From Terriglobia bacterium (GTDB lineage Bacteria > Acidobacteriota > Terriglobia > Terriglobales > Acidobacteriaceae), in NCBI GenBank assembly GCA_032252755.1, contig JAVUPY010000053.1, positions 1-64,000 of the forward strand: a DNA stretch of 64,000 nt. The letters run 5' to 3'. Of the stretch, positions 1 to 64,000 are shown in pieces. Below the pieces are notes generated by a model. It had not been told where the DNA came from. It made no database searches and saw only the letters and a list, made by a program, of their open reading frames with translations. Position 1 is the stretch's first letter. The number at the start of each line of letters is the position of its first letter. A program made the translations under genes and the position numbers.

Positions 1-1
1 C

Positions 2-481
2 GTTCGCGGGCCGCACGGTTATGAGAAGTTCCCTCAGATCGGGCGCGTGGAGATCGGCGACGATGTGGAGATCGGCGCGAATTCCTGCATCGACCGCGCA
101 GCGCTTGGCGCTACGAGCATCGGCGACGGCGTCAAGATCGACAATCTGGTTCACATCGGGCACAACTGCACGATCGGAAAACGCGTGGTCATCGCCGCGC
201 AGACCGGCCTCTCCGGCGGTGTCGTCATTGAGGATGATGCGGTGATCGGTGGTCAAGTGGGAATCGGAGACAAGGCGCGAATCGAAACCGGCGCGGTGCT
301 CGGTTCCGGATGCGGAATCCTTACCTCGAAAATCGTGCGCAAGGGCCAGGTGGTTTGGGGAACACCCGCGCGGCCTCTCAAAGAGCACTTAGAGCAATTG
401 GCGAACCTCTCACGCTTGCCCAAGCTGCGGGAACAAGTTGCGGAGTTGCAAAAGCGTTTGGGAAAAGCGGAGAACGGCTAA
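2..481 (+). CDS. lpxD: UDP-3-O-acylglucosamine N-acyltransferase LpxD, C-terminal part (5' end outside window)
   Basis: LpxD adds the N-linked acyl chain to UDP-3-O-acylglucosamine, the third step of lipid A synthesis, as a cytoplasmic trimer. The frame is open from base 2 with no start, so about 159 of the usual ~340 residues are present. They form hexapeptide repeats of a left-handed beta helix (IGDG, IGKR, IGDK type). The IGHNC motif carries the histidine equivalent to the catalytic His239 of E. coli LpxD. The end is a charged helix ([15 protein letters not shown]), as in the family. Stop TAA is at 479-481, three bases from the convergent stop of the next gene. It indicates a diderm LPS producer, in line with kdsC and kdsD further along. 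Confidence 0.93.
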
Positions 482-484
482 GCG

Positions 485-838
485 CTATATGCCCGCACTG
501 TGAGCCCGGGCGCAAGGCTTGCGCACAAGAGCGGCGCTTTGTTCCAACATTGCACTCGCCTGTTGTACGAGATTCTGCAAGTGCGTCATGTGTTCGCGCG
601 CTTGAACCTGATCGGCGGGCAATGTCATCTCCAGATAATACGCAATCGCTTCAATGGAGCTGAGCGGCTGGCGCAAGTCGTGGATCAAGTCGCGCAATTG
701 CTCATCGGATGAAGGTTTCGGTATGGGAGCTTCTAAGAAACGCGAACTCTCGACAACAGCAAGCGCGGCTGACATCGTCAATTGACATTCCCTTTCGTAC
801 TCGCAGCCCAAGACTGGACCCGCGAACATCATCGTCAT
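485..838 (-). CDS. Orphan HisKA-like (histidine kinase dimerisation helix) protein
   Basis: A protein of up to 117 residues whose core resembles the dimerisation/phosphoacceptor domain of histidine kinases: HDLRQPLSSIE is a good H-box, followed by a second helix with heptad hydrophobics. There is no ATPase (HATPase_c) domain and no sensor region, so it cannot phosphorylate itself. It could be a phosphotransfer or dimerisation partner of another kinase. The start is uncertain. ATG at 838 lacks a Shine-Dalgarno site and lies only about 12 bases from the predicted transcript start. TTG at 781 sits 7 bases after AAGGGA, and ATG 775 follows. The N-terminal 20 residues look non-conserved, so a start at 781 or 775 is quite possible. 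Confidence 0.6.
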   Translation of the reverse strand: MTMMFAGPVLGCEYERECQLTMSAALAVVESSRFLEAPIPKPSSDEQLRDLIHDLRQPLSSIEAIAYYLEMTLPADQVQAREHMTHLQNLVQQASAMLEQSAALVRKPCARAHSAGI

Positions 839-856
839 GAAAATGGGGGAAACCGT

Positions 857-886
857 TTTATACCGTTAAACGGCGTAGCGCGTCAA
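857..886 (-). promoter_or_regulatory. Sigma-70-like promoter for the HisKA-like gene
   Basis: Read on the minus strand: TTGACG (886-881), an 18-base spacer, TATAAA (862-857). Transcription would begin near 850, just upstream of the 838 ATG. Hexamer match and position only; no direct proof. Confidence 0.5.
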
Positions 887-969
887 GAGATTCTTGGAAA
901 AAATTTTTCTTAGGCTGCGATTCGTCGTTTAGCAGACGGTCTTCTGCGCGTAGCATAACGAACTTGACG

Positions 970-1671
970 CTACTTTGCCGAGACCAAGTGGGCAATACCG
1001 AACGCAGCCGCAGCCGCTAACCCTCCGATCGACGCCGTCCGCAGAGCACTGGATGCCAGTGGCATGCCGGTGTAATGTCCTTTGACCGCGCCGAACAGGG
1101 CAAGCGCGACGATGGTTGCAATCACGGAAGCGATGAGCGCTGCATTCGCCGAGCTCATCAGCATGTAGGGGGCCAGAGGAATCAAGCCGCCTGCGATGTA
1201 CGCTCCTGAGATGGTGCAGGCGCTTCGCAGTGCTCGCTTGGGATCTGGTTCCTCAAGCCCGAGTTCAAAGCGCATCATAAAATCCACCCATTGCTTGGGA
1301 CGCTGGCGGAGCGAGTCGACAATTGGAACGGCTTCAGCATGCGAAAGGCCATACGTCTCGAAAACCTCGAGCACCTCTTGAGCCTCGATTTCAGGAAGCT
1401 CCTTCACTTCGTGCTCTTCGCGGCGCAGCTCGCTGGCATAATGGTCGGCGTCGTTTTTCGCGGCCAGATATCCGCCGAGGCCCATGGCGATGGAGCCGGC
1501 GGCTATTTCGGCGAGACCAGCCACAACAATAATGCGCGTGGTGGTGTCGGCGCCGGAAAGCCCAGCGGCCAGGGCGAACGGAACGGTGAGGCCATCGGCC
1601 ATTCCGATAACTATGTCGCGCACGAATTCCGAAGCTGTGAAGTGCGACTCAACGTGCGGCGTTTGCGGCAT
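970..1671 (-). CDS. VIT1/CCC1-family iron/manganese transporter
   Basis: A 233-residue membrane protein of the VIT1/CCC1 family, which moves Fe2+ or Mn2+ out of the cytosol. N-terminal segments contain the family pattern DIVIGMADGLTVPFALAAGL followed by a small-residue helix ending GGYLAAKND. A cytoplasmic acidic/helical segment (about residues 85-140, rich in Glu) matches the metal-binding domain inserted between TM2 and TM3. Three C-terminal hydrophobic helices follow. The start overlaps the 3' end of uvrA by 23 bases on the same strand, so the two are probably co-transcribed and translationally coupled. Metal specificity cannot be told from sequence. Confidence 0.88.
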   Translation of the reverse strand: MPQTPHVESHFTASEFVRDIVIGMADGLTVPFALAAGLSGADTTTRIIVVAGLAEIAAGSIAMGLGGYLAAKNDADHYASELRREEHEVKELPEIEAQEVLEVFETYGLSHAEAVPIVDSLRQRPKQWVDFMMRFELGLEEPDPKRALRSACTISGAYIAGGLIPLAPYMLMSSANAALIASVIATIVALALFGAVKGHYTGMPLASSALRTASIGGLAAAAAFGIAHLVSAK

Positions 1672-4516
1672 ATTCTTTCAAGTATCGTCCAGTATAGGAA
1701 TTACGCGCAGCCGCAATCTGCTCGGGCGTGCCCTCCGCGACGATTTGCCCGCCGCGTTCCCCGCCCTCGGGTCCCAGGTCGATCACCCAATCGGCGTTGC
1801 GGATCACGTCCAGATTATGCTCGATGATCAGCACGCTGCCGCCGCTCTGGATCAAGCGCTGGAATGCCGCGAGCAGCTTCGCAATGTCGTCGAAATGCAG
1901 GCCGGTAGTCGGCTCATCGAAGATAAAGAGCGTCCCGCTACAGGTGGCCTGTGCGAGGTGCGATGCCAATTTCACGCGTTGCGCCTCGCCTCCGCTCAAC
2001 GTCGTCGCGGATTGACCTAGACGTAAATAGCCGAGGCCAACGTCGGCCAACACCTTCAGCTTGTTGTAGAGACGCTTGGAATCGTGAAAGAAACCCATCG
2101 CCTCTTTCACCGTAAGCTGCAACACCTGGTGGATATTCAGACCGCGATACGGGATGTCGAGAATCGCGCTCTTGAACCGCGTGCCTTTGCACTCTTCGCA
2201 GATTAGCTCTACGTCGGCGAGGAACTGCATTTCCACTGTGACGGTGCCATCGCCCTGGCAATTCTCGCAGCGGCCGCCGGGAATGTTGAACGAAAAATGC
2301 CCGGCGTTGTAGCCGCGCTTGCCGGCCTCGGGCGTGGACGCGAAGAGCTCGCGAATCAGATCGTAGGCCTTGATGTACGTGGCCGGGTTGGAGCGAGGCG
2401 TCCGGCCGATGGGCGATTGATCCACCAGAACGATCTCGCGCACCAGCTCTGCACGGTCGATGCGGCGGCACGTGACCTTTTCAGCCTTCTGATCCTGGTT
2501 TTCGTCGTAGCCTTCGGCGTCGGCTTGCCGCAGGCGCTGAGAGAGCGAGCGGTAAATCACGTCATGCACAAGAGTCGACTTGCCGGAGCCCGACACGCCC
2601 GTGATCGCGACCATCATGTCGAGCGGAATCGTGACATCGATGCCTTTAAGATTGTGAGCGCGTGCGCCGTAGAACTTCACCGTGCGGCGCGGGTCTACTT
2701 CGCGAGCCTCGGACATTTGAGCCGCGCGTAAATCGCCGCGCAAATAGCGCGAGGTCAGTGAGACGGCGCCGTCGGAGATGATCTTCCGGTAGGAACCTTC
2801 GAACACCACCTCGCCGCCCAACTCGCCCGCGCCGGGCCCCATGTCGATGATGTGGTCGGCGGAGCGCATTACGTCGGCATCGTGTTCGACAACGACGATG
2901 GTGTTGCCGAGATCGCGCAATTCTTCGAGGATGCGAATCAGCCGGCCGGTATCGCGGGCGTGCAAGCCGATGGACGGCTCATCCAGGACGTAACAAGCGC
3001 CAACCAGCCGCGATCCGAGGCACGTAGCGAGTTGGATGCGCTGGGCCTCGCCGCCGGACAAGGTGGAAGAAAGACGGTCGAGCGTGAGGTAATCCAGGCC
3101 GACGTCGTTTAAGAACTTGAGACGCTGGCGGATCTCGACCAGGATTTTGTCGGCGATCGCCGATTCTTCGGGCGACAGCTCCAGCGATTCAAAGAATTTG
3201 TACGCGTGCTCGATGTTCATCTTCACGACGCCGGCGATCGTTTTATCCGCGATGCGCACGTTCAGCGCGTCACGGCGCAACCGCGCGCCGCCGCAATCCG
3301 GACACTCGGCATAGCCACGATAGCGGCTCAGGAACACGCGGACGTGCACCTTGTACTTCTTGGCTTCCACTTCCGTGAAGAATTCCTGAATCGCTTTGGC
3401 GGCGATGGCGCGCTCTTCGGCCGAGAGGTCGGCGTAGGGAACATTCCAGCGAACTTTGCCGCGCATGCCCTTCTTGTAGTGCGCCTGGTTCCATTCGTAT
3501 TGCGGCTTGGTCCAGGGATCGACGGCGCCTTCATCCAGCGACAGACCGGGATTTGGAATCACCAGATCCATGTCGTAGTCGATGGTGTTGCCGAAGCCCT
3601 GGCAGCGGGGGCAGGCGCCGTACGGGTTGTTGAACGAGAACAGGCGCGGCTCAGGTTCTTCGTAGCGAATGTTGCACTGCTTGCACTCGAAGCGCTGGGC
3701 GAAGCGCAAGGTTTGTGGAGCGGAGTCGTCGCGCGGTGCGGTCTGAAAGACGATCTCGCCGGATTCACGATAGGCGGTCTCGATGGCATCGACGACGCGT
3801 GGGCGAGATTCGGGTTCGAGCGCGATACGGTCGAGGAGCACGAAGACGGGCTTCGAGAAGTCGAGTTCGAGCAGGGATTCAGGGGAAGAGAACTCGACAA
3901 TGTTGCCGTTCTGGAAAAGCCGGTTGAACCCGCGCTTGCGGAGTTCGCCAAGCCTGGCTTTGAGGCCTTCGGTGATATCGAATTTCGGTGCGGCTTTCTT
4001 TCGGCCGCGCGGTTTCTTCTCGGGTTCCAATGGCGGTGGCGGAGGCTGGACAGGGAAGAGAACGTTGAGACGAGTGCCTTCGCCGAGCGCCATGATCTTG
4101 TCGGCGACTTCGTCGACGGTATCTTTACGCACTTCCGTGCCACAGTTCGCGCAGAAAGTGCGACCGACGCGGGCGAAGAGCAGGCGCAGGTAGTCGTAGA
4201 TTTCGGTGGCGGTGGCGACTGTGGACCGCGGGTTGCGCGTCTGGTTCTTCTGGCGGATGGCAACGGCGGGCGCGATGCCGTCGATGATGTCGACGTCGGG
4301 CTTTTCGATTCGCTCGAGGAACTGGCGGGCGTAGGCGGAGAGGGACTCAACGTAGCGTCGCTGGCCCTCGGCGTAAATGGTGTCGAAGGCGAGGGACGAT
4401 TTACCCGACCCGGAGACTCCCGTGACCACCGTAAGGGTGTTGTGGGGGATCTCGAAGTCGATGTTCTTCAGGTTGTGAACGCGCGCGCCGCGAACTGTAA
4501 TGGATTCCGTGGACAT
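1649..4516 (-). CDS. uvrA: UvrABC excinuclease subunit A
   Basis: DNA-damage recognition subunit of nucleotide excision repair, a dimeric ABC-type ATPase in the cytoplasm. From the ATG at 4516 it has 955 residues, close to the usual ~940. The frame extends to a TTG at 4633, but those 39 residues have no family match. Visible motifs: Walker [10 protein letters not shown] at about residue 33 and again GVSGSGKST in the second half, two LSGGEAQR signatures, and zinc-finger CxxC pairs in both halves (CKQC/CPRC and CENC/CEEC). No clear Shine-Dalgarno precedes 4516. It is followed by the overlapping VIT transporter. An alkyltransferase-like gene at 58.1 kb could feed lesions to this pathway. Confidence 0.97.
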
Positions 4517-4872
4517 TCCCAATCTGGCCGGTCGCAGCGCGGAAGATTGCTGAGCGGAGTCAAGTCCCCACAGAACGCTTCCGGACAGCTGCGGAATCTT
4601 TCTATTATAAGCGGCGATACGAGGGTTGCTCAAACAACTCGAACTGGGCGCCGAGAGCGGGCTTCAGATTGTGCGCGCTGGGAGTGCGGTGGTAACTTTA
4701 AATAGGGCTTTCTACCGCGTCCGGCTCCGATTCTGTCACATGCGGTTCTGACGGATATCACGCGACAGGTGTGTTCCGAAAATCACTCCAGATTGTGACG
4801 GATGTCATACAGGGCTGGGTTGCGGTCTCCATACAATCGTTCTTTTGCAGGTCGAGTTTCGGAGGGTTTCTG

Positions 4873-6297
4873 ATGGCAACGACATACAACGGAGTGCGGC
4901 TCCCAACCAGCGGGGCGAAGATTGAATTTAAGAACGGGAAGTTCGAAATCCCCGACAACCCGATCATTCCTTACATCGAGGGCGACGGCACGGGCCGCGA
5001 CATCTGGAAGGCTTCCGTGCGGGTGTTCGATGCCGCGGTAGAGAAGGCTTACAACGGCAAGCGCAAAGTGGCATGGTACGAGGTGTTCGCCGGGGAGAAG
5101 GCGAAGAAGATGTTCGATACATGGCTGCCGGATGACACCACGGCGGCGTTCCGCGACCTGCGCATAGGCATCAAGGGGCCGTTGACGACACCGGTGGGCG
5201 GAGGAATTCGCTCGCTGAACGTGGCACTGCGCCAGTTGCTCGACCTTTATGGGTGCGTCCGGCCAGTGAAGTACTACGGTGCGCCGTCGCCGGTGAAGCG
5301 GCCGGAGTTGATGAACCTGATGATCTTCCGCGAGAACACAGAAGACGTTTACGCCGGCGTGGAGTGGGAGCAGGGAACACCGGAATGCGACAAACTGATC
5401 GCCTTCCTGAACAACGAGATGCTGAAGGGCGGCAAGAAGCAGATCCGCCTCGATTCCGGCGTCGGCATCAAGCCGATTTCCGTCACCGGAACGAAGCGCC
5501 TGGTGAAGATGGCGCTGGAATATGCGCTGAAGAACGGGCTGAAGAAAGTCACGCTGGTGCATAAGGGCAACATCCAGAAGTTCACGGAAGGAGCGTTCCG
5601 GAAGTGGGGATACGAACTCGCGACCGAGGAGTTCCGCGACAAGGTTGTGACTGAGCGCGAAAGCTGGATTCTCGACAATAAAGACCAGCATCCGGAATGG
5701 ACGGTTGAGCAGAACGCGAACGCAGTCGAACCGGGTATGGAGTTCGCGCCCGAAGATTTTCGCCAGAGTGTCTACAAAGAAGTGAAGACCGTGCTCGATT
5801 CGATCTATGCCACCCACGGCGGCGGCAAGTGGAAATCGAAACTGATGGTGAACGACCGCATTGCGGATTCGATTTTCCAGCAGATCGTGACGCGTCCGGA
5901 CGAGTACAGCGTGCTGGCTACGCCGAACCTCAACGGCGATTATCTTTCCGATGCGGCGGCGGCGCAGGTCGGCGGACTCGGGATCGCGCCGGGCGCGAAC
6001 ATCGGGGCGCAGCACGCGATCTTCGAAGCCACGCACGGGACGGCGCCGAAGTACGCCGATCTCGATGTGATCAACCCGGGATCCGTGATGCTCTCGGGCG
6101 TGATGATGTTCGAGTTCATGGGCTGGACGGAAGCGGCGAACCTGATCGAAGAAGGCGTTCGCCGGACGATCGAGCAGAAGAAAGTTACGTACGACTTCCA
6201 TCGGATGATGGAAGGGGCCACGAAGGTGAAGACGAGCGAGTTTGCGTCGCATATCATCGAAAACATGGCGTCGATGGTTTCGACGGCGGCGCGATAA
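4873..6297 (+). CDS. icd: Isocitrate dehydrogenase (NADP+)
   Basis: Converts isocitrate to 2-oxoglutarate and CO2 with NADP+ in the TCA cycle. 474 residues from the ATG at 4873, which has GGAGGG at 4861-4866. A longer frame upstream has no homology. It is of the E. coli/Bacillus homodimeric type: [14 protein letters not shown] near the N-terminus, the substrate-binding RSLNVALRQ segment whose Ser is the phosphorylation site in E. coli, and HGTAPKYA, the NADP-preferring adenosine-binding loop. It lies divergent from uvrA and 184 bases before mdh, with a REP-like palindrome in that gap, so the two TCA genes may form one transcript. Confidence 0.97.
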
Positions 6298-6367
6298 ACA
6301 GGGAAGACCCAAGTTTGCTGAACACGGCAGACGTGGAGCACGGAAGCTGTTTCCAAAGAAGTTAAGA

Positions 6368-6402
6368 CCACATCTCCGAAATGCGCGGAGATGTGGGGCA
6401 CC
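6368..6402. repeat. REP-like palindrome, copy 1 (icd-mdh gap)
   Basis: Perfect 11-bp arms CCACATCTCCG (6368-6378) and CGGAGATGTGG (6386-6396) around a 7-base loop, followed by GGCACC. Same layout as copies at 12241, 13358 and 30111. There is no T-run, so it is not an obvious terminator. Confidence 0.8.
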
Positions 6403-6469
6403 GTTTGTACTAGATTTACAGATCCGGTATTCATTTCAGCCAGCGCAGGTTATGCGCGCCACTTCATAG

Positions 6470-7408
<939 letters not shown>

Positions 7409-7414
7409 AGACAC

Positions 7415-7438
7415 AAGGTTTAAGGTACAAGGTGGAAG
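7415..7438 (+). repeat. Heptamer array AAGGTNN, 3 units
   Basis: Units AAGGTTT, AAGGTAC, AAGGTGG then AAG, in exact 7-base phase, between the mdh stop and its terminator. Same consensus word as arrays at 9505, 22464, 28714 and 32042. Confidence 0.7.
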
Positions 7439-7443
7439 AAAAG

Positions 7444-7470
7444 CTCCCGTCTTAATGGCGGGAGTTTTTT
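7444..7470 (+). terminator. Rho-independent terminator after mdh
   Basis: Stem CTCCCGTC (7444-7451) pairs with GGCGGGAG (7457-7464; one G-T pair), loop TTAAT, then six T. Preceded by an A-run, so it may partly work in both directions. Confidence 0.9.
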
Positions 7471-7511
7471 GTGCGATTTGTCGATCCGGCCTCGGGGTTC
7501 CCAGTCTTGCA

Positions 7512-7530
7512 ACATCTCACGCGGAGATGT
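7512..7530. repeat. REP-like palindrome, short degenerate copy
   Basis: ACATCTC (7512-7518) and GAGATGT (7524-7530) around ACGCG. It has the core of the REP-like family but lacks the outer GGG/CCC and GGCACC. Confidence 0.5.
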
Positions 7531-7599
7531 GATGCATGGCACATTCCCCGCGAAGGCGCGCCAGTAAACTCCGGTACGCAAACTATCAGGAGGTGAGCT

Positions 7600-8250
7600 A
7601 TGCCAAGAGTTCGCCAGGCAGTCGCCTTTGCATTCTTACTATGTATTGCAGTCCTGCTGATTTCCTGCCAGGGTTCAAAGCCGGCCCCGGTCGCCTCGGA
7701 ACAGCCCAAAGCCGAACCCGTAGAGGTAAAGCAGCCGGCTCCTTACACCGCGAAGGCCTGTCTAACGCGAATGGCTGACATGGCAGCGCGGTGGCAGATG
7801 GACGCGGTCCCGGTCCGCCTGGAATCACAAGTGAACGATGAAACCACCGGTTCCGATGGCAAATCGACGATCTGGAAAGGAACGTTCGCATCAGCCAGTG
7901 GTAGGGCGTGGAAAACATTCACCTGCTCGGGCAGCCGCTTGAAAGATGCCCCGCCATTTGGAGTCACCGGAGACCGAGAGATGCCGCTGTCCCCCAATGA
8001 TGTCATCCATGGGTTCAGCCCATTGTATGTCCAGGTGGATTCGGACAAGGCATTCTCTATCGCCCAGGAACACGGTGGAGCGTCCCTGTTCAAGAAGGAT
8101 CCGAAGCAGTCGGTGTACTACTTCCTGGCGCTCGATACAAACGGTAAAACAATTGCCTGGTACGTTTCCTATGGCACAAGCCTGAAGGAGACGCAGGGAA
8201 TCGGCATCATCGACGCGAGTACAGGAAAGTATCTGCGGGCAGCGAAGTAG
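7600..8250 (+). CDS. Putative lipoprotein of unknown function
   Basis: 216 residues. The start at 7600 is supported by AGGAGGTGAGCT immediately upstream. A hydrophobic leader ends in the lipobox LISC with Cys23, so it should be lipidated and sit on the periplasmic side of a membrane. A Pro/Glu/Lys-rich linker (about residues 25-50) precedes a compact domain with two further cysteines (Cys54 and one near residue 109) that may form a disulphide. The C-terminal YYFLALDTNGKTIAWYVSYG and GIIDASTGKYL look like the beta-strand pattern of PepSY-like small periplasmic domains, but I cannot assign it to a family. It follows the mdh terminator and ends 61 bases from a convergent gene. Confidence 0.75.
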   Translation: MPRVRQAVAFAFLLCIAVLLISCQGSKPAPVASEQPKAEPVEVKQPAPYTAKACLTRMADMAARWQMDAVPVRLESQVNDETTGSDGKSTIWKGTFASASGRAWKTFTCSGSRLKDAPPFGVTGDREMPLSPNDVIHGFSPLYVQVDSDKAFSIAQEHGGASLFKKDPKQSVYYFLALDTNGKTIAWYVSYGTSLKETQGIGIIDASTGKYLRAAK

Positions 8251-8260
8251 GCAAAGCCGC

Positions 8261-8297
8261 ATCAGTGTCTGCTAAATACGGCAGATGTGGGACACGG
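8261..8297. repeat. REP-like palindrome, imperfect copy (convergent gap)
   Basis: TCTGC TAAATACG GCAGA core (8268-8285) followed by TGTGGGACACGG. The left arm is decayed. It fills most of the 60-base gap between two convergent stops. Confidence 0.55.
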
Positions 8298-8310
8298 AGA
8301 TACACCGGGT

Positions 8311-8856
8311 TCAGCCGACGCGGTCGGCGATGCTCGATGTGTCCTCGGGCTTGATGGAAGAATCGATTTCGATGCGTTCGACAACGGCCTCGCGAATTTT
8401 CGTGAGGTCGTACTTTTCGAAGACAAAGACGGCCGGGCTGTAGAGAAACTTCCAATTCTTCTCGCGCAAAGTGATTTCGAAGCCCTTCGGAGTGCCTACG
8501 GTGAATCCCCATTGGCTGCGGTTGCCGGTCTCGACATATTCGACTTCGACGGTCAGCTCGTCGCAGAAGGATTCGGGATCCGGCGGCCCGGTGAGCGCGT
8601 TGAAAGTCTTGAAATAGAATGCGCGAATCTCGACGCCGCCGATGAGCATGCGAGGATGAATGTCGCCGTCGGGATCAGGCACCGGAACGAAGGATACCTT
8701 CGGGCCGGGATCGGCAGGCGGGGGAACCGTGTAAGAGATTTCCGATTTCTTCCCAGCCCAGCGAGCGACCGCGAACACAGCGATGGCGCAGGTCAGGAAG
8801 AAGAGTAGCCTGGGGCCGTCTTGCGAGAACCAGGAGGTTTGGATTATCAAGGCCAT
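8311..8856 (-). CDS. Hypothetical single-pass membrane protein
   Basis: 181 residues from the ATG at 8856; the frame reaches a TTG at 8883 that lies inside a heptamer repeat. One hydrophobic segment near the N-terminus (LLFFLTCAIAVFAVARW) is followed by a Lys pair and a soluble domain of about 140 residues with alternating strands (VEVEYVETG, WGFTVGTPKGFEITL, FLYSPAVFVFEKYDL). That suggests an anchored beta-rich domain. No catalytic motif and no family recognised. No good ribosome site. It lies downstream of the cyclophilin on the same strand, separated by a heptamer array with facing arms. Confidence 0.65.
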   Translation of the reverse strand: MALIIQTSWFSQDGPRLLFFLTCAIAVFAVARWAGKKSEISYTVPPPADPGPKVSFVPVPDPDGDIHPRMLIGGVEIRAFYFKTFNALTGPPDPESFCDELTVEVEYVETGNRSQWGFTVGTPKGFEITLREKNWKFLYSPAVFVFEKYDLTKIREAVVERIEIDSSIKPEDTSSIADRVG

Positions 8857-8874
8857 TGCACATCGTCGGCAAGT

Positions 8875-8955
8875 ACTCAGCAATCAGCTTTCAGCGTAAA
8901 GGGAAGTGCAATCACCTAAATCACTGAATGCTGAGTGCTGACTGCTTACTGCTGG
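8875..8955. repeat. Heptamer array TCAGCAN with facing arms
   Basis: Left arm units ACTCAGC, AATCAGC, TTTCAGC (8875-8895). Right arm units TCACTGA, ATGCTGA, GTGCTGA, CTGCTTA, CTGCTGG (8921-8955), which are the same word inverted. The arms could pair over a ~25-base loop. It fills the gap between the cyclophilin stop and the next gene. Confidence 0.75.
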
Positions 8956-8957
8956 TT

Positions 8958-9485
8958 TCACACTCTTTCGATTGTCACCTTTTCCAATACAACGTCTTTT
9001 TTCGGACGGTCCTGCGCCCCGCGGGGCACTTGCGAGATTTTGTTCGCGATGTCCTGGCCCTCGATGACCTCGCCGAAAATGGTGTGGTTGCCGGTGAGCC
9101 AGTCGGTGGGCGCGACGGTGATGAAGAACTGGCTGCCGTTGGTGTTGGGGCCGGAGTTCGCCATGGCGAGTTTGCCCGCCTTATCGAACTTGTGCGCCGA
9201 GCCCTTGGTTTCGTCTTCGAACTTGTAGCCGGGGCCGCCCATGCCGGTGCCGCTCGGGTCGCCGCCCTGGATCATGAACTGCGGGATGACGCGATGGAAG
9301 ACGGTGCCGCTGTAGAGAGGGCCGGGGCCCTTTTTGCGGCTCACGTGGTCGCTCCAGTCGCGCTTGCCCTCGGCGAGGTCGGTGAAGTTCTTCACCGTTT
9401 TGGGGGCGTCTTTTTCGAACAGGCGGCAGACGATGGTGCCTTCGCTGGTTTTCAGGGTCGCATAAAGTCCGGGCTCACGTGCCAT
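8958..9485 (-). CDS. Peptidyl-prolyl cis-trans isomerase, cyclophilin type (cytoplasmic)
   Basis: Cyclophilin that isomerises X-Pro bonds. 175 residues, no signal peptide. AAGGAGAGACC lies directly before the ATG at 9485. [15 protein letters not shown] is the active-site segment with the catalytic Arg. [16 protein letters not shown] and HTIFGEVIEG follow in family order. A loop of about 15 residues (KRDWSDHVSRKKGPGPLY) precedes the active site, as in the second, exported copy at 12642. The two genes are paralogues on either side of the 9.5-12.6 kb gene-poor region. Confidence 0.93.
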   Translation of the reverse strand: MAREPGLYATLKTSEGTIVCRLFEKDAPKTVKNFTDLAEGKRDWSDHVSRKKGPGPLYSGTVFHRVIPQFMIQGGDPSGTGMGGPGYKFEDETKGSAHKFDKAGKLAMANSGPNTNGSQFFITVAPTDWLTGNHTIFGEVIEGQDIANKISQVPRGAQDRPKKDVVLEKVTIERV

Positions 9486-9504
9486 GGTCTCTCCTTAAAA
9501 AGTC

Positions 9505-9541
9505 AGGTGCGAGTACAAGGTGCGAGGTACGAGTACGAGAC
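9505..9541. repeat. Heptamer array AGGTGCG/AGTACNN
   Basis: Units AGGTGCG, AGTACA, AGGTGCG, AGGTACG, AGTACG, AGACG: 6-7 base period, same AGGTNC word as at 22464 and 32042. It lies just upstream of the cyclophilin ribosome site. Confidence 0.65.
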
Positions 9542-9748
9542 GTTACGAATTGGTTCCTACACCTTGAAACTTGCGCATTGTTTTTATATCCCCACCTCTG
9601 CTGACTGCAGCAGGCGTAGGGCACGGGGAATCAGGAATACCGAAAGAAACTGCGCCGGGAAACCGGCGCAGTACTAGTGTAAATGGGAGTTCGCGGTAGG
9701 GCAAAAGGCAGCCAGAAACTCGCGATAGATTATGAGAAGACGAGTGTC

Positions 9749-9898
9749 TGTCGAAAAACTCTTTCCGTGGTCCCAAATGTCGAAAATCAACCCCAATTTT
9801 GGAGACCAGAAATGTCTCGGAAATCGAGAACGTCGTTTATAGGGCATCCTGACGCGATGGGTTTTTAAGCAATTCCGACTGAAATGAGTTTTTCAACA
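9749..9898. mobile_element. Possible MITE-like element with 13-bp inverted ends
   Basis: TGTCGAAAAACTC (9749-9761) and GAGTTTTTCAACA (9886-9898) are inverted copies with one mismatch, enclosing about 125 bases with no gene. Size and ends fit a non-autonomous element. No transposase in the window shares these ends and no clear target duplication is seen. Confidence 0.3.
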
Positions 9899-10233
9899 GG
9901 CACACGATATCACGCTAACTATTTCGAGCTAACGCCTGCTCCGAGAATGAACCGGGTGAGCGTCGTGTTCGCATGCAGTCGAAAGTGCGACATGCGGCAA
10001 GCGTCGAAGAAACGCGGCAAGGAGAGAATAAAAGGCTGGGCTACCAGCCTTCGTGCTGAATGAGCGAGGTACCGGCCCCGAGAAAATCGTGAGCGACACT
10101 CAGTTGTTTGTTCCGATTCCGTAACAGAATCAACTTGCGTAACGCAATATTGCCGCGCCACGCTACCCTGTCAACCAGACTGCCAAGGAGTGCTGTCGGC
10201 GTCGAAGTCCAATTCAAGATACCAGAGGATCAG

Positions 10234-10809
10234 ATGTCGAAGAAATTACTCAGAATCTGTCTACTAACAGCAGTTGCAGCATCAGTTCTCATGATTACCG
10301 CATGCCCCAAGCAAGAGACCAAGATTGAACCAGGGTGGAGCCAAAAGGAAGGTGCCAAGATCACGCTAACGCATACAATCACATGGGACCCTTCAGGTAG
10401 TGATCTCATCGGATTTGACGCGAACCAGGCACTCCTTTCCTTGTCTTTATCGGGAGCCACGATCTCTTCCCCTACGGGCACTGCCACAGTGAGCGTGAAG
10501 GACCTCACGAATGGACAGATCGTTGGGCAACAGAACTTTGCGCATGTGGTCAGAGGAACAAGTCTCTATGCCCAGGATCCGACGGCGGTACACAACTGGT
10601 TGCAGCAATTCACCCAGTATCCAAGCATAGACGTTATTGTCGTTGCTGCAACAGATGTGAATACGACAGGCAGTAATCCGAGTTGTTTTAGCAGTGCACA
10701 ATATCTCGGTGTCATATATGCGGCTTCCTCGATGAGTTGGGATCCGCCTGCGCAACCGTGCCCCGAACGTGGTGGCTGCATTTCACAACCGCCTCCTGGA
10801 GACAATTAA
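10234..10809 (+). CDS. Putative lipoprotein, unknown family
   Basis: 191 residues from ATG 10234, preceded by AGAGGATCAG; upstream in-frame codons have no signal-peptide logic. The leader ends ITAC with Cys24, a lipobox, so it is a predicted lipoprotein. The mature part contains ITLTHTITWDPSGSDLIGFD and repeated SLSLSGATISSPTGTATVSV strands, then a Cys-rich tail (PCPERGGCISQPPPGDN). That looks like a small beta-sandwich exported domain. No relatives recognised. Codon use and base composition are visibly more AT-rich than in neighbours such as icd. It is followed by a second lipoprotein gene 67 bases on, probably in one transcript. Confidence 0.65.
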   Translation: MSKKLLRICLLTAVAASVLMITACPKQETKIEPGWSQKEGAKITLTHTITWDPSGSDLIGFDANQALLSLSLSGATISSPTGTATVSVKDLTNGQIVGQQNFAHVVRGTSLYAQDPTAVHNWLQQFTQYPSIDVIVVAATDVNTTGSNPSCFSSAQYLGVIYAASSMSWDPPAQPCPERGGCISQPPPGDN

Positions 10810-10876
10810 CCGCGAGCGTTACCAGATCGTAGAGTCATAAGAAAAAGGGGTTTTCAATATTCAGGTGAAAGACCTA

Positions 10877-11956
10877 ATGCAACGAAGCAAATGTGTGGCT
10901 TGGTTCTGTATGAGCGCCCTGATACTTGCTTCGACCAGTTGCGTGCATTATCGATACGGCCTCCGCCGGGAGATAATGCACGCTGCTGATTCTCAGGTGT
11001 GGGGCGTGGGCGTCAGTAGGGCTGGAATGGGGTACAAGATTCACTCATTCACGCGGCTAAATGGTAGCAAGCGGCTGAGGGAGGTGCCATCGGTGACGAT
11101 CTCATCAGGACGCACAGAGAATTGGGAATGGGAAGTACGCACCATACCATCGCTCGCGCCGTCAGCTATGGGATGGCAACATAAGTCTCACGTGGACAGA
11201 GCAGCCACCGACGACCGTCGCATTCTTCCGGCTGCGACCTGGGAGCAAGCTTTCAAAAGGGCATTTAAGACAGTGGAGTACCTTACGGGGCGAGTTCCGC
11301 GGCCACTGAAGGTGACCATGATTCTGGTGCCCGAAGGAACCATGTACGAAAAGACCGTTATTAGAGATGCGCAGGGTTACGTACCTTTGACATTCGCCTT
11401 TTATTATCCTGAAGCGGATTCTTCCGAGAATTCGCACTTCTCAGCAATGTCTGACGCCGTTGCACGTTCGATCTACGAATATCAGCATGTGCTGTATAGG
11501 AACGGCACTGTCTCGCCGATAGGTACGAGTAATGTTGACCGATCAATTAATGACGAAAGCCGAAGTCAATGTTGGTACGATTCCGCTCTACTTAGCCTGA
11601 CCGCAGGAACACATAGTGTTTCCAGGTGGGGCGCCGACCCGTATATGAAGCGGATAAAGATTGGTTCCGAATCTGCTCTGGCAGTAGTGACATCGTCCGG
11701 AGATGTACGGAAGCCTAGTTTCTCCGACACGGCGCCATTGGGCGTAGGGGTCGAGGCGGAGACGGTCGCTGCGTACTTAAGGAGCAGGGGGACTGCAACG
11801 GCGCAAGTTGTGAGCAATGATCTTGGTGCGATGAACGCAGTTTTGAGTGTATGCCGGGCCTTGACTCAGAACCCCCACGACCTCGCGACGCGAGAGTATC
11901 CGATCGAGCAAGTAAGATTTGTTCCTTATTTTTCGGAGGATGATAAGCAGAAATGA
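10877..11956 (+). CDS. Putative lipoprotein, unknown function
   Basis: 359 residues from ATG 10877, with AGGTGA 8 bases upstream; a GTG at 10865 is in frame but lies on that ribosome site. The leader ends in STSC, a lipobox at about residue 22. The mature protein has a conserved-looking central part (VEYLTGRVPRPLKVTMILVP, then FAFYYPE and ARSIYEYQHVLYR). Its layout recalls secreted peptidase-like proteins, but there is no HExxH, so no activity is claimed. G+C is clearly lower than in most of the window. With the preceding lipoprotein it forms a two-gene unit between the cyclophilin paralogues. Confidence 0.65.
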   Translation: MQRSKCVAWFCMSALILASTSCVHYRYGLRREIMHAADSQVWGVGVSRAGMGYKIHSFTRLNGSKRLREVPSVTISSGRTENWEWEVRTIPSLAPSAMGWQHKSHVDRAATDDRRILPAATWEQAFKRAFKTVEYLTGRVPRPLKVTMILVPEGTMYEKTVIRDAQGYVPLTFAFYYPEADSSENSHFSAMSDAVARSIYEYQHVLYRNGTVSPIGTSNVDRSINDESRSQCWYDSALLSLTAGTHSVSRWGADPYMKRIKIGSESALAVVTSSGDVRKPSFSDTAPLGVGVEAETVAAYLRSRGTATAQVVSNDLGAMNAVLSVCRALTQNPHDLATREYPIEQVRFVPYFSEDDKQK

Positions 11957-12240
11957 CGGTGGATATCGACTCCGGCTCGTGACTACCAACGAGCTCCCGT
12001 GGCGTAACTTCTCGTTCTATGCAAATGGCGGGCGATAACAGGGCATACCATAATCTATCCCGATTTCGGAATTCCCGTTTTGGGAATCACCCGGAAATTT
12101 TCTGATCGACGTCACAGACTCTCTCCCCCCGTTTCGCTATCCTGACCATGGATCAGTCCACCAGCGGCGCCCTAGTGGGCGCTGTAGCTTTTGTCCCGAT
12201 CTTTCTCAACCCGCGCACTGCTTTAGGCGGGCACGGCTTG

Positions 12241-12274
12241 GTGCCCCACATCTGCCGCCGTTAGCAGATGTGGG
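12241..12274. repeat. REP-like palindrome, perfect copy
   Basis: GTGC then CCCACATCTGC (12245-12255), loop CGCCGTTA, GCAGATGTGGG (12264-12274). An 11-bp perfect stem in a convergent gap. Confidence 0.85.
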
Positions 12275-12424
12275 TCTTCGACCCTGACGTCCCCCTGAAT
12301 GAAAACAGGAAGATGTGCGCCTTCCATCGCCCGGAGTCAAACTCCTGGGCCATTCAACTCCTCCACCGAGGCTCAGCGCTCTAGTTTTGCTTTTGCATTC
12401 CCCGCCGCCCCGGTTTTGCCTTCT

Positions 12425-12452
12425 CGAAGAACGAAGAACGAAGAACGAAAAC
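12425..12452. repeat. Heptamer array CGAAGAA, 4 units
   Basis: CGAAGAA three times exactly, then CGAAAAC. Single arm; no facing copy found nearby. Confidence 0.75.
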
Positions 12453-12596
12453 ACATTTTCCGTGCGCAAGTTCCTGAAAACAAATCCCCTTCCGATATTT
12501 TCAGATTTAAACCCTTGTCGCTCAATATTTTGCGGACAAAATTTCCGTAAAATATCGAAAACAAAGATTCGCAAAATAGGGGGTGGGTAGGAAAAG

Positions 12597-12633
12597 GTGC
12601 CCCACATCCGGCAGTCAGCGGAAACGAGGCACC
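12597..12633. repeat. REP-like palindrome, decayed copy
   Basis: GTGCCCCACATCCGGCAGTC then AGCGGAAACGAGGCACC. The outer GTGCCCC/GGCACC ends are kept but the stem is degenerate. It lies 9 bases from the stop of the exported cyclophilin. Confidence 0.5.
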
Positions 12634-12641
12634 GAGCAGGC

Positions 12642-13274
12642 CTATTTCTTCGCCTCTTTCTCGGCGGCTGCGCCGGGTTGGACGATCTTGATGTGCCGGA
12701 TGCGGACGGCGTTGCGTGGCTTGTCGTTGGCGTCGCGCGGGACGCTAGCGATGTGCTCGATCAGAGCCAGGTCGTCGCACTGGCCGAAGATGGTGTGGTG
12801 GCCGTTCAGGTGCGGCGTCGCGACCTCGGTGATGAAGAACTGGCTGCCGTTGGTATTCGGCCCGCTGTTCGCCATCGCAAGGCGGCCGGGACGATCGAAT
12901 TTCAGGTCGGTGATCTCGTCCTTGAACTTGTAGCCGGGATCGCCGGAACCGTTGCCCGCCGGGTCGCCGCCCTGGATCATGAAGCCGGGAATTACGCGAT
13001 GGAAGATTGTGCCGTCATACAGCGGCGTGTGTTCCTTGGTCGCACCGCTGACGGGATTCTTCCACGTCTTCGTACCTTCGGCTAGGCCGATGAAGTTTTC
13101 GACGGTGAGTGGTGCCTTGTCGGGAAAGAGAGTGCAGGTGATGTTTCCGAGGCTGGTTTGAATGATGGCCTTGGGACGTGCCGGCGGCGCGGCTTTCTTT
13201 GCTGGCTCATTTGTCTGGGCAAAGCTTGGAAACGAGAATAGGGCGAGGAGAATGACTACGCTGAGTTTACGCAT
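12642..13274 (-). CDS. Peptidyl-prolyl cis-trans isomerase, cyclophilin type (exported)
   Basis: 210-residue cyclophilin with a signal peptide ([19 protein letters not shown], cleavage before Gln20), so a periplasmic foldase comparable to PpiA. TTGGAGGATTC precedes the ATG at 13274. [35 protein letters not shown] and [10 protein letters not shown] are the active-site segments in order. An Ala/Pro/Lys linker follows the signal peptide and the tail is Lys/Glu-rich. It shares the pre-active-site insertion with the cytoplasmic paralogue at 8958. It is last in a long minus-strand series and is separated from the dipeptidase gene by a perfect REP-like palindrome. Confidence 0.93.
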
Positions 13275-13357
13275 GAATCCTCCAATTCGAGGTCATTGTA
13301 GAGATGGAATCGAGTGTGCGCAATGAATGGAGGTTGGTCGAGGTTCAGAATGGAAAA

Positions 13358-13391
13358 GCCCCACGTCTGCTAACTGCGGCAGACGTGGGGC
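13358..13391. repeat. REP-like palindrome, best copy
   Basis: 13-bp perfect stem GCCCCACGTCTGC (13358-13370) / GCAGACGTGGGGC (13379-13391), loop TAACTGCG. A compensated A/G and T/C change in the stem relative to the 12241 copy keeps pairing. Confidence 0.85.
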
Positions 13392-13412
13392 ACGGAGTTA
13401 TTCTGAACTCAG

Positions 13413-14693
13413 TTATTTGCGTTCCGCCTGCATCTGCCGCGCGGTCTTCTCAACGTCTGCGAAGACACGTAGCAGATTTCCGCCGAGAATCATGTCGAGT
13501 TGCTTCGCCGTGTAGCCGCGTTCGGCAAGGGCTTCGGTGATCTTCGGCAGGTCGGCGACGGAGTTGATGCCCTGTGGTAGGCATGGAACGCCATCGAAAT
13601 CCGACCCGATGCCGACGTGCGACACCCCGGCGACCTTGGCAATGTGATCGATGTGATCGATCAGATCGCTGAGCGGCGGACGAGGAATCTGACTGTTTAG
13701 CTTTTCCTGGTAGTCCTGCAATTGGTTCTCGTCGATCTTGCCATCGTTGTATTGTTTTTCGAGTTCGTGCAATTTCTGAATCTCATCCGGATGATCTTTG
13801 GCGAACTGGTCCGTTTCCTGGTTGTACTTGTTGCTGACGAAGCCGCAATTGAAGTTCACCTGCACGACGCCGTTATTTTTCGCGAGCGCTCTCAGCATAT
13901 CGTCGGTCATGTCGCGCGGAACGTCTGTGAGAGCGCGCGCGGACGAGTGCGAGGCAATGACCGGCGCGCGACTGGTGGCGATCGCGTCGTAGAACGTTTT
14001 GTCGCTGACGTGAGAGATGTCGACGATCATGCCAAGGCGGTTCATCTCCTGGACAATCTGGCGGCCGTAATCGGTCATGCCGGGGTCGATGATTTTACCG
14101 TCAGCGTCCTTCTTGTAATCGCCCGAAGACTGCGCCCAGTCGAGCGAATTCGACCATGTAAGCGTCATGTAGCGAACGCCGAGCCGATAGTAATCCCGCA
14201 GCAGGCCCATGTCTCCTTCAATCGGGTGTCCGCCTTCGAGGCCCAGCAGTGCCGCAATGCGTTTGTGCGGTCCAGTGCGGGCTTTACGGATGTCGGCGGC
14301 GGAGTAGGCCATAACCATCTCGTTCGGGTGTTTCGCGACGGTCTCATAGACGGAGTCGATCATGTCCATGGCGCGCTGCACGTACTGGCCTTTGTACTTG
14401 TCTGGGTCCACCCAGATGGAGAAGAATTCCGCACCCAGATTGCCTTTCTTCGCGCGCGAGAGATCCCAGTGGCCGAAGCCGGCATCGGTGGAGGGATCGA
14501 AGTGTTCGTCGAGAAAACGTCCGGTGGTGTCGGCGTGCGTGTCGACAATGATGGCTGATTCGTGAATGGCTCTCCAATTTGTCGCCGCGCTCGCGGTCGT
14601 TTTCTTTGGGTTCGATGTGTTCGTCATGGGCTTGGTCTGGGCAACAGATGTGGCTACCAGCAGCAGGACTGCAGCAAGTGTTGGGAAACGCAT
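13413..14693 (-). CDS. Membrane dipeptidase, peptidase family M19 (renal dipeptidase-like), exported
   Basis: Zinc dipeptidase of the amidohydrolase fold. 426 residues with a signal peptide (cleavage near Ala18-Gln19), so periplasmic or secreted. Zinc ligands of the family are visible: His53 and Asp55 in DTHADT, bridging Glu153 in LEGGHP, His228 in DISHVS and His249 in ASHSS. The GSDFDG motif carries the last Asp. A charged helical insert (around EKQYNDGKIDENQLQDYQEK) is longer than in mammalian enzymes. It may process D-amino-acid peptides from cell-wall turnover, which would fit the M15-like neighbour upstream, but substrate is not shown by sequence. Confidence 0.93.
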   Translation of the reverse strand: MRFPTLAAVLLLVATSVAQTKPMTNTSNPKKTTASAATNWRAIHESAIIVDTHADTTGRFLDEHFDPSTDAGFGHWDLSRAKKGNLGAEFFSIWVDPDKYKGQYVQRAMDMIDSVYETVAKHPNEMVMAYSAADIRKARTGPHKRIAALLGLEGGHPIEGDMGLLRDYYRLGVRYMTLTWSNSLDWAQSSGDYKKDADGKIIDPGMTDYGRQIVQEMNRLGMIVDISHVSDKTFYDAIATSRAPVIASHSSARALTDVPRDMTDDMLRALAKNNGVVQVNFNCGFVSNKYNQETDQFAKDHPDEIQKLHELEKQYNDGKIDENQLQDYQEKLNSQIPRPPLSDLIDHIDHIAKVAGVSHVGIGSDFDGVPCLPQGINSVADLPKITEALAERGYTAKQLDMILGGNLLRVFADVEKTARQMQAERK

Positions 14694-14749
14694 CCGCCTA
14701 TTGTAGGGAAATTATGAGAAAGGACAAGTCAGAGTAGAAGCCAGGCTAC

Positions 14750-15532
14750 TTACCGCTGCGCTGCAGTTTCTTCCGAGGTGCCTGGTGCTGACTGATCCGT
14801 CCCGGAGGTAGTTGCAGACTCCGTCGTTCCATACAACTGTGTTCGCCAATCGCTGTAGCGCTCAGAGACCATGACGTGGAAGCAGGCTTGACGGCGTTCC
14901 TCGGCGACCTCAACGAGGCCCAGTTCCCGGAGTTTTGCCAGGTAGTTCTCAAGCCACAGGTGCTGTTTCTTGGTCAGGCCACGCTTGCCGAGATCGACGG
15001 TCAGCCCGGCGAGATGCGATGAAGCGGTGTCGCCTTCGATGGGGGCGGCATTGCGGTTTCGGCGGCGAAGCTTTTTCTGCTGGTCGACCGTGCGGACGGC
15101 GGACGTCAACTGGATCTGGCTGCCGAACTCCTCGTAATAGGCCTGTCCGAGGTCTTCCACAAAATCGCGGGTCCATGCCTTCGAGTAGCGACGATTCGGC
15201 TTGAGGTTTCCGGCGATGTGCAGGCCGGGCTCCTCGGTGATCTGGACGAGCTGGCCTTCTTCGATCAACTGGTCGAGTTCGGCGTCGTTCTGGATGCGCG
15301 GAAGCTCCAGTCGGTCGATCTCTTCGTTCTGGCGGATGAGGGATTCGTGCGAGCCCTTCAGCAGAGGATTCCAAACGATGTGACGATAACGATGGTAGTG
15401 ACGATAACGATAATGAGCTCGGCGCAAACGCGCACGAGATGAATGCGACTGGGCGGCATACGATTGGGCCGGGAGCAAAAGGATAGCGGCAAGGACGGCT
15501 ACAACGGCGGAGATGATAGTGCGTCGTGTCAT
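14750..15532 (-). CDS. Exported M15-like (D-Ala-D-Ala carboxypeptidase fold) protein, DUF5715-like
   Basis: 260 residues. Signal peptide to about SYA-A27, then an Arg/Tyr/His-rich stretch (RAHYRYRHYHRYRH). The C-terminal half has the peptidase M15 pattern: SAVRT (Arg147), SSHLAGLTVDL with His173 and Asp180 as zinc ligands, and CFHVMV with His219 as third ligand. The catalytic Glu expected three residues before the last His (as in VanY, ExxH) is not there; Ala216 occupies the position. It may therefore be a non-catalytic peptidoglycan binder or use another base. It is upstream of the M19 dipeptidase on the same strand, 56 bases away. The tail is Thr/Ser/Glu-rich and low complexity. Confidence 0.75.
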   Translation of the reverse strand: MTRRTIISAVVAVLAAILLLPAQSYAAQSHSSRARLRRAHYRYRHYHRYRHIVWNPLLKGSHESLIRQNEEIDRLELPRIQNDAELDQLIEEGQLVQITEEPGLHIAGNLKPNRRYSKAWTRDFVEDLGQAYYEEFGSQIQLTSAVRTVDQQKKLRRRNRNAAPIEGDTASSHLAGLTVDLGKRGLTKKQHLWLENYLAKLRELGLVEVAEERRQACFHVMVSERYSDWRTQLYGTTESATTSGTDQSAPGTSEETAAQR

Positions 15533-15721
15533 CTTCGAAATATCAACTACTTACCCCTGAATTGGATGCCTAAGGTTTAGCGATTGTAACCCAGAGTTCC
15601 TTTTAAAGAGCCTACCCATTGGTAACACTTGGCCACACGAAGGGTCACTCGTACCGACAAATAGTACATGTCCTGCTGAGTAGAGGTATTCAGAGGCTAA
15701 AAGCCCATTATTTCGCGTTCA

Positions 15722-15746
15722 ACGGCATGGCTTGAGGCCGTGCCGT
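15722..15746. repeat. Hairpin after sdhB
   Basis: ACGGCATGGC (15722-15731) and GCCGTGCCGT (15737-15746), one G-T-type mismatch, 5-base loop. No T-run. It sits 10 bases beyond the sdhB stop and could protect the 3' end of the sdh mRNA. Confidence 0.5.
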
Positions 15747-15756
15747 CCTCGAAACA

Positions 15757-16503
15757 CTATGTTCGGAAGAAGTCCAGTATTGCCTTCTTCATAACTGATC
15801 GGCCGACCTCGCTTATTGACTTGGTTAGCGGGATGTCCTTGGGGCAGACTTCGACACAGTTCTGCGCGTACCCACACTCCTGGATACCGCCATCGCCCAT
15901 GAGCGCGGTGAGGCGCTCGGTCTTCAGCGATTTGCCTGTGGGGTGGGTATTGAACAGGCGCACCTGTGAGATGGTGGCAGCGCCGACGAAGCCGGTGCTG
16001 TCGTTGAACTGCGGACAGGCCTCCATGCAGCAGCAGCAGGAAATGCAGCGCGAGAGCGGGTAGGTGCCTTCCTGCTCCTCGGGCGTCATGCGCGGGCCAG
16101 AGCCGAGGTCGTAGGTGCCGTCGATGGGAACCCAGGCTTTGACGCGCTTCAGGTTTTCGAACAGGACGCTGCGGTCGACCGAAAGGTCGCGCACAACGGG
16201 GAACTTCGAGAACGGCTCGATCGTGATGGGCTGCTCCAATTGATCGACGAGCGCCGAGCAGGCCATACGCGCCTTGCCGTTAATCAGCATGGCGCAGGAC
16301 CCGCAGACTTCCTCAAGGCAGTTGGAGTCGTAGACGATCGGTGTGGTCGTCTTGCCGTCTTTGGTGACCGGGTTCTGCGCGATCTCCATGAAGGAGGAGA
16401 TCACGTTCATTCCGGGCTTCCATGTCAGTTCGAACTCCTCCCAGCGGGGCTTGGAGTCGGGTGCGTCCTGTCGCTTGATTTTGAAGAGTACGGTTTTTGG
16501 CAT
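15757..16503 (-). CDS. sdhB: Succinate dehydrogenase iron-sulfur subunit
   Basis: Carries electrons from FAD to the membrane quinone. 248 residues. [2Fe-2S] ligands are in CLEEVCGSCAMLINGKARMAC. The [4Fe-4S]/[3Fe-4S] sites are in CISCCCCMEACP and CGYAQNCVEVCP. The spacing and the CISCCCC string are those of the type-B (Bacillus/Wolinella-like) SdhB/FrdB. It is last in the order sdhC-sdhA-sdhB; the 121-base gap from sdhA holds several hairpins. Confidence 0.96.
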   Translation of the reverse strand: MPKTVLFKIKRQDAPDSKPRWEEFELTWKPGMNVISSFMEIAQNPVTKDGKTTTPIVYDSNCLEEVCGSCAMLINGKARMACSALVDQLEQPITIEPFSKFPVVRDLSVDRSVLFENLKRVKAWVPIDGTYDLGSGPRMTPEEQEGTYPLSRCISCCCCMEACPQFNDSTGFVGAATISQVRLFNTHPTGKSLKTERLTALMGDGGIQECGYAQNCVEVCPKDIPLTKSISEVGRSVMKKAILDFFRT

Positions 16504-16522
16504 CGTATTCAGCTCGTATAAA

Positions 16523-16618
16523 GGTCCGTGCTAGCGGACCGAAAAGCAGATCCCTCGTGGGCTAAAGCCCACCGTGATGACAACCAGAACAACAGATCCC
16601 TCGCTTCGTTCGCGAAGC
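16523..16618. repeat. Three hairpins in the sdhA-sdhB gap
   Basis: GGTCCG/CGGACC (16523-16540), GTGGGCT/AGCCCAC (16557-16572) and GCTTCG/CGAAGC with a TTCG loop (16603-16618). AGATCCCTCG occurs twice between them. They could act as mRNA processing or stability elements. Confidence 0.6.
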
Positions 16619-16624
16619 ACCAGT

Positions 16625-18409
16625 TTATGTCGCTGCGTCGTACCTACGCGGACGCGGCTTGATCAGCGAGACATCCACGGGTTCAAACTCGAAGCGCGGC
16701 TCGTCGGCGTCGGCGGCGAAGTATGCTTTCGTCGTCTTCAGGAACTTTTCATCGTCGCGCTCTGGGAAATCTGGCTTGTAGTGCGCCCCGCGCGACTCGT
16801 CGCGCATGGCCGCACCCTGGGTAATGACGCGCGCCAGTTGCAGCATGTTGTAAAGCTGGCGCGTGAACGCGAACGACGTGTTCGCCCATGCCGCGCGATC
16901 GCTTAGGTTCACGTTGCGATAGCGCTCGAGCAACTCGACCAGCTTCGCATCGGTCTCCTGCAGGTTCTTGTTGTAGCGAGTCACGGTCACGTTCTTCGAC
17001 ATGATGTCGCCCATCTCTTTCCAGATGCGGAACGGGTTTTCCGTTCCCGACGACTTCATCAGGCCGGCATTGATCTCTTCTTGGCGCTTGCGTTCATTGT
17101 CGTAGCAGCCGTTGGTCGCCGGTGCGGATTTCAGGGTGTTCTGCCCGTAGCGCACGGCTTCCGGCCCGGCGATGAAGCCGCCGTAGATGCAGGAGACGAG
17201 AGAATTCGCGCCGAGACGGTTTGCGCCATGGATCGAGTAATCGGCCTCCCCGCAGGCATATAGGCCTTCAATATTCGTCCTCTGGTTGAAGTCTACCCAG
17301 AGCCCGCCCATGGTGTAGTGCATGCCGGGGAATATCTTCATCGGCACGTCGCGCGGATCGTCGCCGACGAACTTCTCGTAGATTTCCAGGATACCTTCGA
17401 GCTTCTTGTCGAGGACTTTGCGGTCGATGTGTGTCAGGTCGAGGTAGACCATCGGCTGGCCGTCGATGCCGAGATGGTGCTCGTAGACGACCTTGTGAAT
17501 GGCTCGGGTCGCTACGTCGCGGGGCACGAGGTTGCCATACTTCGGGTACCAGTCTTCGAGGAAGTACCAGCGCTCACTCTCGGGGATACTCTTCCAATTG
17601 CGCTTGTCCCCCTGCTGCTTCGGCACCCACACGCGGCCACCTTCGCCACGCGCTGACTCCGACATCAGGCGAAGTTTGTCTTCGCCGGGTATCGACGTTG
17701 GGTGCACCTGGATAAATTCGCCGTTGGCGTAGTACGCGCCCTGTTGATAGAGTGCCGACTGCGCCGATCCGGTGCAAACCACCGAGTTGGTGGATTTACC
17801 GAAAATAGCTCCAATACCGCCCGTGGCCATGATGACGGCTTCCGCCGGGAAAGTGACGACCTGCATCGTCCGCAGGTCCATGGCGCAGATGCCGCGGCAT
17901 GCGCGGTTGCCGTCGAGCACGGCGGAAAGGAATTCCCAACTCTCGAACTTCTTGACCTTGCCTTCCGACTCGAAGCGGCGGACTTGTTCGTCGAGCGCGT
18001 AGAGAAGCTGCTGCCCGGTCGTGGCCCCGGCGAAAGCAGTGCGGTTGTAGAGCGTGCCCCCGAAGCGGCGGAAATCGAGCAGTCCTTCGGGTGTGCGGTT
18101 GAAGGGAACGCCCATGCGGTCGAGCAGATCGATGATGGGCGGCGCCATCTCACACATAGCCTTGACGGGAGGCTGGTTGGCGAGGAAGTCGCCACCGTAG
18201 ATGGTGTCGTCGAAGTGCTGCCAGGTGGAGTCACCTTCACCTTTGAGGTTCTTGGCGGCGTTGATGCCGCCCTGGGCGCAGACGGAGTGCGATCGCTTGA
18301 CCGGCACGATGGAGAACAGATCGACGCTGGCGCCCATTTCGGCGCACTTGATCGTCGCAGACAGTCCCGCGAGACCGCCTCCCACAATGATGATTTTCGG
18401 ATTGGCCAT
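16625..18409 (-). CDS. sdhA: Succinate dehydrogenase flavoprotein subunit
   Basis: FAD-binding catalytic subunit that oxidises succinate to fumarate. 594 residues from ATG 18409; a further 13 in-frame residues upstream are not family-like. IIVGGGLAGLSA is the FAD-binding glycine loop. HSVCAQGGINAAKN holds the His that binds FAD covalently. HPTSIPGEDKL, GGRVWVPK and RLGANSL follow, giving a type-B SdhA as in Bacillus or Wolinella. It lies 48 bases after sdhC and before sdhB. Confidence 0.96.
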   Translation of the reverse strand: MANPKIIIVGGGLAGLSATIKCAEMGASVDLFSIVPVKRSHSVCAQGGINAAKNLKGEGDSTWQHFDDTIYGGDFLANQPPVKAMCEMAPPIIDLLDRMGVPFNRTPEGLLDFRRFGGTLYNRTAFAGATTGQQLLYALDEQVRRFESEGKVKKFESWEFLSAVLDGNRACRGICAMDLRTMQVVTFPAEAVIMATGGIGAIFGKSTNSVVCTGSAQSALYQQGAYYANGEFIQVHPTSIPGEDKLRLMSESARGEGGRVWVPKQQGDKRNWKSIPESERWYFLEDWYPKYGNLVPRDVATRAIHKVVYEHHLGIDGQPMVYLDLTHIDRKVLDKKLEGILEIYEKFVGDDPRDVPMKIFPGMHYTMGGLWVDFNQRTNIEGLYACGEADYSIHGANRLGANSLVSCIYGGFIAGPEAVRYGQNTLKSAPATNGCYDNERKRQEEINAGLMKSSGTENPFRIWKEMGDIMSKNVTVTRYNKNLQETDAKLVELLERYRNVNLSDRAAWANTSFAFTRQLYNMLQLARVITQGAAMRDESRGAHYKPDFPERDDEKFLKTTKAYFAADADEPRFEFEPVDVSLIKPRPRRYDAAT

Positions 18410-18457
18410 ACTATGAATCCTGCGCGGGTCGAGCCCGCGTTGTCTCAAATAGAAGAA

Positions 18458-19258
18458 CTATTGGTTCGGCACCTGAGTTCGCGGAGCCGTCGGCTCACCA
18501 GTTTGCGTGTGCGTGCTCTGGAGCCACTCGGGCTTCGGGTTCGGATCGAAGTTCCATGATGGCTTGGGGTTCTTGAAGGCCATGGCGGAGTAGACGCCGA
18601 TTACCGAGAGCGCAACTGCTACGAGCACTCCAAACGCCTGCACACGCTTGCGGCCCTTCTCACCGGTAACGATTCCCCATTTGGCGCAGAAGAGGAATAT
18701 GCCGTAGCCGAAGTGCCAGGACGCAGTGACCACGCCGACCATATATGCCCAGAAAGCCCAAGGCTTGGTGTTGAACTCGTTCCAGACCTTCCAGAAGGCG
18801 GCGTCGGGATGATCAAACAGGTGAATGCCGGTGAAGCGCATATACCAGGTGTGGTAGAGGATGTATGCGAAGAGGAGGATTCCCGTGTAGCGCTGGACGG
18901 TATACATCCAATTGCCGGTCCACGGGTACTCGTTCACATTGTTGTCGCCCCGCCACCAGATATAAAAACCGTAACCAGCGTGAAAGGCGATCGGGATATA
19001 GATTCCGAAAACCTCGAGCCAGAACGCGAACGGAAGTCCTGTGAGGAACTTCACCTGGTCACCGTACGCAGCGGGACCGTTGGTCGCGACTGCGTTGGAG
19101 GTAAGGTGCTCGAGAAGAAATGCGCCTACGGGAATGATGCCAGTGAGGGAATGAAGTCTACGCCAGAAAAACGAATGACCCTGACCCGCCCGCAGAGGTT
19201 CCACACCCTTGGGAATCCTGCTGGTGGCCGGGGTTGGAGCACTGACCGTAGATGCCAC
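18458..19258 (-). CDS. sdhC: Succinate dehydrogenase cytochrome b558 subunit (type B)
   Basis: Membrane anchor with two haems and the menaquinone site. 266 residues from a GTG at 19258, chosen because AAGGAG lies 6 bases upstream; the frame continues to a TTG at 19309 without a ribosome site. Five hydrophobic helices. Candidate haem ligands are the histidines in RRLHSLTG, LLEHLTSN, FHAGYG, YHTWYM and SWHFGYG. There is a single large SdhC and no SdhD, as in type-B enzymes, suggesting menaquinone as acceptor. The N-terminus is Ser/Thr/Pro-rich and the C-terminal tail after the last helix is longer than in Bacillus. Confidence 0.93.
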   Translation of the reverse strand: MASTVSAPTPATSRIPKGVEPLRAGQGHSFFWRRLHSLTGIIPVGAFLLEHLTSNAVATNGPAAYGDQVKFLTGLPFAFWLEVFGIYIPIAFHAGYGFYIWWRGDNNVNEYPWTGNWMYTVQRYTGILLFAYILYHTWYMRFTGIHLFDHPDAAFWKVWNEFNTKPWAFWAYMVGVVTASWHFGYGIFLFCAKWGIVTGEKGRKRVQAFGVLVAVALSVIGVYSAMAFKNPKPSWNFDPNPKPEWLQSTHTQTGEPTAPRTQVPNQ

Positions 19259-19421
19259 GGACTTCTCCTTATGACTTGCGAACGCTGAAGAACAACTTGT
19301 GATTATCAAATTCCAAGGAAGGGCAAGTCAAGAAAACTCATCAATCTCCTCGTATTTTGAAGAAACGAAAAATAACCGGAGGATGTGATTGGAGTCACTG
19401 ACGGGTGAGAAGGGGAAAAAA

Positions 19422-19504
19422 TCAACGCAGAGGACGCGGAGGGGCTAAGGGGAAAAACCAAAAAACCGAAGCTTGTTATTTCTTTGCGGCCTCTGCGTTA
19501 ATCC
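19422..19504. repeat. Short-unit repeat (9-mer ACGCRGAGG) with facing arms
   Basis: Left arm ACGCAGAGG, ACGCGGAGG (about 19425-19442); right arm TTTGCGGCCTCTGCGTTAA (19483-19501), the inverse. It fills much of the sdhC-rdgB gap. Confidence 0.65.
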
Positions 19505-19518
19505 GTTTTCCGCCGGGA

Positions 19519-20133
19519 CTAGAACTCACCCTGGCGATCGCACCACTCGAGGAAGTGCTGAAACGCCTGCCCGCGATGGCTGACTTCTGCTTTTTCCGCG
19601 GGCGTGAGTTCCGCGAAGGTTTTGCCGAGAGCCGGAAAGTAGAACATGGGATCGTAGCCGAATCCACCGGAGCCGCGAAGTTCGCGCAGGATGCGGCCTT
19701 CGGCCTGGCCACGGAAGGTGGCGATGGTTTTGCCGTCGCGGGCAATGGCAATGACGCAAACGAAGCGGCCGGTGCGCTTGTCATCGGGAACATCTCTCAT
19801 GCGCGCAAGGACGAGTGCATTGTTCGCGACATCGCCGGAGTTGCCGTGCTCGGTTGTGGCCGCGTACCGGGCGGATCGCACCCCAGGCGCGCCGCCGAGT
19901 GCGTCGATCTCGATGCCGGAGTCGTCGGCGAGGACAACTTCGCTGGGGGCATGCAGGCTGTAGTGCTCGGCCTTCTTGCGGGCGTTTTCTTCGAACGTCG
20001 CGCCGTCTTCGATGCACTCCGGCAGCGATTTGAAATTCGGCAGCAACTTGACTTCGACGCCATGGCGCGCAGCCACGGTGTCGAAGTCGCGAAGCTTACC
20101 AGGATTCGAAGAGGTGATCAGGACGTGCTTCAT
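19519..20133 (-). CDS. rdgB: XTP/dITP pyrophosphatase (RdgB/HAM1)
   Basis: House-cleaning enzyme that hydrolyses dITP, XTP and related purine triphosphates to monophosphates, keeping them out of DNA. 204 residues from ATG 20133. TSSNPGKLRDF is the N-terminal nucleotide-binding motif, LADDSGIEIDALGGAPGVRSAR the metal/substrate segment, and GSGGFGYDPMF and SHRGQAF the other family motifs. It is 16 bases downstream of a VOC protein gene and in one line with ribE, so these are probably co-transcribed. Confidence 0.95.
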   Translation of the reverse strand: MKHVLITSSNPGKLRDFDTVAARHGVEVKLLPNFKSLPECIEDGATFEENARKKAEHYSLHAPSEVVLADDSGIEIDALGGAPGVRSARYAATTEHGNSGDVANNALVLARMRDVPDDKRTGRFVCVIAIARDGKTIATFRGQAEGRILRELRGSGGFGYDPMFYFPALGKTFAELTPAEKAEVSHRGQAFQHFLEWCDRQGEF

Positions 20134-20149
20134 CAATTCGGCTCGGCGG

Positions 20150-20476
20150 CTACTTGTTTTCCTTGCGTATTTCCAGAAACTCTACCGGCACCCCATTTTC
20201 CACGATAAAGGCAACGCGAATGCCCTCGGAAGGACTGTTCGGAGAGATCAACACCTCTCGCCCTACAAGTTCCGCTTCCAGATCGTCCACCTCAAAGGCT
20301 ACATGCGGAACGTTGCGCACGAGCTCGGGTACGGATGCTCGTGGACCGAATCGCATCCACTCGATTCCGAATTCGCTGGTCTCGTATCCTGAGACGTACA
20401 TGTCATACGCCTCGAGATAGCGCTCGCCCGTTTTGGCCTGCTTCGTCGGCACGCCGATATGGTGATAGCGTCGCAC
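20150..20476 (-). CDS. VOC (glyoxalase/dioxygenase-fold) family protein
   Basis: 108 residues from a GTG at 20476, preceded by AGGAG about ten bases upstream; the frame extends further but without sense. A single VOC-like module: RRYHHIGVPT at the start, PHVAFEVDDLEAEL in the middle and VPVEFLEI at the end supply the His/His/Glu positions commonly used for a metal in this fold. Reaction unknown; single-module VOC proteins have many activities. It sits between ribE and rdgB with gaps of 16-17 bases, which points to one operon rather than to a shared pathway. Confidence 0.8.
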   Translation of the reverse strand: MRRYHHIGVPTKQAKTGERYLEAYDMYVSGYETSEFGIEWMRFGPRASVPELVRNVPHVAFEVDDLEAELVGREVLISPNSPSEGIRVAFIVENGVPVEFLEIRKENK

Positions 20477-20493
20477 CCGATCGTCTCTCCTGG

Positions 20494-21138
20494 CTAGAAG
20501 CCTTTCGCCGCCAGTGCCTCGACAGTCAATCCGCGCTCTTCGCGGCCGGCGCGGAACCACTTCTCCAAGTACTTGGCGACGATGTCGGCTTCGAGGTTCA
20601 CGGGATCGCCGGGCTTGAGCGTCTTCAGGTTCGTCATCTCAACCGTGTGCGGAATGATTGCGACGGAAAGCTTCAAGCCTTCGAGTTTTGCGACCGTCAG
20701 GCTGATGCCTTCGATAGAGACCGAGCCCTTGTAGACGAAATATTTCTCGAGTTCCTGCGGGACCTCAATGTGCAGCCAGTAATCCTCGGTGCCGGGGATG
20801 TTGTCGAAGCCGAGCAATTTGCCGACACCGTCGACGTGACCCTGGACCATGTGTCCGCCCATGCGGCCGTCGGTGCGCAAAGGCAGTTCGAGGTTGACCA
20901 GCGCGCCCTCGGTGATACGCGAGAAAGACGTACGTACCCAAGTTTCGGGCGCGAGATCGGCGCAGAAGGTGGTTGAGGTGATGTCGAGAGCAGTCAGGCA
21001 GACGCCGCTGACGGCGACGCTGTTCCCGGTCTTCAATTCCTTGGTGACTCCGGAGGCTTCGACGGTGAGACGGCGGTTTTCTCCCCGCTGCTCGATTTTT
21101 GCGATATGACCTACTTCTTCTACGATTCCGGTAAACAA
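20494..21138 (-). CDS. ribE: Riboflavin synthase alpha subunit
   Basis: Dismutates two 6,7-dimethyl-8-ribityllumazines to riboflavin. 214 residues with the typical duplicated lumazine-binding halves: FTGIVEEVG at the start, then MGGHMVQGHVDGVG at the junction and SLTVAKLEG in the second half. The family begins at M-FTGIVEE, so the TTG at 21138 is taken as start. An in-frame ATG at 21201 would add 21 residues encoded by a heptamer repeat and is unlikely. No convincing ribosome site. ribD lies upstream, so flavin genes are clustered. Confidence 0.92.
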   Translation of the reverse strand: MFTGIVEEVGHIAKIEQRGENRRLTVEASGVTKELKTGNSVAVSGVCLTALDITSTTFCADLAPETWVRTSFSRITEGALVNLELPLRTDGRMGGHMVQGHVDGVGKLLGFDNIPGTEDYWLHIEVPQELEKYFVYKGSVSIEGISLTVAKLEGLKLSVAIIPHTVEMTNLKTLKPGDPVNLEADIVAKYLEKWFRAGREERGLTVEALAAKGF

Positions 21139-21141
21139 AGC

Positions 21142-21168
21142 GGTTCTCAGTTCTCCGTTCTCAGGTGA
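21142..21168. repeat. Heptamer array NGTTCTC, 3 units
   Basis: GGTTCTC, AGTTCTC, CGTTCTC in phase, then AGGTGAG. It lies immediately upstream of the ribE TTG start. Confidence 0.65.
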
Positions 21169-21271
21169 GAAGCGGTTAGGAATGATTGCAGTTGAAATCA
21201 TAACGCTCGGCGACGAATCTTCCTATGACTAGACAATCTGAGGTTTCTTTGGAATACGGAGATCAGAGAAC

Positions 21272-22459
21272 CTATTCTTCGTATGTATCCCGTAAATATC
21301 CCTCGACCGCGAAATCATCTCCATACCGATGCAGAGCGATGTTTTTCACTCGTATTGCTTCGCTCAGTTGAGCGTGGCCCGAGGAGAGGAAGGGGACGGA
21401 GCCTTCGCCGCCGAGCAACTTGGGCGCAAAGAAGAGCCAGAGCTTGTCGATAACACCAGCCTGCAGGCAGGCCCAGTTAACCATCGCGCCACCCTCGACC
21501 AGCACGCTCGTGATCTCCAAAGCGCCAAGGCGACGGAACACCTCTGGGAGATCGGGACGGCCATCGTGAGGAAGAGCATCTCTGCCGCCGACGACCTGCA
21601 GTGCCGGGAGTTGTACCTGCTCAACGATGATGCCGCGCTTCTCAAGTTCGGCGCGCTTCTTTTCCTCGCCGAAGGCACAGAACACGATCACGTCCTTGTC
21701 GCAGGTCTGGACCACGCGCGACTCAATGGGCAGGCGCAGGCGCGAATCGAGAATGACACGCAGGAGTTTGCGACGCCGCGGACGTCCGGAACGGTCCGTG
21801 AGCAGGGGATCATCGGCAACTACGGTCCCGACGCCCACCATGATGGCATCGCATTCGTGACGTAGTTCGTGAACTTTATGCCGCGATTCTTCGCCGGTGA
21901 TGTAGATCGATGCGTGGCCGCTGCCGAGTGCGGTCGGGTTGTGCGAGACGCCACCGCCGCCGATTTTGCCGTCGAGCGTCATTGCCGTTTTCAAAATACC
22001 GAACGGAACGTGGGTGCGGATGTAGCGCGCGAAGGTTTCGTTAAGTTTGCGCGCTGGTTCTTCCAGAATGCCTTCCAGCACTTCGATGCCGGCAGCCTGC
22101 AGGCGAGCGAAGCCCTCGCCGCTGACCAGTGGATTGGGATCGCGCATTGAAGCAACGACGCGCTGAATGCCGGCTGCAATTACGGCGTCGGCACACGGAC
22201 CGGTGCGGCCGACGTGCGAACAAGGCTCGAGGTTGATGTATAGGGTGTTTCCCCGCGCCTTCTCCCCGGCCTCTTCGATGGCCAGGATTTCCGCGTGCTT
22301 CTTACCTTCATAAGTATGCGTTCCACGACCGACGATGCGCCCACGCTCGTCGACGATGAGCGCCCCAACACACGGATTCGGCGACGCCAGACCGATCCCC
22401 TGACGCGCAAGGTCCAGCGCCTGCTTCATGAAGAGTTCGTCGTGGTTGCGGTGGGCCAT
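21272..22459 (-). CDS. ribD: Bifunctional riboflavin biosynthesis protein RibD (deaminase/reductase)
   Basis: Deaminates 2,5-diamino-6-ribosylamino-pyrimidinone phosphate and then reduces the ribose side chain. 395 residues. The N-terminal cytidine-deaminase-like domain has the zinc ligands KKHAEI and PCSHVGRTGPC. The C-terminal reductase domain begins about residue 150 (GILKTAMTLDGKI) and contains MVGVGTVVADDPLLT and SVLVEGGAMVNW. The spacing between domains is normal. The start ATG at 22459 is clear. It lies 133 bases before ribE and is separated from ftsY by an 82-base heptamer-array gap. Confidence 0.95.
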   Translation of the reverse strand: MAHRNHDELFMKQALDLARQGIGLASPNPCVGALIVDERGRIVGRGTHTYEGKKHAEILAIEEAGEKARGNTLYINLEPCSHVGRTGPCADAVIAAGIQRVVASMRDPNPLVSGEGFARLQAAGIEVLEGILEEPARKLNETFARYIRTHVPFGILKTAMTLDGKIGGGGVSHNPTALGSGHASIYITGEESRHKVHELRHECDAIMVGVGTVVADDPLLTDRSGRPRRRKLLRVILDSRLRLPIESRVVQTCDKDVIVFCAFGEEKKRAELEKRGIIVEQVQLPALQVVGGRDALPHDGRPDLPEVFRRLGALEITSVLVEGGAMVNWACLQAGVIDKLWLFFAPKLLGGEGSVPFLSSGHAQLSEAIRVKNIALHRYGDDFAVEGYLRDTYEE

Positions 22460-22463
22460 AAAA

Positions 22464-22542
22464 GGTACGAGGGACTAGGCGCGAGGTGCGAGGTTCAAGA
22501 ACGAGGACGCCTAATGCATCATACCTCGCACCTCGTACATAC
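22464..22542. repeat. Heptamer array GGTNCGA with facing arms
   Basis: Left arm GGTACGA, GGGACTA, GGCGCGA, GGTGCGA, GGTTCAA, GAACGAG (22464-22505). Right arm TACCTCG, CACCTCG, TACATAC (22522-22542), the inverse. It fills the whole ftsY-ribD gap. Confidence 0.75.
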
Positions 22543-23498
22543 TAAGCGAACAGCGACTCCACAAAGTCGTGTGCGTTGAACGGCAGCAGGTCGCCCTGCT
22601 TTTCGCCGACGCCGACATAGCGCACGGGCAGTCCGAGCTCGCGCGAAATCGCTATGACTACGCCACCTTTCGCGGTGCCGTCCAGTTTTGTCAGCACGAT
22701 CCCAGTTACGCCAGCCGATTGCGTGAACAAGCGAGCCTGCTGCAAGCCATTTTGGCCGGTGGTCGCGTCCATCACCAGCAAAGTTTCGTGCGGCGCACCG
22801 GGGATAATTCTGCCGGCGGTGCGGTGCATCTTTTCGAGTTCCTGCATGAGGCTCGATTTCGTGTGCAGGCGCCCGGCAGTATCGACGATGACATAGTCGG
22901 TGTTGCGCGCTTTCGCGGCCTGCAGAGAATCGAACAGAACTGCCGATGGATCTCCGCCCGGCTTGGTCTTGATCACTTCCGTTCCGGTGCGGTCGCCCCA
23001 GACTTCCAGTTGCTCGATGGCGGCGGCGCGGAACGTATCGGCCGCGCAAAGCAGCACAGTCTTTCCTTGTGCGCGAAGCGTGTGTGCGAGTTTCCCGATG
23101 CTGGTCGTCTTCCCGGTGCCGTTCACGCCGACAACGAGAATTACCTCGGGTTCGCCGTCAACGCTCTTTGCCGGCTTGTCTGTCGCCGCCGTGAGGATTG
23201 CCAGCAGCTCGTCTTTCAGAACGCGTTTCAGTTCATCGACGTCGCCGATTTGCTTGCGGTCGACCTTCTCGCGCATCTTGTCGAGGACTTCACGGGTGGT
23301 GGTGGTGCCGAGGTCGGCGGCGAGGAGTGTTGCTTCAAGGTCGTCGAGGGTGTTGCGATCGATTTCCTTGTTGAAGGCGACGACTTCTTCGATGCGCTCG
23401 GCGAGGCTCTCGCGCGTGCGCGTGACCGCCTCTTTCATGCGGTCAATAAATGATTTTTCCTCGGGCTGATCGAGGCTGCCAAAAAGGGTCTGGATCAT
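22542..23498 (-). CDS. ftsY: Signal recognition particle receptor FtsY
   Basis: SRP-receptor GTPase that docks ribosome-SRP complexes at the inner membrane. 318 residues, without the long acidic A domain of E. coli, as in many bacteria. The N domain is helical (about 1-110). The G domain has GVNGTGKTTS (G1), DTFRAAAIEQL (G2), DTAGRLHTK (G3), TKLDGTAKGG (G4) and GVGEKQGDLLPF (G5). The stop abuts the heptamer array before ribD. Confidence 0.95.
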   Translation of the reverse strand: MIQTLFGSLDQPEEKSFIDRMKEAVTRTRESLAERIEEVVAFNKEIDRNTLDDLEATLLAADLGTTTTREVLDKMREKVDRKQIGDVDELKRVLKDELLAILTAATDKPAKSVDGEPEVILVVGVNGTGKTTSIGKLAHTLRAQGKTVLLCAADTFRAAAIEQLEVWGDRTGTEVIKTKPGGDPSAVLFDSLQAAKARNTDYVIVDTAGRLHTKSSLMQELEKMHRTAGRIIPGAPHETLLVMDATTGQNGLQQARLFTQSAGVTGIVLTKLDGTAKGGVVIAISRELGLPVRYVGVGEKQGDLLPFNAHDFVESLFA

Positions 23499-23673
23499 TA
23501 CGGGATCAATTATATCGGGAGGGAGAGAAGAGATCGTGCCATCGGGTCAACGAGCCCTCGTGCCCGGGGAAAGACGGGAACTGCTCGTGCAGTCTTTCGC
23601 GAGCGAACTCAGCTGGCAAACTGAGATGTTATTCATTGGCTCGACGGTACGATCGTCCGATGGCTCGATTAAC

Positions 23674-25467
23674 TCAGTCGGCAGTTGCTGTCGCTGCGCC
23701 TTGTGCCTCGGCTGCTTGCTCCAGTTCGCTCGGACCCATCGTTGCAGCGCGGCGGATGCGGAGCTTACCGCTCTGGAAGGCGCGGGTGAGGGCGGCAACG
23801 ACTTGCGGATCGAACTTGGTGGATGCCAGTGAGTTGATGATGCGGATGACGTATTCGGGTTCCATCGCCGCCTGGTAGGGGCGGTTGGTGGTCATGGCGT
23901 CAAAGGTGTCGGCCACGGTGATGATGCGCGGCATCAGCGGAATCTGGTCACCCTTGAGGCCGAACGGATAGCCGCGGCCGTCGAGTGATTCGTGGTGCAA
24001 CTCGATGCCTGGCAACATCTCTCGCAGTTGCTCGACCGAGCGCAGGATGTTGGCGCCCTTCGTCGTATGAGTCTTCATCACTTCGAATTCTTCCGGGGTG
24101 AGCGCGCCGGGTTTCTTGAGAATGCGATCTTCAATGCCGATTTTCCCGACGTCGTGCAACTGTGCGGCAATGCGGATGCGATCGATCTCCTGCTCCTCGA
24201 GGCCGTATTCGGTGGCGATGAGAACCGAGTACTTCGTCACGCGGTCGGAGTGACCTCGGGTGTACGGGTCTTTTTCGTCGACTGCGCCAGCGAGCATCTG
24301 AATAGAGTTCAAGAACAGTGCCCGGTTTTCCTCGGCGGCGCGCTTCAGGTCCTTCACGAAACGCTCGAGGTCCTCGGTCATGTGATTGAACGTCATGGCG
24401 AGTTCGCCGATTTCAGTGCGGCTGGTGACGTGAACGCGCTGCGAGAAGTCGCCGCTTGCGATAGCTCGGCTGGAAACCGTCAGTTGCTCGAGCGGTTTGG
24501 CGATATTGCGTGCCGCGAATGAACTGATCCCGACGCTCAACAGAACTGCCATCAATGCAAGCAGTCGCGAGTAGCGCTGCATTTCATAAACGCTTGCGTA
24601 AGCCTGGCGCTGGTCCTTTTGCGCGATGACCGCCCACTCCAGCGACGGTACCGGGCTGTAGGTGCCAAGCATCTCCGTGCGGCGGTGGTCATGGTTATAT
24701 GCGAATTCACTGGTTTCGACGAAACGTGCCCGTCCACCCTGCTCGACGAATTTGCGCACGATCTCAAATCGCGCCATGTCCTGGCCGATGGCGTAATTGC
24801 CGTCGCCACCGGAGACAAGTCGTCCCTGGCGATCGACCACGTACAGCATTAGTCCGCCCTGGCTGGCTTCCGTCAGGCGCTTGGCCAGGAACTGGAGGTC
24901 GAGCACGGTAGCCACCATGCCGATGAATCGGCCTCCGGCTTCGAGCGGTTGGCCGACAAGGAGCAGAGTCTTGGCGTCCTTGCCCCCGCCAATGCTGACC
25001 GCGTTGCCAGTGTATGGACGACCCTCACGAGCCGCGGCGAAAGCTTGCTCCAGTTCTTTTTGAAGGAAAGCGTCGGGCTGAATTTTACCGGCATCAATGC
25101 CCTTGGCATCCGAATTCAATAGCGTCGCGTAGGCAAGATCGCCATACGTCGAAACGAATTTCTCGAGCAGGGCGCGCATTTCCGGCGTGGCCACGTGCTC
25201 GCCGTTGAGGTCGCCACCGCTGGTGACGCTTACGGCCGAAGCCAGGTTCTCCAGCATCATGCGGAGCGTCGTTTGCCGGTGCGCCAGGTCGTCCGATAGC
25301 GACTTGGTAACCGTATTCTGCAGGAGCATTTCATTGGTCTTGAGACGCTCGCGATTCTTGTCCACCACCAGGTTGGCGTAGAAATACATGGGCACCACGC
25401 TGACCAGCAGCAGCACGCCAAGAATCAGGTACAGAATCGGTATCCGGGTTGGACGGAGCAGGGACAT
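23674..25467 (-). CDS. Membrane sensor with Cache, HAMP and HD-GYP domains (probable c-di-GMP phosphodiesterase)
   Basis: 597 residues. TM1 at about 10-32, an extracytoplasmic double-Cache-like region 40-290, TM2 301-320, HAMP 321-373 (AKPLEQLTVSSRAIASGDFS), then an HD-GYP domain 390-570. HD-GYP motifs are intact: HD at 439-440 in QLHDVGKIGIED, HHE at 491-493 and DGRGYP at 496-501. It should therefore hydrolyse cyclic di-GMP in response to a periplasmic small molecule. The C-terminal tail is Ala/Thr-rich. No diguanylate cyclase is nearby. It lies between ftsY and an exported protein, all on the minus strand. Confidence 0.92.
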   Translation of the reverse strand: MSLLRPTRIPILYLILGVLLLVSVVPMYFYANLVVDKNRERLKTNEMLLQNTVTKSLSDDLAHRQTTLRMMLENLASAVSVTSGGDLNGEHVATPEMRALLEKFVSTYGDLAYATLLNSDAKGIDAGKIQPDAFLQKELEQAFAAAREGRPYTGNAVSIGGGKDAKTLLLVGQPLEAGGRFIGMVATVLDLQFLAKRLTEASQGGLMLYVVDRQGRLVSGGDGNYAIGQDMARFEIVRKFVEQGGRARFVETSEFAYNHDHRRTEMLGTYSPVPSLEWAVIAQKDQRQAYASVYEMQRYSRLLALMAVLLSVGISSFAARNIAKPLEQLTVSSRAIASGDFSQRVHVTSRTEIGELAMTFNHMTEDLERFVKDLKRAAEENRALFLNSIQMLAGAVDEKDPYTRGHSDRVTKYSVLIATEYGLEEQEIDRIRIAAQLHDVGKIGIEDRILKKPGALTPEEFEVMKTHTTKGANILRSVEQLREMLPGIELHHESLDGRGYPFGLKGDQIPLMPRIITVADTFDAMTTNRPYQAAMEPEYVIRIINSLASTKFDPQVVAALTRAFQSGKLRIRRAATMGPSELEQAAEAQGAATATAD

Positions 25468-25607
25468 AGTTGTCGTACTAGGGTCCGGGTAAGCTGGATT
25501 GTAAGGTGGAGTGCGGAGTTGGCGAAGCTGAAATCGTGACTCGGGGAGTTACGTTCGTGCTACGGGCTAAAGGTACGTGTCCTTGTGGGATCGAGCGGCT
25601 TCTTCAC

Positions 25608-25637
25608 CACAGAGATACGAAGGCGCGAAGAACAGAG
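25608..25637. repeat. Octamer array CACAGAGA-like
   Basis: CACAGAGA, TACGAAGG, CGCGAAGA, ACAGAG in 8-base phase, ending 6 bases before the stop codon of the next minus-strand gene. Confidence 0.55.
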
Positions 25638-25642
25638 CAAGA

Positions 25643-26044
25643 CTACCTGGCGATCTTGAGGTCATCAAGCAGCGTAAAGGCCACTTCCTTCATGGTGGAT
25701 GGGTCGACGGGTATGCGGTCGGTCCGAATTGTGAACTCATTGTGATCGACCGTGACGGCGACGAGTTCGGCCGCGTACCTGTATCCATTGTCCGTGTCTG
25801 CGGCCGTGATTCGTACCCTGACCTTGTTGCCAGCGTTGATGGCCGTGGTGAACCCGAGCAGTACCGGAATCTCCACCTTGCCGTCATATTCAAACGGGGT
25901 CGGCGGGGTGTCCGGGAACGATTTCGCGATGTCCGTTTGAATGCGGGTCCCTTTGGGAACCACGAGTTCGTTGGTATCCGATTGGGCGGTGAGCGATGAA
26001 TAAAATAAAAGAACAAAAACCAGCGTGATTCCGAGTTTCTGCAT
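25643..26044 (-). CDS. Exported protein of unknown function
   Basis: 133 residues from ATG 26044, with GAGG about 8 bases upstream. Signal peptide MQKLGITLVFVLLFYSSLTA, cleavage before Gln21. The mature part (about 110 residues) is probably a beta barrel or sandwich, with alternating strands such as KVEIPVLLGFTTAINAGNKV and YRYAAELVAVTVDHNEFTI. One short segment, VPKGTRIQTDI, resembles the start of exported proteins with a bound-ligand beta domain, but no family is named. It lies between gpsA and the HD-GYP sensor. Confidence 0.7.
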   Translation of the reverse strand: MQKLGITLVFVLLFYSSLTAQSDTNELVVPKGTRIQTDIAKSFPDTPPTPFEYDGKVEIPVLLGFTTAINAGNKVRVRITAADTDNGYRYAAELVAVTVDHNEFTIRTDRIPVDPSTMKEVAFTLLDDLKIAR

Positions 26045-26167
26045 CTGCAACCTCGTCAAAGATGGACGTGGACAGAGGTATCGGACCACTCGCGCCGTAA
26101 GAATTCAAACAAAAGATATGACGCGGCGCGTCGTTTTGGGTTGGCGAGGCACCGGCGCTCCACAGTA

Positions 26168-27202
26168 TTACGCACCGCGAATCAGGCGGACTTCGCTGGT
26201 CGAAGGTCTCGTCATAAGGTCGCGGATTGCGTCCTTCGGAGCTTTGCCTTCCTGGAGGATCGCGTGCATTTGCTCGGTAATGGGCATTTCGACGCCCATC
26301 TTCTTTGCGAGGCCGACGGCGGCGTTAGTGGTGAGGACGCCTTCGGCGACCATGCCGTGCATTCCGGCGATGATGTCGTCGAGTTTGCGGCCTTTGCCGA
26401 GTTCGACGCCGACGCTGCGGTTGCGCGACAGGCCGCCTGTGCAGGTGAGGACGAGGTCTCCAAGACCGGCCAGGCCAGCCATGGTTTCAGCCCGACCGCC
26501 GCATGCGACCGTGAGGCGCGTGATTTCGGCGAGACCACGCGTGATGAGTGCCGCTGCGGTGTTGTAGCCGAGGTCGAGGCCATCGACGACTCCCGCGGCA
26601 ATGGCAATGATGTTCTTTAGCGCGCCGCCGAGCTCGACGCCAACCGGGTCGTCGTTGCTGTATACGCGGAAGACCGGGCCGCTGAATTCACGCTGAACCG
26701 CCTGAACGAGATCGGTATCGTTCGAAGCGACCGTGATGGCGGTGGGATGCGACTGCGCGACTTCTTTTGCGAACGAGGGTCCACTGAGAGCGCCGAGGTG
26801 CGGCGAGAACCCGTTGCCGCCTTCGGCGAGTACCTGGCGAATGACCTCGGTCATTCGGAGAAATGTGTCGTTCTCGATCCCCTTGGTGGCGGAGACGAAG
26901 ATCATGTCTCGCGTGAGGTGCGGCTTCATCTGCTGCCACACGCGACGCGCGTGGTGCGAGGGCATGACGCTGACCACGATTTCCGCGGCAGAAAGGGCTT
27001 CGGGCAGGGAACTCGTGGCGCGGACGGAGTCGGGAATGGGTTCGCCGGCGAGGAAGAGGTCGTTTGTGTGGCGCACGTTCACGCTCTCCACAACTTCTTT
27101 CTCATATGCCCAGAGCTGAACCCTGTGCGGTTCCCTGCGACCTAACGTGATCGCAATCGCTGTTCCCCAAGCACCCGCGCCGATGACCGCAATGTTGCTC
27201 AC
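26168..27202 (-). CDS. gpsA: Glycerol-3-phosphate dehydrogenase [NAD(P)+]
   Basis: Reduces dihydroxyacetone phosphate to sn-glycerol 3-phosphate for phospholipids. 344 residues from a GTG at 27202 with GGGAGGT directly upstream. GAGAWGTAIA is the Rossmann loop. ATKGIE, LSGPSFAKEVA, GGALKNIIAIAAGV and GLGDLVLTC are family motifs in order; the Lys in GALKN is catalytic. It lies 138 bases downstream of plsY, which uses its product, so the two are functionally paired. Confidence 0.96.
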   Translation of the reverse strand: MSNIAVIGAGAWGTAIAITLGRREPHRVQLWAYEKEVVESVNVRHTNDLFLAGEPIPDSVRATSSLPEALSAAEIVVSVMPSHHARRVWQQMKPHLTRDMIFVSATKGIENDTFLRMTEVIRQVLAEGGNGFSPHLGALSGPSFAKEVAQSHPTAITVASNDTDLVQAVQREFSGPVFRVYSNDDPVGVELGGALKNIIAIAAGVVDGLDLGYNTAAALITRGLAEITRLTVACGGRAETMAGLAGLGDLVLTCTGGLSRNRSVGVELGKGRKLDDIIAGMHGMVAEGVLTTNAAVGLAKKMGVEMPITEQMHAILQEGKAPKDAIRDLMTRPSTSEVRLIRGA

Positions 27203-27227
27203 GCTACCTCCCAGACGTTCTTTTCAC

Positions 27228-27335
27228 CACGAAGCCACGAAAACACGAAGGAAATCATTCACACTACAACAGCAAAAACGCTTCCGCATCATGAGGGTTG
27301 TTGCTTTTATCATGATATTCTTCGTGTCTTCGTGG
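27228..27335. repeat. Octamer array CACGAAGN with facing arms
   Basis: Left arm CACGAAGC, CACGAAAA, CACGAAGG (27228-27251). Right arm CTTCGTGTCTTCGTGG (27320-27335), the inverse. It spans the gpsA-plsY gap. Confidence 0.7.
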
Positions 27336-27340
27336 TTTCT

Positions 27341-28024
27341 TCACGCCTTTTTGGCTCCGAACTTGTTTTCGTTACCCGCGATCAAGCGTCGAATGTTTTC
27401 CCGGTGCTTCCAGATGATGAGCAGCGACACTCCCGAAATCATTGCCAGGATCAGCGGCGTGCCGTGCTGCGGATGCATGTAATAGAACGTGATCGGGAAC
27501 AGCGCCGCAGCAACGATCGAGCCCAGGGAAACGTAACGCGTGATCGCAACGACGATCAGGAAAAAGGCCAGAACGATCAGAACGGCCTTGGGCGCGAGTG
27601 CGAGAAACACTCCCAACCCCGTCGCAACACCCTTGCCGCCCTTGAACTTCAGCCAAACCGGATACATGTGGCCGACAATCGCGAAGAGAGCTGCAATGGC
27701 CCCAAGTTTAAAACTGAGGTGCTGATACAGGCTTGGATCGAAGTGATGATAAGCTTCGCCCGCTGGGGGCGTATAAAACAACGCTCCGGCACTAAGAGAC
27801 GCAAACAAATAAGCGATCACTACGGCTAGAGCGCCCTTTACTGCGTCCAGAAAGAGCGTTGCGACTGCCAGCCCCTTCTTTCCCGTCCGTGCGACATTGG
27901 TTGCCCCGATGTTGCCGCTGCCCTGGGCGCGGACGTCTGCGCCGGTGAAGACGCGAACGAGGATGTAGCCGAAGGGGATGGAGCCGAGAAGGTAGGCGAC
28001 GATGGCGACGTAGGTCGAGATCAT
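27341..28024 (-). CDS. plsY: Acyl-phosphate:glycerol-3-phosphate acyltransferase PlsY
   Basis: Transfers an acyl group from acyl-phosphate to glycerol 3-phosphate, the first acylation of phospholipid synthesis, in the inner membrane. 227 residues, a little longer than E. coli PlsY because of a ~25-residue loop (around [19 protein letters not shown]). Three conserved motifs are present: [28 protein letters not shown] and KHRENIRRL. Several hydrophobic helices. gpsA follows it. Confidence 0.95.
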
Positions 28025-28027
28025 TTC

Positions 28028-28124
28028 AATGACGAATGACGAATGACGAATGCCGGAATGACGAATGAAGAGCCTCTGTGTGCTCTGTGCCTCTGTGGTG
28101 AATCAATCGTCATTGATCATTCCG
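28028..28124. repeat. Heptamer AATGACG array plus octamer CCTCTGTG run
   Basis: AATGACG three times, AATGCCGG, AATGACG, AATGAAG (28028-28070), then CCTCTGTG-type units (28073-28098), then CGTCATTGATCATTC (28109-28123), an inverse of the first word. It fills the plsY-thpR gap and runs into the 3' end of thpR. Confidence 0.75.
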
Positions 28125-28701
28125 AAGCGCCGAGCGGGAAACTTGCGAGCTTCGTGTACTGCGAGCCGCGCGGCGACAGTTTGCTTTCGTACAGATAGAA
28201 TTCGTGTGCCGTCATTGTACCGAACTCGGGTTCGGGAAGCTTGGAAAGCTTGTATTGCAGCGCGGAGAATTTTGCGTTCAGAGTGTCGCCGCGCATCCTG
28301 CCGGGCCGGCCCGAGCCACTTCGCGCAAGCGTCAGGTGCGCACGGTAAGGCCCCTTCTCTCGCTCGAACCCAAGCGCCGCCATCGCCTTGTCCATCGCCG
28401 AGACCAGTTCCTGAAGTTCCGGTCCGGCTTCGATCCCAGTCCAGAAGACCTGCGGATTCTTCAGTCCCGGGAAAAATCCGTACCCACGAAAATTCAAGGC
28501 GATCGCTTGCCCGCGAACCTGGTTCAGCGCGGCCTTGATGGCCTCGACCTTCTCCGTCTCGCCCAAAAACTTCAGCGTGACATGAAACGACTCCGGCCCG
28601 ACGAAGCGCACGTCCGGGGCGAACCCGCGTACCCCGTCGACGAACGTACCGATGCGCTGGCGGATGGCCGGTTCGATGTCGAGAGCGATGAAGAGGCGCA
28701 T
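28117..28701 (-). CDS. thpR: RNA 2',3'-cyclic phosphodiesterase ThpR (2H family)
   Basis: 194-residue member of the 2H phosphoesterase family, which opens 2',3'-cyclic phosphates and can reversibly ligate tRNA halves. Two HxT motifs are visible: FHVTL (His40) and AHLTL (His122). MRLFIALDIE at the start is typical. An ATG at 28701 begins the gene. It is separated from cinA upstream by a 94-base palindromic heptamer array. Physiological substrate unknown. Confidence 0.92.
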   Translation of the reverse strand: MRLFIALDIEPAIRQRIGTFVDGVRGFAPDVRFVGPESFHVTLKFLGETEKVEAIKAALNQVRGQAIALNFRGYGFFPGLKNPQVFWTGIEAGPELQELVSAMDKAMAALGFEREKGPYRAHLTLARSGSGRPGRMRGDTLNAKFSALQYKLSKLPEPEFGTMTAHEFYLYESKLSPRGSQYTKLASFPLGASE

Positions 28702-28713
28702 AAAACGGCTCCG

Positions 28714-28792
28714 GGTACCATGTTCCGGGTGCCAGGTAAACCGTTTGAGCAGGAGGTCTTCCCCGGTGCCCGGAACCTGGCACCTGGCACCG
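28714..28792. repeat. Heptamer array GGTGCCA with facing arms
   Basis: Left arm GGTACCA, TGTTCCG, GGTGCCA, GGTAAAC (28714-28741). Right arm GGTGCCC, GGAACCT, GGCACCT, GGCACCG (28765-28792), inverse of the same word. It occupies almost the whole thpR-cinA gap. Confidence 0.75.
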
Positions 28793-28795
28793 CTG

Positions 28796-30043
28796 TTAAA
28801 CCAGCTTCTTCCTAACCATATCCAGCGCCTGCTGGCTGGCCCAGTGGCGGATGCGGTCTCGGTCGCCGAGATACTTGCGTTCGACGACTTCGGTTTTGGT
28901 TACGCCATCGGCAAGTGCAATGTATACGAGGCCGACAGGCTTCAGTTCCGTTCCACCAGTCGGACCCGCGACACCGGTGATGCCGATTCCCAATGTCGCT
29001 TTACATTTTTTGCGAATGCCTTCGGCCATCGCGGCGGCGACTTCTTTGCTCACGGCGCCGTGCTCCGCGATCATCAGCGGCGGAACATCGCAGAACAGTT
29101 TCTTGAGTTCGTTGCTATAGACTACCGCGCCTCCGACGAAGTAACGCGAGCTTCCGCTCACCCGCGTCAACCGTTCGGCGAGCAGGCCACCAGTACACGA
29201 CTCCGCCGTCGCCAACGTCGAGCCGCGCATTTGCAGGTAATAGCCGACGATTTGCTCCAGCGAATCGCCGGCACTCGAAAAAACGGCATCGTCCAGCGCA
29301 TCTTCCAGCGCATTGGCGAGGGAATCGACCTTATCCTGGGCTTCCGCCATCGTCTTGCCGGAAGCCTTGAGATGGAACTGCACCTCGCCGGCCCCGGCGA
29401 GAATCGTGGTCTGGACATCCTTATGCTTTTTGTAAACGGGAGCAGCCTTCAGGTCGGCGGCCGATTCGCCCATCATCGCGACTTTGATTTCGCGCGCGGC
29501 GATAAAGGCTTCGGGCAGAACGGCACGCAATCGCGGCTCGAACTCTTCGCGAAATAATGGCTCCAACTCCCAAGGCGGTCCGGGCAGGAGAATGATGATG
29601 CGCTGCTGGCCGAGGTGCGTGCCTTCCAGCCACTGTGCCGGCGCCGAGCCGCGCGGGTTGCGGATGATCTCCGCGCCACCGAGCACGTCGGCCTGCTTCA
29701 GGTTGTTCTCCGGCATCTTGATGCGCCGCTGCGCGAATCGCGCGTAGAGTTCGGCGACGAGGTCGCCTTCGCGTTTCAATTCAATTCCCAGCGCCTCGGC
29801 GACCGACTCGCGCGTCACATCGTCCTCCGTCGGGCCAAGGCCGCCGCTGAAGACGAGGACGTCGGCACGGCCCAGCGCCGTACGCGCCACATTGACCAGT
29901 TGCTCGCGATTGTCGCCAACAATGGTTTTGAAGGCGACCTCGACCCCGAGACTGTTCAAGCGCGACGTGAGGAACAGGGAATTGGTGTCCTGCCGGAACG
30001 GCGTGAGCATCTCCGACCCGACAGCGATGATTTCGGCGATCAC
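28796..30043 (-). CDS. cinA: CinA-like protein (MoCF domain plus nicotinamide-nucleotide amidase domain)
   Basis: 415 residues from a GTG at 30043. The N-terminal domain (1-170) is MoaB/MoCF-like (IIAVGSEML, FSGGLGPTEDD). The C-terminal domain (about 255-415) is the PncC-type amidase with TAESCTGGLLAERLT, whose Ser is the nucleophile, and GITGVAGPTGG. The linker region between them is normal for the family. Enzymes of this type hydrolyse NMN and ADP-ribose compounds. The competence name is historical. Same strand as thpR and the NHL gene. Confidence 0.95.
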   Translation of the reverse strand: MIAEIIAVGSEMLTPFRQDTNSLFLTSRLNSLGVEVAFKTIVGDNREQLVNVARTALGRADVLVFSGGLGPTEDDVTRESVAEALGIELKREGDLVAELYARFAQRRIKMPENNLKQADVLGGAEIIRNPRGSAPAQWLEGTHLGQQRIIILLPGPPWELEPLFREEFEPRLRAVLPEAFIAAREIKVAMMGESAADLKAAPVYKKHKDVQTTILAGAGEVQFHLKASGKTMAEAQDKVDSLANALEDALDDAVFSSAGDSLEQIVGYYLQMRGSTLATAESCTGGLLAERLTRVSGSSRYFVGGAVVYSNELKKLFCDVPPLMIAEHGAVSKEVAAAMAEGIRKKCKATLGIGITGVAGPTGGTELKPVGLVYIALADGVTKTEVVERKYLGDRDRIRHWASQQALDMVRKKLV

Positions 30044-30110
30044 GTTAGTAGTCTAAATGTGAAAGCTTATCGGGAGCTAGCTTGAGGAAATCTCTAAGCG
30101 GGAAGGTCTG

Positions 30111-30147
30111 TGCTCCGCATCTGCCGTAGTTAGCAGATGTGGGCACC
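30111..30147. repeat. REP-like palindrome (cinA upstream gap)
   Basis: CCGCATCTGC (30115-30124) and GCAGATGTGG (30133-30142), one G-T pair, loop CGTAGTTA, then GCACC. A decayed heptamer run (CACTGAC, GGCTGAG, TGCTAGC) lies at about 30185-30205. Confidence 0.75.
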
Positions 30148-30199
30148 ACCAACCCGTTCTTTCGCTCTTCCTCGGCCCTGTTTCACTGACGGCTGAGTG

Positions 30200-31249
30200 C
30201 TAGCTTGTTATCAACGGCCTACCCGCTATTCCCCACGCGAGTTGATAAAGCCCACTGGTTGTGGCAAGCACAGCCGATTGGTTCGGCGCGAACGCGAGGC
30301 CGACCAGGTTTTGTCCGGCGACGGTCAGCGAGGCCTGCTTGTCCGGAGTGACCTTCACAATGCCGCGCTTGCCCTTCAGCGACGCGGCCACATAGAGATT
30401 GCCGTCTGTGTCGAACGCCAGCCCTTGGGGACGTCCGAGGCCGCGATAGAACGTGTGCACGGTTCCGTGCGAATCGATCTCGTAGATCGCATCGAAGCTC
30501 GAGGTCGTTGGGCCCGTGACGAAGAGATTGCCGTTAGGGCCGAACGCCAAATGGTAAGCGGAGACGCTCGGCTCCAGCGTTGCATAGACGTAAATCTGCC
30601 GGTCTCGCGAGATCTTGAAAATGGTCCCACTACGATCGCCGACGTAAAGATTCATGTCGTAGTCGAAGGTGATCCCAGTGGCGACGCCCATGCCTTCAGC
30701 ATAAGTCGAGATCGCACCGTTCTGAGCGACGCGGTAGACGGTCCCGTCATTTCGCGAAGAGACGTAGAGATAGCCGTCGGCATCGAGCGCCAATCCCGTC
30801 GCATTCATCATCTCAACAACGTAAGGGCGGATATTCAGGTTCGTGTCGATCTTGTATATGGCGACGGGTACCTTCTGCCCACGCGTACCGGAGAACGTCA
30901 CAAAAATGTTGCCATCATGGTCGACCGCTGGATTTGCGACGGGGTGCAGGTTTTCGGCAATCGGCGCGGCGACGCGGAAATCGACAGGATTGCTACGCGA
31001 GCCGTTGGTTGAGACGGTCAGCGGGCCAGAGGCGGCTTCGTCGGGTACGCGGGTGACGAGGAATTGATCGGCACTGATGACGACTGGCGCTTCGAGTTCG
31101 CCGAATCGGACACTCGGCTGTTTCTGCTCGGGCAGGCGAAGGTGCGAACCCGTGATCCGGATCTCACCGCCCGGGAGCGCGAAGCGCGGTTCGACTCCGT
31201 CAATATGCGGCCCGCCGTTCCGAGTACTTTTTAGATCCAGTGCCATCAT
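30200..31249 (-). CDS. IPT/TIG domain plus NHL-type beta-propeller protein
   Basis: 349 residues without a signal peptide. Residues about 13-93 form an IPT/TIG-like immunoglobulin domain (PRFALPGGEIRITGSHL). Residues 95-345 contain NHL/SMP-30-like blades with recurring LALDADGYLYVSS, ITFDYDMNLYVGD, LAFGPNGNLFVTG and LAFDTDGNLYVAA. Such propellers usually act outside the cytoplasm as binding or lactonase-like modules, so the lack of an export signal is odd. No catalytic acid pair can be asserted. It ends at a REP-like element and begins 22 bases after pgpA, so it shares that operon. Confidence 0.82.
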   Translation of the reverse strand: MMALDLKSTRNGGPHIDGVEPRFALPGGEIRITGSHLRLPEQKQPSVRFGELEAPVVISADQFLVTRVPDEAASGPLTVSTNGSRSNPVDFRVAAPIAENLHPVANPAVDHDGNIFVTFSGTRGQKVPVAIYKIDTNLNIRPYVVEMMNATGLALDADGYLYVSSRNDGTVYRVAQNGAISTYAEGMGVATGITFDYDMNLYVGDRSGTIFKISRDRQIYVYATLEPSVSAYHLAFGPNGNLFVTGPTTSSFDAIYEIDSHGTVHTFYRGLGRPQGLAFDTDGNLYVAASLKGKRGIVKVTPDKQASLTVAGQNLVGLAFAPNQSAVLATTSGLYQLAWGIAGRPLITS

Positions 31250-31271
31250 CTGTTCTGCGGTGAAGTCTTCT

Positions 31272-31790
31272 TCACCCTAAGATGCCAAACCTGAGCAATA
31301 GCTGCATGACAATCAGTCCGTAAACTCCGGCGGCAACATCGTCCACGACAATCCCGGTTCCTTCCGGCAACTTCTCCAGGTTCCGCACCGGGAACGGTTT
31401 CCACATATCGAAGACTCGAAAAAGTATAAGTCCGGCGAGCATCGGTTTCCAATGGAGTGGAGCCGCCACTAACGTGATCAACTGGCCGGCCACCTCGTCG
31501 ATGACTACATGTTGTGGGTCCTTTTTACCCGACGCGCGGGCGATGCGTGTGGCCGCCGGAATGCCGATCGCGATGGCAAGGCTCGCCAGCAGAATGTTCA
31601 GGGGGAGGCGCAGTGATTGCGGGAGGTACTGCGAGGATCCTGCCCACAGGAGTACGGTTGCAGTTGATCCCCAGGTGCCCGGCCCGGGACGAAGCGTTCC
31701 GACGCCGAAGAAGGTGCCGACAAGCCACGCCCACAATGGTCCGCGCGTCCGCTTGGCTGGTACTTCCGCTTCAGTTGGGCTTGCGTTCAT
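31272..31790 (-). CDS. pgpA: Phosphatidylglycerophosphatase A
   Basis: Inner-membrane enzyme that dephosphorylates phosphatidylglycerol phosphate. 172 residues. Family motifs: GVGTLRPGPGTWGS, VIDEVAGQL with acidic metal ligands, FRVFDMWKPFPVR and GIVVDDVAAGVYG. Hydrophobic helices lie between them. Its start overlaps the 3' end of yacG by 20 bases, so it is translationally coupled. With gpsA and plsY it gives the window most of phosphatidylglycerol synthesis. Confidence 0.94.
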   Translation of the reverse strand: MNASPTEAEVPAKRTRGPLWAWLVGTFFGVGTLRPGPGTWGSTATVLLWAGSSQYLPQSLRLPLNILLASLAIAIGIPAATRIARASGKKDPQHVVIDEVAGQLITLVAAPLHWKPMLAGLILFRVFDMWKPFPVRNLEKLPEGTGIVVDDVAAGVYGLIVMQLLLRFGILG

Positions 31791-32028
31791 GGTTCTCGCT
31801 TGCAGGTCCGGAGCGCCGACCGGCCGATGGCGGACGCTCGGTGTAACCAGCCTCGCCGCCGGATTCCGGATCGTTCAGCGGCGTCGAAATCACGTATCCG
31901 CCGCTCGCCCACTTGCCGAGATCGACCGTCCGGCAGCGTTCGCTGCAGAACGGGAACTCTGGCTCGTCCCGCAGGACAACCTTGCGGCAGGTGGGGCAAC
32001 GAAGGCTACGGACTTTTTTCTTGGGCAT
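31771..32028 (-). CDS. yacG: DNA gyrase inhibitor YacG-like zinc protein
   Basis: 85 residues from ATG 32028, starting MPKKKVRSLRCPTC. Zinc ligands CPTC and FCSERC are spaced as in YacG, and DLGKWASGGYVI is the conserved helix and tail start. E. coli YacG binds GyrB and blocks DNA binding. Here the tail (about 35 residues, Pro/Ser/Gly/Arg-rich) is longer than in E. coli and overlaps the pgpA start. A heptamer array with two well-phased arms lies between rimO and this gene. Confidence 0.88.
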   Translation of the reverse strand: MPKKKVRSLRCPTCRKVVLRDEPEFPFCSERCRTVDLGKWASGGYVISTPLNDPESGGEAGYTERPPSAGRRSGPASENHERKPN

Positions 32029-32041
32029 AGAAAAGAAAAGC

Positions 32042-32111
32042 AGGTACAAGATGCAAGGTTCAAGGTGCCAGAAAAATCGCCAACATCTTGAACCTTTTAC
32101 CTTGTGCCTTG
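32042..32111. repeat. Heptamer array AGGTNCA, 4 + 4 units in facing arms
   Basis: Left arm AGGTACA, AGATGCA, AGGTTCA, AGGTGCC (32042-32069). Right arm CATCTTG, AACCTTT, TACCTTG, TGCCTTG (32084-32111), exactly inverse and in phase, 14 bases apart. It ends 5 bases before the rimO stop. Confidence 0.8.
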
Positions 32112-32115
32112 CCCC

Positions 32116-33669
32116 TCAAATCAGTTTGGCCACCAGATCATACTCGTGCGCTTCGGTGATCTCGCAGCGGTAAAACTCTCCTTCGCGAACGTTTTCGTAT
32201 TCGCCGAAGTCGTTGATGAAAACTTTGCCGTCGATCTCAGGAGCGTGCATGGCGGTTCGGCCTTCCCACAGCAACTCGGTCTCCGGCGACGGACCTTCCA
32301 ATACGATGTCGAATTGTTTGCCGACGAGTGTCTTCCGGCGTTTCCTGCTGATCTGCTTCTGAATTTGCATCAGCTTGCGGCGGCGCCGCTCGATCTCACG
32401 CGACGGAACTTTGTCTTCGAGATGGAACGCCTTCGCACCCTCCTCGTCCGAGTAGCTGAACACGCCGAGCCAGTCGAATTGCGCGGCCCGGACAAAATCG
32501 CAGAGCTGCTCGAAATCTTCCGCAGTCTCGCCGGGGAACCCGACGATGAACGATGTGCGCAGCGTGAGGTTCGGTACAGCCTTGCGCATTTTGTCGATCG
32601 ACTTCAGGAAAATCTCCGCCGAAGCGCCGCGCTTCATCTTCTTCAGGACCTTGGCCGAAGCGTGCTGCAGCGGGACGTCCATATAGGAGCAGACCTTCTC
32701 ATTCGTCGCGATAACATCCAGCAGTTTGCCGCTGATCTTGTTCGGGTAGGCATAAAGGAATCGTACCCAACGCAACTTCTCGATTTGCGCCAAACGCTTC
32801 AGCAAAAGGGCGAGGCCGTCCTTCAAGCCGAGATCTTCGCCGTAGCAGGTGGTGTCCTGGCCGATAAGCACGATCTCTTTCACGCCGCGCTTGGCCAGCA
32901 TCTCCGCTTCGGCGATGACCGACTCGAACCGGCGCGAGCGAAACTTGCCGCGCAACTGCGGAATGATGCAGAACGTGCAGGGATGATCGCAGCCTTCGGC
33001 GATTTTGATGTAGGCCATGTGACCGGGCGTGGCGAGCACGCGCGGCGTGGTCTCGTCGTACAGATAATTAGGGAGATCGTGGACGGCGCCGTCCCACTCG
33101 TCGCGGGAGAAGCGTCCGGCCCCTTCGCGGGCATCTCCTTCGGGCCGAGCAGGAGGGTGACCGGACTTCTGTTCGGAGTAGATGCCGGATTTCAGCGACT
33201 GTGATGCGGTACTGGAATTCAGGATACGAAAGGGAGAGTCGCATGTTTGCGAGGGTGTAGCTTGTACTCCGGCTGCGGCGAGAATCTTATCCAACTCGCC
33301 GGTGCCAACGACGGCGTCTACTTCGGGGATGTTCTTCTGGATCTCGTTTCGATATCGCTCGACGAGGCACCCGGCGACGATGAGCTTCTTTGCTCGCCCA
33401 GCGGTCTTGTGGCCGGCCATCTCCAAGATCGTATCGACGGACTCCTGCTTGGCGGTGTCGATGAACGAACAGGTGTTGACCACGATGATGTCGGCGTCTT
33501 CGGCGCGCGAGGTGATCGTCGCTCCTGCCTTAGACAGGATGCCCATCATGACCTCACTATCGACGAGGTTCTTGGGGCAGCCGAGCGAGACAAAGCCTAC
33601 CTTGGGAGTCGACTGGTCGGACTCCGAGGCATGGATGGGCTTGTCTGGAGTGAAAGTTTCGCTGGACAT
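32116..33669 (-). CDS. rimO: Ribosomal protein S12 (Asp) methylthiotransferase RimO
   Basis: Radical-SAM enzyme that adds a methylthio group to an Asp of ribosomal protein S12. 517 residues against about 440 usual. The N-terminal UPF0004 domain has cluster ligands Cys31, Cys67 and Cys101. The radical SAM site is Cys227, Cys231 and Cys234 (CDHPCTFC). The TRAM domain is at the C-terminus. The extra length is a low-complexity insert at about residues 138-198 (contains GHPPARPEGDAREGAG), between the two cluster domains. Start ATG 33669 lacks a ribosome site. It heads the minus-strand series and is divergent from the amino-sugar cassette. Confidence 0.94.
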   Translation of the reverse strand: MSSETFTPDKPIHASESDQSTPKVGFVSLGCPKNLVDSEVMMGILSKAGATITSRAEDADIIVVNTCSFIDTAKQESVDTILEMAGHKTAGRAKKLIVAGCLVERYRNEIQKNIPEVDAVVGTGELDKILAAAGVQATPSQTCDSPFRILNSSTASQSLKSGIYSEQKSGHPPARPEGDAREGAGRFSRDEWDGAVHDLPNYLYDETTPRVLATPGHMAYIKIAEGCDHPCTFCIIPQLRGKFRSRRFESVIAEAEMLAKRGVKEIVLIGQDTTCYGEDLGLKDGLALLLKRLAQIEKLRWVRFLYAYPNKISGKLLDVIATNEKVCSYMDVPLQHASAKVLKKMKRGASAEIFLKSIDKMRKAVPNLTLRTSFIVGFPGETAEDFEQLCDFVRAAQFDWLGVFSYSDEEGAKAFHLEDKVPSREIERRRRKLMQIQKQISRKRRKTLVGKQFDIVLEGPSPETELLWEGRTAMHAPEIDGKVFINDFGEYENVREGEFYRCEITEAHEYDLVAKLI

Positions 33670-33812
33670 CGGGAATTTCTATTTTAGCAGGCCACCAGGC
33701 ACCCGCGGCGAAAGAGACGCTTTCCCGTTTCGGGAACTTCGCCGTGATTTGTTAAGTCCGGCGGGGTTAGCTCGCGACGCCCATGGTAGGTTATGGCTGA
33801 GTGCTGCGTTTG

Positions 33813-34169
33813 ATGAGCCATTGGTCGGCAGTGTCGTCTCTTGCGGTTTCAGCAGCCCTGATGGGCGTTTCCAATCTCTGCCTTAAGGCGGCGATTGGAC
33901 GTGTACCGGCGTCCGGAATTCTCAGCTTCGGATTGCTTCGCCAGCCGACGTTCTGGTCCGGATTTCTGCTGTTCGCCCTCTCCTCCCTCATTTACATACG
34001 GGTTCTCACGTCAATCTCGCTCTCGACGGCGTATCCGTTTTTCGTAAGCGTCGCCTTTGCCGTGGTCGCCTTGGGCGGCATGATGCTGCTTGGAGAGCGG
34101 CTTACGTTTCCGAAGGTGTTCGGCTCAGCACTTCTGATTGCGGGCATCGCGTTGATCGCGTGGGGATGA
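33813..34169 (+). CDS. Small SMR/EamA-like membrane protein (ArnE/ArnF-like flippase subunit)
   Basis: 118 residues with four hydrophobic helices, the size and pattern of small multidrug resistance/ArnE-type proteins (SLSTAYPFFVSVAFAVVALGG, LLGERLTFPKVFGSALLIAGI). The ATG at 33813 is preferred over a GTG at 33801, which lies in a decayed heptamer repeat. The next gene, a polyprenyl-phosphate glycosyltransferase, begins one base after its stop, and a WecE-like aminotransferase follows. That arrangement suggests it helps flip an undecaprenyl-phosphate-linked aminosugar, as ArnE/F do for aminoarabinose. Transport of another substrate is possible. Confidence 0.8.
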   Translation: MSHWSAVSSLAVSAALMGVSNLCLKAAIGRVPASGILSFGLLRQPTFWSGFLLFALSSLIYIRVLTSISLSTAYPFFVSVAFAVVALGGMMLLGERLTFPKVFGSALLIAGIALIAWG

Positions 34170-34170
34170 A

Positions 34171-35163
34171 ATGACCTCCATTGCGAAGATTGTCCCCGAA
34201 GCAACCATCTATCCGTATGCGCCATTGAGTGCCCTTCCGCGCGGTGTCTCGATTGTTATTCCCGTCCACAACGGCGCGGCGACACTCGCGCAATTGGCGG
34301 CACGAATTCAAGCCGTCATGAGCGCAAGGAACGTGCCGTTCGAAATCATGTTCGTCAATGACGGCAGTTCCGACGACAGTTGGCTCGCCCTGCGACGCCT
34401 CGTCGAACGATACCCATTTGTGCGTGCGATTGACCTGATGCGGAACTATGGCCAGCATAATGCGATTCTCTGCGGTCTACGCCTTGCGCGCTACGACGTT
34501 TCGGTCACGATGGACGATGATCTGCAAAATCCGCCCGAGGAGATCCCTAAACTGCTCGCCGCGCTCGGGGCAGAATTCGATGTCGTGTACGGCGTGCCCG
34601 AGGTGCAGCAACACGGCTTTGGGCGCGACTTTGCGTCGGAGATCACCAAGATCACGTTGAGCGGGCCGATGGGTGCGTCAGCGGCCAGGAATGCCAGTGC
34701 GTTTCGCGCACTCCGAACGCGCTTGCGAGATGGATTCGCCGGATACCAGGGACCTTGGGTATTTCTCGACGCGCTCCTCACATGGTCCACGAATCGCTTT
34801 AGCAGCGTGCGCGTACGCCACGAGGCGCGCAACACAGGGCGCTCCGGATACAACTTCCGCAAGCTCCTGAAGCACGGGATGAATATGATGACCGGTTTCA
34901 GCGCGTTGCCGCTGCAGATCGCGAGCCTCGTCGGCTTCGCGTTTACCGTTTTCGGTTTCGCGACGCTGGTCTACGTGGTTGCGCGATACTTTCTGAACGG
35001 TCAGAACGTTCCCGGCTTCGCATTCCTGGCCTCGATGATTGCCATCTTCTCCGGAGCGCAGATGTTCGCGATAGGTATCATTGGCGAGTACCTGTCGCGA
35101 ATACATTTCCGCACGATGGGACAACCGGCTGCGACGATTCGCGAGATCCTGGCGCAGGAATAA
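34171..35163 (+). CDS. Family 2 glycosyltransferase, polyprenyl-phosphate sugar transferase (ArnC/DPM1-like)
   Basis: 330 residues. GT-A domain with VSIVIPVHNGAATL at the start, FVNDGSSDDSW, and the metal-binding MDDDLQNPPEEI. Two C-terminal transmembrane helices (IASLVGFAFTVFGFATLVYV and FLASMIAIFSGAQMFAIGII) end in the conserved GEYLSRI. Proteins of this build transfer a sugar from a nucleotide donor to undecaprenyl or dolichyl phosphate on the cytoplasmic face. With WecE next to it, the donor may be a 4-amino-4,6-dideoxyhexose nucleotide. Gaps to its neighbours are 1 and 3 bases. Confidence 0.9.
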   Translation: MTSIAKIVPEATIYPYAPLSALPRGVSIVIPVHNGAATLAQLAARIQAVMSARNVPFEIMFVNDGSSDDSWLALRRLVERYPFVRAIDLMRNYGQHNAILCGLRLARYDVSVTMDDDLQNPPEEIPKLLAALGAEFDVVYGVPEVQQHGFGRDFASEITKITLSGPMGASAARNASAFRALRTRLRDGFAGYQGPWVFLDALLTWSTNRFSSVRVRHEARNTGRSGYNFRKLLKHGMNMMTGFSALPLQIASLVGFAFTVFGFATLVYVVARYFLNGQNVPGFAFLASMIAIFSGAQMFAIGIIGEYLSRIHFRTMGQPAATIREILAQE

Positions 35164-35166
35164 GCG

Positions 35167-36321
35167 ATGTCACCGGCGACCACCACGATCACGAGCATCC
35201 CGTTCAACCGCTGTCTCCCGGTTGGCCGCGAGCGTGAATACGTTGCCGAAGCGCTGGAATCCGGCATTCTCGCGGGCGATGGCCGCTTTACCCGCGCTTG
35301 TCACAATTGGCTGAGGCGACACCTCGGAGTGCATGGCGCGCTACTTACAACATCTGGTACTCATGCACTGGAGATGACGGCTCTCCTGCTCAACCTGGAA
35401 CCGGGTGACGAGGTAATTGTTCCCTCCTTCACATTCGTCTCGTCGATTAATGCCTACGTGCTATGCGGTGCCAAGCCTGTCTTCGCCGACATTCGCCCGG
35501 ACACGTTGAACCTCGATGAGCGGCGACTTTCATCTTTGATAACTCCGCGGACCAAGGCCATCGTGGTTGTTCACTACGCCGGTGTTGGTTGCGAGATGGA
35601 CTCGATCCTTTCCATCGCAAATAGCGCTGGAATTTCAGTTATCGAAGACAATGCGCACGGCCTGTTCGGGCGATACAAGGGAAAATACCTCGGGACCTTC
35701 GGCTTTATGGCCGCGCAGAGTTTTCACGAGACGAAGAATATTGCTTGCGGCGAAGGCGGAGCGTTGTTGCTCAACGACCCGGCGCTTGTCGATCGCGCCG
35801 AGATCCTGCGAGAGAAGGGGACGGATCGCAGCAAGTTCTTTCGTGGGCAGGTTGATAAATACAACTGGGTCGACCTCGGATCGAGCTACTTGCCATCGGA
35901 ACTGAACGCTGCGTTCCTTCTAGGACAATTCGAAATGCGGGACGTGATCCAGTCGCAGCGCAGGAACATCTGGGAGACCTATTACGCGGAACTGGCCGCG
36001 TGGGCGGCTTCGAATGGGGTTCGGCTCCCGTTTATTCCGGACCATTGCGAACAGCCCTATCATATGTTCTACCTTCTGATGCCGACGCTGGAACGCCGCC
36101 AGGCATTCATCGCGCACATGAAGGCGCGTGGTATCACCACACCTTTCCACTACGTTCCTCTTCATTCATCTCCGATGGGTCGTCGGCTGGGCGGCAGAAC
36201 CGAAGACTGCCCGGTGACAGAACGCATCAGCGACCAACTTGTACGAATGCCCTTGTTCAACACGATGTCGGGTGAAGAGCTGGAGACTGTAATTGAGGCA
36301 GTGCGTGAGTTTCGGTATTGA
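35167..36321 (+). CDS. wecE: dTDP-4-amino-4,6-dideoxygalactose transaminase (WecE/RffA-like)
   Basis: PLP enzyme of the DegT/DnrJ/EryC1/StrS family, 384 residues. It aligns closely by eye to E. coli WecE throughout: GDGRFTRACHNWL, PGDEVIVPSFTFVS, VHYAGVGCEMD, REKGTDRSKFFRGQVDKY and GSSYLPSELNAA. Lys190 in SFHETKN is the PLP lysine. The predicted product is dTDP-4-amino-4,6-dideoxy-D-galactose from the 4-keto sugar and glutamate. It is third in a tight cassette with the GT2 and SMR genes. No rmlA/rmlB for making the keto-sugar lies in this window. A palindrome follows its stop. Confidence 0.9.
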   Translation: MSPATTTITSIPFNRCLPVGREREYVAEALESGILAGDGRFTRACHNWLRRHLGVHGALLTTSGTHALEMTALLLNLEPGDEVIVPSFTFVSSINAYVLCGAKPVFADIRPDTLNLDERRLSSLITPRTKAIVVVHYAGVGCEMDSILSIANSAGISVIEDNAHGLFGRYKGKYLGTFGFMAAQSFHETKNIACGEGGALLLNDPALVDRAEILREKGTDRSKFFRGQVDKYNWVDLGSSYLPSELNAAFLLGQFEMRDVIQSQRRNIWETYYAELAAWAASNGVRLPFIPDHCEQPYHMFYLLMPTLERRQAFIAHMKARGITTPFHYVPLHSSPMGRRLGGRTEDCPVTERISDQLVRMPLFNTMSGEELETVIEAVREFRY

Positions 36322-36324
36322 GCA

Positions 36325-36366
36325 GGTGCCCCGAAGGCTCCGGCAACTGGGAGAATTCGGGGCACC
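36325..36366. repeat. Large palindrome between convergent genes
   Basis: GGTGCCCCGAA (36325-36335) and TTCGGGGCACC (36356-36366), perfect 11 bp, with an inner CTCC/GGAG stem. The outer GGTGCCCC/GGGGCACC resembles the REP-like family ends. It probably ends transcripts from both sides without a T-run. Confidence 0.75.
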
Positions 36367-36372
36367 GAGATT

Positions 36373-38568
36373 CTATTCCGTCGGCTTCTCGAACTTCTTC
36401 GGATCCACCGGCGGATTCACCGTCCAGGACTTAATCGCGTCTTTAGCCACCACTTTCCCGTCATCGCTGACCGTTCGCTGGTTATAGAAGTTCACGCCAT
36501 CGACCTGCTTCCAGTTAGAGAATTGAATCACGCGTTCTGTTGGGCCCTGGCGTCCGCTAACTTCGCTGATGGCTTCCAGCAACTCTCCGGTGTTGGGGTT
36601 CACCAGCCAGCGGAAGGTTGAACCGTCGCCGGAGATGTTCAAAACCGCGGCCTCAGTGTTGCCAACTTTTTCCGTTCCGCCTGCGGCGAAGACATAGGCT
36701 GGATCGTCGGCGTGCTGGGCCACGTTGTAGATCTGCTGTTTCGCTGTTTGCAGAGCGTCGGCCCGCATGGAAGAAGGCATGTCCCGCACCTGTCCACCGC
36801 CGGCCTGAAATGCTGCAGTAGGCGTCACTACGATCTTCATTTCATTACCCATCGCGCTCATGCTGGTAGCGAGTTTGTCAGGGAACTCAATCGTGGTCTC
36901 CGTGTCGATCGGTATTTCTCCCTGCGGTGACACTCGCGTTGAGGTCGCCTGGTATTGCAGCGCTTTCAAGGACTTCAACTTCTCCTCTCCGCCGAGGAAC
37001 TGAACCACTTTTCCCATGAGCGCCTTGCCCTCAGGATTGGAAGCAGTCGGTTTCGCAACTGCTTTGGCGGAACCAGGCGGTGGGGGAATCGTAATGTCTA
37101 TGTTCTTTACCGGGCCGAGCGTCGTGAGTGCGGGGCTGAATTGTTCCGAGTTGCCGACCACGAGCACCGAGAGTTGATCCTTATGTACGTACTTGTCGAT
37201 GACCCGCTTCACGTCGGACGTCGTGACCTTCTCGATGGCCGAGCGATAGCGCTCGAGCCAATCGGCCGGATAGCCGTAGTACTCGTATGCCATGCGTTCG
37301 CGGAGAACTTTCCCCGGTGTATCGAAGCGGAAGATGAACGAGTTGAGGATGCTGTCTTTCGCGAGTTTCAACTCGTCCTCGGTTGGTGGCGAGGTATGGA
37401 GCAGGTCCAACTGCCGCCAGAGCCCCTTGATGCCCTCCACCGTTGTCGCACTCTTTGTGCCCATCTCGACGTCCGTCATGCCGGGGTGATCCCACGCGGA
37501 ACCGATGCCTCCTCCCACTGCATAAGCAAGGCCCTCCTTCGTCCGGAGATTTTGGAAAAGTCGCGAGGAAAATCCGCCGCCGAAAACTTCGTTCATCACT
37601 TGGAGTGCAAAGTAATCAGGGTTCTTTCGTTCGATGCCAAGACCGAGCAACTGGATCAAGCTCTGGTTAACATCTGTCTTATTTACGAGATAGATGCCTG
37701 GCGGCGCAGTGTTGAAGGTGATCTTCGGTGTCTCGCTCTCCGGTCCCTTCGGCCATGATTCGAATGTCTGGCGGAGTTTAGCCTCCATCTCCTTCGGATC
37801 GAAGTCCCCGGTGATCCCGAAAATCATGTCGTTAGCGTTGTTGTGCTGTTTGTGCCAGCTCAGGAGATCCTGCTGCGTGACAGCCGCAACCGTCGCATAT
37901 TCGGCCACGCGGGCGTAAGGATTCTGCGGCCCGTAAACAAGCTTGGCACCCTCGCGCCCCCCAATAGAGTCGGTATCGTCGTTGCGCCGCGAGATGTCGG
38001 TGTCCATCTGCCTCTTCGCGAGATCGATCTTGTCGGCGCGGAAGGCAGGGTGTTGTAGCAGTTCAAGGAAGATGTGAAAGACGGGATCGAAATCGCCTTT
38101 CAGGCAGCTCAACGAAATGAAAGTGCTGTCGTCGTTCGATCCGGTTTCGACCTTTGCGGCTCTCGCCTCCAGGAAATCGTCCAATTGGTCACCAGTGCGC
38201 TGCTCGGTTCCACCGGTGCGCCACACAGAGCCGTAGATATCCAGCATGCCGGTCTTATCGGCGGGTTCGGAGCGAGAGCCCCCACGGATGCGCATGACTG
38301 CGCCGATCAGGGGCAATTCGTGATTGGGCTCGAGGAAGATGACCATGCCGTTTTCCAACTGCACACGGATGGGTTCCTGCGGGCTGAACTTCGGCAGCGG
38401 CGGAATCGGAACTTGCTTCCATGAAGACGGAATCGGGCCGGTTGTTTTTGGCGCGGCAGTGGTTTTGGCAGGAGCTTGCTTTGGCTTCTGCGCCTGCGCG
38501 ATGCTCTGAACCGCGCTTGCGGCCAGGAGACTGCTCAACACGAATGCGATGAATCGTCGGCTAAGCAT
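36373..38568 (-). CDS. Exported M16-family protein without zinc motif, with C-terminal extension
   Basis: 731 residues, signal peptide ending about SIAQA. Residues 60-500 are an M16 (insulinase-like) pair of half-barrels, but the first helix reads TGMLDIYGSVWRTGG where active members have HxxEH, so it should not bind catalytic zinc. The C-terminal ~200 residues (from about 530) are an additional beta-rich domain (strands such as QYQATSTRVSPQG, TTIEFPDKLATS, FRWLVNPNTGELLEA) reminiscent of outer-membrane lipoprotein-sorting folds. It starts on the stop of the catalytic partner (TAATG overlap), so the two are made together and probably form a heterodimer, as in mitochondrial processing peptidase or paired bacterial M16 enzymes. 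Confidence 0.9.
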   Translation of the reverse strand: MLSRRFIAFVLSSLLAASAVQSIAQAQKPKQAPAKTTAAPKTTGPIPSSWKQVPIPPLPKFSPQEPIRVQLENGMVIFLEPNHELPLIGAVMRIRGGSRSEPADKTGMLDIYGSVWRTGGTEQRTGDQLDDFLEARAAKVETGSNDDSTFISLSCLKGDFDPVFHIFLELLQHPAFRADKIDLAKRQMDTDISRRNDDTDSIGGREGAKLVYGPQNPYARVAEYATVAAVTQQDLLSWHKQHNNANDMIFGITGDFDPKEMEAKLRQTFESWPKGPESETPKITFNTAPPGIYLVNKTDVNQSLIQLLGLGIERKNPDYFALQVMNEVFGGGFSSRLFQNLRTKEGLAYAVGGGIGSAWDHPGMTDVEMGTKSATTVEGIKGLWRQLDLLHTSPPTEDELKLAKDSILNSFIFRFDTPGKVLRERMAYEYYGYPADWLERYRSAIEKVTTSDVKRVIDKYVHKDQLSVLVVGNSEQFSPALTTLGPVKNIDITIPPPPGSAKAVAKPTASNPEGKALMGKVVQFLGGEEKLKSLKALQYQATSTRVSPQGEIPIDTETTIEFPDKLATSMSAMGNEMKIVVTPTAAFQAGGGQVRDMPSSMRADALQTAKQQIYNVAQHADDPAYVFAAGGTEKVGNTEAAVLNISGDGSTFRWLVNPNTGELLEAISEVSGRQGPTERVIQFSNWKQVDGVNFYNQRTVSDDGKVVAKDAIKSWTVNPPVDPKKFEKPTE

Positions 38569-40088
38569 TACTGGCCCTCCTTCTGATTCTTCAGCGGCGC
38601 CGTTTCGAGAATTCCGACGGTGCGGTTGTTGTCGGTGAAGGTCTTGTTCGCAACGCGCTTGATGTCTTCCTTTGTGACCTTTTCTATTCGGTCCACCTCG
38701 CGGAAGAGTTCGCGCCAGTCGCCATAGCGCGCCTGCTCGATGCTGAGCATGGAAGCTAACCCAGAGTTGCTGTCGAGGCTCCGGATCAGCGCGGCCTTCG
38801 CACGAGTCTTCATCATTGCCAGTTCTTCATCTGTTACGTAGGTCGTCTTCAGTTTGTCGATCTCTTCGTGAATCGCCGTGCGCATCTCGTCCGGCGTATG
38901 ACCCGGCATCGGCACAGCATAGAAGGCAAACAGGTGAGGATACTTCGTTCCCGGGAAGCCGCTGAATCCGGCGGCTTCTGCCGCAATCTTTTTGTCGCGC
39001 ACCAGAGAGCGATAGAGCCGCGAAGTGCGTCCGTTCGAAAGAATGTCGGAGATCGCGTCGTAAACCGCGTCGTCGGGGTCCAGGTAGCTCGGTCGATGGT
39101 AGCCCTCTAGGTAGAAGGGCTGCGAGGGGTCGTGCAGCAGGATCTGGCGTTCGGAGTTCTGCGGCGCATCCTTGGTCGCGTATTCTTCCGGTTTTGGCCC
39201 TGAGGGAATCCGTCCGAAATATTTGTCGATGATTGGGAGCGCTGTCTTCGGATCGATATCGCCAACCACCGCCAGCACCATGTTGCTGGGCACGTAATAA
39301 CGGTGATAGAAGTTCTGGGCATCTGTTGCAGAAAAGTTGTCGAGATCGGACTGGTATCCAATAGTGGGCCGGTGATACGGGCTCCCGGTGAACGCCGTTC
39401 CCTGGAATTGCTCTACTAGGCGTCCGATCGGTGAACTGTCGGTTCTCATCCTGCGTTCTTCAATGACGACGTCGCGTTCCTTGTAGAACTCGCGCATCAC
39501 CGGATGCATCAGGCGGTCGGACTCGAGATAGGCCCAGAGTTGAAGGCGATTGATGGGCATCGAGTAGAAATACTGGGTCTCGTCTTCCGCGGTTTCGGCA
39601 TTCATCCCCGCGCCGCCCTCGCGCTCTACGATCTGCCCGAACTGGTTGGGAATAACGTACTGGTTAGCGTCCGCTACCGCCTTCTTCCAGCTCTCTTCCA
39701 ATTGCATCATGAGCTTGTCATTGCGATTGACCCGCTTCAGCTTCTCGCGCTCATATGCGGCATAGGCCACCTCGACCTTTGCGAGCGCGACCTTCTCCTT
39801 TGGCCAGTCCTTGGTGCCTATATTCGGCGTTCCCTTGAACGCCATATGCTCCATCATGTGCGCGATTCCGGTTTCGCCCTTCGGGTCCTGGGCAGAGCCC
39901 GCGTCCACGAACAGGTTGAACGCGAACACCGGCGCCTCAGGCCGTCGACAGAGGACGACCGTCAATCCGTTTGGGAGCTTCTGAACAGTGACGCGCTTTT
40001 CAAATGATGCGAGGTCTTGCGCGAAGAGAGAGGAAGCGGCGATACACAGAAGCAGAAGTACAGGAAAAGCGGATTTGCGGAGCTTCAT
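38568..40088 (-). CDS. Exported M16-family zinc metallopeptidase (catalytic partner)
   Basis: 506 residues with a signal peptide (cleavage after LFA-Gln24). HMMEH at residues 77-81 is the inverted zinc motif HxxEH of family M16. The third ligand is probably the Glu in AYLESDRL, reached after a ~60-residue charged insert (EREKLKRVNRNDKLMM region) that is longer than in most members. The motif NAETAEDETQYFY follows the family pattern. Likely a periplasmic processing peptidase acting with the non-catalytic subunit encoded next, by one-base overlap. Confidence 0.93.
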   Translation of the reverse strand: MKLRKSAFPVLLLLCIAASSLFAQDLASFEKRVTVQKLPNGLTVVLCRRPEAPVFAFNLFVDAGSAQDPKGETGIAHMMEHMAFKGTPNIGTKDWPKEKVALAKVEVAYAAYEREKLKRVNRNDKLMMQLEESWKKAVADANQYVIPNQFGQIVEREGGAGMNAETAEDETQYFYSMPINRLQLWAYLESDRLMHPVMREFYKERDVVIEERRMRTDSSPIGRLVEQFQGTAFTGSPYHRPTIGYQSDLDNFSATDAQNFYHRYYVPSNMVLAVVGDIDPKTALPIIDKYFGRIPSGPKPEEYATKDAPQNSERQILLHDPSQPFYLEGYHRPSYLDPDDAVYDAISDILSNGRTSRLYRSLVRDKKIAAEAAGFSGFPGTKYPHLFAFYAVPMPGHTPDEMRTAIHEEIDKLKTTYVTDEELAMMKTRAKAALIRSLDSNSGLASMLSIEQARYGDWRELFREVDRIEKVTKEDIKRVANKTFTDNNRTVGILETAPLKNQKEGQ

Positions 40089-40165
40089 TCAGTCCCCCCG
40101 AGGGAGATTGGTCCAATCCATGAAAGTACGCCCGGAAGCGAAAGAGAGTCAAACCGCAATATGAG

Positions 40166-40873
40166 TTAGACGTCGAAGATCCGGTAGGGCACCGGAGGGT
40201 TCTGCTGCTGCAGAATGTGCAGCGCAACGTTGTATACGGGGATTCCGCCGGTGGTCTTTCCGTCCGGCGATCCATGATGCGCGTGACCGTGCACGATAAG
40301 GTCGGCCCCGTGGCGATCTGCGACTTCAGAAAGGCGTGAATTGCCGAGGTACGGAAAGATTTCTGTCGGTTCGCCCTTTACCGTATCCCCGATCGGCGCG
40401 TAGTGAATCACGATAACGCGCTTATCCGTGCGCAATTGTGAAAGTGCGCGCTCGAGTTTGAGCGCCTCGTCGACAGATGCCTGCACGAACGCTTTGACCT
40501 CCGGTTCACCGAACGCCGTCAGGATTCCGCGGCCAAAGCCGCCTAGAAACCCTTTCGTCCCCGCAAAGCCAACCCCGTCGCGCTCATAACCGGTGCCGTC
40601 GAGTACCTTGATTCCCTCGGCGGTCATCATCTGCATCAACTGTTCGGCTTGGCCGCTCTCGTAGTCGTGGTTCCCGAGCACCGCAACGATCGGCACGCGT
40701 AAACGAACCAGGGCATTGAGCAGGGATTCCATTTCCTGCGGGCGGCCGTAATTCGTGAGGTCTCCGGCGATGACCATCAGGTCAGCATCATCGCGTACGC
40801 GATTCATCTGCTCGCGAATGCGATCGTAATTCTGCGGCGTGAAATGAAGATCAGCAGTGGCAGCTATTCTCAT
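40166..40873 (-). CDS. Calcineurin-like metallophosphoesterase
   Basis: 235 residues with the full dimetal motif set: TADLH (Asp8, His10), GDLTN (Asp38), GNHD (68-70), a His in VIVIHYAP, and GHAHHG near the C-terminus. No signal peptide, so cytoplasmic. Small enzymes of this kind act on nucleotides, nucleic acids or phosphoproteins; sequence alone does not decide. It lies 18 bases downstream of a nucleotidyltransferase gene and near LigD-polymerase and Lhr genes, which favours a nucleic-acid role by association only. Confidence 0.88.
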   Translation of the reverse strand: MRIAATADLHFTPQNYDRIREQMNRVRDDADLMVIAGDLTNYGRPQEMESLLNALVRLRVPIVAVLGNHDYESGQAEQLMQMMTAEGIKVLDGTGYERDGVGFAGTKGFLGGFGRGILTAFGEPEVKAFVQASVDEALKLERALSQLRTDKRVIVIHYAPIGDTVKGEPTEIFPYLGNSRLSEVADRHGADLIVHGHAHHGSPDGKTTGGIPVYNVALHILQQQNPPVPYRIFDV

Positions 40874-40891
40874 TGAGCGTCGTCGTTCCGG

Positions 40892-41776
40892 TTATGCGGC
40901 TGGCTCAGCCGGATCTTTGTCCGACTGTGGTTTCGGTTCCCGCAATCGGCGGTGATACTCGATCAGGTTCGCCATGCCCCATTCGTTGACGTCGATAGCG
41001 AACATCTTTTCGTCGATCAGGCTGCCCCGAAAATGTGCAACCGGATTGGGATGGTCCAGTTCCTTCTGCAGCCGGCCTAACAGGTCATCCCACACCGAAC
41101 GCGGTATGTAATTGCAATGTGCCGGATAGGTGTATTGAAACAGCACCATGGCCCAGAGCACGATCATCCAGTGCTCTCCCACGATCTCCAGTACCCGCTT
41201 CCAATCCAGTTTGCCCTGCGTTCCATGGATAACGTGCACGATGTCGGCGCCATCAAAGCGTTCGCGCCGCGTGACAAATAGTTTGGACGCGATCAGTTCT
41301 TCGGCGGCAAGCACGCGCGTCGGAACGCCGACGATCGTTGCCGATGAGCCGTGCTCGATCCATGATTTGTCTACGGTAATCACGGCGTTGCTCATCCCGG
41401 TGATGAGGTCGACATAGAATTCGCCGCGGTGAGCCTTGAAGAGCCACACGGGATCGCGGACTTCCGTCTCGAAGCCGGCGTCCTTGAGTTTTTCCAGCGC
41501 CGGCGGAATGTCCTCTGGGGCCAGGAACAGGTCGAGGTCCTTGGTGTTGCGCCAGATGCCGGTGTGTTGCCCTAGTGCAAAAGCGCCAGAAACTACGTAA
41601 GGAATCCCGCTCTGATTTAGCAGTTCTAGGACCCCCCGGAAGAGTTCTTCCTGTTCCGGTGGGAACACGGGCGGCTGAGACGAACTAACCGGCAGCGGTT
41701 TATCGGCGTATTTCGGCACCCACCCTTTGATGTAAAACTTGCCATCAGTGTTGTTGAAAATACGGGGCTGCGGCAC
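40892..41776 (-). CDS. Nucleotidyltransferase-fold protein
   Basis: 294 residues from a GTG at 41776. YVVSGAFALGQHTG and the NTKDLDLFL segment (Asp80, Asp82) form the glycine-serine and double-Asp metal motif of a minimal nucleotidyltransferase fold. A helical C-terminal domain contains VLAAEELIASKLFV, as in nucleotidyltransferases such as AbiEii-type enzymes. The first 35 residues are extra and Pro/Ser-rich. It could be the catalytic half of a toxin-like system, but no partner antitoxin is adjacent; the neighbour is a metallophosphoesterase. Substrate unknown. Confidence 0.75.
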   Translation of the reverse strand: MPQPRIFNNTDGKFYIKGWVPKYADKPLPVSSSQPPVFPPEQEELFRGVLELLNQSGIPYVVSGAFALGQHTGIWRNTKDLDLFLAPEDIPPALEKLKDAGFETEVRDPVWLFKAHRGEFYVDLITGMSNAVITVDKSWIEHGSSATIVGVPTRVLAAEELIASKLFVTRRERFDGADIVHVIHGTQGKLDWKRVLEIVGEHWMIVLWAMVLFQYTYPAHCNYIPRSVWDDLLGRLQKELDHPNPVAHFRGSLIDEKMFAIDVNEWGMANLIEYHRRLREPKPQSDKDPAEPAA

Positions 41777-41860
41777 AATTCCAGAGCACCGGGTTTACCC
41801 CGCTGACCGGGCCAGCATCTCTGGAGCAGACCACGATCCGGCAGCATCCAAGAGGAGCAT

Positions 41861-42895
41861 ATGGCGAGAAGCGAAACGGTCGTCGAGATCCAGGGACAGC
41901 GCCTGAACCTATCGAACCTCGACAAGGTGATGTATCCCGAGGTCGGGTTTACCAAGGGCCATATTATCGATTACTACGCCCGCATCGCGCCCGCGCTGCT
42001 GCCGCATCTCCGCGGACGCCCGCTGACCTTAAAGCGCTATCCGAACGGCGTGAACGGCATGCACTTCTATGAGAAGAACTGTCCGGCGCATCGTCCCGAT
42101 TTCGTACAGGTCGCGCCCATTTGGAGCCCCGGGAACAATCGCTGGGTGAACTACTGCCTGGCGCAGGACCTCCCGACTCTCATCTGGGCGGCGAATCTCG
42201 CGGACATCGAGTTGCACACGTCGCTTTCCCAGTCGAAAGACATGATGCGGCCCACCTTCATCGTCTTCGATCTCGATCCCGGTGCTCCGGCAGATATCGT
42301 GCAGTGCTGCAAGGTGGGGCTCTGGGTGCGAGACGTCTTCGCGCATTTCGGGCTGAAGAGCTTTGCGAAAACCTCGGGCTCGAAAGGGCTCCAAATCTAC
42401 GTTCCGCTGAACACGGCCGTCACCTACGACCAGAGCAAGCCTTTTGCGCATGAACTCGCGCGACTACTCGAACGCCAGCATCGCGATCTCGTCGTCAGCG
42501 ACATGAAGAAAGTGCTGCGAACCGGTAAGATCTTCGTCGACTGGAGCCAGAACGACGATTACAAGACGACCGTCTGCGTCTACTCCTTGCGTGCCAAGGA
42601 GCGGCCGACCGTTTCTACTCCGGTGAAATGGGAAGAGGTAGAACAGTGCCTCAAGAAAGAAGATCCCAACCTCCTGGTGTTCACCTCCGACGAGGTTCTG
42701 AAGAGAGTAGACAAATTCGGCGATCTTTTCGAACCGGTGCTCACGATGAAGCAGAAACTGCCGAAGATCGAGGAACTCACCGCCCTCGACGGTGTGTCAA
42801 CTGTGAAGCCAGTTCCCGCAAAGCGAACGCCTTCTGCTAACGAAAGAGCTAAAGTCTTGGCGAAGAAAACTGCGAAGAAACGAAAGACAGGCTGA
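41861..42895 (+). CDS. Stand-alone LigD polymerase (archaeo-eukaryotic primase) domain protein
   Basis: 344 residues, GAGGAGCAT before the ATG. It matches the polymerase module of bacterial LigD: NLDKVMYPE near the start, catalytic Asp137/Asp139 in FDLDPG, SGSKGLQIYVPL, and the third Asp (Asp227) in KIFVDWSQND. Such domains add ribo- or deoxyribonucleotides at broken ends in non-homologous end joining. Neither ligase nor nuclease domain is fused, and no ku gene is in view. The C-terminal tail is strongly basic (Lys/Arg-rich, about 25 residues), which may aid DNA binding. The DUF72 gene follows by 66 bases. Confidence 0.93.
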   Translation: MARSETVVEIQGQRLNLSNLDKVMYPEVGFTKGHIIDYYARIAPALLPHLRGRPLTLKRYPNGVNGMHFYEKNCPAHRPDFVQVAPIWSPGNNRWVNYCLAQDLPTLIWAANLADIELHTSLSQSKDMMRPTFIVFDLDPGAPADIVQCCKVGLWVRDVFAHFGLKSFAKTSGSKGLQIYVPLNTAVTYDQSKPFAHELARLLERQHRDLVVSDMKKVLRTGKIFVDWSQNDDYKTTVCVYSLRAKERPTVSTPVKWEEVEQCLKKEDPNLLVFTSDEVLKRVDKFGDLFEPVLTMKQKLPKIEELTALDGVSTVKPVPAKRTPSANERAKVLAKKTAKKRKTG

Positions 42896-42961
42896 TCGGA
42901 ACGGGGGTACCTAGCCGGTTACGATAGAGCTGAGAAGCAGGCGACAAGCGGTGGAGGCGAA

Positions 42962-43777
42962 ATGGCCGGATCAAATACTCAGGCACAGACTTCGCAACGC
43001 GATAACGCCGGGAGCCCGCGTATTTACGTCGGCACCTCTGGCTGGGCCTACAAGGTCTGGCAGCCCGCGTTCTATCCGCCGAAGCTGGCGCAATCGAAGT
43101 ACCTGCAGCACTACTCGACGCGCCTGAACACGGTCGAAGTCAACTACACCTTCCGGCACCTGCTCACTGAAAAGACGATTGCGAACTGGCTGCAGCAGAC
43201 TCCGGAGAGTTTCAAGTTCGTCGTGAAAGCCAACCAGCGGATCACGCACATCAAGCGCCTGATGGATGTCGACGACGCTCTGAGCGCGTTCGTCTCCTCG
43301 GTTTCATCGTTGGAGCGATCTGGCCGATTAGGTCCTGTTCTCTTTCAGTTACCGCCAAACCTGAAAGCATCTCCTGAGGTGCTGGACGCGTTTCTCGGCA
43401 AGCTGCCGAAGGGCCTTCGTGCCGCATTCGAATTCCGTCACGAGAGCTGGCTGGCTGATCAGATCAGCGATATTTTGAGGCGGCATGGCGCGGCGCTCTG
43501 CGTAGCCGAAAGCGACGAGTTCACCACACCGGAGGTGCACACGGCCCCCTTCGTCTATTACCGTTTTCGCCGGTCCCACTACACCGAGACCGCTCGCAAG
43601 GCACTGGCACAACGAGTTATGACCACCTCTTCGCAGGGTAAAGAGGTCTTCGGATTCTTCAAACATGAAGAGCGTCCGGAAAGCCCGCTGTGGGCTGTGG
43701 AGTTGCTGGAGAGCACACGGAATGAAGCAGGTCATTGCTGTCACGCTGAGGAGCAGAGCGGCAAGGCGTCCATTTGA
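42962..43777 (+). CDS. DUF72 (YecE-like) protein
   Basis: 271 residues. GTSGWAYKVW near the start, a YSTRLNTVEVNYTFRHL segment, KANQRITHIKRL, VLFQLPPNLK and AFEFRHESW are the conserved strings of the DUF72 TIM-barrel family, whose biochemical role is not established. Ribosome site GGTGGAGGCG precedes ATG 42962. It is co-directional with the LigD-polymerase gene and convergent with lhr. The C-terminal 15 residues (HCCHAEEQSGKASI) are atypical. Confidence 0.88.
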   Translation: MAGSNTQAQTSQRDNAGSPRIYVGTSGWAYKVWQPAFYPPKLAQSKYLQHYSTRLNTVEVNYTFRHLLTEKTIANWLQQTPESFKFVVKANQRITHIKRLMDVDDALSAFVSSVSSLERSGRLGPVLFQLPPNLKASPEVLDAFLGKLPKGLRAAFEFRHESWLADQISDILRRHGAALCVAESDEFTTPEVHTAPFVYYRFRRSHYTETARKALAQRVMTTSSQGKEVFGFFKHEERPESPLWAVELLESTRNEAGHCCHAEEQSGKASI

Positions 43778-43958
43778 GACGATAATTCATGTCAAAACAA
43801 AAATCTTCCGCGAGACAAAGCGACGCAAAGAACCACCTTGGCGCATGAGTGTCTTGACAGGCCCGGAGTTCTTATAGACGGGATCACAAAAACGAGAGTC
43901 GAGCCGGGCGATAAAAAAGGGAGCCGTAATAAAGGGGGCGTGATCGAAGAAGCGCAAG

Positions 43959-46900
43959 TCAGTCGCCGCTGGCTTCAATTTGCTGCTCGACCGACGGCAG
44001 CATGCGTTCTTCCTGCGGTTCGTAAGGAACGCCGTCAAGGTAGGTCACGGTGCGGCCTGAGATTGCGGGGACGCGCTCGCCGGGGACGATGACACCGACG
44101 AGGTTCACAGGGTCGGCGGCGGATACGGTTACAATTTCCCCGCTGGTCGGAATTTTGCGAATTTCACGAACGCTTTCTACGGCCAGCGGCAAGGCGAATT
44201 GCTCGCCGATGAAACCCGAGACGAAGCGTCCGCCGCGAACCTCGCCGCGGTCTTCGAGGCGGCGGAAGGCGACCTGCAAGTCGCGCCAGCGGGTCAGGCC
44301 GCTTTCGCGTGCCAGTAGTTCGCGAAAGACGATTCCGTAGCGTCGTAAGAGCATCCAGCAGACCGCTTCGACACGGCGCTCCTGCCGGGCGGTTTCGGAG
44401 CCGTCGATGTTGTCGTCGAGGTAGAGAAGGGACCAGCGGCCGGCGGAATGGCGCGGGCGCGCTGTTTTCCCGTGTCCCTGGCCTGAGCGACGCTTGGGAT
44501 CGATGAGCGAGCGCAGGTTGTCGAAACCATCGGCGGTGACGAAGCCGGCCGCCACGAGTTCCCAGAGACCCATTTCGACCTCTGACTTCAGTTTGCCGGT
44601 GCCGCGGACGATGTCGGTGAAGAACGATGCGCCGCGTTTGCGAAGGAACCCGAGCACCTCGCGCGCGACCGGACTCAACCCGTGCTCCTGCTCTTCTTCT
44701 TCGCCGTGACGTCGGGGCTGCATCCAGTCCGACTCTTCGCGGACGAAAAAGGTGATAGGAGCGACGCTGGTTGGAATCACGCGTCGTCCGCGACCGTCAC
44801 TTGGTTCAACTGTCGCAGGATGCGGGGATAAGCGGCCCCATGCGATGGCGCCGGTAAGGCAGAGGTGGTCGAGAACTGTCGGATCGTATTCGCGAACACG
44901 ACGCGAGAGGATCTGGCGTTCCCACGCATTGGCTGGGATTTCAAAGCCCTGCAACTGGTGTAGCGCTTCGAGCAATCCGCGTTCTCCGGCAAGTTGCGAA
45001 CCGGGTGCGACGTGCTGCCATCGGAGCAGCCAGCGCAAGAACTGAGCGGGCGTGACCGGTTCGACTTGCTTGCGCAGAGTCGCAACGGTGAGGCGGTGAA
45101 TACGTGCGAGGAGGCGTCGATCGCACCACTCGAGATAGATTTTCTGTTCGGTGAATTGTCCGCGAAGCGCCGTGCCGGTGGCTTCAATGCGCAGAAGGGC
45201 GGCATCGAGATCTCGCTCCGGAACTCCCAATGTCGCGCTCAGTCCATGCGCGCTGACCGGACCGCAGTGCGAAAGCCAACCGCTGACCATCTGCTTCAGG
45301 GCGTCTTCGCGGGGAAGTTCGGGGCTGCTTAGCTCCGGTGGTGCAGGATCAAATTGTGCGTCCGGGAAAATGGCCACGAACGCGCGAGCGCGTTCGCTGG
45401 CTACCCAATACAGTCGGCGGTCACTGATTGCGGTCACGGCGCGACGATTGCGGGCGAGGATTTCGAAGAAGCCGCTCCATGCTTCAGAGAGGCGCTCCCA
45501 GCCGGGCATTTCGAGGGGAATGGGAAGGGCGACCAGGGTTTGCAGGACATCGTGCAGGTCGTCGGCTTCGCGCACATCCGGGCGCGCCTCTTCGCGGACG
45601 AGATCGATGGCCGCCGAGTCGAGTTTCCCGACCTCTTCCAGCACGCTCTCCGGCAGCGTTCGGCGCATCTGCACGGCGCGGGCGCGTCGCTCCTCGAGCG
45701 GAGCGTCATCGAGGAAAGCGTAGGGGTTCGCGTTCAGGATTTCGTGAGAAAACTGTGAGGGAACCGGCGTGTCTACGGCGATCGTTTCGATTGATCCATC
45801 ACGAAGCTGGCCGAGCACTCGCTTTAGGCCTTCGACATCCATGGCCTCGTGCAGCACGTCTTTCATCACTTCCTGCACGAGGGGATGGTCAGGGACCTGG
45901 ATGTCGCCGTCGATGTTTTCCTGGCACGCAGCGGCGTCGGGGAAGACCCCCGCGAGAAGATCGTCACCACGCATGCGCTGAATCTGAGGCGGAACCTTCT
46001 GCCCTCCTTGGAAGCGCAGCAGAGCGAGCGACCGATTCGCGTCCCAACGCCAGCGAGTCTGGAAGATCGGGGAACCGGTGAGCGCGGCCTGCTGCACGAC
46101 GTCTTGCACGGTCTCCGGTTGCAGAAAGTGGAAGACGTCCGCGAGCGGGAAGCTGTGCTGTTCGGCGAGCGCGATGTTGATGCCGTCATCGGTGGCTGAC
46201 GCCTGCAGTTCGAAATTGAAGGACCGACAGAACCGTTTGCGCAGCGCCAGCCCCCATGCCTTGTTGATGCGGCCGCCGAAAGGCGCGTGAATGATCAACT
46301 GCATTCCGCCGCCCTCGTCGAAGAACCGCTCGGCAATCACGCGCTTCTGCGTTGGGACAGCGCCGAGAACGACACGGCCTTCGAGGAGATATTGGATAAG
46401 TTGGACGGCTGCGGCATCGTCCGTTCCTGCTTCTTCCTTGAGCCACTCGATGGCATTTCGAATCTCGGGCGAAAATTGCAGGCCGCGGATCGTCTTGCGT
46501 TCCCCTGATCCGCCTTCTTCAGAATGTCCAATTTCAGTTCTGACCGGCTTGGAAGTCGGCAGCAGGTCGCTGAGCCTCTGTCGCAGGTCGGCGACAGCCT
46601 CGCTCAGTTCCGAGGTTCGCGCGGGGGCCTCGCCGCGCCAGAAGGGAACACTGGGCGGAGCGCCGTGCGCGTCTTCGACAAGCAGCCGGCCACTGCGGCC
46701 CTCGACACGCGTGATTCGCCACGAAGTGTTGCCGAGCAGAAAAATGTCGCCGGCGTTGCTCTCTGTGGCGAAGTCCTCATCGACAGTCCCGACCGTAATT
46801 CCCTCGGGCATAGAGACGACGCTGAAGAGCGCAGTTTCGGGAATGGCGCCGCCGCTGGTGATGGCGGCCAGGCGTGCACCGCGACGGGCGCGCAAACGAT

Positions 46901-48515
46901 GATTCACCTGATCGCGATAGAGATAGGCCCCGTAGCGGCCTCGTCGGGCGGCTATGCCTTCGGAGAGCATCGTGAGTATCTTGGCGTAATCTTCGCGCGA
47001 CAGGCTGCGATAGGGATAAGCACGACGAACGAGGTCGTAAAGCGCGCCTTCGTCCCACTCATCCGAGGCACAGGTGGCGACGATCTGCTGCGCGAGGATG
47101 TCCAGAGGAGCCTCGGGGATCATCAGGTGGTCGAGGTCGCCGTGCTTGATGGCCCGCACCAAAGCCGCGCATTCCATCAGTTCGTCGCGTGTGGTCGCAA
47201 AGATGCGGCCCTTGGGAACTGCTCCGCGCCAGTGGCCTGCACGGCCGATGCGCTGCAAGGCGACGGCAATCGCGCGTGGGGAGCCGATCTGGCAGACGAG
47301 ATCGACGAAGCCGACGTCGATACCGAGTTCGAGGGAGGCGGTTGCGACGAGAACTCGAATTTCACCGTTCTTCAACTTGCGCTCGGCAGTCAATCGAATC
47401 TTCCGCGACAGGGAACCGTGATGCGCGGCGACGTTTTCCTCGCCCATGCGCTCGGCGAGATGGAAGGCAACGCGCTCGGCGAGCCGGCGGGTGTTGACGA
47501 ATATCAATGTCGAGCGGTGCTCGTTGGCAAGCGCGACCAGCCGGTCGTAGATTTCGCCCCACATTTCGTTGCTTGCGACGGGGCCCAGTTCCGTGCTTGG
47601 GACCTCAAGCGCGAGGTCCATCTTTCGCCGATGGCCGACGTCGACAATGGCGACGGAGCGGTGCTGTTTGCGCTTCGCGGTTACGGGGATAACTCCGGTT
47701 ATGGGTCCCTGGTCGTCGCTAACGACGAGGTCGTGGGGCTGGCCGGGATAGAGGAAGTCGGCGACTGTTTCGATGGGTTTTTGCGTTGCCGAAAGGCCAA
47801 TGCGAATCGGCTTCGGAAGCTGACTCTGTTCGATGAGATGGTCGAGCCGTTCGAGCGACAGCGCAAGGTGGGCGCCACGCTTATCGTCGGCAACGGCGTG
47901 GATCTCGTCGACGATCACTGTATCGACGGCACGCAACATGCCGCGGCCGCGATCACTAGTGAGCAGGATGTAAAGCGATTCCGGCGTGGTGACGAGGATG
48001 TGCGGCGGTTTGCGCAGCATGCGCTGCCGTTCGACGATCAGGGTGTCGCCGGTGCGAACCGCAGTGCGGATCGTCGGCATGAGCACGCCACGTGCTCCGG
48101 CCATCGCCTGAATCTCGCCTAAGGGGCCTTCGAGGTTGCGCTGAACGTCGTTGCCGAGCGCTTTGAGTGGCGAGATGTAGAGGACCTCGGTGTGATCGCG
48201 AAGTTCACCGGATAGAGCCTTGCGAACAAGGCGATCGATGCACGCGAGAAAGGCCGCGAGGGTTTTGCCAGAGCCGGTTGGTGCCGAAATCAGTGTGGGG
48301 CGCCCAGAGAGAATGCAGGGCCAGCCCTCGATCTGGGGCTCAGTGGGAGTGCCGAATTTGCGAACGAACCACTCGGCGACGAGCGGATGGGCCCAGGCGA
48401 GAGTCTCCGGAATAATGAGCGGCGCCTCGCGCTCGATTCCAGCCTCGCCGGTAGTAGCCGAAACGGCCGCCCGAACAGGCTCTGGGAACGGCAATCTGTC
48501 TTCAAATCGCCCCAC
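43959..48515 (-). CDS. lhr: Lhr-family ATP-dependent helicase
   Basis: 1518 residues, the length of full-length Lhr. Superfamily 2 motifs: APTGSGKTLAAF (Walker A), YISPLKALGND, TTPESLYILLT, VDEIHAV (DEIH), GLSATQKP, then domain 2 with IFVNTRRLAERV, VATASLELGIDVG and QRIGRAGH. The long C-terminal part (from about residue 850) is the Lhr-specific region. Lhr is a 3'-5' single-strand translocase that unwinds RNA:DNA hybrids. The start is a GTG at 48515 with no close alternative. It is convergent with the LigD-polymerase/DUF72 pair. Confidence 0.95.
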   Translation of the reverse strand: MGRFEDRLPFPEPVRAAVSATTGEAGIEREAPLIIPETLAWAHPLVAEWFVRKFGTPTEPQIEGWPCILSGRPTLISAPTGSGKTLAAFLACIDRLVRKALSGELRDHTEVLYISPLKALGNDVQRNLEGPLGEIQAMAGARGVLMPTIRTAVRTGDTLIVERQRMLRKPPHILVTTPESLYILLTSDRGRGMLRAVDTVIVDEIHAVADDKRGAHLALSLERLDHLIEQSQLPKPIRIGLSATQKPIETVADFLYPGQPHDLVVSDDQGPITGVIPVTAKRKQHRSVAIVDVGHRRKMDLALEVPSTELGPVASNEMWGEIYDRLVALANEHRSTLIFVNTRRLAERVAFHLAERMGEENVAAHHGSLSRKIRLTAERKLKNGEIRVLVATASLELGIDVGFVDLVCQIGSPRAIAVALQRIGRAGHWRGAVPKGRIFATTRDELMECAALVRAIKHGDLDHLMIPEAPLDILAQQIVATCASDEWDEGALYDLVRRAYPYRSLSREDYAKILTMLSEGIAARRGRYGAYLYRDQVNHRLRARRGARLAAITSGGAIPETALFSVVSMPEGITVGTVDEDFATESNAGDIFLLGNTSWRITRVEGRSGRLLVEDAHGAPPSVPFWRGEAPARTSELSEAVADLRQRLSDLLPTSKPVRTEIGHSEEGGSGERKTIRGLQFSPEIRNAIEWLKEEAGTDDAAAVQLIQYLLEGRVVLGAVPTQKRVIAERFFDEGGGMQLIIHAPFGGRINKAWGLALRKRFCRSFNFELQASATDDGINIALAEQHSFPLADVFHFLQPETVQDVVQQAALTGSPIFQTRWRWDANRSLALLRFQGGQKVPPQIQRMRGDDLLAGVFPDAAACQENIDGDIQVPDHPLVQEVMKDVLHEAMDVEGLKRVLGQLRDGSIETIAVDTPVPSQFSHEILNANPYAFLDDAPLEERRARAVQMRRTLPESVLEEVGKLDSAAIDLVREEARPDVREADDLHDVLQTLVALPIPLEMPGWERLSEAWSGFFEILARNRRAVTAISDRRLYWVASERARAFVAIFPDAQFDPAPPELSSPELPREDALKQMVSGWLSHCGPVSAHGLSATLGVPERDLDAALLRIEATGTALRGQFTEQKIYLEWCDRRLLARIHRLTVATLRKQVEPVTPAQFLRWLLRWQHVAPGSQLAGERGLLEALHQLQGFEIPANAWERQILSRRVREYDPTVLDHLCLTGAIAWGRLSPHPATVEPSDGRGRRVIPTSVAPITFFVREESDWMQPRRHGEEEEQEHGLSPVAREVLGFLRKRGASFFTDIVRGTGKLKSEVEMGLWELVAAGFVTADGFDNLRSLIDPKRRSGQGHGKTARPRHSAGRWSLLYLDDNIDGSETARQERRVEAVCWMLLRRYGIVFRELLARESGLTRWRDLQVAFRRLEDRGEVRGGRFVSGFIGEQFALPLAVESVREIRKIPTSGEIVTVSAADPVNLVGVIVPGERVPAISGRTVTYLDGVPYEPQEERMLPSVEQQIEASGD

Positions 48516-48579
48516 GGCGCAATTCTACGCCGAATCGATACTTTCGCCAATTGTTCGCTTGCAGGATTCTCAGAATAAT

Positions 48580-50016
48580 CTAGTGGAGATACTCAATCGT
48601 GCGCGCGACCGCCAGCAGAAGGCGGGTTTTCAACTCGTCGTCCTGAACGCCTCGGATGGCTGCGAGTGTTGCAGCTGGGTTGATATGCGCGCCAAGGCGA
48701 GCGACGCCGCTGAGTTCCGAACTCGATACGAGCATCGCATAGGCATGATCTTCCGGGGCGTAGCTCTGTATGGTTTGTTGCGCCAGTTCCGCACCAAGTT
48801 CTACAGTACGGCCGATGGTTTGCTGCATTTGCGGGCCTTCGTGAATGTCATTTTCATTGAGCTTCATCATCGCGGTACGACTCGCTTCGAAGGCCGCTTT
48901 CAGCTGCTGCATCGATTCGTCGGGAACAGAGGGCTCCGGTATCTTCCGGCGGGTGTTGGCATTTACAGACATAAAGTACGGGCTTCCGTTGAATCCGAGA
49001 TTGGCGGGATCGGGCAGCGATGCCACAGCATCGGGCGCAAATCGTTTCAGAGAGTTCTTGACGACCATCAGGAGCCCGCGTACGCCGACGGATTCGTCGC
49101 CCTGAGATTCGCTCTGCGCGTGCATATACTCTTTGACCTGGGAAACCAGTTGCGTCGCCGCGTCCTGAGTCTGCCAATCCTCCACCTGTTTTCGAATCTG
49201 ATCGGAAGACAGGAGGCTGACCATTCCGAATATTTCCTGGCGACTGGCCGGACCTCGGCGCAGGTAATCAACGCTGTCGGCAAAGAACTGGCGCACTACG
49301 TCGCGGTTATCGTGCACCTGGTTGAGCAAATTCAAAACTGCGTAATATGGATACACCCCCCGGTCACCCAGGGACAGCGCCTCGCGGCGGATATCCGGAA
49401 TTGCCGCGGCACCTTCTCGAGCATAGAGCTCGTTGAACAACGCTGAAACGACACTCAACCGGGGATCCCAGCCGCCCCGGTCGGGAGTGGTGTCGATGGC
49501 GTCCAGCAGTTCGACCGCACGCTTGGGGTTCACGGAGATCATGGCGCGCGCCGCTGCGGTTTCAGCCTGCAACCTCAACTGCGAACCGGAAGGGAACTCG
49601 TCTCCCAATTGAAAGAGCTCCTCAGACCAGTCCCGCAGCTTGTCGCGCTGCTTCCTGGTGAGATCGCGCGGAACGGTGCGCTCTGTCCGTGTTTGCATAT
49701 GCCCGCCGGCCGCGCGAACCACTAACCGGGGCTCGGCGGTCTTCGAATTCATGGACGCAGAGATCTGGCAAATCTGGACGAGCAAGGGGATGCGCTGCTC
49801 ACTGGTGAGATCGCGTGAGATGTTGTAGGCCTCGCGCAACAACGAGAAGGTCGTGTCGCGATTGAGATCGCCCGTGTCGGCGGATTTGGTTGTTTTCGTC
49901 GCGGCGGGAGACTTCTTTTGCGTGGGAGCAGTCTTTGTTTCCTGTCCGGCCATCCCTAGTGCGCCGGTTACGATCGCGATTAAAAGTGCAAGTGCTTGTC
50001 GTCGGGCCCCACGCAT
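48580..50016 (-). CDS. Exported alpha-helical protein of unknown function
   Basis: 478 residues. N-terminal signal segment (ALALLIAIVTGALGMAGQ), then a Lys/Thr/Pro linker (to about 50), then an almost wholly helical domain. Repeating helix pairs (FSLLREAYNISRDLTSEQRIPLLVQICQ and others cut by short loops) suggest a solenoid of HEAT/TPR kind without a recognisable consensus. No catalytic motif. Start ATG 50016, divergent from kdsC. It could be a periplasmic scaffold; no function claimed. Confidence 0.75.
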   Translation of the reverse strand: MRGARRQALALLIAIVTGALGMAGQETKTAPTQKKSPAATKTTKSADTGDLNRDTTFSLLREAYNISRDLTSEQRIPLLVQICQISASMNSKTAEPRLVVRAAGGHMQTRTERTVPRDLTRKQRDKLRDWSEELFQLGDEFPSGSQLRLQAETAAARAMISVNPKRAVELLDAIDTTPDRGGWDPRLSVVSALFNELYAREGAAAIPDIRREALSLGDRGVYPYYAVLNLLNQVHDNRDVVRQFFADSVDYLRRGPASRQEIFGMVSLLSSDQIRKQVEDWQTQDAATQLVSQVKEYMHAQSESQGDESVGVRGLLMVVKNSLKRFAPDAVASLPDPANLGFNGSPYFMSVNANTRRKIPEPSVPDESMQQLKAAFEASRTAMMKLNENDIHEGPQMQQTIGRTVELGAELAQQTIQSYAPEDHAYAMLVSSSELSGVARLGAHINPAATLAAIRGVQDDELKTRLLLAVARTIEYLH

Positions 50017-50056
50017 GACGAGAGTTTAACCCAATTCCTACCCGCCCTGGTCGGAC

Positions 50057-50065
50057 TGATACAAT
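50057..50065 (+). promoter_or_regulatory. Extended -10 element before kdsC
   Basis: TGATACAAT: TG, one base, TACAAT. No good -35. A transcript would start about 7 bases before the ATG at 50079, which itself lacks a Shine-Dalgarno site, so translation may be near-leaderless. Confidence 0.4.
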
Positions 50066-50078
50066 CAATTTTCTTATC

Positions 50079-50732
50079 ATGTCTAACGCCAAGGATACCC
50101 ACGATCGCGCGCGCAATCGCGCCAGGCAGATCAAACTCGTCCTGCTCGATGTGGACGGTGTGATGACCGATGGCACCATTTTCCTGTTTCCCGCTCCCGC
50201 GGGCGCACAGCAACCGCTGCGGCAGCATACGGAAACTCGTGCCGGCGATGGCGGTTTTGCCATTGCGTCGGACGCGGTGATTGAGGCGAAGGGGTTCCAC
50301 GCGCATGACGGAACGGCGATGTCGCTGGCACACAATGCCGGTCTTAAGATCGGCATAATTACCAAGCGCATTTCGGAGACCGTGCGGTTGCGCGCACGCG
50401 ATCTCAAGCTGGATTACGTGTATCAGGGAGCGCACGACAAACTTTCGGTCCTGCAGGAGATTCTTGAGAAACAAGGAATCAGAGCGGAAGAGGTTGCATA
50501 CGTTGGCGACGATATTATCGATCTGCCGGTGATGCGCGCTGTCGGACTGGCCATCGCGGTTGCAAACGCACGCGAAGACGTGAAAGACGAATCACATGTC
50601 ATCACCGATCATCGCGGCGGAGAGGGAGCCGTGCGCGATGCCATTGAGTTCATTCTCAAAGCGCAAGGGAAGTACGAGGCAGCCATCGCCGAATACATCC
50701 AGCAGAGGACGCCCTCACCCAGGGAAGGCTAA
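50079..50732 (+). CDS. kdsC: 3-deoxy-D-manno-octulosonate-8-phosphate phosphatase KdsC
   Basis: HAD phosphatase that frees Kdo from Kdo-8-phosphate. 217 residues. LLDVDGVMTDG is motif I. IITKRISE stands where E. coli has the ITGR-type motif II. GDDIIDLPVM is motif IV and GGEGAVRDAIEFIL the tetramer tail. Residues about 37-66 (FLFPAPAGAQQPLRQHT onward) are an insert compared with the usual ~180-residue enzyme, placed before the FHAHDGTAM substrate loop. kdsD, the isomerase two steps earlier, is at 60.5 kb. Confidence 0.92.
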   Translation: MSNAKDTHDRARNRARQIKLVLLDVDGVMTDGTIFLFPAPAGAQQPLRQHTETRAGDGGFAIASDAVIEAKGFHAHDGTAMSLAHNAGLKIGIITKRISETVRLRARDLKLDYVYQGAHDKLSVLQEILEKQGIRAEEVAYVGDDIIDLPVMRAVGLAIAVANAREDVKDESHVITDHRGGEGAVRDAIEFILKAQGKYEAAIAEYIQQRTPSPREG

Positions 50733-50767
50733 GTCTTTTCCCTGCCGAAGATCTTTATTTTGAGCAA

Positions 50768-50799
50768 AAAAAGTCCCTCCGGTTACAGGAACCGGAGGG
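50768..50799 (-). terminator. Rho-independent terminator (minus strand)
   Basis: Perfect 10-bp stem CCCTCCGGTT (50775-50784)/AACCGGAGGG (50790-50799) with a 5-base loop. On the minus strand it is followed by ACTTTTTTT. It starts directly after the stop of the 32-codon gene. Confidence 0.9.
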
Positions 50800-50898
50800 T
50801 CACCGTTTCCCCTGAACAACGAGTCCGTTTTCAGGAGGCTCTACCCGGTTAGACACGTTCCACCCAAAAAAGTTGCGTCGAAATTCATCGTGGGACAT
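50800..50898 (-). CDS. Candidate small protein gene, 32 codons
   Basis: An uninterrupted frame from ATG 50898 to TGA 50802-50800 encodes 32 residues: MSHDEFRRNFFGWNVSN then RVEPPENGLVVQGKR. It is hydrophilic with an aromatic centre (NFFGW) and has no membrane segment. Its limits fit a discrete unit: promoter-like TTGACG/TACAAT 27 bases upstream, transcript start expected near 50917, and a perfect terminator touching the stop codon. No Shine-Dalgarno is seen. The same stretch also folds (CCTGAAAACG pairs with CGTTGTTCAGG, bulged G), so a small RNA of about 150 bases is an alternative. No relative recognised. Confidence 0.45.
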   Translation of the reverse strand: MSHDEFRRNFFGWNVSNRVEPPENGLVVQGKR

Positions 50899-50924
50899 GG
50901 CAAATTCGTGCCGAATGTGAAGGA

Positions 50925-50952
50925 ATTGTAAGAAGAACGTAATTATCGTCAA
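50925..50952 (-). promoter_or_regulatory. Sigma-70-like promoter for the 32-codon gene/sRNA
   Basis: Minus strand TTGACG (50952-50947), 16-base spacer, TACAAT (50930-50925). It lies inside the 284-base kdsC-TPR gap and points to the terminator at 50768. Confidence 0.6.
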
Positions 50953-51016
50953 GAGTCAGAGGGAAAACAGAACTGGGGTTTGAGTCGTAAACGGTTGCCT
51001 GTAGCTCTTCCGTGGC

Positions 51017-51790
51017 TTAGTTTGGAATGGCTGGCGGCTTGTTCTCCATCAGTTGTAAGAACCGTGGATCGTTCCGAACCGCAGCAAATACCTGGTCCTT
51101 GTAGAGGGGATCCAATTCGCTGTACCCGTTCTCAAGCGCGGTCCGTATCTGGGTGATTGCGTGATCCACATCGCCGACCTTGGCGTACAACCTGGCCAGC
51201 ATGAAGGCGTACTTGGCTCGTTCTTCTGGGCGGCTTACGCGACCGATCAACCCGGTCGTGGAACTTCGTTCAAAAACCCCTGGATCGAGTTGCAGGGCCA
51301 GCAAGTACTCGTTCATCGCCAGCGCGACTTTTTTTTGCGCGAAGTAAACGGATCCGAGGTTGGAGTGGAACGAAGCGGAGTCGCGGAGCGCGAGTGCTTC
51401 CTTATAGCGGCTTATAGCTTTGCGGTAGTCGCCGAGGATGTAATACACGACGCCGAGGTTGTTGAAAGCATCGGCGTAGTCTTTCCTAAGTTTGGTGGCG
51501 CGCTCGAAGTCCATGCGCGCGCTGTTGAACCGACTGGAACGCTCAAAACCTTGCGCACCCGAGCCGATCACCAATTCGGTCATTCCGAGTTTGTTCCATA
51601 AGACCGCGTTCTTCGGAGCTTTGTGAAGGGCGTCCTTGTACAGATTAGCTGCGGCAACGTAGTCTTTCTGGGATCGGAGTGCGTCCGCGCGCGACTCCAT
51701 CCCAGTTGGAGTTGAATCCGCGTTCTGCTGCCCAATTGCAGGGATTACAGAGAGAACCAGTGCAAGCAGTAGTGGGGCCTTGAATCGCAA
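51017..51790 (-). CDS. Exported TPR-repeat protein, downstream paralogue
   Basis: 257 residues from a TTG at 51790 with GGAAGGA upstream. Signal peptide to about AIGQ, then several TPR-like repeats (DALRSQKDYVAAANLYKDAL, ADAFNNLGVVYYILGDYRKA, FHSNLGSVYFAQKKVALAMN). The C-terminal segment (NGYSELDPLYKDQVFAAVRN then LENKPPAIPN-like) is also present, altered, in the gene immediately upstream, so the two arose by tandem duplication. Likely periplasmic protein-protein interaction role; partner unknown. Confidence 0.85.
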   Translation of the reverse strand: MRFKAPLLLALVLSVIPAIGQQNADSTPTGMESRADALRSQKDYVAAANLYKDALHKAPKNAVLWNKLGMTELVIGSGAQGFERSSRFNSARMDFERATKLRKDYADAFNNLGVVYYILGDYRKAISRYKEALALRDSASFHSNLGSVYFAQKKVALAMNEYLLALQLDPGVFERSSTTGLIGRVSRPEERAKYAFMLARLYAKVGDVDHAITQIRTALENGYSELDPLYKDQVFAAVRNDPRFLQLMENKPPAIPN

Positions 51791-51822
51791 AATTGTTCCT
51801 TCCGTCCTCGATCAGCTCAACT

Positions 51823-52665
51823 CTACTGCGGGATCGCCACTGGTCGCTGCGCCATCAGTTCCGTAAACCGCTGATCTTTGCGCAAGGTGGCGAAGTCGGC
51901 GTCCTTATATACCTTATCAATATCGGGGTAGCCATCTTCTAAAGATTTCTTAAGGTACTCAAGAGACTTGTCCAGTTTTCCATTCGCGGCGAAGAGCTTG
52001 GCCATGACATAGAAGAAGCGCGCCTGATCGCCCGGAGATCCCATGCGCGCGGAAATCCCATTTCGCGAAGAGCGCTCGAAGACGCCGGGGTCGAGTTGGT
52101 AGGCCTTCTCGTACTCAGCCATGCCTTCCTGGTATTTCTTGCGCTCCATATACAGCGTTCCCAGATTGCTGTGAAATGACGCGGATTCACGAAGCTCGAT
52201 CGCCTTCTTGTAATTCTTCTCGGCGGGCCGATACTTCTTAAGACCGTAGTATGCCACTCCGAGATTATTGTAGGCTTCGGGATACTTCTTGTCGGTTTTA
52301 ACGGCTCTTTTCAGGGCCTTCTCCGCCGCCTTCATATTCCCAATCAAGAGATAAGTCATACCGATTTTGTTCTCGATGACAGCCCTCTCAGTGATAGCGG
52401 AATTCTGATGTTTCTTCAGCGCCGCTCGGTAATAGTCGATTGCGTCAAGATAGTTCTTCTGTTCCTTGAGCAGGTCGGCACGGTCTTCCAACTCTTGCGC
52501 GGTTGCCTGCGTGAAAGACAGTTGGGGAAGAGGCGCGAGTGGCTTCACTTCCTGTATTTCAGATGGCGGCGGAATTTCAGACTGCGAGCCGGGCGATTGC
52601 GTTTGGGCCGATACGCTTGCGCCGGTCATGAGGAGAGAGGAAGCGAGAAGAATGCGTCCAAGCAT
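51823..52665 (-). CDS. Exported TPR-repeat protein, upstream paralogue
   Basis: 280 residues, CGGAGGTAGAAA before the ATG. Signal peptide MLGRILLASSLLMTGASVSA. A Pro/Ser-rich linker (about 22-50) precedes TPR repeats (ADLLKEQKNYLDAIDYYRAA, PEAYNNLGVAYYGLKKYRPA, FHSNLGTLYMERKKYQEGMA). It ends with the same conserved tail pattern, GYPDIDKVYKDADFATLRKD, as the next gene 32 bases on. LDPGVFERSS occurs identically in both. It lies downstream of the PBP1 gene, so a cell-envelope role is plausible by context. Confidence 0.87.
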   Translation of the reverse strand: MLGRILLASSLLMTGASVSAQTQSPGSQSEIPPPSEIQEVKPLAPLPQLSFTQATAQELEDRADLLKEQKNYLDAIDYYRAALKKHQNSAITERAVIENKIGMTYLLIGNMKAAEKALKRAVKTDKKYPEAYNNLGVAYYGLKKYRPAEKNYKKAIELRESASFHSNLGTLYMERKKYQEGMAEYEKAYQLDPGVFERSSRNGISARMGSPGDQARFFYVMAKLFAANGKLDKSLEYLKKSLEDGYPDIDKVYKDADFATLRKDQRFTELMAQRPVAIPQ

Positions 52666-52716
52666 TTTCTACCTCCGAGCAGGGGCGGTGCCCCTGCTGC
52701 TTACTGCTATTAGACA

Positions 52717-55470
52717 TCATTTCGGGGGTGGTTTGTTCCCATTTCCTTGGTGGTTCCCATTTTGCGGGTCTTTCTTATCGTCACCACCACCACCGAAGAT
52801 GTCCTTCAATTTACCGAAGAATCCCTTTTTCTTCTGCTCTGGTTGCGGTTTTTGTTGCTGCGCCTGCTGATTGGCCGCAGGTGGAACCTGTTGTTGACCG
52901 TTGGGTGGCGCTACAAGCCGCGGCTGTCCGCCGGTAATCACAGGAACCTGTGGCGCAGGTTGTCCCAACCCAAGGATCTTCTGAAAGACATTTCGGTTGT
53001 CCGCCTGCTGTTCGCAGGTCAATTGCGGCTCAGTCCCGGCAACGAAAGCCATCTCATAATGGTCCGGACATGCCGGAGTGGATAGCCGATTCGTGACTTT
53101 ATCTATTGCCACGTCGACCACTCCCGAGGGCTGCGTGAAGTCCGTCACATCATGATATTGGGGAAGGGCTACAGCTCGCTTCATGAACTCCGCCCAGATG
53201 GGTGCGGCCGTTGAGCCGCCGGCCAGGCGAAGATCGCTGTAATCGTCGTACCCAACCCAGACAATGCAGAGCAAGTTGCTCGTGTATCCGGCAAACCAGC
53301 CGTCGTGCGAAGTGCCGGTCTTACCCGCGGCCGGCGCAGTGAAGCCTAGTTGGCGGACCTCGAAACCGGTACCGTTGTTGATAACGCCTTCCATCATGCT
53401 GGTCATCACATATGCAATCCGTGGATCGAGTACCTGGCGTGTAGTTGTCTGGAAGTCCTGGATCACGTCTCCATTCGCCGCACGGACTGAGTGCACGAGC
53501 ATCGGATCAATGCGCGTTCCACCGTTGGCGAACACGGTATATGCCGCAGCCATGTCTAGCGGACTCGCGTCGTAGGCGCCCAAAGCCATGGCCGGTGTCG
53601 GCTTCACCGATGTGATTCCGGCAGCGCGAGCCAGGTCGGCGACCTTGTCGTAACCGACCGTCTCCGCCACTTTCACCGTGGCGTTGTTGAGCGACTCCAT
53701 CAGCGCGTACCGCAGCGAAACGGTTCCCTTATATTCATTCTTGTAATTTCGCGGCTCGTAGATCTGGTCGCCATAAGTGAAAGTCGAAGGGGAATCGTCG
53801 ACCGTCGAAGATGCGGTGATGATCTGGTCCGGCGGCGTATCGTTGATAGCCGTATTCAACGCCGCTGCGTAAACAAACGGTTTGAAAATTGAGCCCGTAG
53901 GCCGCTGGGCCACAGCGTGGTTTAGCTGGCTGAAGGCATAGTTGCGGCCGCCGACCATTGCGAGAACGTCCCCGGTGTGCGGATCCAGGGCAACAAGCGC
54001 GACCTGTGGGTACCTGATGTTCTCGTCCACCTTGGTTTCGTACTTCGCTGCTTTGCCTTTTCCAACGCGAACTCTCCGGGTGTGCTGTTTGCGAACTTGT
54101 TCGTCCACCCGTTTAAGGCCCACTTGTACCGCCTCGGCAGCCGCGTGCTGCAGTTGCGGATCGATGGTGGTGTAAATGCGCAGGCCCCCGTCGTTGAGTT
54201 CGTTCTCGGGGAACTTGTTCTGGAGTTGATCTTTTACGAGATCGACGAAATAGGGTGCGTCGCTGGCCTCAACATTGGGCGGCGCGAGTTTTAGAGGTGC
54301 CTTTTTCGCTTCATCGCGCTGGGCGCGCGTAATTGCGCCTGTATCCACCATCGCATCCAGCACCATGTTCCGGCGATCGACAACACGGTCAGGCCTTTTA
54401 TATGGATTGAAATAGTTCGGCGACTGGATGATCCCCGCCAGCATCGCAGCCTCGGGCAGGCTGAGGTTACGGACGTCCTTGTTGAAGTACGCACGCGCGG
54501 CTTCTCCCAGGCCATTGATGGAGTACGACCCGCGCTGCCCCATATAGATTTGGTTCGCGTAAAGCTCGAATATCTGTTCCTTCGTGAACTTCTGCTCCAA
54601 TTCAATCGCAATCAGCATTTCCGTCAGCTTGCGCTTGATGGTCTTCTGGGGCGTGAGGAAGAAACCTCGCGAGAGCTGCATGGTGATGGTCGAAGCGCCT
54701 TGCTCCCGTCCGTGCTCGCGGACGTCGATAATGGCAGCCTCGATCAGCCTATAGAAGTTCACACCAGAGTGCTGGAAGAACCGTCGGTCCTCAATCGCGA
54801 CAACAGCGTTCACCATGACCTTCGGTAATTCGTTGAACGTCACCAGTTGCCGCTTCGTGCGTTGTTCGCCTTCGAACAGGGCCGTGACTAACTGCGGTTC
54901 GAGTTCATACCCATCAAGTTCCTGGCCCTTGTCGCCCCCGGAGGTAATGTTCGAAATCTTTCCATTCTTGAACTGAACAATGGCCGTGTCTGGGCTGTGG
55001 AAGGACTGCGGCCCCGGCATGATCTCGATCGCATTGTCCTCCAACTTGTATGTACCCCATGGCGATACGGGTTTCTGCCCATCCTGTGTGTATCCGGCGC
55101 GCTTCATTTTCGCCACGAGATCGTCGAGGTTGTAAGCCTCACCGTCACGGACTACTTCAGGGCGGGCATAGATCTTGGCCGAATTGTTGAAAATCGGTCC
55201 GCGCATCTTGCGGTCGATGATCTTGTCGTAGCGAACGTAATAGAAGGCAAAGACGCCGAAGAACGCGAGCGAGAGGAAAAGGAAGGCGGCAATGCCAATC
55301 TTGACGATAGGATCGCCGAGGTGGAAGTTTGACCTGCGTTTCTTTCCCGATTTTGGCGAAGACTTGAATGAAGTCTTGCGCGGAATTCTTATTTTTATGG
55401 CCACGCTTTTATCTTCAGAGATGCCTGTTTCAGCGACTTGGATGAACGGTAGAGAACTCTGGCCCGGCAC
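52717..55470 (-). CDS. Class A penicillin-binding protein (PBP1-type, glycosyltransferase/transpeptidase)
   Basis: Bifunctional peptidoglycan synthase of the inner membrane, up to 917 residues from a GTG at 55470; GTG 55404 is a possible later start. A basic cytoplasmic N-terminus precedes one TM helix (about 57-78) and a UB2H-like domain (about 90-180) as in PBP1b. The GT51 domain has EDRRFFQHSGVN and GASTITMQLSR. The transpeptidase has SIFK (nucleophile Ser), SLNNA and KTGTS. The C-terminus is Gln/Pro-rich, ending in a Lys/Gly/Asp tail of about 70 residues without known fold. The two TPR genes follow on the same strand. Confidence 0.94.
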   Translation of the reverse strand: MPGQSSLPFIQVAETGISEDKSVAIKIRIPRKTSFKSSPKSGKKRRSNFHLGDPIVKIGIAAFLFLSLAFFGVFAFYYVRYDKIIDRKMRGPIFNNSAKIYARPEVVRDGEAYNLDDLVAKMKRAGYTQDGQKPVSPWGTYKLEDNAIEIMPGPQSFHSPDTAIVQFKNGKISNITSGGDKGQELDGYELEPQLVTALFEGEQRTKRQLVTFNELPKVMVNAVVAIEDRRFFQHSGVNFYRLIEAAIIDVREHGREQGASTITMQLSRGFFLTPQKTIKRKLTEMLIAIELEQKFTKEQIFELYANQIYMGQRGSYSINGLGEAARAYFNKDVRNLSLPEAAMLAGIIQSPNYFNPYKRPDRVVDRRNMVLDAMVDTGAITRAQRDEAKKAPLKLAPPNVEASDAPYFVDLVKDQLQNKFPENELNDGGLRIYTTIDPQLQHAAAEAVQVGLKRVDEQVRKQHTRRVRVGKGKAAKYETKVDENIRYPQVALVALDPHTGDVLAMVGGRNYAFSQLNHAVAQRPTGSIFKPFVYAAALNTAINDTPPDQIITASSTVDDSPSTFTYGDQIYEPRNYKNEYKGTVSLRYALMESLNNATVKVAETVGYDKVADLARAAGITSVKPTPAMALGAYDASPLDMAAAYTVFANGGTRIDPMLVHSVRAANGDVIQDFQTTTRQVLDPRIAYVMTSMMEGVINNGTGFEVRQLGFTAPAAGKTGTSHDGWFAGYTSNLLCIVWVGYDDYSDLRLAGGSTAAPIWAEFMKRAVALPQYHDVTDFTQPSGVVDVAIDKVTNRLSTPACPDHYEMAFVAGTEPQLTCEQQADNRNVFQKILGLGQPAPQVPVITGGQPRLVAPPNGQQQVPPAANQQAQQQKPQPEQKKKGFFGKLKDIFGGGGDDKKDPQNGNHQGNGNKPPPK

Positions 55471-55719
55471 TCTTCCGTTTCCAATCAGCCAAACAAGCTT
55501 TGGTGGGCGAACGCGCCATCCTTCTCAAGACAGCTGCCTTCACCATTTCTCGGCCAGAGCAGGTGAGATTATTCTAAACCGAAGAATCAAAGATCGGGTG
55601 AACCGAAGACCGGAATCCTAAAGGTTACAAGAAGTAAGATGCTAATGAGACCAGTTTGCTGTCCAACCCTGCATCGCAGCCTTGTTCTTTTGTCCCGAGG
55701 TTCGGTTCTTCGGTCGATT

Positions 55720-56064
55720 CTAGATCCGCTTGTCCTTCGTGGCCGGTGAAAACTTCAGGTCGATTGTCTTTACTGGAGTCTCAATGCTGATCGTGTACTC
55801 CGCCCATATCGAGATGTTCCCGTTGGTTTTTTCCACGTGAATATCGTCCGGCGTCAAGGGAATATCCAAATCCTTTGCCGTTTTGGCCAACTCTTTCTTC
55901 ACGTCGTCTTCTGTCATCTGTTGGTTGTAAACGGCGGTGCGCGCCTCGTTATCGAGCTCGTCCTGGAAGGAATAGTTGTTATAGTAGGGCGGGATCAGCA
56001 CCCAGGCCAGGTAGAAGCCAACGACCACGATCGCAAGCCCCAGAAAAGCTTTCAACTGCTTCAT
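55720..56064 (-). CDS. Small single-pass membrane protein, DUF4845-like
   Basis: 114 residues. One N-terminal membrane helix (FLGLAIVVVGFYLAWVLIPPYY) then an extracytoplasmic mixed alpha/beta domain with LDNEARTAVYNQQMTEDDV and IHVEKTNGNISIWAEYTISI. Resemblance to DUF4845-type proteins is weak. It is 24 bases downstream of proS and probably co-transcribed. Function unknown. Confidence 0.75.
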   Translation of the reverse strand: MKQLKAFLGLAIVVVGFYLAWVLIPPYYNNYSFQDELDNEARTAVYNQQMTEDDVKKELAKTAKDLDIPLTPDDIHVEKTNGNISIWAEYTISIETPVKTIDLKFSPATKDKRI

Positions 56065-56088
56065 TTCGAATCCTTAGCCTTGTGCAAA

Positions 56089-57858
56089 TCAATGACTTGC
56101 ATCAGGGCGGTAGAGGCTCTGCATCACCCCTACAATTTCGGCGATGTTAGCATCCTGAGTAGCACGTGTCGAGCGACGGAATACCTCAACCTTGCCCTCG
56201 GAAACCTTCTTGCCAACAGTCACCCGGAACGGGATTCCGACCAAATCCGCGTCCTTGAATTTCACGCCGGGGCGCTCGTCACGGTCATCGAGCACAACGT
56301 CATACCCGGCACCTTCGAGCCTCACCGCAATCTCCTCCGCGGTCTTCGAAACCAGCTCGTCTTTCACATTCGTGGGCACCACTACGACCTGGAACGGCGC
56401 AACGTTTGGCGGCAGCCAGAAACCGTCGTCATCGTGATTCTGTTCGATCGACGAGGTCAGGATGCGCTCAATGCCAATACCGTAGCTCCCCATGATCGGC
56501 GTGACTTCCTTGCCGTCCTTGTCGAGTACGCGCGCGCCCATCGACTCCGAATACTTGTAGCCGAGCTTGAAGATGTGCCCGATCTCCACGGCCTTTGCCA
56601 CCTTAAGTGGCTCGCCGCAGTCAGGACATCCCTCCCCGGCCTGTACGTTCCGGAAGTCGGCCCACTGTGTATCTTCTACCCTGAAATCGTGTCCGGGTGT
56701 GATATTACGGAGGTGGTAATCCTCTTTGTTTGCTCCTGTTACCAAGTTCCGGCGCTCGCGTAAAGCAAGATCCAGGAAGACTTTTGCCTTCACACCCCGG
56801 TATTGGAAGCTCTCCGAGCCAATGGCCCCTAGTGATCCCCCAAAAGCGCCAAAGATCGCCGAAACCTCTTCCGGATGCATGGGGCGGAACTCGGCTCCAG
56901 GAACTGTCGTGGCAAGCTTGGCCTCGTTCAGGGTGTGATCTCCACGGACGAAAATGACGACGGGAATGAACTTCGGTTGTCCCTCGGGCGCATTCTCATT
57001 AACTGCCATGAAGCACAAAGTCTTCATTTGATTCTTGGGCGAGATTTTCAAGAAATTCGAAAGCTCGTCGATCGTCTTGATATTCGGAGTGTGAATCTCT
57101 TCAGGCTTGTCGCCGCCCTCCAGTTCCTGCACGGGTTCGAGACGCGACGTTGCTTTTTCGAGATTGGCGGCGTAACCGCACTTTGCGCAACTTGCCACGA
57201 GGTCTTCACCGGCGTCGGTGTACACCATGAACTCGTGGGACTGCGAACCACCCATTGCTCCTGAGTGTGCTTCGACGGCGACAAAGTCGAGGCCGCAGCG
57301 CTTGAAGATCGCCTTATAGGTGTCATAGTGCTTCTCGTAGCTGACGTCGAGTCCGGCGGCATCGATGTCGAACGAATAAGCGTCCTTCATCGTGAACTGG
57401 CGCACGCGCAGCAGGCCGGACTTGGGACGAGGCTCGTCGCGGAACTTGGTTTGGATCTGATACCAGATCTGGGGCAACTGCTTATAGCTGCGTAGTTCTT
57501 TGCGGGCGATATCGGTCATGACCTCTTCGTGAGTCATGCCGAGGCAGAGATCGGCGCCCTTGCGATCCTTCAGGCGAAACATGTTGTCGCCCATGACCGA
57601 CCAGCGGCCGCTGGCTTCCCATATCTCGCGCGGGTTTAGCGAGGGAAGGAAGAATTCCTGGCCGATCTTGTCCATCTCCTCGCGCACGATCTTCGTGATC
57701 TTCAAAATGGTGCGCTGACCGAGGAAGAGGTAGGAGTAAATGCCGGCGGCAAGCTGACGCACGTATCCGGCGCGGAGAAGAAATTTATGGCTGGCAACTT
57801 CAGCGTCGGCGGGTGCCTCGCGAAGAGTGGGAATAAAGAGCTGTGACCAACGATGCAT
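56089..57858 (-). CDS. proS: Prolyl-tRNA synthetase (bacterial type, with editing domain)
   Basis: Class II synthetase charging tRNA-Pro. 589 residues from ATG 57858; an upstream in-frame TTG/other start at 57924 adds non-family residues. Start [16 protein letters not shown] is typical. Motif 2 is in [21 protein letters not shown] (residues about 135-155). The INS editing domain lies in the middle (about 220-400, [16 protein letters not shown]). GIGIERIL is motif 3, and the anticodon-binding domain is C-terminal. A CxxC pair (CAKC/CPDC) flanks the insert. It is followed by the small membrane protein gene. Confidence 0.96.
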
Positions 57859-57974
57859 GATTGTCCGTAAACCCGCTCGCACAGGAATGTACGCAAAATG
57901 AACGGGAATTCTCAATTGTAGCAAGAGGAAGTGGACAACTTCAGGATGAACCGCGCAGGTGAGGAGAGAGAACG

Positions 57975-58009
57975 GTCAGCCGTCAGCAATCAGCACTCAG
58001 CCTTCAGTC
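57975..58009. repeat. Heptamer array NTCAGCN, 5 units
   Basis: GTCAGCC, GTCAGCA, ATCAGCA, CTCAGCC, TTCAGTC in exact phase, single arm. Same word as the array at 8875. It lies in the divergent gap between proS and the alkyltransferase-like gene. Confidence 0.75.
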
Positions 58010-58083
58010 AACCGGGACTGTGCTATTGCGTTTGCAATTCGCAATTCTCGCAGTTCGCGAAATCCCCAGAATTCAGATCTCCC

Positions 58084-58111
58084 GTGACACCCGCGGTGTT
58101 CACTTTATAAT
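58084..58111 (+). promoter_or_regulatory. Sigma-70-like promoter, possibly leaderless, for the alkyltransferase-like gene
   Basis: GTGACA (58084-58089), 16-base spacer, perfect TATAAT (58106-58111). Start of transcription is expected at about 58118-58119, exactly the ATG at 58119. Confidence 0.6.
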
Positions 58112-58118
58112 TCTCCCG

Positions 58119-58481
58119 ATGCCTCTCCCTCGCTCCATGTTCGCGGATCTTCTCGCTCAGGTGCGGCGCGTCCCGCGCGGCAAGGTCGCAACTTATGGCG
58201 ACATCGCGTACGCGGCGGGATACCCGGGTGCTGCACGGCAGGTTGCGTGGGCGCTGCACACTTCATCCAGCGGACTGCCGTGGCATCGCATTGTCGGAGC
58301 CGATGGCAAAATCCTTCTTCCCGCGGAAGGCGGTTTTGAACAGCGTATGAGGCTTCGCGCAGAAGGTGTTGAATTCATCGGACTACGCGTCAACATGAAG
58401 GTGCACCGGCATGCGTTCTTTGGAAAACGCCAAAAGAAGTCACGGGCCACCAAGGTCTCACGCTTAAAACCTTCGCGCTAA
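58119..58481 (+). CDS. Alkyltransferase-like protein (ATL; MGMT fold with Trp in place of Cys)
   Basis: 120 residues from ATG 58119. It has the MGMT C-terminal DNA-binding fold (VRRVPRGKVATYGDIAYAAG, ARQVAWALHTSSSGLPWHRIV) but the acceptor PCHR motif reads PWHR (Trp55), the mark of alkyltransferase-like proteins. Those bind O6-alkylguanine without repairing it and hand the lesion to nucleotide excision repair, for which uvrA is present. The family is usually ~100 residues; here there is a basic C-terminal tail (FGKRQKKSRATKVSRLKPSR). The promoter position suggests a leaderless mRNA. Confidence 0.9.
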   Translation: MPLPRSMFADLLAQVRRVPRGKVATYGDIAYAAGYPGAARQVAWALHTSSSGLPWHRIVGADGKILLPAEGGFEQRMRLRAEGVEFIGLRVNMKVHRHAFFGKRQKKSRATKVSRLKPSR

Positions 58482-58589
58482 TCGCCCCAAATTCATACCC
58501 CTTTAATATTCCGCGTGCATTATCAGAGTGGAACTATGTGTGAGTCGCGTTGTCTCCCAAAATCTCCAATTGCGCACAGGAGTCTTCTG

Positions 58590-59672
58590 ATGAAAGCCTT
58601 GCATCGCACGCTGTTATGTACAGCGAGCTTCGCTGTTCTCCTCTTGCTCGTCGCCTGTAATTCGAGCAACAAATCCGGTGTTGTTTCTCCCAACGCGAAT
58701 GGGAATCCCAATAAGATCACCGGCGCTGGAAGCACGTTCGTTTATCCCGTGATGTCGCGCTGGATTGCCGATTACCAGAAGGCGAATCCGAACATTCAGA
58801 TTAACTATCAGTCGATCGGTTCCGGCGGCGGAATCCAGCAGTTGAAGAAAGGCCTCGTCGATTTCGGGGCCAGCGATGCCGCGCTTAACGATCAGCAACT
58901 GAAGGAAATGCCGCCGATCATGCAGATTCCCGAGAGTGCTGGCCCGGTCTGCATCACTTACAACATTCCTGAACTGAAAGAACCGTTGAAGCTGACTCCG
59001 GCAGCGCTCGCCGGAATTTACCTGGGTACGATCAAGAACTGGCACGACAAGGAGATTGCGTCGGCTAATCCTGGTGTGAAGTTGCCGAGTTCACCGATGG
59101 TTGTCGCGCATCGCTCTGATGGCAGCGGCACGACCAATATCTTCACCAATTACCTTGCGGCTGTCAGCCCAGAGTGGAAGAGCAAAGTGGGCGCGGGAAT
59201 TTCCGTGGGCTGGCCGGTAGGTCTCGGCGGGAAGGGAAGTGAAGGCGTGACCGGGATCGTGAAGCAGAACCCCGGTGGAATTGGCTACGTTGAGCTGACC
59301 TATGCCGAGGAGAATCACCTCCCGGTGGCATTGATGAGGAATGCCGCGGGACAGTGGGTTCCGCCGACTGCTGAAGCGGCCACCGCGGCAATTAACGCTT
59401 ATTCCGCGGAACTCGCCAAGGACACCCGCATCCCGATCGTCAATCCTCCGGCATCTGCGAAGGACGCATATCCGATCTCAGGCCTCACGTACCTGCTGGT
59501 TCCGACGCAACCGAAGAACGTGGAGCGCGGTGATAACGTGAAGAAGTTTATCCAGTACGTCATCACCGACGGGCAGAGCCAGGCCGTGAACCTGCACTAC
59601 GCCAAGCTGCCACAATCGCTGATCGATCTCGACCAGAAGATGCTCGGCGGACAGGCGGCAGGAGAGAAGTAA
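58590..59672 (+). CDS. pstS: Phosphate ABC transporter substrate-binding lipoprotein PstS
   Basis: 360 residues from ATG 58590 with AGGAG 8 bases upstream; longer in-frame starts are rejected. Signal ends LLLVACNSS, a lipobox, so lipid-anchored. ITGAGSTFVYPVMSRW, QSIGSGGGIQQL, FGASDAALND and VAHRSDGSGTTNIFTNYL are the conserved phosphate-binding segments. pstC, pstA, pstB and phoU are not in the window, and no PHO-box is obvious upstream. It may be an unlinked binding protein gene. It ends in a heptamer hairpin region shared with the convergent small gene. Confidence 0.93.
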   Translation: MKALHRTLLCTASFAVLLLLVACNSSNKSGVVSPNANGNPNKITGAGSTFVYPVMSRWIADYQKANPNIQINYQSIGSGGGIQQLKKGLVDFGASDAALNDQQLKEMPPIMQIPESAGPVCITYNIPELKEPLKLTPAALAGIYLGTIKNWHDKEIASANPGVKLPSSPMVVAHRSDGSGTTNIFTNYLAAVSPEWKSKVGAGISVGWPVGLGGKGSEGVTGIVKQNPGGIGYVELTYAEENHLPVALMRNAAGQWVPPTAEAATAAINAYSAELAKDTRIPIVNPPASAKDAYPISGLTYLLVPTQPKNVERGDNVKKFIQYVITDGQSQAVNLHYAKLPQSLIDLDQKMLGGQAAGEK

Positions 59673-59679
59673 AACCGAA

Positions 59680-59777
59680 ATTGACGATTGACGATTGATT
59701 CATTGACGATTAGAAAGCCGGTGCCGGAAGTGCCGCATTTTTCAATCGTCAATGCGAAAATCGTCAATCGTCAATCT
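59680..59777. repeat. Heptamer array ATTGACG with facing arms
   Basis: Left arm ATTGACG, ATTGACG, ATTGATT, C, ATTGACG (59680-59708). Right arm CGTCAAT (59747-59753), a spacer of 8, then CGTCAAT twice (59762-59775). The arms can form a long stem with a ~35-base loop. It lies exactly between two convergent stop codons. Confidence 0.85.
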
Positions 59778-59778
59778 G

Positions 59779-59988
59779 CTACTTGGAAAGTCTCTCCAGT
59801 AGCTCCCGTCCCATCTGCTGCAGTTCACCGAAGCGTTTCTGGTACTCCGTGAAGATTCGGTTCAGTTCGAGCGACTGGTCCGGTTTCATGTGTGCGCGCA
59901 GCATCATGTCGCGCAGGTGAACCGGGTTCGGCAATACCGCGTCCTCGCGTAGCTCCTCCAGAGCCGTGGTCGGATCATAGTGATACAT
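59779..59988 (-). CDS. Small conserved-looking protein, unknown function
   Basis: 69 residues, GAGGAG about 11 bases before the ATG at 59988. Mostly helical and charged (DDP-free, many Leu/Arg/Glu): LEELREDAVLPNPVHLRDM and SLELNRIFTEYQKRFGELQQ, a likely helix pair. No membrane segment, no metal motif. Convergent with pstS. No family recognised. Confidence 0.65.
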   Translation of the reverse strand: MYHYDPTTALEELREDAVLPNPVHLRDMMLRAHMKPDQSLELNRIFTEYQKRFGELQQMGRELLERLSK

Positions 59989-60122
59989 AGTTGATTTAGC
60001 TCCTCAGCCGAAGGTCTCGCATATTGGATGTAATAAACCCTGGCGCGACTTCAGCAACTTAGCCGGGTTAGCAATGTCACAAGCTCGAAGCGGATTTTAA
60101 AAGATCGAGCGGAGGCGAACAC

Positions 60123-60452
60123 ATGAAGCGACCAAGTTGGCTGGGTATAGTATTCGCGTTTTCGATGTTTGGTGCCCTGGCGGCATCCGCTCAGGTAGCC
60201 GTGGTGATTGGGCCGCGTCCGGTGGTTGTTCCGAGGCCGCGGGTGGTAGTTGTCAGGCCGGTTGCGGTCTATCCCGCTCCGGTTGTGGCCTATCGGCCGA
60301 TGTATCGTCGGGTCATTTTCCCACGACCGTACTATCCGGTGGCGCGACGAGTGGTTGTTTATCGTCGTCCAGTGTACGTCTACAGGCCGGGTCCGGCGCG
60401 TCGCGCCTACTGGCGGCATGAGCGGTGGGAGCATCGGCATGGGCGTTGGTAA
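60123..60452 (+). CDS. Small exported Val/Pro/Arg/Tyr-rich protein
   Basis: 109 residues. Ribosome site GGAGGCGAACAC precedes the ATG. Signal peptide to SAQ (about residue 24), then low-complexity sequence with runs of Pro-Arg-Val-Val and Pro-Tyr/Arg-Arg pairs (RPVVVPRPRVVVVRPVAVYP) and a His/Arg/Trp-rich end (YWRHERWEHRHGRW). Strongly basic. It looks like a secreted or outer-surface binding protein for anionic polymers or metals, but no function is known. Confidence 0.75.
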   Translation: MKRPSWLGIVFAFSMFGALAASAQVAVVIGPRPVVVPRPRVVVVRPVAVYPAPVVAYRPMYRRVIFPRPYYPVARRVVVYRRPVYVYRPGPARRAYWRHERWEHRHGRW

Positions 60453-60463
60453 GCAGATACGGG

Positions 60464-60506
60464 GGCGGGCGAAACGCCCGCCTTCTCCGGCGGCAGTCTG
60501 CCGCCG
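60464..60506. repeat. Two GC hairpins in a convergent gap
   Basis: GGCGGGCG AAA CGCCCGCC (60464-60482), then CGGCGGCAG/CTGCCGCCG (60488-60506). No T-run. They lie between the stops of the basic exported protein and kdsD. Confidence 0.7.
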
Positions 60507-60518
60507 CCACCGCCGCGA

Positions 60519-61505
60519 TCAGACCATCTCGGTTCCCCAGAGATCGTGCAGGTGCACGATTCCTTCGAGTTTCCCGTCGGAATCGACAACCACAAGTGAC
60601 GTGATCTTCTTTTGTTCCAGGATGTCCAGGGCCTTGGCGGCGAACGTGTCCGCAGAGATTGTCTTCGGATCGCGGCTCATGCATTCGCCGGCGGTGAGGT
60701 CAAGAACGTGCTTGCCGCGATGCTCCAGGAGGCGGCGTAAATCGCCGTCGCTCACGATCCCGACAACTTTCCCATTCTCCACGACTGTCGTCACGCCCAG
60801 CCCCTTGCGCGACATTTCGTAGATCACCTCGGTCATCGGTGTCTCCGGTGCGACGCGAGGAATGGCGCCCCCAGTGTGCATGAAGGCGCTCACACGGGAG
60901 AAGCGCTTGCCGAGCTTTCCGCCGGGATGAAGATTGGCAAAATCTTCTTCCTTGAAACCTCGGCGCTCGCTGAGCGCGACGGCAAGAGCATCACCCAGGG
61001 CCAGCATGGTCGTCGTCGAAGCTGTCGGGGCGAGGCCGAGGGAGCACGCTTCTTTGTCGATCGAGCAATCGAGCGCAATCTCAGCCGCCTGCGCGAGTTG
61101 GCTCACGCTGCCGTTCGGCGGATGGAGTTGATCACACGTGAAGCTGATGAGCGGGATTCCAAGCCGCTTCAGGGTCGGCAACAACTCGAGGATTTCTTCC
61201 GTGGTGCCGCTCGAAGATAGGGCGACGACGACGTCCCCTCGCGCGACCATGCCCAGATCGCCGTGCAATGCTTCAGCGGGATGCAGGTAGAGCGCGGGGG
61301 TTCCGGTCGAACTGAGCGTCGCCGCGATTTTCCGTGCGATGAGGCCGCTCTTTCCCATCCCGGTCGTGACTACGCGACCGGCGCAGCAATAGAGAAGCTC
61401 GACGGCGCGCGAGAAATCATGCGCCATGGGACCGGCAATACGATCGGCCAGCCGACGCAGGGCATCGGCCTCGATGCGAACCACGTTTTCACCGGTGCTA
61501 TTCAT
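60519..61505 (-). CDS. kdsD: Arabinose-5-phosphate isomerase KdsD
   Basis: Interconverts ribulose 5-phosphate and arabinose 5-phosphate, first step of Kdo synthesis. 328 residues from ATG 61505 (ATG 61532, nine residues more, is also possible; neither has a ribosome site). The SIS domain has TGMGKSGLIARKIAATLSST, HPAEALHGDLGM, LSSSGTTEE and LAPTASTTTMLALGDALA. Two CBS domains follow (ECMSRDPKTIS and the MHTGGAIPRV region). It aligns with E. coli KdsD/KpsF throughout. kdsC is at 50.1 kb. Confidence 0.94.
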   Translation of the reverse strand: MNSTGENVVRIEADALRRLADRIAGPMAHDFSRAVELLYCCAGRVVTTGMGKSGLIARKIAATLSSTGTPALYLHPAEALHGDLGMVARGDVVVALSSSGTTEEILELLPTLKRLGIPLISFTCDQLHPPNGSVSQLAQAAEIALDCSIDKEACSLGLAPTASTTTMLALGDALAVALSERRGFKEEDFANLHPGGKLGKRFSRVSAFMHTGGAIPRVAPETPMTEVIYEMSRKGLGVTTVVENGKVVGIVSDGDLRRLLEHRGKHVLDLTAGECMSRDPKTISADTFAAKALDILEQKKITSLVVVDSDGKLEGIVHLHDLWGTEMV

Positions 61506-61734
61506 GGAAAGGAGAAGTCTAAAAGAAGCCATTACCGGTTAGCAATCGGCAAAGGCCAGCATCCGCAACACCCTTATTCCTGTGGGCAGGGGCGTCCGCT
61601 GTGAGCGGGGACAATCTCAAGCCGCCAGCAAGCATCGCTTTCGAGGCTGACCAGGGTGTGTTAGATCGGCTCGAGAATGAGAACGATATATAGCTCGCGG
61701 TGCGGGAAAAACAAAGGCAGGGCTTGTAGGCAAC

Positions 61735-62139
61735 TCACTTCTTGCCCTTAGGAGGCGGCCCTTTAGTTGGAGGCTCCGAAGTCCGTGGATCACCGAATAA
61801 CTCGCGCACCAGATCGAGCAATTTCTCCGGTTCGTAGGTGGAGAGTTGGTGATCGGCCCAGCGGCACTCCTGGAAACCAGTAGGGCTTAGATAGATGACC
61901 GGCGACTCGGGTTTCTCCTCCTTAAATGCTTTTGCCAGCGTAGCGCAATCGTTCTCGGGCCCGAGGCTGGAGGTCACAACGAGACCAGCAATGCCCGACC
62001 CCATCAGGTGCATCGCTTCCTTGGCTTCCGGCATGGAATGTGCAGTGATGACATTGAACTTGGCGGTTTCCAGCAGTAGCTTTCGCGTGGAAAGGGCACT
62101 GTCGGGTTCGTGTTCAGCAACGAGGAGGGCAGGTCTCAT
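61735..62139 (-). CDS. Receiver-like protein lacking phosphoacceptor residues
   Basis: 134 residues, AAGGAAGTC before the ATG. A response-regulator receiver fold: acidic patch AEHEPD near residue 9, helix RKLLLETAKFNVITAHS, then strand GLVVTSS where the phosphorylated Asp would be (Thr56 instead), and YLSPTGF where the conserved Lys should be. Those changes mean it is probably not phosphorylated. A basic Pro/Lys tail of about 20 residues follows. Divergent from the next membrane protein. Confidence 0.7.
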   Translation of the reverse strand: MRPALLVAEHEPDSALSTRKLLLETAKFNVITAHSMPEAKEAMHLMGSGIAGLVVTSSLGPENDCATLAKAFKEEKPESPVIYLSPTGFQECRWADHQLSTYEPEKLLDLVRELFGDPRTSEPPTKGPPPKGKK

Positions 62140-62302
62140 GACTTCCTTAAGTCTCCAGTTGGAATGAAATCCAGATCCTCAAGTTGCATGGCGCGCTGGG
62201 AATCGTGAAGTTTCCGGACAATGTGGATTTCCGGAATTGCGACAACTCGCGAATGGCAACTTGCGTATTCCGGTTGGTACACTAGCCGACGAGGATGGTG
62301 GG

Positions 62303-63040
62303 ATGTCTTCGAGCGCAAATACCGGGACCACTGGGCCACGGCTGGAACTTGCCAGCCAGCGAAAAATTCGTGAACGCAATAAGAGCTACTACCGGGTGCT
62401 GCATTGGCCCATCTGGATCACGGTCTTTTATCTTGCGCCGGGTCCCCTGACATTTACGCTCTTCGCACATGGCGTCAACAAGGGGATGGCGATTTGGCTT
62501 GGCATCGTGATGCTGGGTACTGGAATCGCGGGCTTATTTGGCCAACTGCCCGGCGTCGAGCCAAAACCGTATATCATCCGCTTCACCGAAGACCGTCCGA
62601 ACCCACTGTATCGCCGCATCTGCTACACGCTGGCTTGGAGCGAACTGGTGACCTATGCGGTCCTCAATGTCGCAGGACTCGTGTGGGCGCTAGTCTCCGG
62701 GCAATGGCGACTACAGCAGTTCTATCACGCCGCTTATTTTCCGATCGCGGGGACGATATGGCTACTCGGGTTGCTAGGCGTGCTGCCGCGGGTAAGGCCC
62801 TCGACCAAGGGAGAGGGCGACGAGCGCCGGTATTTCTATGGGACAGTGTGGTCGGTACCTCTAGCGCAGACCGTGCTCTGGATGATGTACTTAGCAGCGC
62901 CGCACGGTGGGTTCGTACCCGATCTCTCGAAGCTGCTGGTCTTCCTGGCAATCATCGCATTCATGGGCCGCCTGGCGGTGAAGGGAATGCTGCCGCGGAC
63001 GCGGAAGATCGTGCCCGGGGAATTGGCGATTTCCGATTGA
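62303..63040 (+). CDS. Multi-pass membrane protein, unknown
   Basis: 245 residues from ATG 62303, with GAGGATGGTGGG upstream; in-frame TTG at 62237 is not favoured. About six hydrophobic helices (WPIWITVFYLAPGPLTFTLF, MAIWLGIVMLGTGIAGLF, ICYTLAWSELVTYAVLNVAG, FPIAGTIWLLGLLGVLP, FVPDLSKLLVFLAIIAFMG). Cytoplasmic loops are basic. No transporter motif recognised. Divergent from the receiver-like gene and 209 bases before pyrG. Confidence 0.75.
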   Translation: MSSSANTGTTGPRLELASQRKIRERNKSYYRVLHWPIWITVFYLAPGPLTFTLFAHGVNKGMAIWLGIVMLGTGIAGLFGQLPGVEPKPYIIRFTEDRPNPLYRRICYTLAWSELVTYAVLNVAGLVWALVSGQWRLQQFYHAAYFPIAGTIWLLGLLGVLPRVRPSTKGEGDERRYFYGTVWSVPLAQTVLWMMYLAAPHGGFVPDLSKLLVFLAIIAFMGRLAVKGMLPRTRKIVPGELAISD

Positions 63041-63132
63041 AAACCGGCTAACCACAGAAGCGGCGAACGGCGATTGTTTGTCGAAGCGTTGGATGGACCG
63101 AGAGCATTGCACAAGTTTTGGTGCACGGGTGA

Positions 63133-64000
<868 letters not shown>

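Follow-up and report, generated by a model that had tools for sequence, protein, structure and literature searches.

The gap between the kdsC-like gene and the TPR protein gene of the window (the whole 64,000-nucleotide stretch of DNA that was analysed) holds what sequence comparison indicates is a conserved RNA gene with a terminator structure and a readable promoter class. Taken as a whole, the locus is best explained as a stand-alone, trans-acting small RNA (sRNA) of ~77 nt that would be ECF-sigma-dependent and would pair with mRNAs, a reading that we consider likely. A first-pass annotation of this DNA had proposed either an independent 32-codon gene or an sRNA, and its notion of an independent unit, with the sRNA as the alternative, is supported by a conserved RNA core, the terminator and a promoter-like block of its own. 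The unit itself is real, and it looks like an RNA gene rather than a small-protein gene. The RNA 5' end (~50842) was placed from the promoter position and the onset of conservation, and in relatives the RNA is up to ~100 nt long. The features of the locus are the following.

50766..50842, minus strand: predicted small RNA gene, ~77 nt; the only place with cross-genus DNA conservation, with RNA model matches and covariation
50849..50876, minus strand: predicted ECF-sigma-type promoter, GCAACTT-N15-GTCTAA; 11/13 consensus positions
50809..50837, minus strand: hairpin 1, CUCCUGAA paired with UUCAGGGG, the 5' arm anti-Shine-Dalgarno-like; from the fold, with 5 core pairs in 25/25 rows
50800..50812, minus strand: linker GGRGAAACGGURR, nearly invariant in the alignments, its RR completing a stop triplet in the window
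50766..50799, minus strand: intrinsic terminator, 10-bp stem and U7; from shuffles and from two-sided changes in 8/13 stem pairs over 25 rows
51017..51790, minus strand: TPR protein gene (ORF), directly upstream on the same strand; related gene in 53/64 instances
50079..50732, plus strand: kdsC-like gene (ORF), convergent; convergent relative in 49/64 instances
50800..50898, minus strand: 32-codon frame of the first-pass annotation, judged a non-gene from start, phase and substitution evidence
50925..50952, minus strand: sigma-70-like hexamers of the same annotation, judged chance from shuffles and from their place outside the conserved block

The minus strand does contain the letters on which the annotation had relied: TTGACG (50952) and TACAAT (ending at 50925) with 16 nt between them, a frame of 32 codons from ATG 50898 to the stop TGA at 50802-50800, a stem of 10 bp that encloses a 5-nt loop (50799-50775) and is followed by seven T (50772-50766), and a second stem-loop inside the frame at 50837-50809. 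Its argument that so complete a unit is unlikely by chance holds for the terminator, since a perfect 10-bp stem with a T run arises in 1 of 2000 shuffles of the gap, and does not hold for the hexamers and the frame, which are at background level: sigma-70 hexamers are observed once against a mean of 0.7 in shuffles, and dinucleotide shuffles of the 284-base gap give an ATG frame of at least 32 codons, on either strand, in 805 of 2000 cases. The two-hairpin fold of the RNA has a z of −2.58 relative to shuffles, 2 of 200 being equally good. Stop and terminator are in contact because AAACGGURR, a conserved part of the RNA that leads into the stem, contains a stop triplet by coincidence. As a sigma-70 promoter, the hexamers at 50952 were rejected, given their background frequency and their position outside the conserved block, and the ~150-base transcript proposed to start from them is at odds with a conservation that spans only ~50842 to the T run.

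This conservation was seen with the whole 284-base gap as query against 100 genomes, the genome of the window included. The best relative was G021 (query 175-251, 86%, E 4.7e-18), followed by G030 (query 175-224, 90%, E 7.5e-12) and G045 (query 203-254, E 2.4e-4); weaker matches in G026, G015 and G054 had E values of 0.004-0.014, a range in which matches elsewhere in the gap, taken as chance, also fall (0.005-0.008, e.g., G053 and G014). The clear matches are confined to the 3' part of the gap, and the stretch upstream, which includes the sigma-70 hexamers and the codons for the N-terminal half, lies outside the matches except for the one in G054 (query 140-224). All six genomes share one layout, CCTCCTG...GGGGAAACGGTG and then a terminator whose stem sequence differs.

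A wider set of 64 instances was defined as distinct sequences (identical ones collapsed) from loci L002-L116, the window copy (L032) included, that match CTCCTG-N8..24-GGRGAAACGG; diverged copies such as L199, L204, L205, L216, L218 and L219 fall outside it, and counts over the 64 refer to relatives that are not independent of each other. Among 398 genomes of the taxonomic family, a covariance model of the RNA core (R1) had matches at E<=0.1 in 166, the weaker ones being partly chance, and at E<=3e-5 in 70 of these. Twenty further loci were considered, 11 of them already in the set, and 8 of the other 9 appear to carry the RNA or a diverged copy, the exception being L217. At the level of the class, a full-length model (R2) found at least 17 of 399 genomes (own included) at E<=0.001, a lower bound because the search scored the 10 best first-look candidates for the genomes listed; all of them belong to the taxonomic family of the window, which makes up 110 of 399 genomes in a class draw of the same size. 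A degenerate pattern run over 84,980 species genomes returned 56 stretches, of which 56/56 were titled Acidobacteriota (as Acidobacteriaceae, Acidobacteriales, Terriglobia, Terriglobales or Candidatus Sulfotelmatobacter), so that on this pattern scan the RNA family appears to be found in Acidobacteriota only. A DNA search found no second copy of the RNA in the genome of the window. Two of the diverged copies deserve mention in their own right: L216 is a second, promoterless-looking copy in G010, which also has a normal one, and L219 (G027) is a remote member that keeps mainly the terminator loop.

Across the 64 instances the RNA starts with a 5' segment up to and including CUCCUG; next comes hairpin 1, in which CUCCU and AGGRG form the closing pairs, and after it the linker (broken in a few diverged members) and the terminator. 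The terminator loop of most relatives carries a conserved C-rich GACCCGAGCACGCCCCAAGCA or a close form; the loop is short in the window, G021, G030, G045 and G191, and the window is thus without the long C-rich loop. Covariation was assessed on 25 of the 64 instances, hand-picked for diversity. Over these rows 94.1% of cells are paired in the whole structure, as against 85.4% in shuffles and 36-53% when the structure is slid, and 44 cells are changed on both sides, as against 13.1 in shuffles, with 0 of 500 reaching as high. All two-sided changes lie in the terminator stem, in 8 of its 13 pairs. Hairpin 1 keeps its 5 core pairs intact in 25/25 rows and varies only between U-A and U-G; two-sided changes were looked for there and none was seen in the 25 rows. 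A kissing pair GGGU/ACCC between the two loops was considered and set aside, having no covariation support and a score reached by 159 of 500 shuffles. The terminator-loop motif was also met outside the family (L226, L227 and L239), with no such RNA around the three matches, which were taken as chance. A stand-alone gene, an intrinsic terminator, conserved single-stranded segments and the lack of a conserved frame are what is expected of a trans-acting, base-pairing sRNA of the Hfq type, and all are seen here. We regard the RNA as a conserved sRNA family that is new but belongs to a kind already known.

Because the instances were collected by the RNA core only, the sequence before them serves as an independent test of the promoter. 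A -10-like GTYTAA is located 8-14 nt before CTCCTG, and a -35-like GGAACTT or GCAACTT 14-15 nt above the -10 in 61/64, the pattern being GCAACTT-15-GTCTAA in the window and mostly GGAACTT-14-GTTTAA elsewhere. A promoter score of at least 9/13 is reached by 62/64 instances as compared to 7.3% of dinucleotide shuffles, and one of at least 11/13, the score of the window copy, by 43/64 as compared to 0.16%. The GGAACTT/GTYTAA pattern is that of RpoE-kind ECF sigma promoters, and the assignment to the ECF (sigma-E-like) class is supported at the level of sequence. The predicted promoter sits inside the 32-codon frame. Outside the set, L198, L199, L201, L204 and L205 have AACTT ~35 nt before the RNA in 5/5, with a poor -10 in two. 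A clear ECF promoter is absent from L003 (G030), L004 (G045) and L062 and, by eye, from L214, L215 and L216, and is partial in L219 and L223. A tandem TTTAC-N5-TTTAC-type repeat before the -35 occurs in 42/64 instances as compared to 5/6400 in shuffles (L046-L114, e.g., L050, L067 and L104); it resembles an OmpR/CpxR-type direct repeat, presumably a response-regulator site.

As to how the RNA might act, expression, sigma dependence, base-pairing and targets are inferred. RNA polymerase with a sigma-E-like ECF factor would make the RNA under envelope or other stress, and the RNA, possibly assisted by a divergent Hfq-like protein, would base-pair through its C-rich parts: the CUCCUG arm at its 5' end and, for the majority of relatives, also the terminator loop CACGCCCCAAGC. 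Pairing at the ribosome-binding regions of mRNAs would lower translation, with mRNAs for abundant proteins of the outer membrane as the most plausible targets. Part of the 5' seed is buried in hairpin 1. For an assistant of this kind the genome of the window offers one Hfq-like ORF (L193:1459-1857; G000:C52:61623-61775), a divergent one with an Sm2-like NLLIYKPSIK that scores 25.4 bits, below the family cut-off of 61.7.

A small target test used 30 outer-membrane-type genes of two genomes, drawn from 118 CarboxypepD_reg matches (64 in G000 and 54 in G006) with script-picked start codons. The mean z was −0.57 (s.e. 0.21), −0.22 (0.27) and −0.19 (0.32) by segment, which amounts to no convincing excess and hints only faintly, if at all, at anti-Shine-Dalgarno pairing, and since the test is weak, the mechanism leans on analogy with the sigma-E sRNAs. 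One gene of the test, L260, carries ACCGTTTCC, complementary to the linker. Many of the CarboxypepD_reg matches in these two genomes are in frames of ~1000-1300 residues, and they probably represent a large repertoire of outer-membrane receptors.

The RNA could alternatively titrate or bind a protein without pairing to any mRNA, which we consider unlikely. In favour of such a role, the unpaired linker GAAACGGU is strongly conserved, and so is the 21-nt terminator loop, about all that is left in the remote L219. A CsrA-type sponge is improbable by eye: each RNA carries between 1 and 4 GGA triplets (39 of the 63 distinct RNAs have two), and in the folds these lie mostly in stems. A similarly low probability is given to the view that the conserved sequence is no more than the TPR operon's terminator and 3' untranslated region, and that no separate RNA is made. 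A relative of the TPR gene does lie upstream on the same strand in 53/64 instances, and the terminator can end a TPR transcript; conservation, however, extends beyond the terminator and is accompanied by a promoter-like block at a near-fixed distance, neither of which a plain terminator needs, and the RNA is kept in L004 behind what reads as a transporter-like gene, L004 being itself one of the loci without a clear ECF promoter. A stand-alone sRNA may still, in addition, terminate the TPR transcript. One frame of the neighbourhood reads, from its translation, like a penicillin-binding protein.

A relative of kdsC lies opposite, in convergent orientation, in 49/64 instances, which invites the idea of a cis-antisense RNA to the kdsC transcript. 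In these 49 the start of the core is 91-771 nt from the end of the kdsC match and the RNA runs for ~70-95 nt, so that it would rarely reach the kdsC coding sequence, and antisense action would not need the conserved loops; we regard this idea as very improbable.

Least probable of all, and close to being dismissed, is a protein product, either the 32-residue protein (alone or from a dual-function RNA) or a conserved frame of 6 codons. The window has the 32-codon frame in complete form, and the two nearest relatives keep it open, its translation being matched at 62% over residues 7-32 in G021 (E 2.2e-4) and at 60% in G030 (E 0.01), but neither relative has a start codon; in the 97 genomes besides these two and the window's own, the best match to the 32 residues had an E of only 0.0135. 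An ATG frame of at least 20 codons in the proposed phase is present in 6/64 instances, the window included, with N-terminal parts that are unrelated, and a frame with any start codon in that phase in 16/64. The distance from CTCCTG to the end of the linker is 35 nt in 52/64 and 33 or 34 nt in 12/64, and a core of the shorter lengths shifts the phase. The last 13 codons of the window, G021 and G030 differ by three substitutions, and in the synonymous-versus-nonsynonymous comparison that the first-pass annotation had suggested, limited to these three, all are amino-acid-changing; through one of them, CAG to CGG, a U-A pair in hairpin 1 becomes U-G. The proposed phase is open for 20 codons in 46/64 instances and each of the other two in 2/64, a difference that comes from stops inside the RNA core, present by phase in 6, 62 and 60 of the 64. 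Ahead of the core the proposed phase (counted with the common core length) is open in 51 instances and the others in 46 and 21, and there it has no advantage in openness. The outcome comes close to the one that the first-pass annotation itself had named as speaking against a protein, conservation that keeps to the RNA and loses the frame, and the 32-codon frame is most likely an accident of sequence.

The shorter frame, GTG AGT AAG GRG AAA CGG and a stop, is intact in 55/64 instances, and a stop triplet follows AAACGG in 60/64, counts to be read with the fact that part of the set was collected with the pattern GGTRRMC, which favours a stop at this point. This frame was rejected as well, being absent from the RNA type of the window and broken in 12 of the 13 members outside the set.

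The closest known likeness is to the enterobacterial sigma-E sRNAs MicA, RybB and MicL, which are also short, end in a terminator and have an ECF promoter of the GGAACTT/TCTxA type. MicL sits at the 3' end of another gene, as the RNA of the window does behind the TPR gene. These sRNAs belong to another phylum, however, and share no Rfam family with the RNA of the window at gathering scores, and the sigma dependence in the window is a predicted one. FoxI and FoxJ of Fusobacterium nucleatum are described as ECF sigma-dependent sRNAs with C-stretch seeds (PMC11005410), so that RNA arms of this sort do occur in a distant phylum; FoxJ had earlier been misannotated as the untranslated region of another gene. 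Their organism is unrelated, and whereas sigma-E dependence and target repression were demonstrated for FoxI and FoxJ (PMC11005410), both are conjectural for the window RNA.

At gathering scores, Rfam 15 gave no match in the window, nor in the 20 loci apart from tRNA. The best sub-threshold match was RF02837 anti-hemB of Burkholderia (50838-50766, 16.2 bits, E 0.2), an identity that was rejected as chance, the score being far below the gathering score of 49.5. Two candidate noncoding RNAs of Acidobacteria have been described, Acido-1 (RF01686) and Acido-Lenti-1 (RF01687) (PMC2864571), neither of which was matched at gathering scores, be it in the window or in the 20 loci. A table in one review gives 4 distinct annotated sRNAs for Acidobacteria as against 345 for Proteobacteria (PMC9029176). 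In the open-licence literature we found no description of an ECF-dependent sRNA in Acidobacteria, no title on an acidobacterial sRNA with Hfq, and nothing on a small RNA of Sulfotelmatobacter. A conserved RNA whose promoter class can be read gives access to stress regulation in a soil phylum that is abundant and hard to grow, and the family offers a test of whether ECF responses gain RNA arms repeatedly in evolution. A more tentative proposal, to which we give somewhat less than even credence, is that the RNA provides Acidobacteriota with the noncoding arm of a sigma-E-like (ECF) stress response, an arm that arose independently of those in Proteobacteria and Fusobacteriota, with the tandem TTTAC box (42/64) as a second, response-regulator input and the C-rich terminator loop as a seed inside the terminator hairpin.

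Candidates for the sigma factor itself were sought among the 25 sigma-70 region-2 matches of the genome of the window. The exact pattern GGAACTT-N13..16-GTYTA occurs three times in its 5.39 Mb, as compared to five times for a control pattern, and one of the three (GGAACTT-N16-GTCTA) lies just upstream of the ECF gene G000:C73. This gene has orthologs in 25/25 relatives checked, and GGAAC-N18-GTCTA is found upstream in 24/26 copies of its type, L149 having a variant and L168 none in the sequence examined. The spacer is 16 in the putative own promoter of the C73 gene as compared to 14-15 in the sRNA promoter. A second ECF family (L122, which is G000:C67, and L171-L192) has GCAACTTTC...GGGGTT near the start in many genomes. 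Since the C73 and C67 genes both have related motifs and the C73 spacer departs from that of the sRNA, we chose no cognate sigma factor. Ten ECF proteins were scanned, all of which pass the general sigma70-ECF cut-off, with only L120 passing an equivalog cut-off among the matches listed. In many C67 orthologs the opening codons of the matched frame contain GCAACTTTC-N-GGGGTT, and a candidate later start follows directly; this gene may have a mis-set start, and its mRNA may be leaderless and autoregulated.
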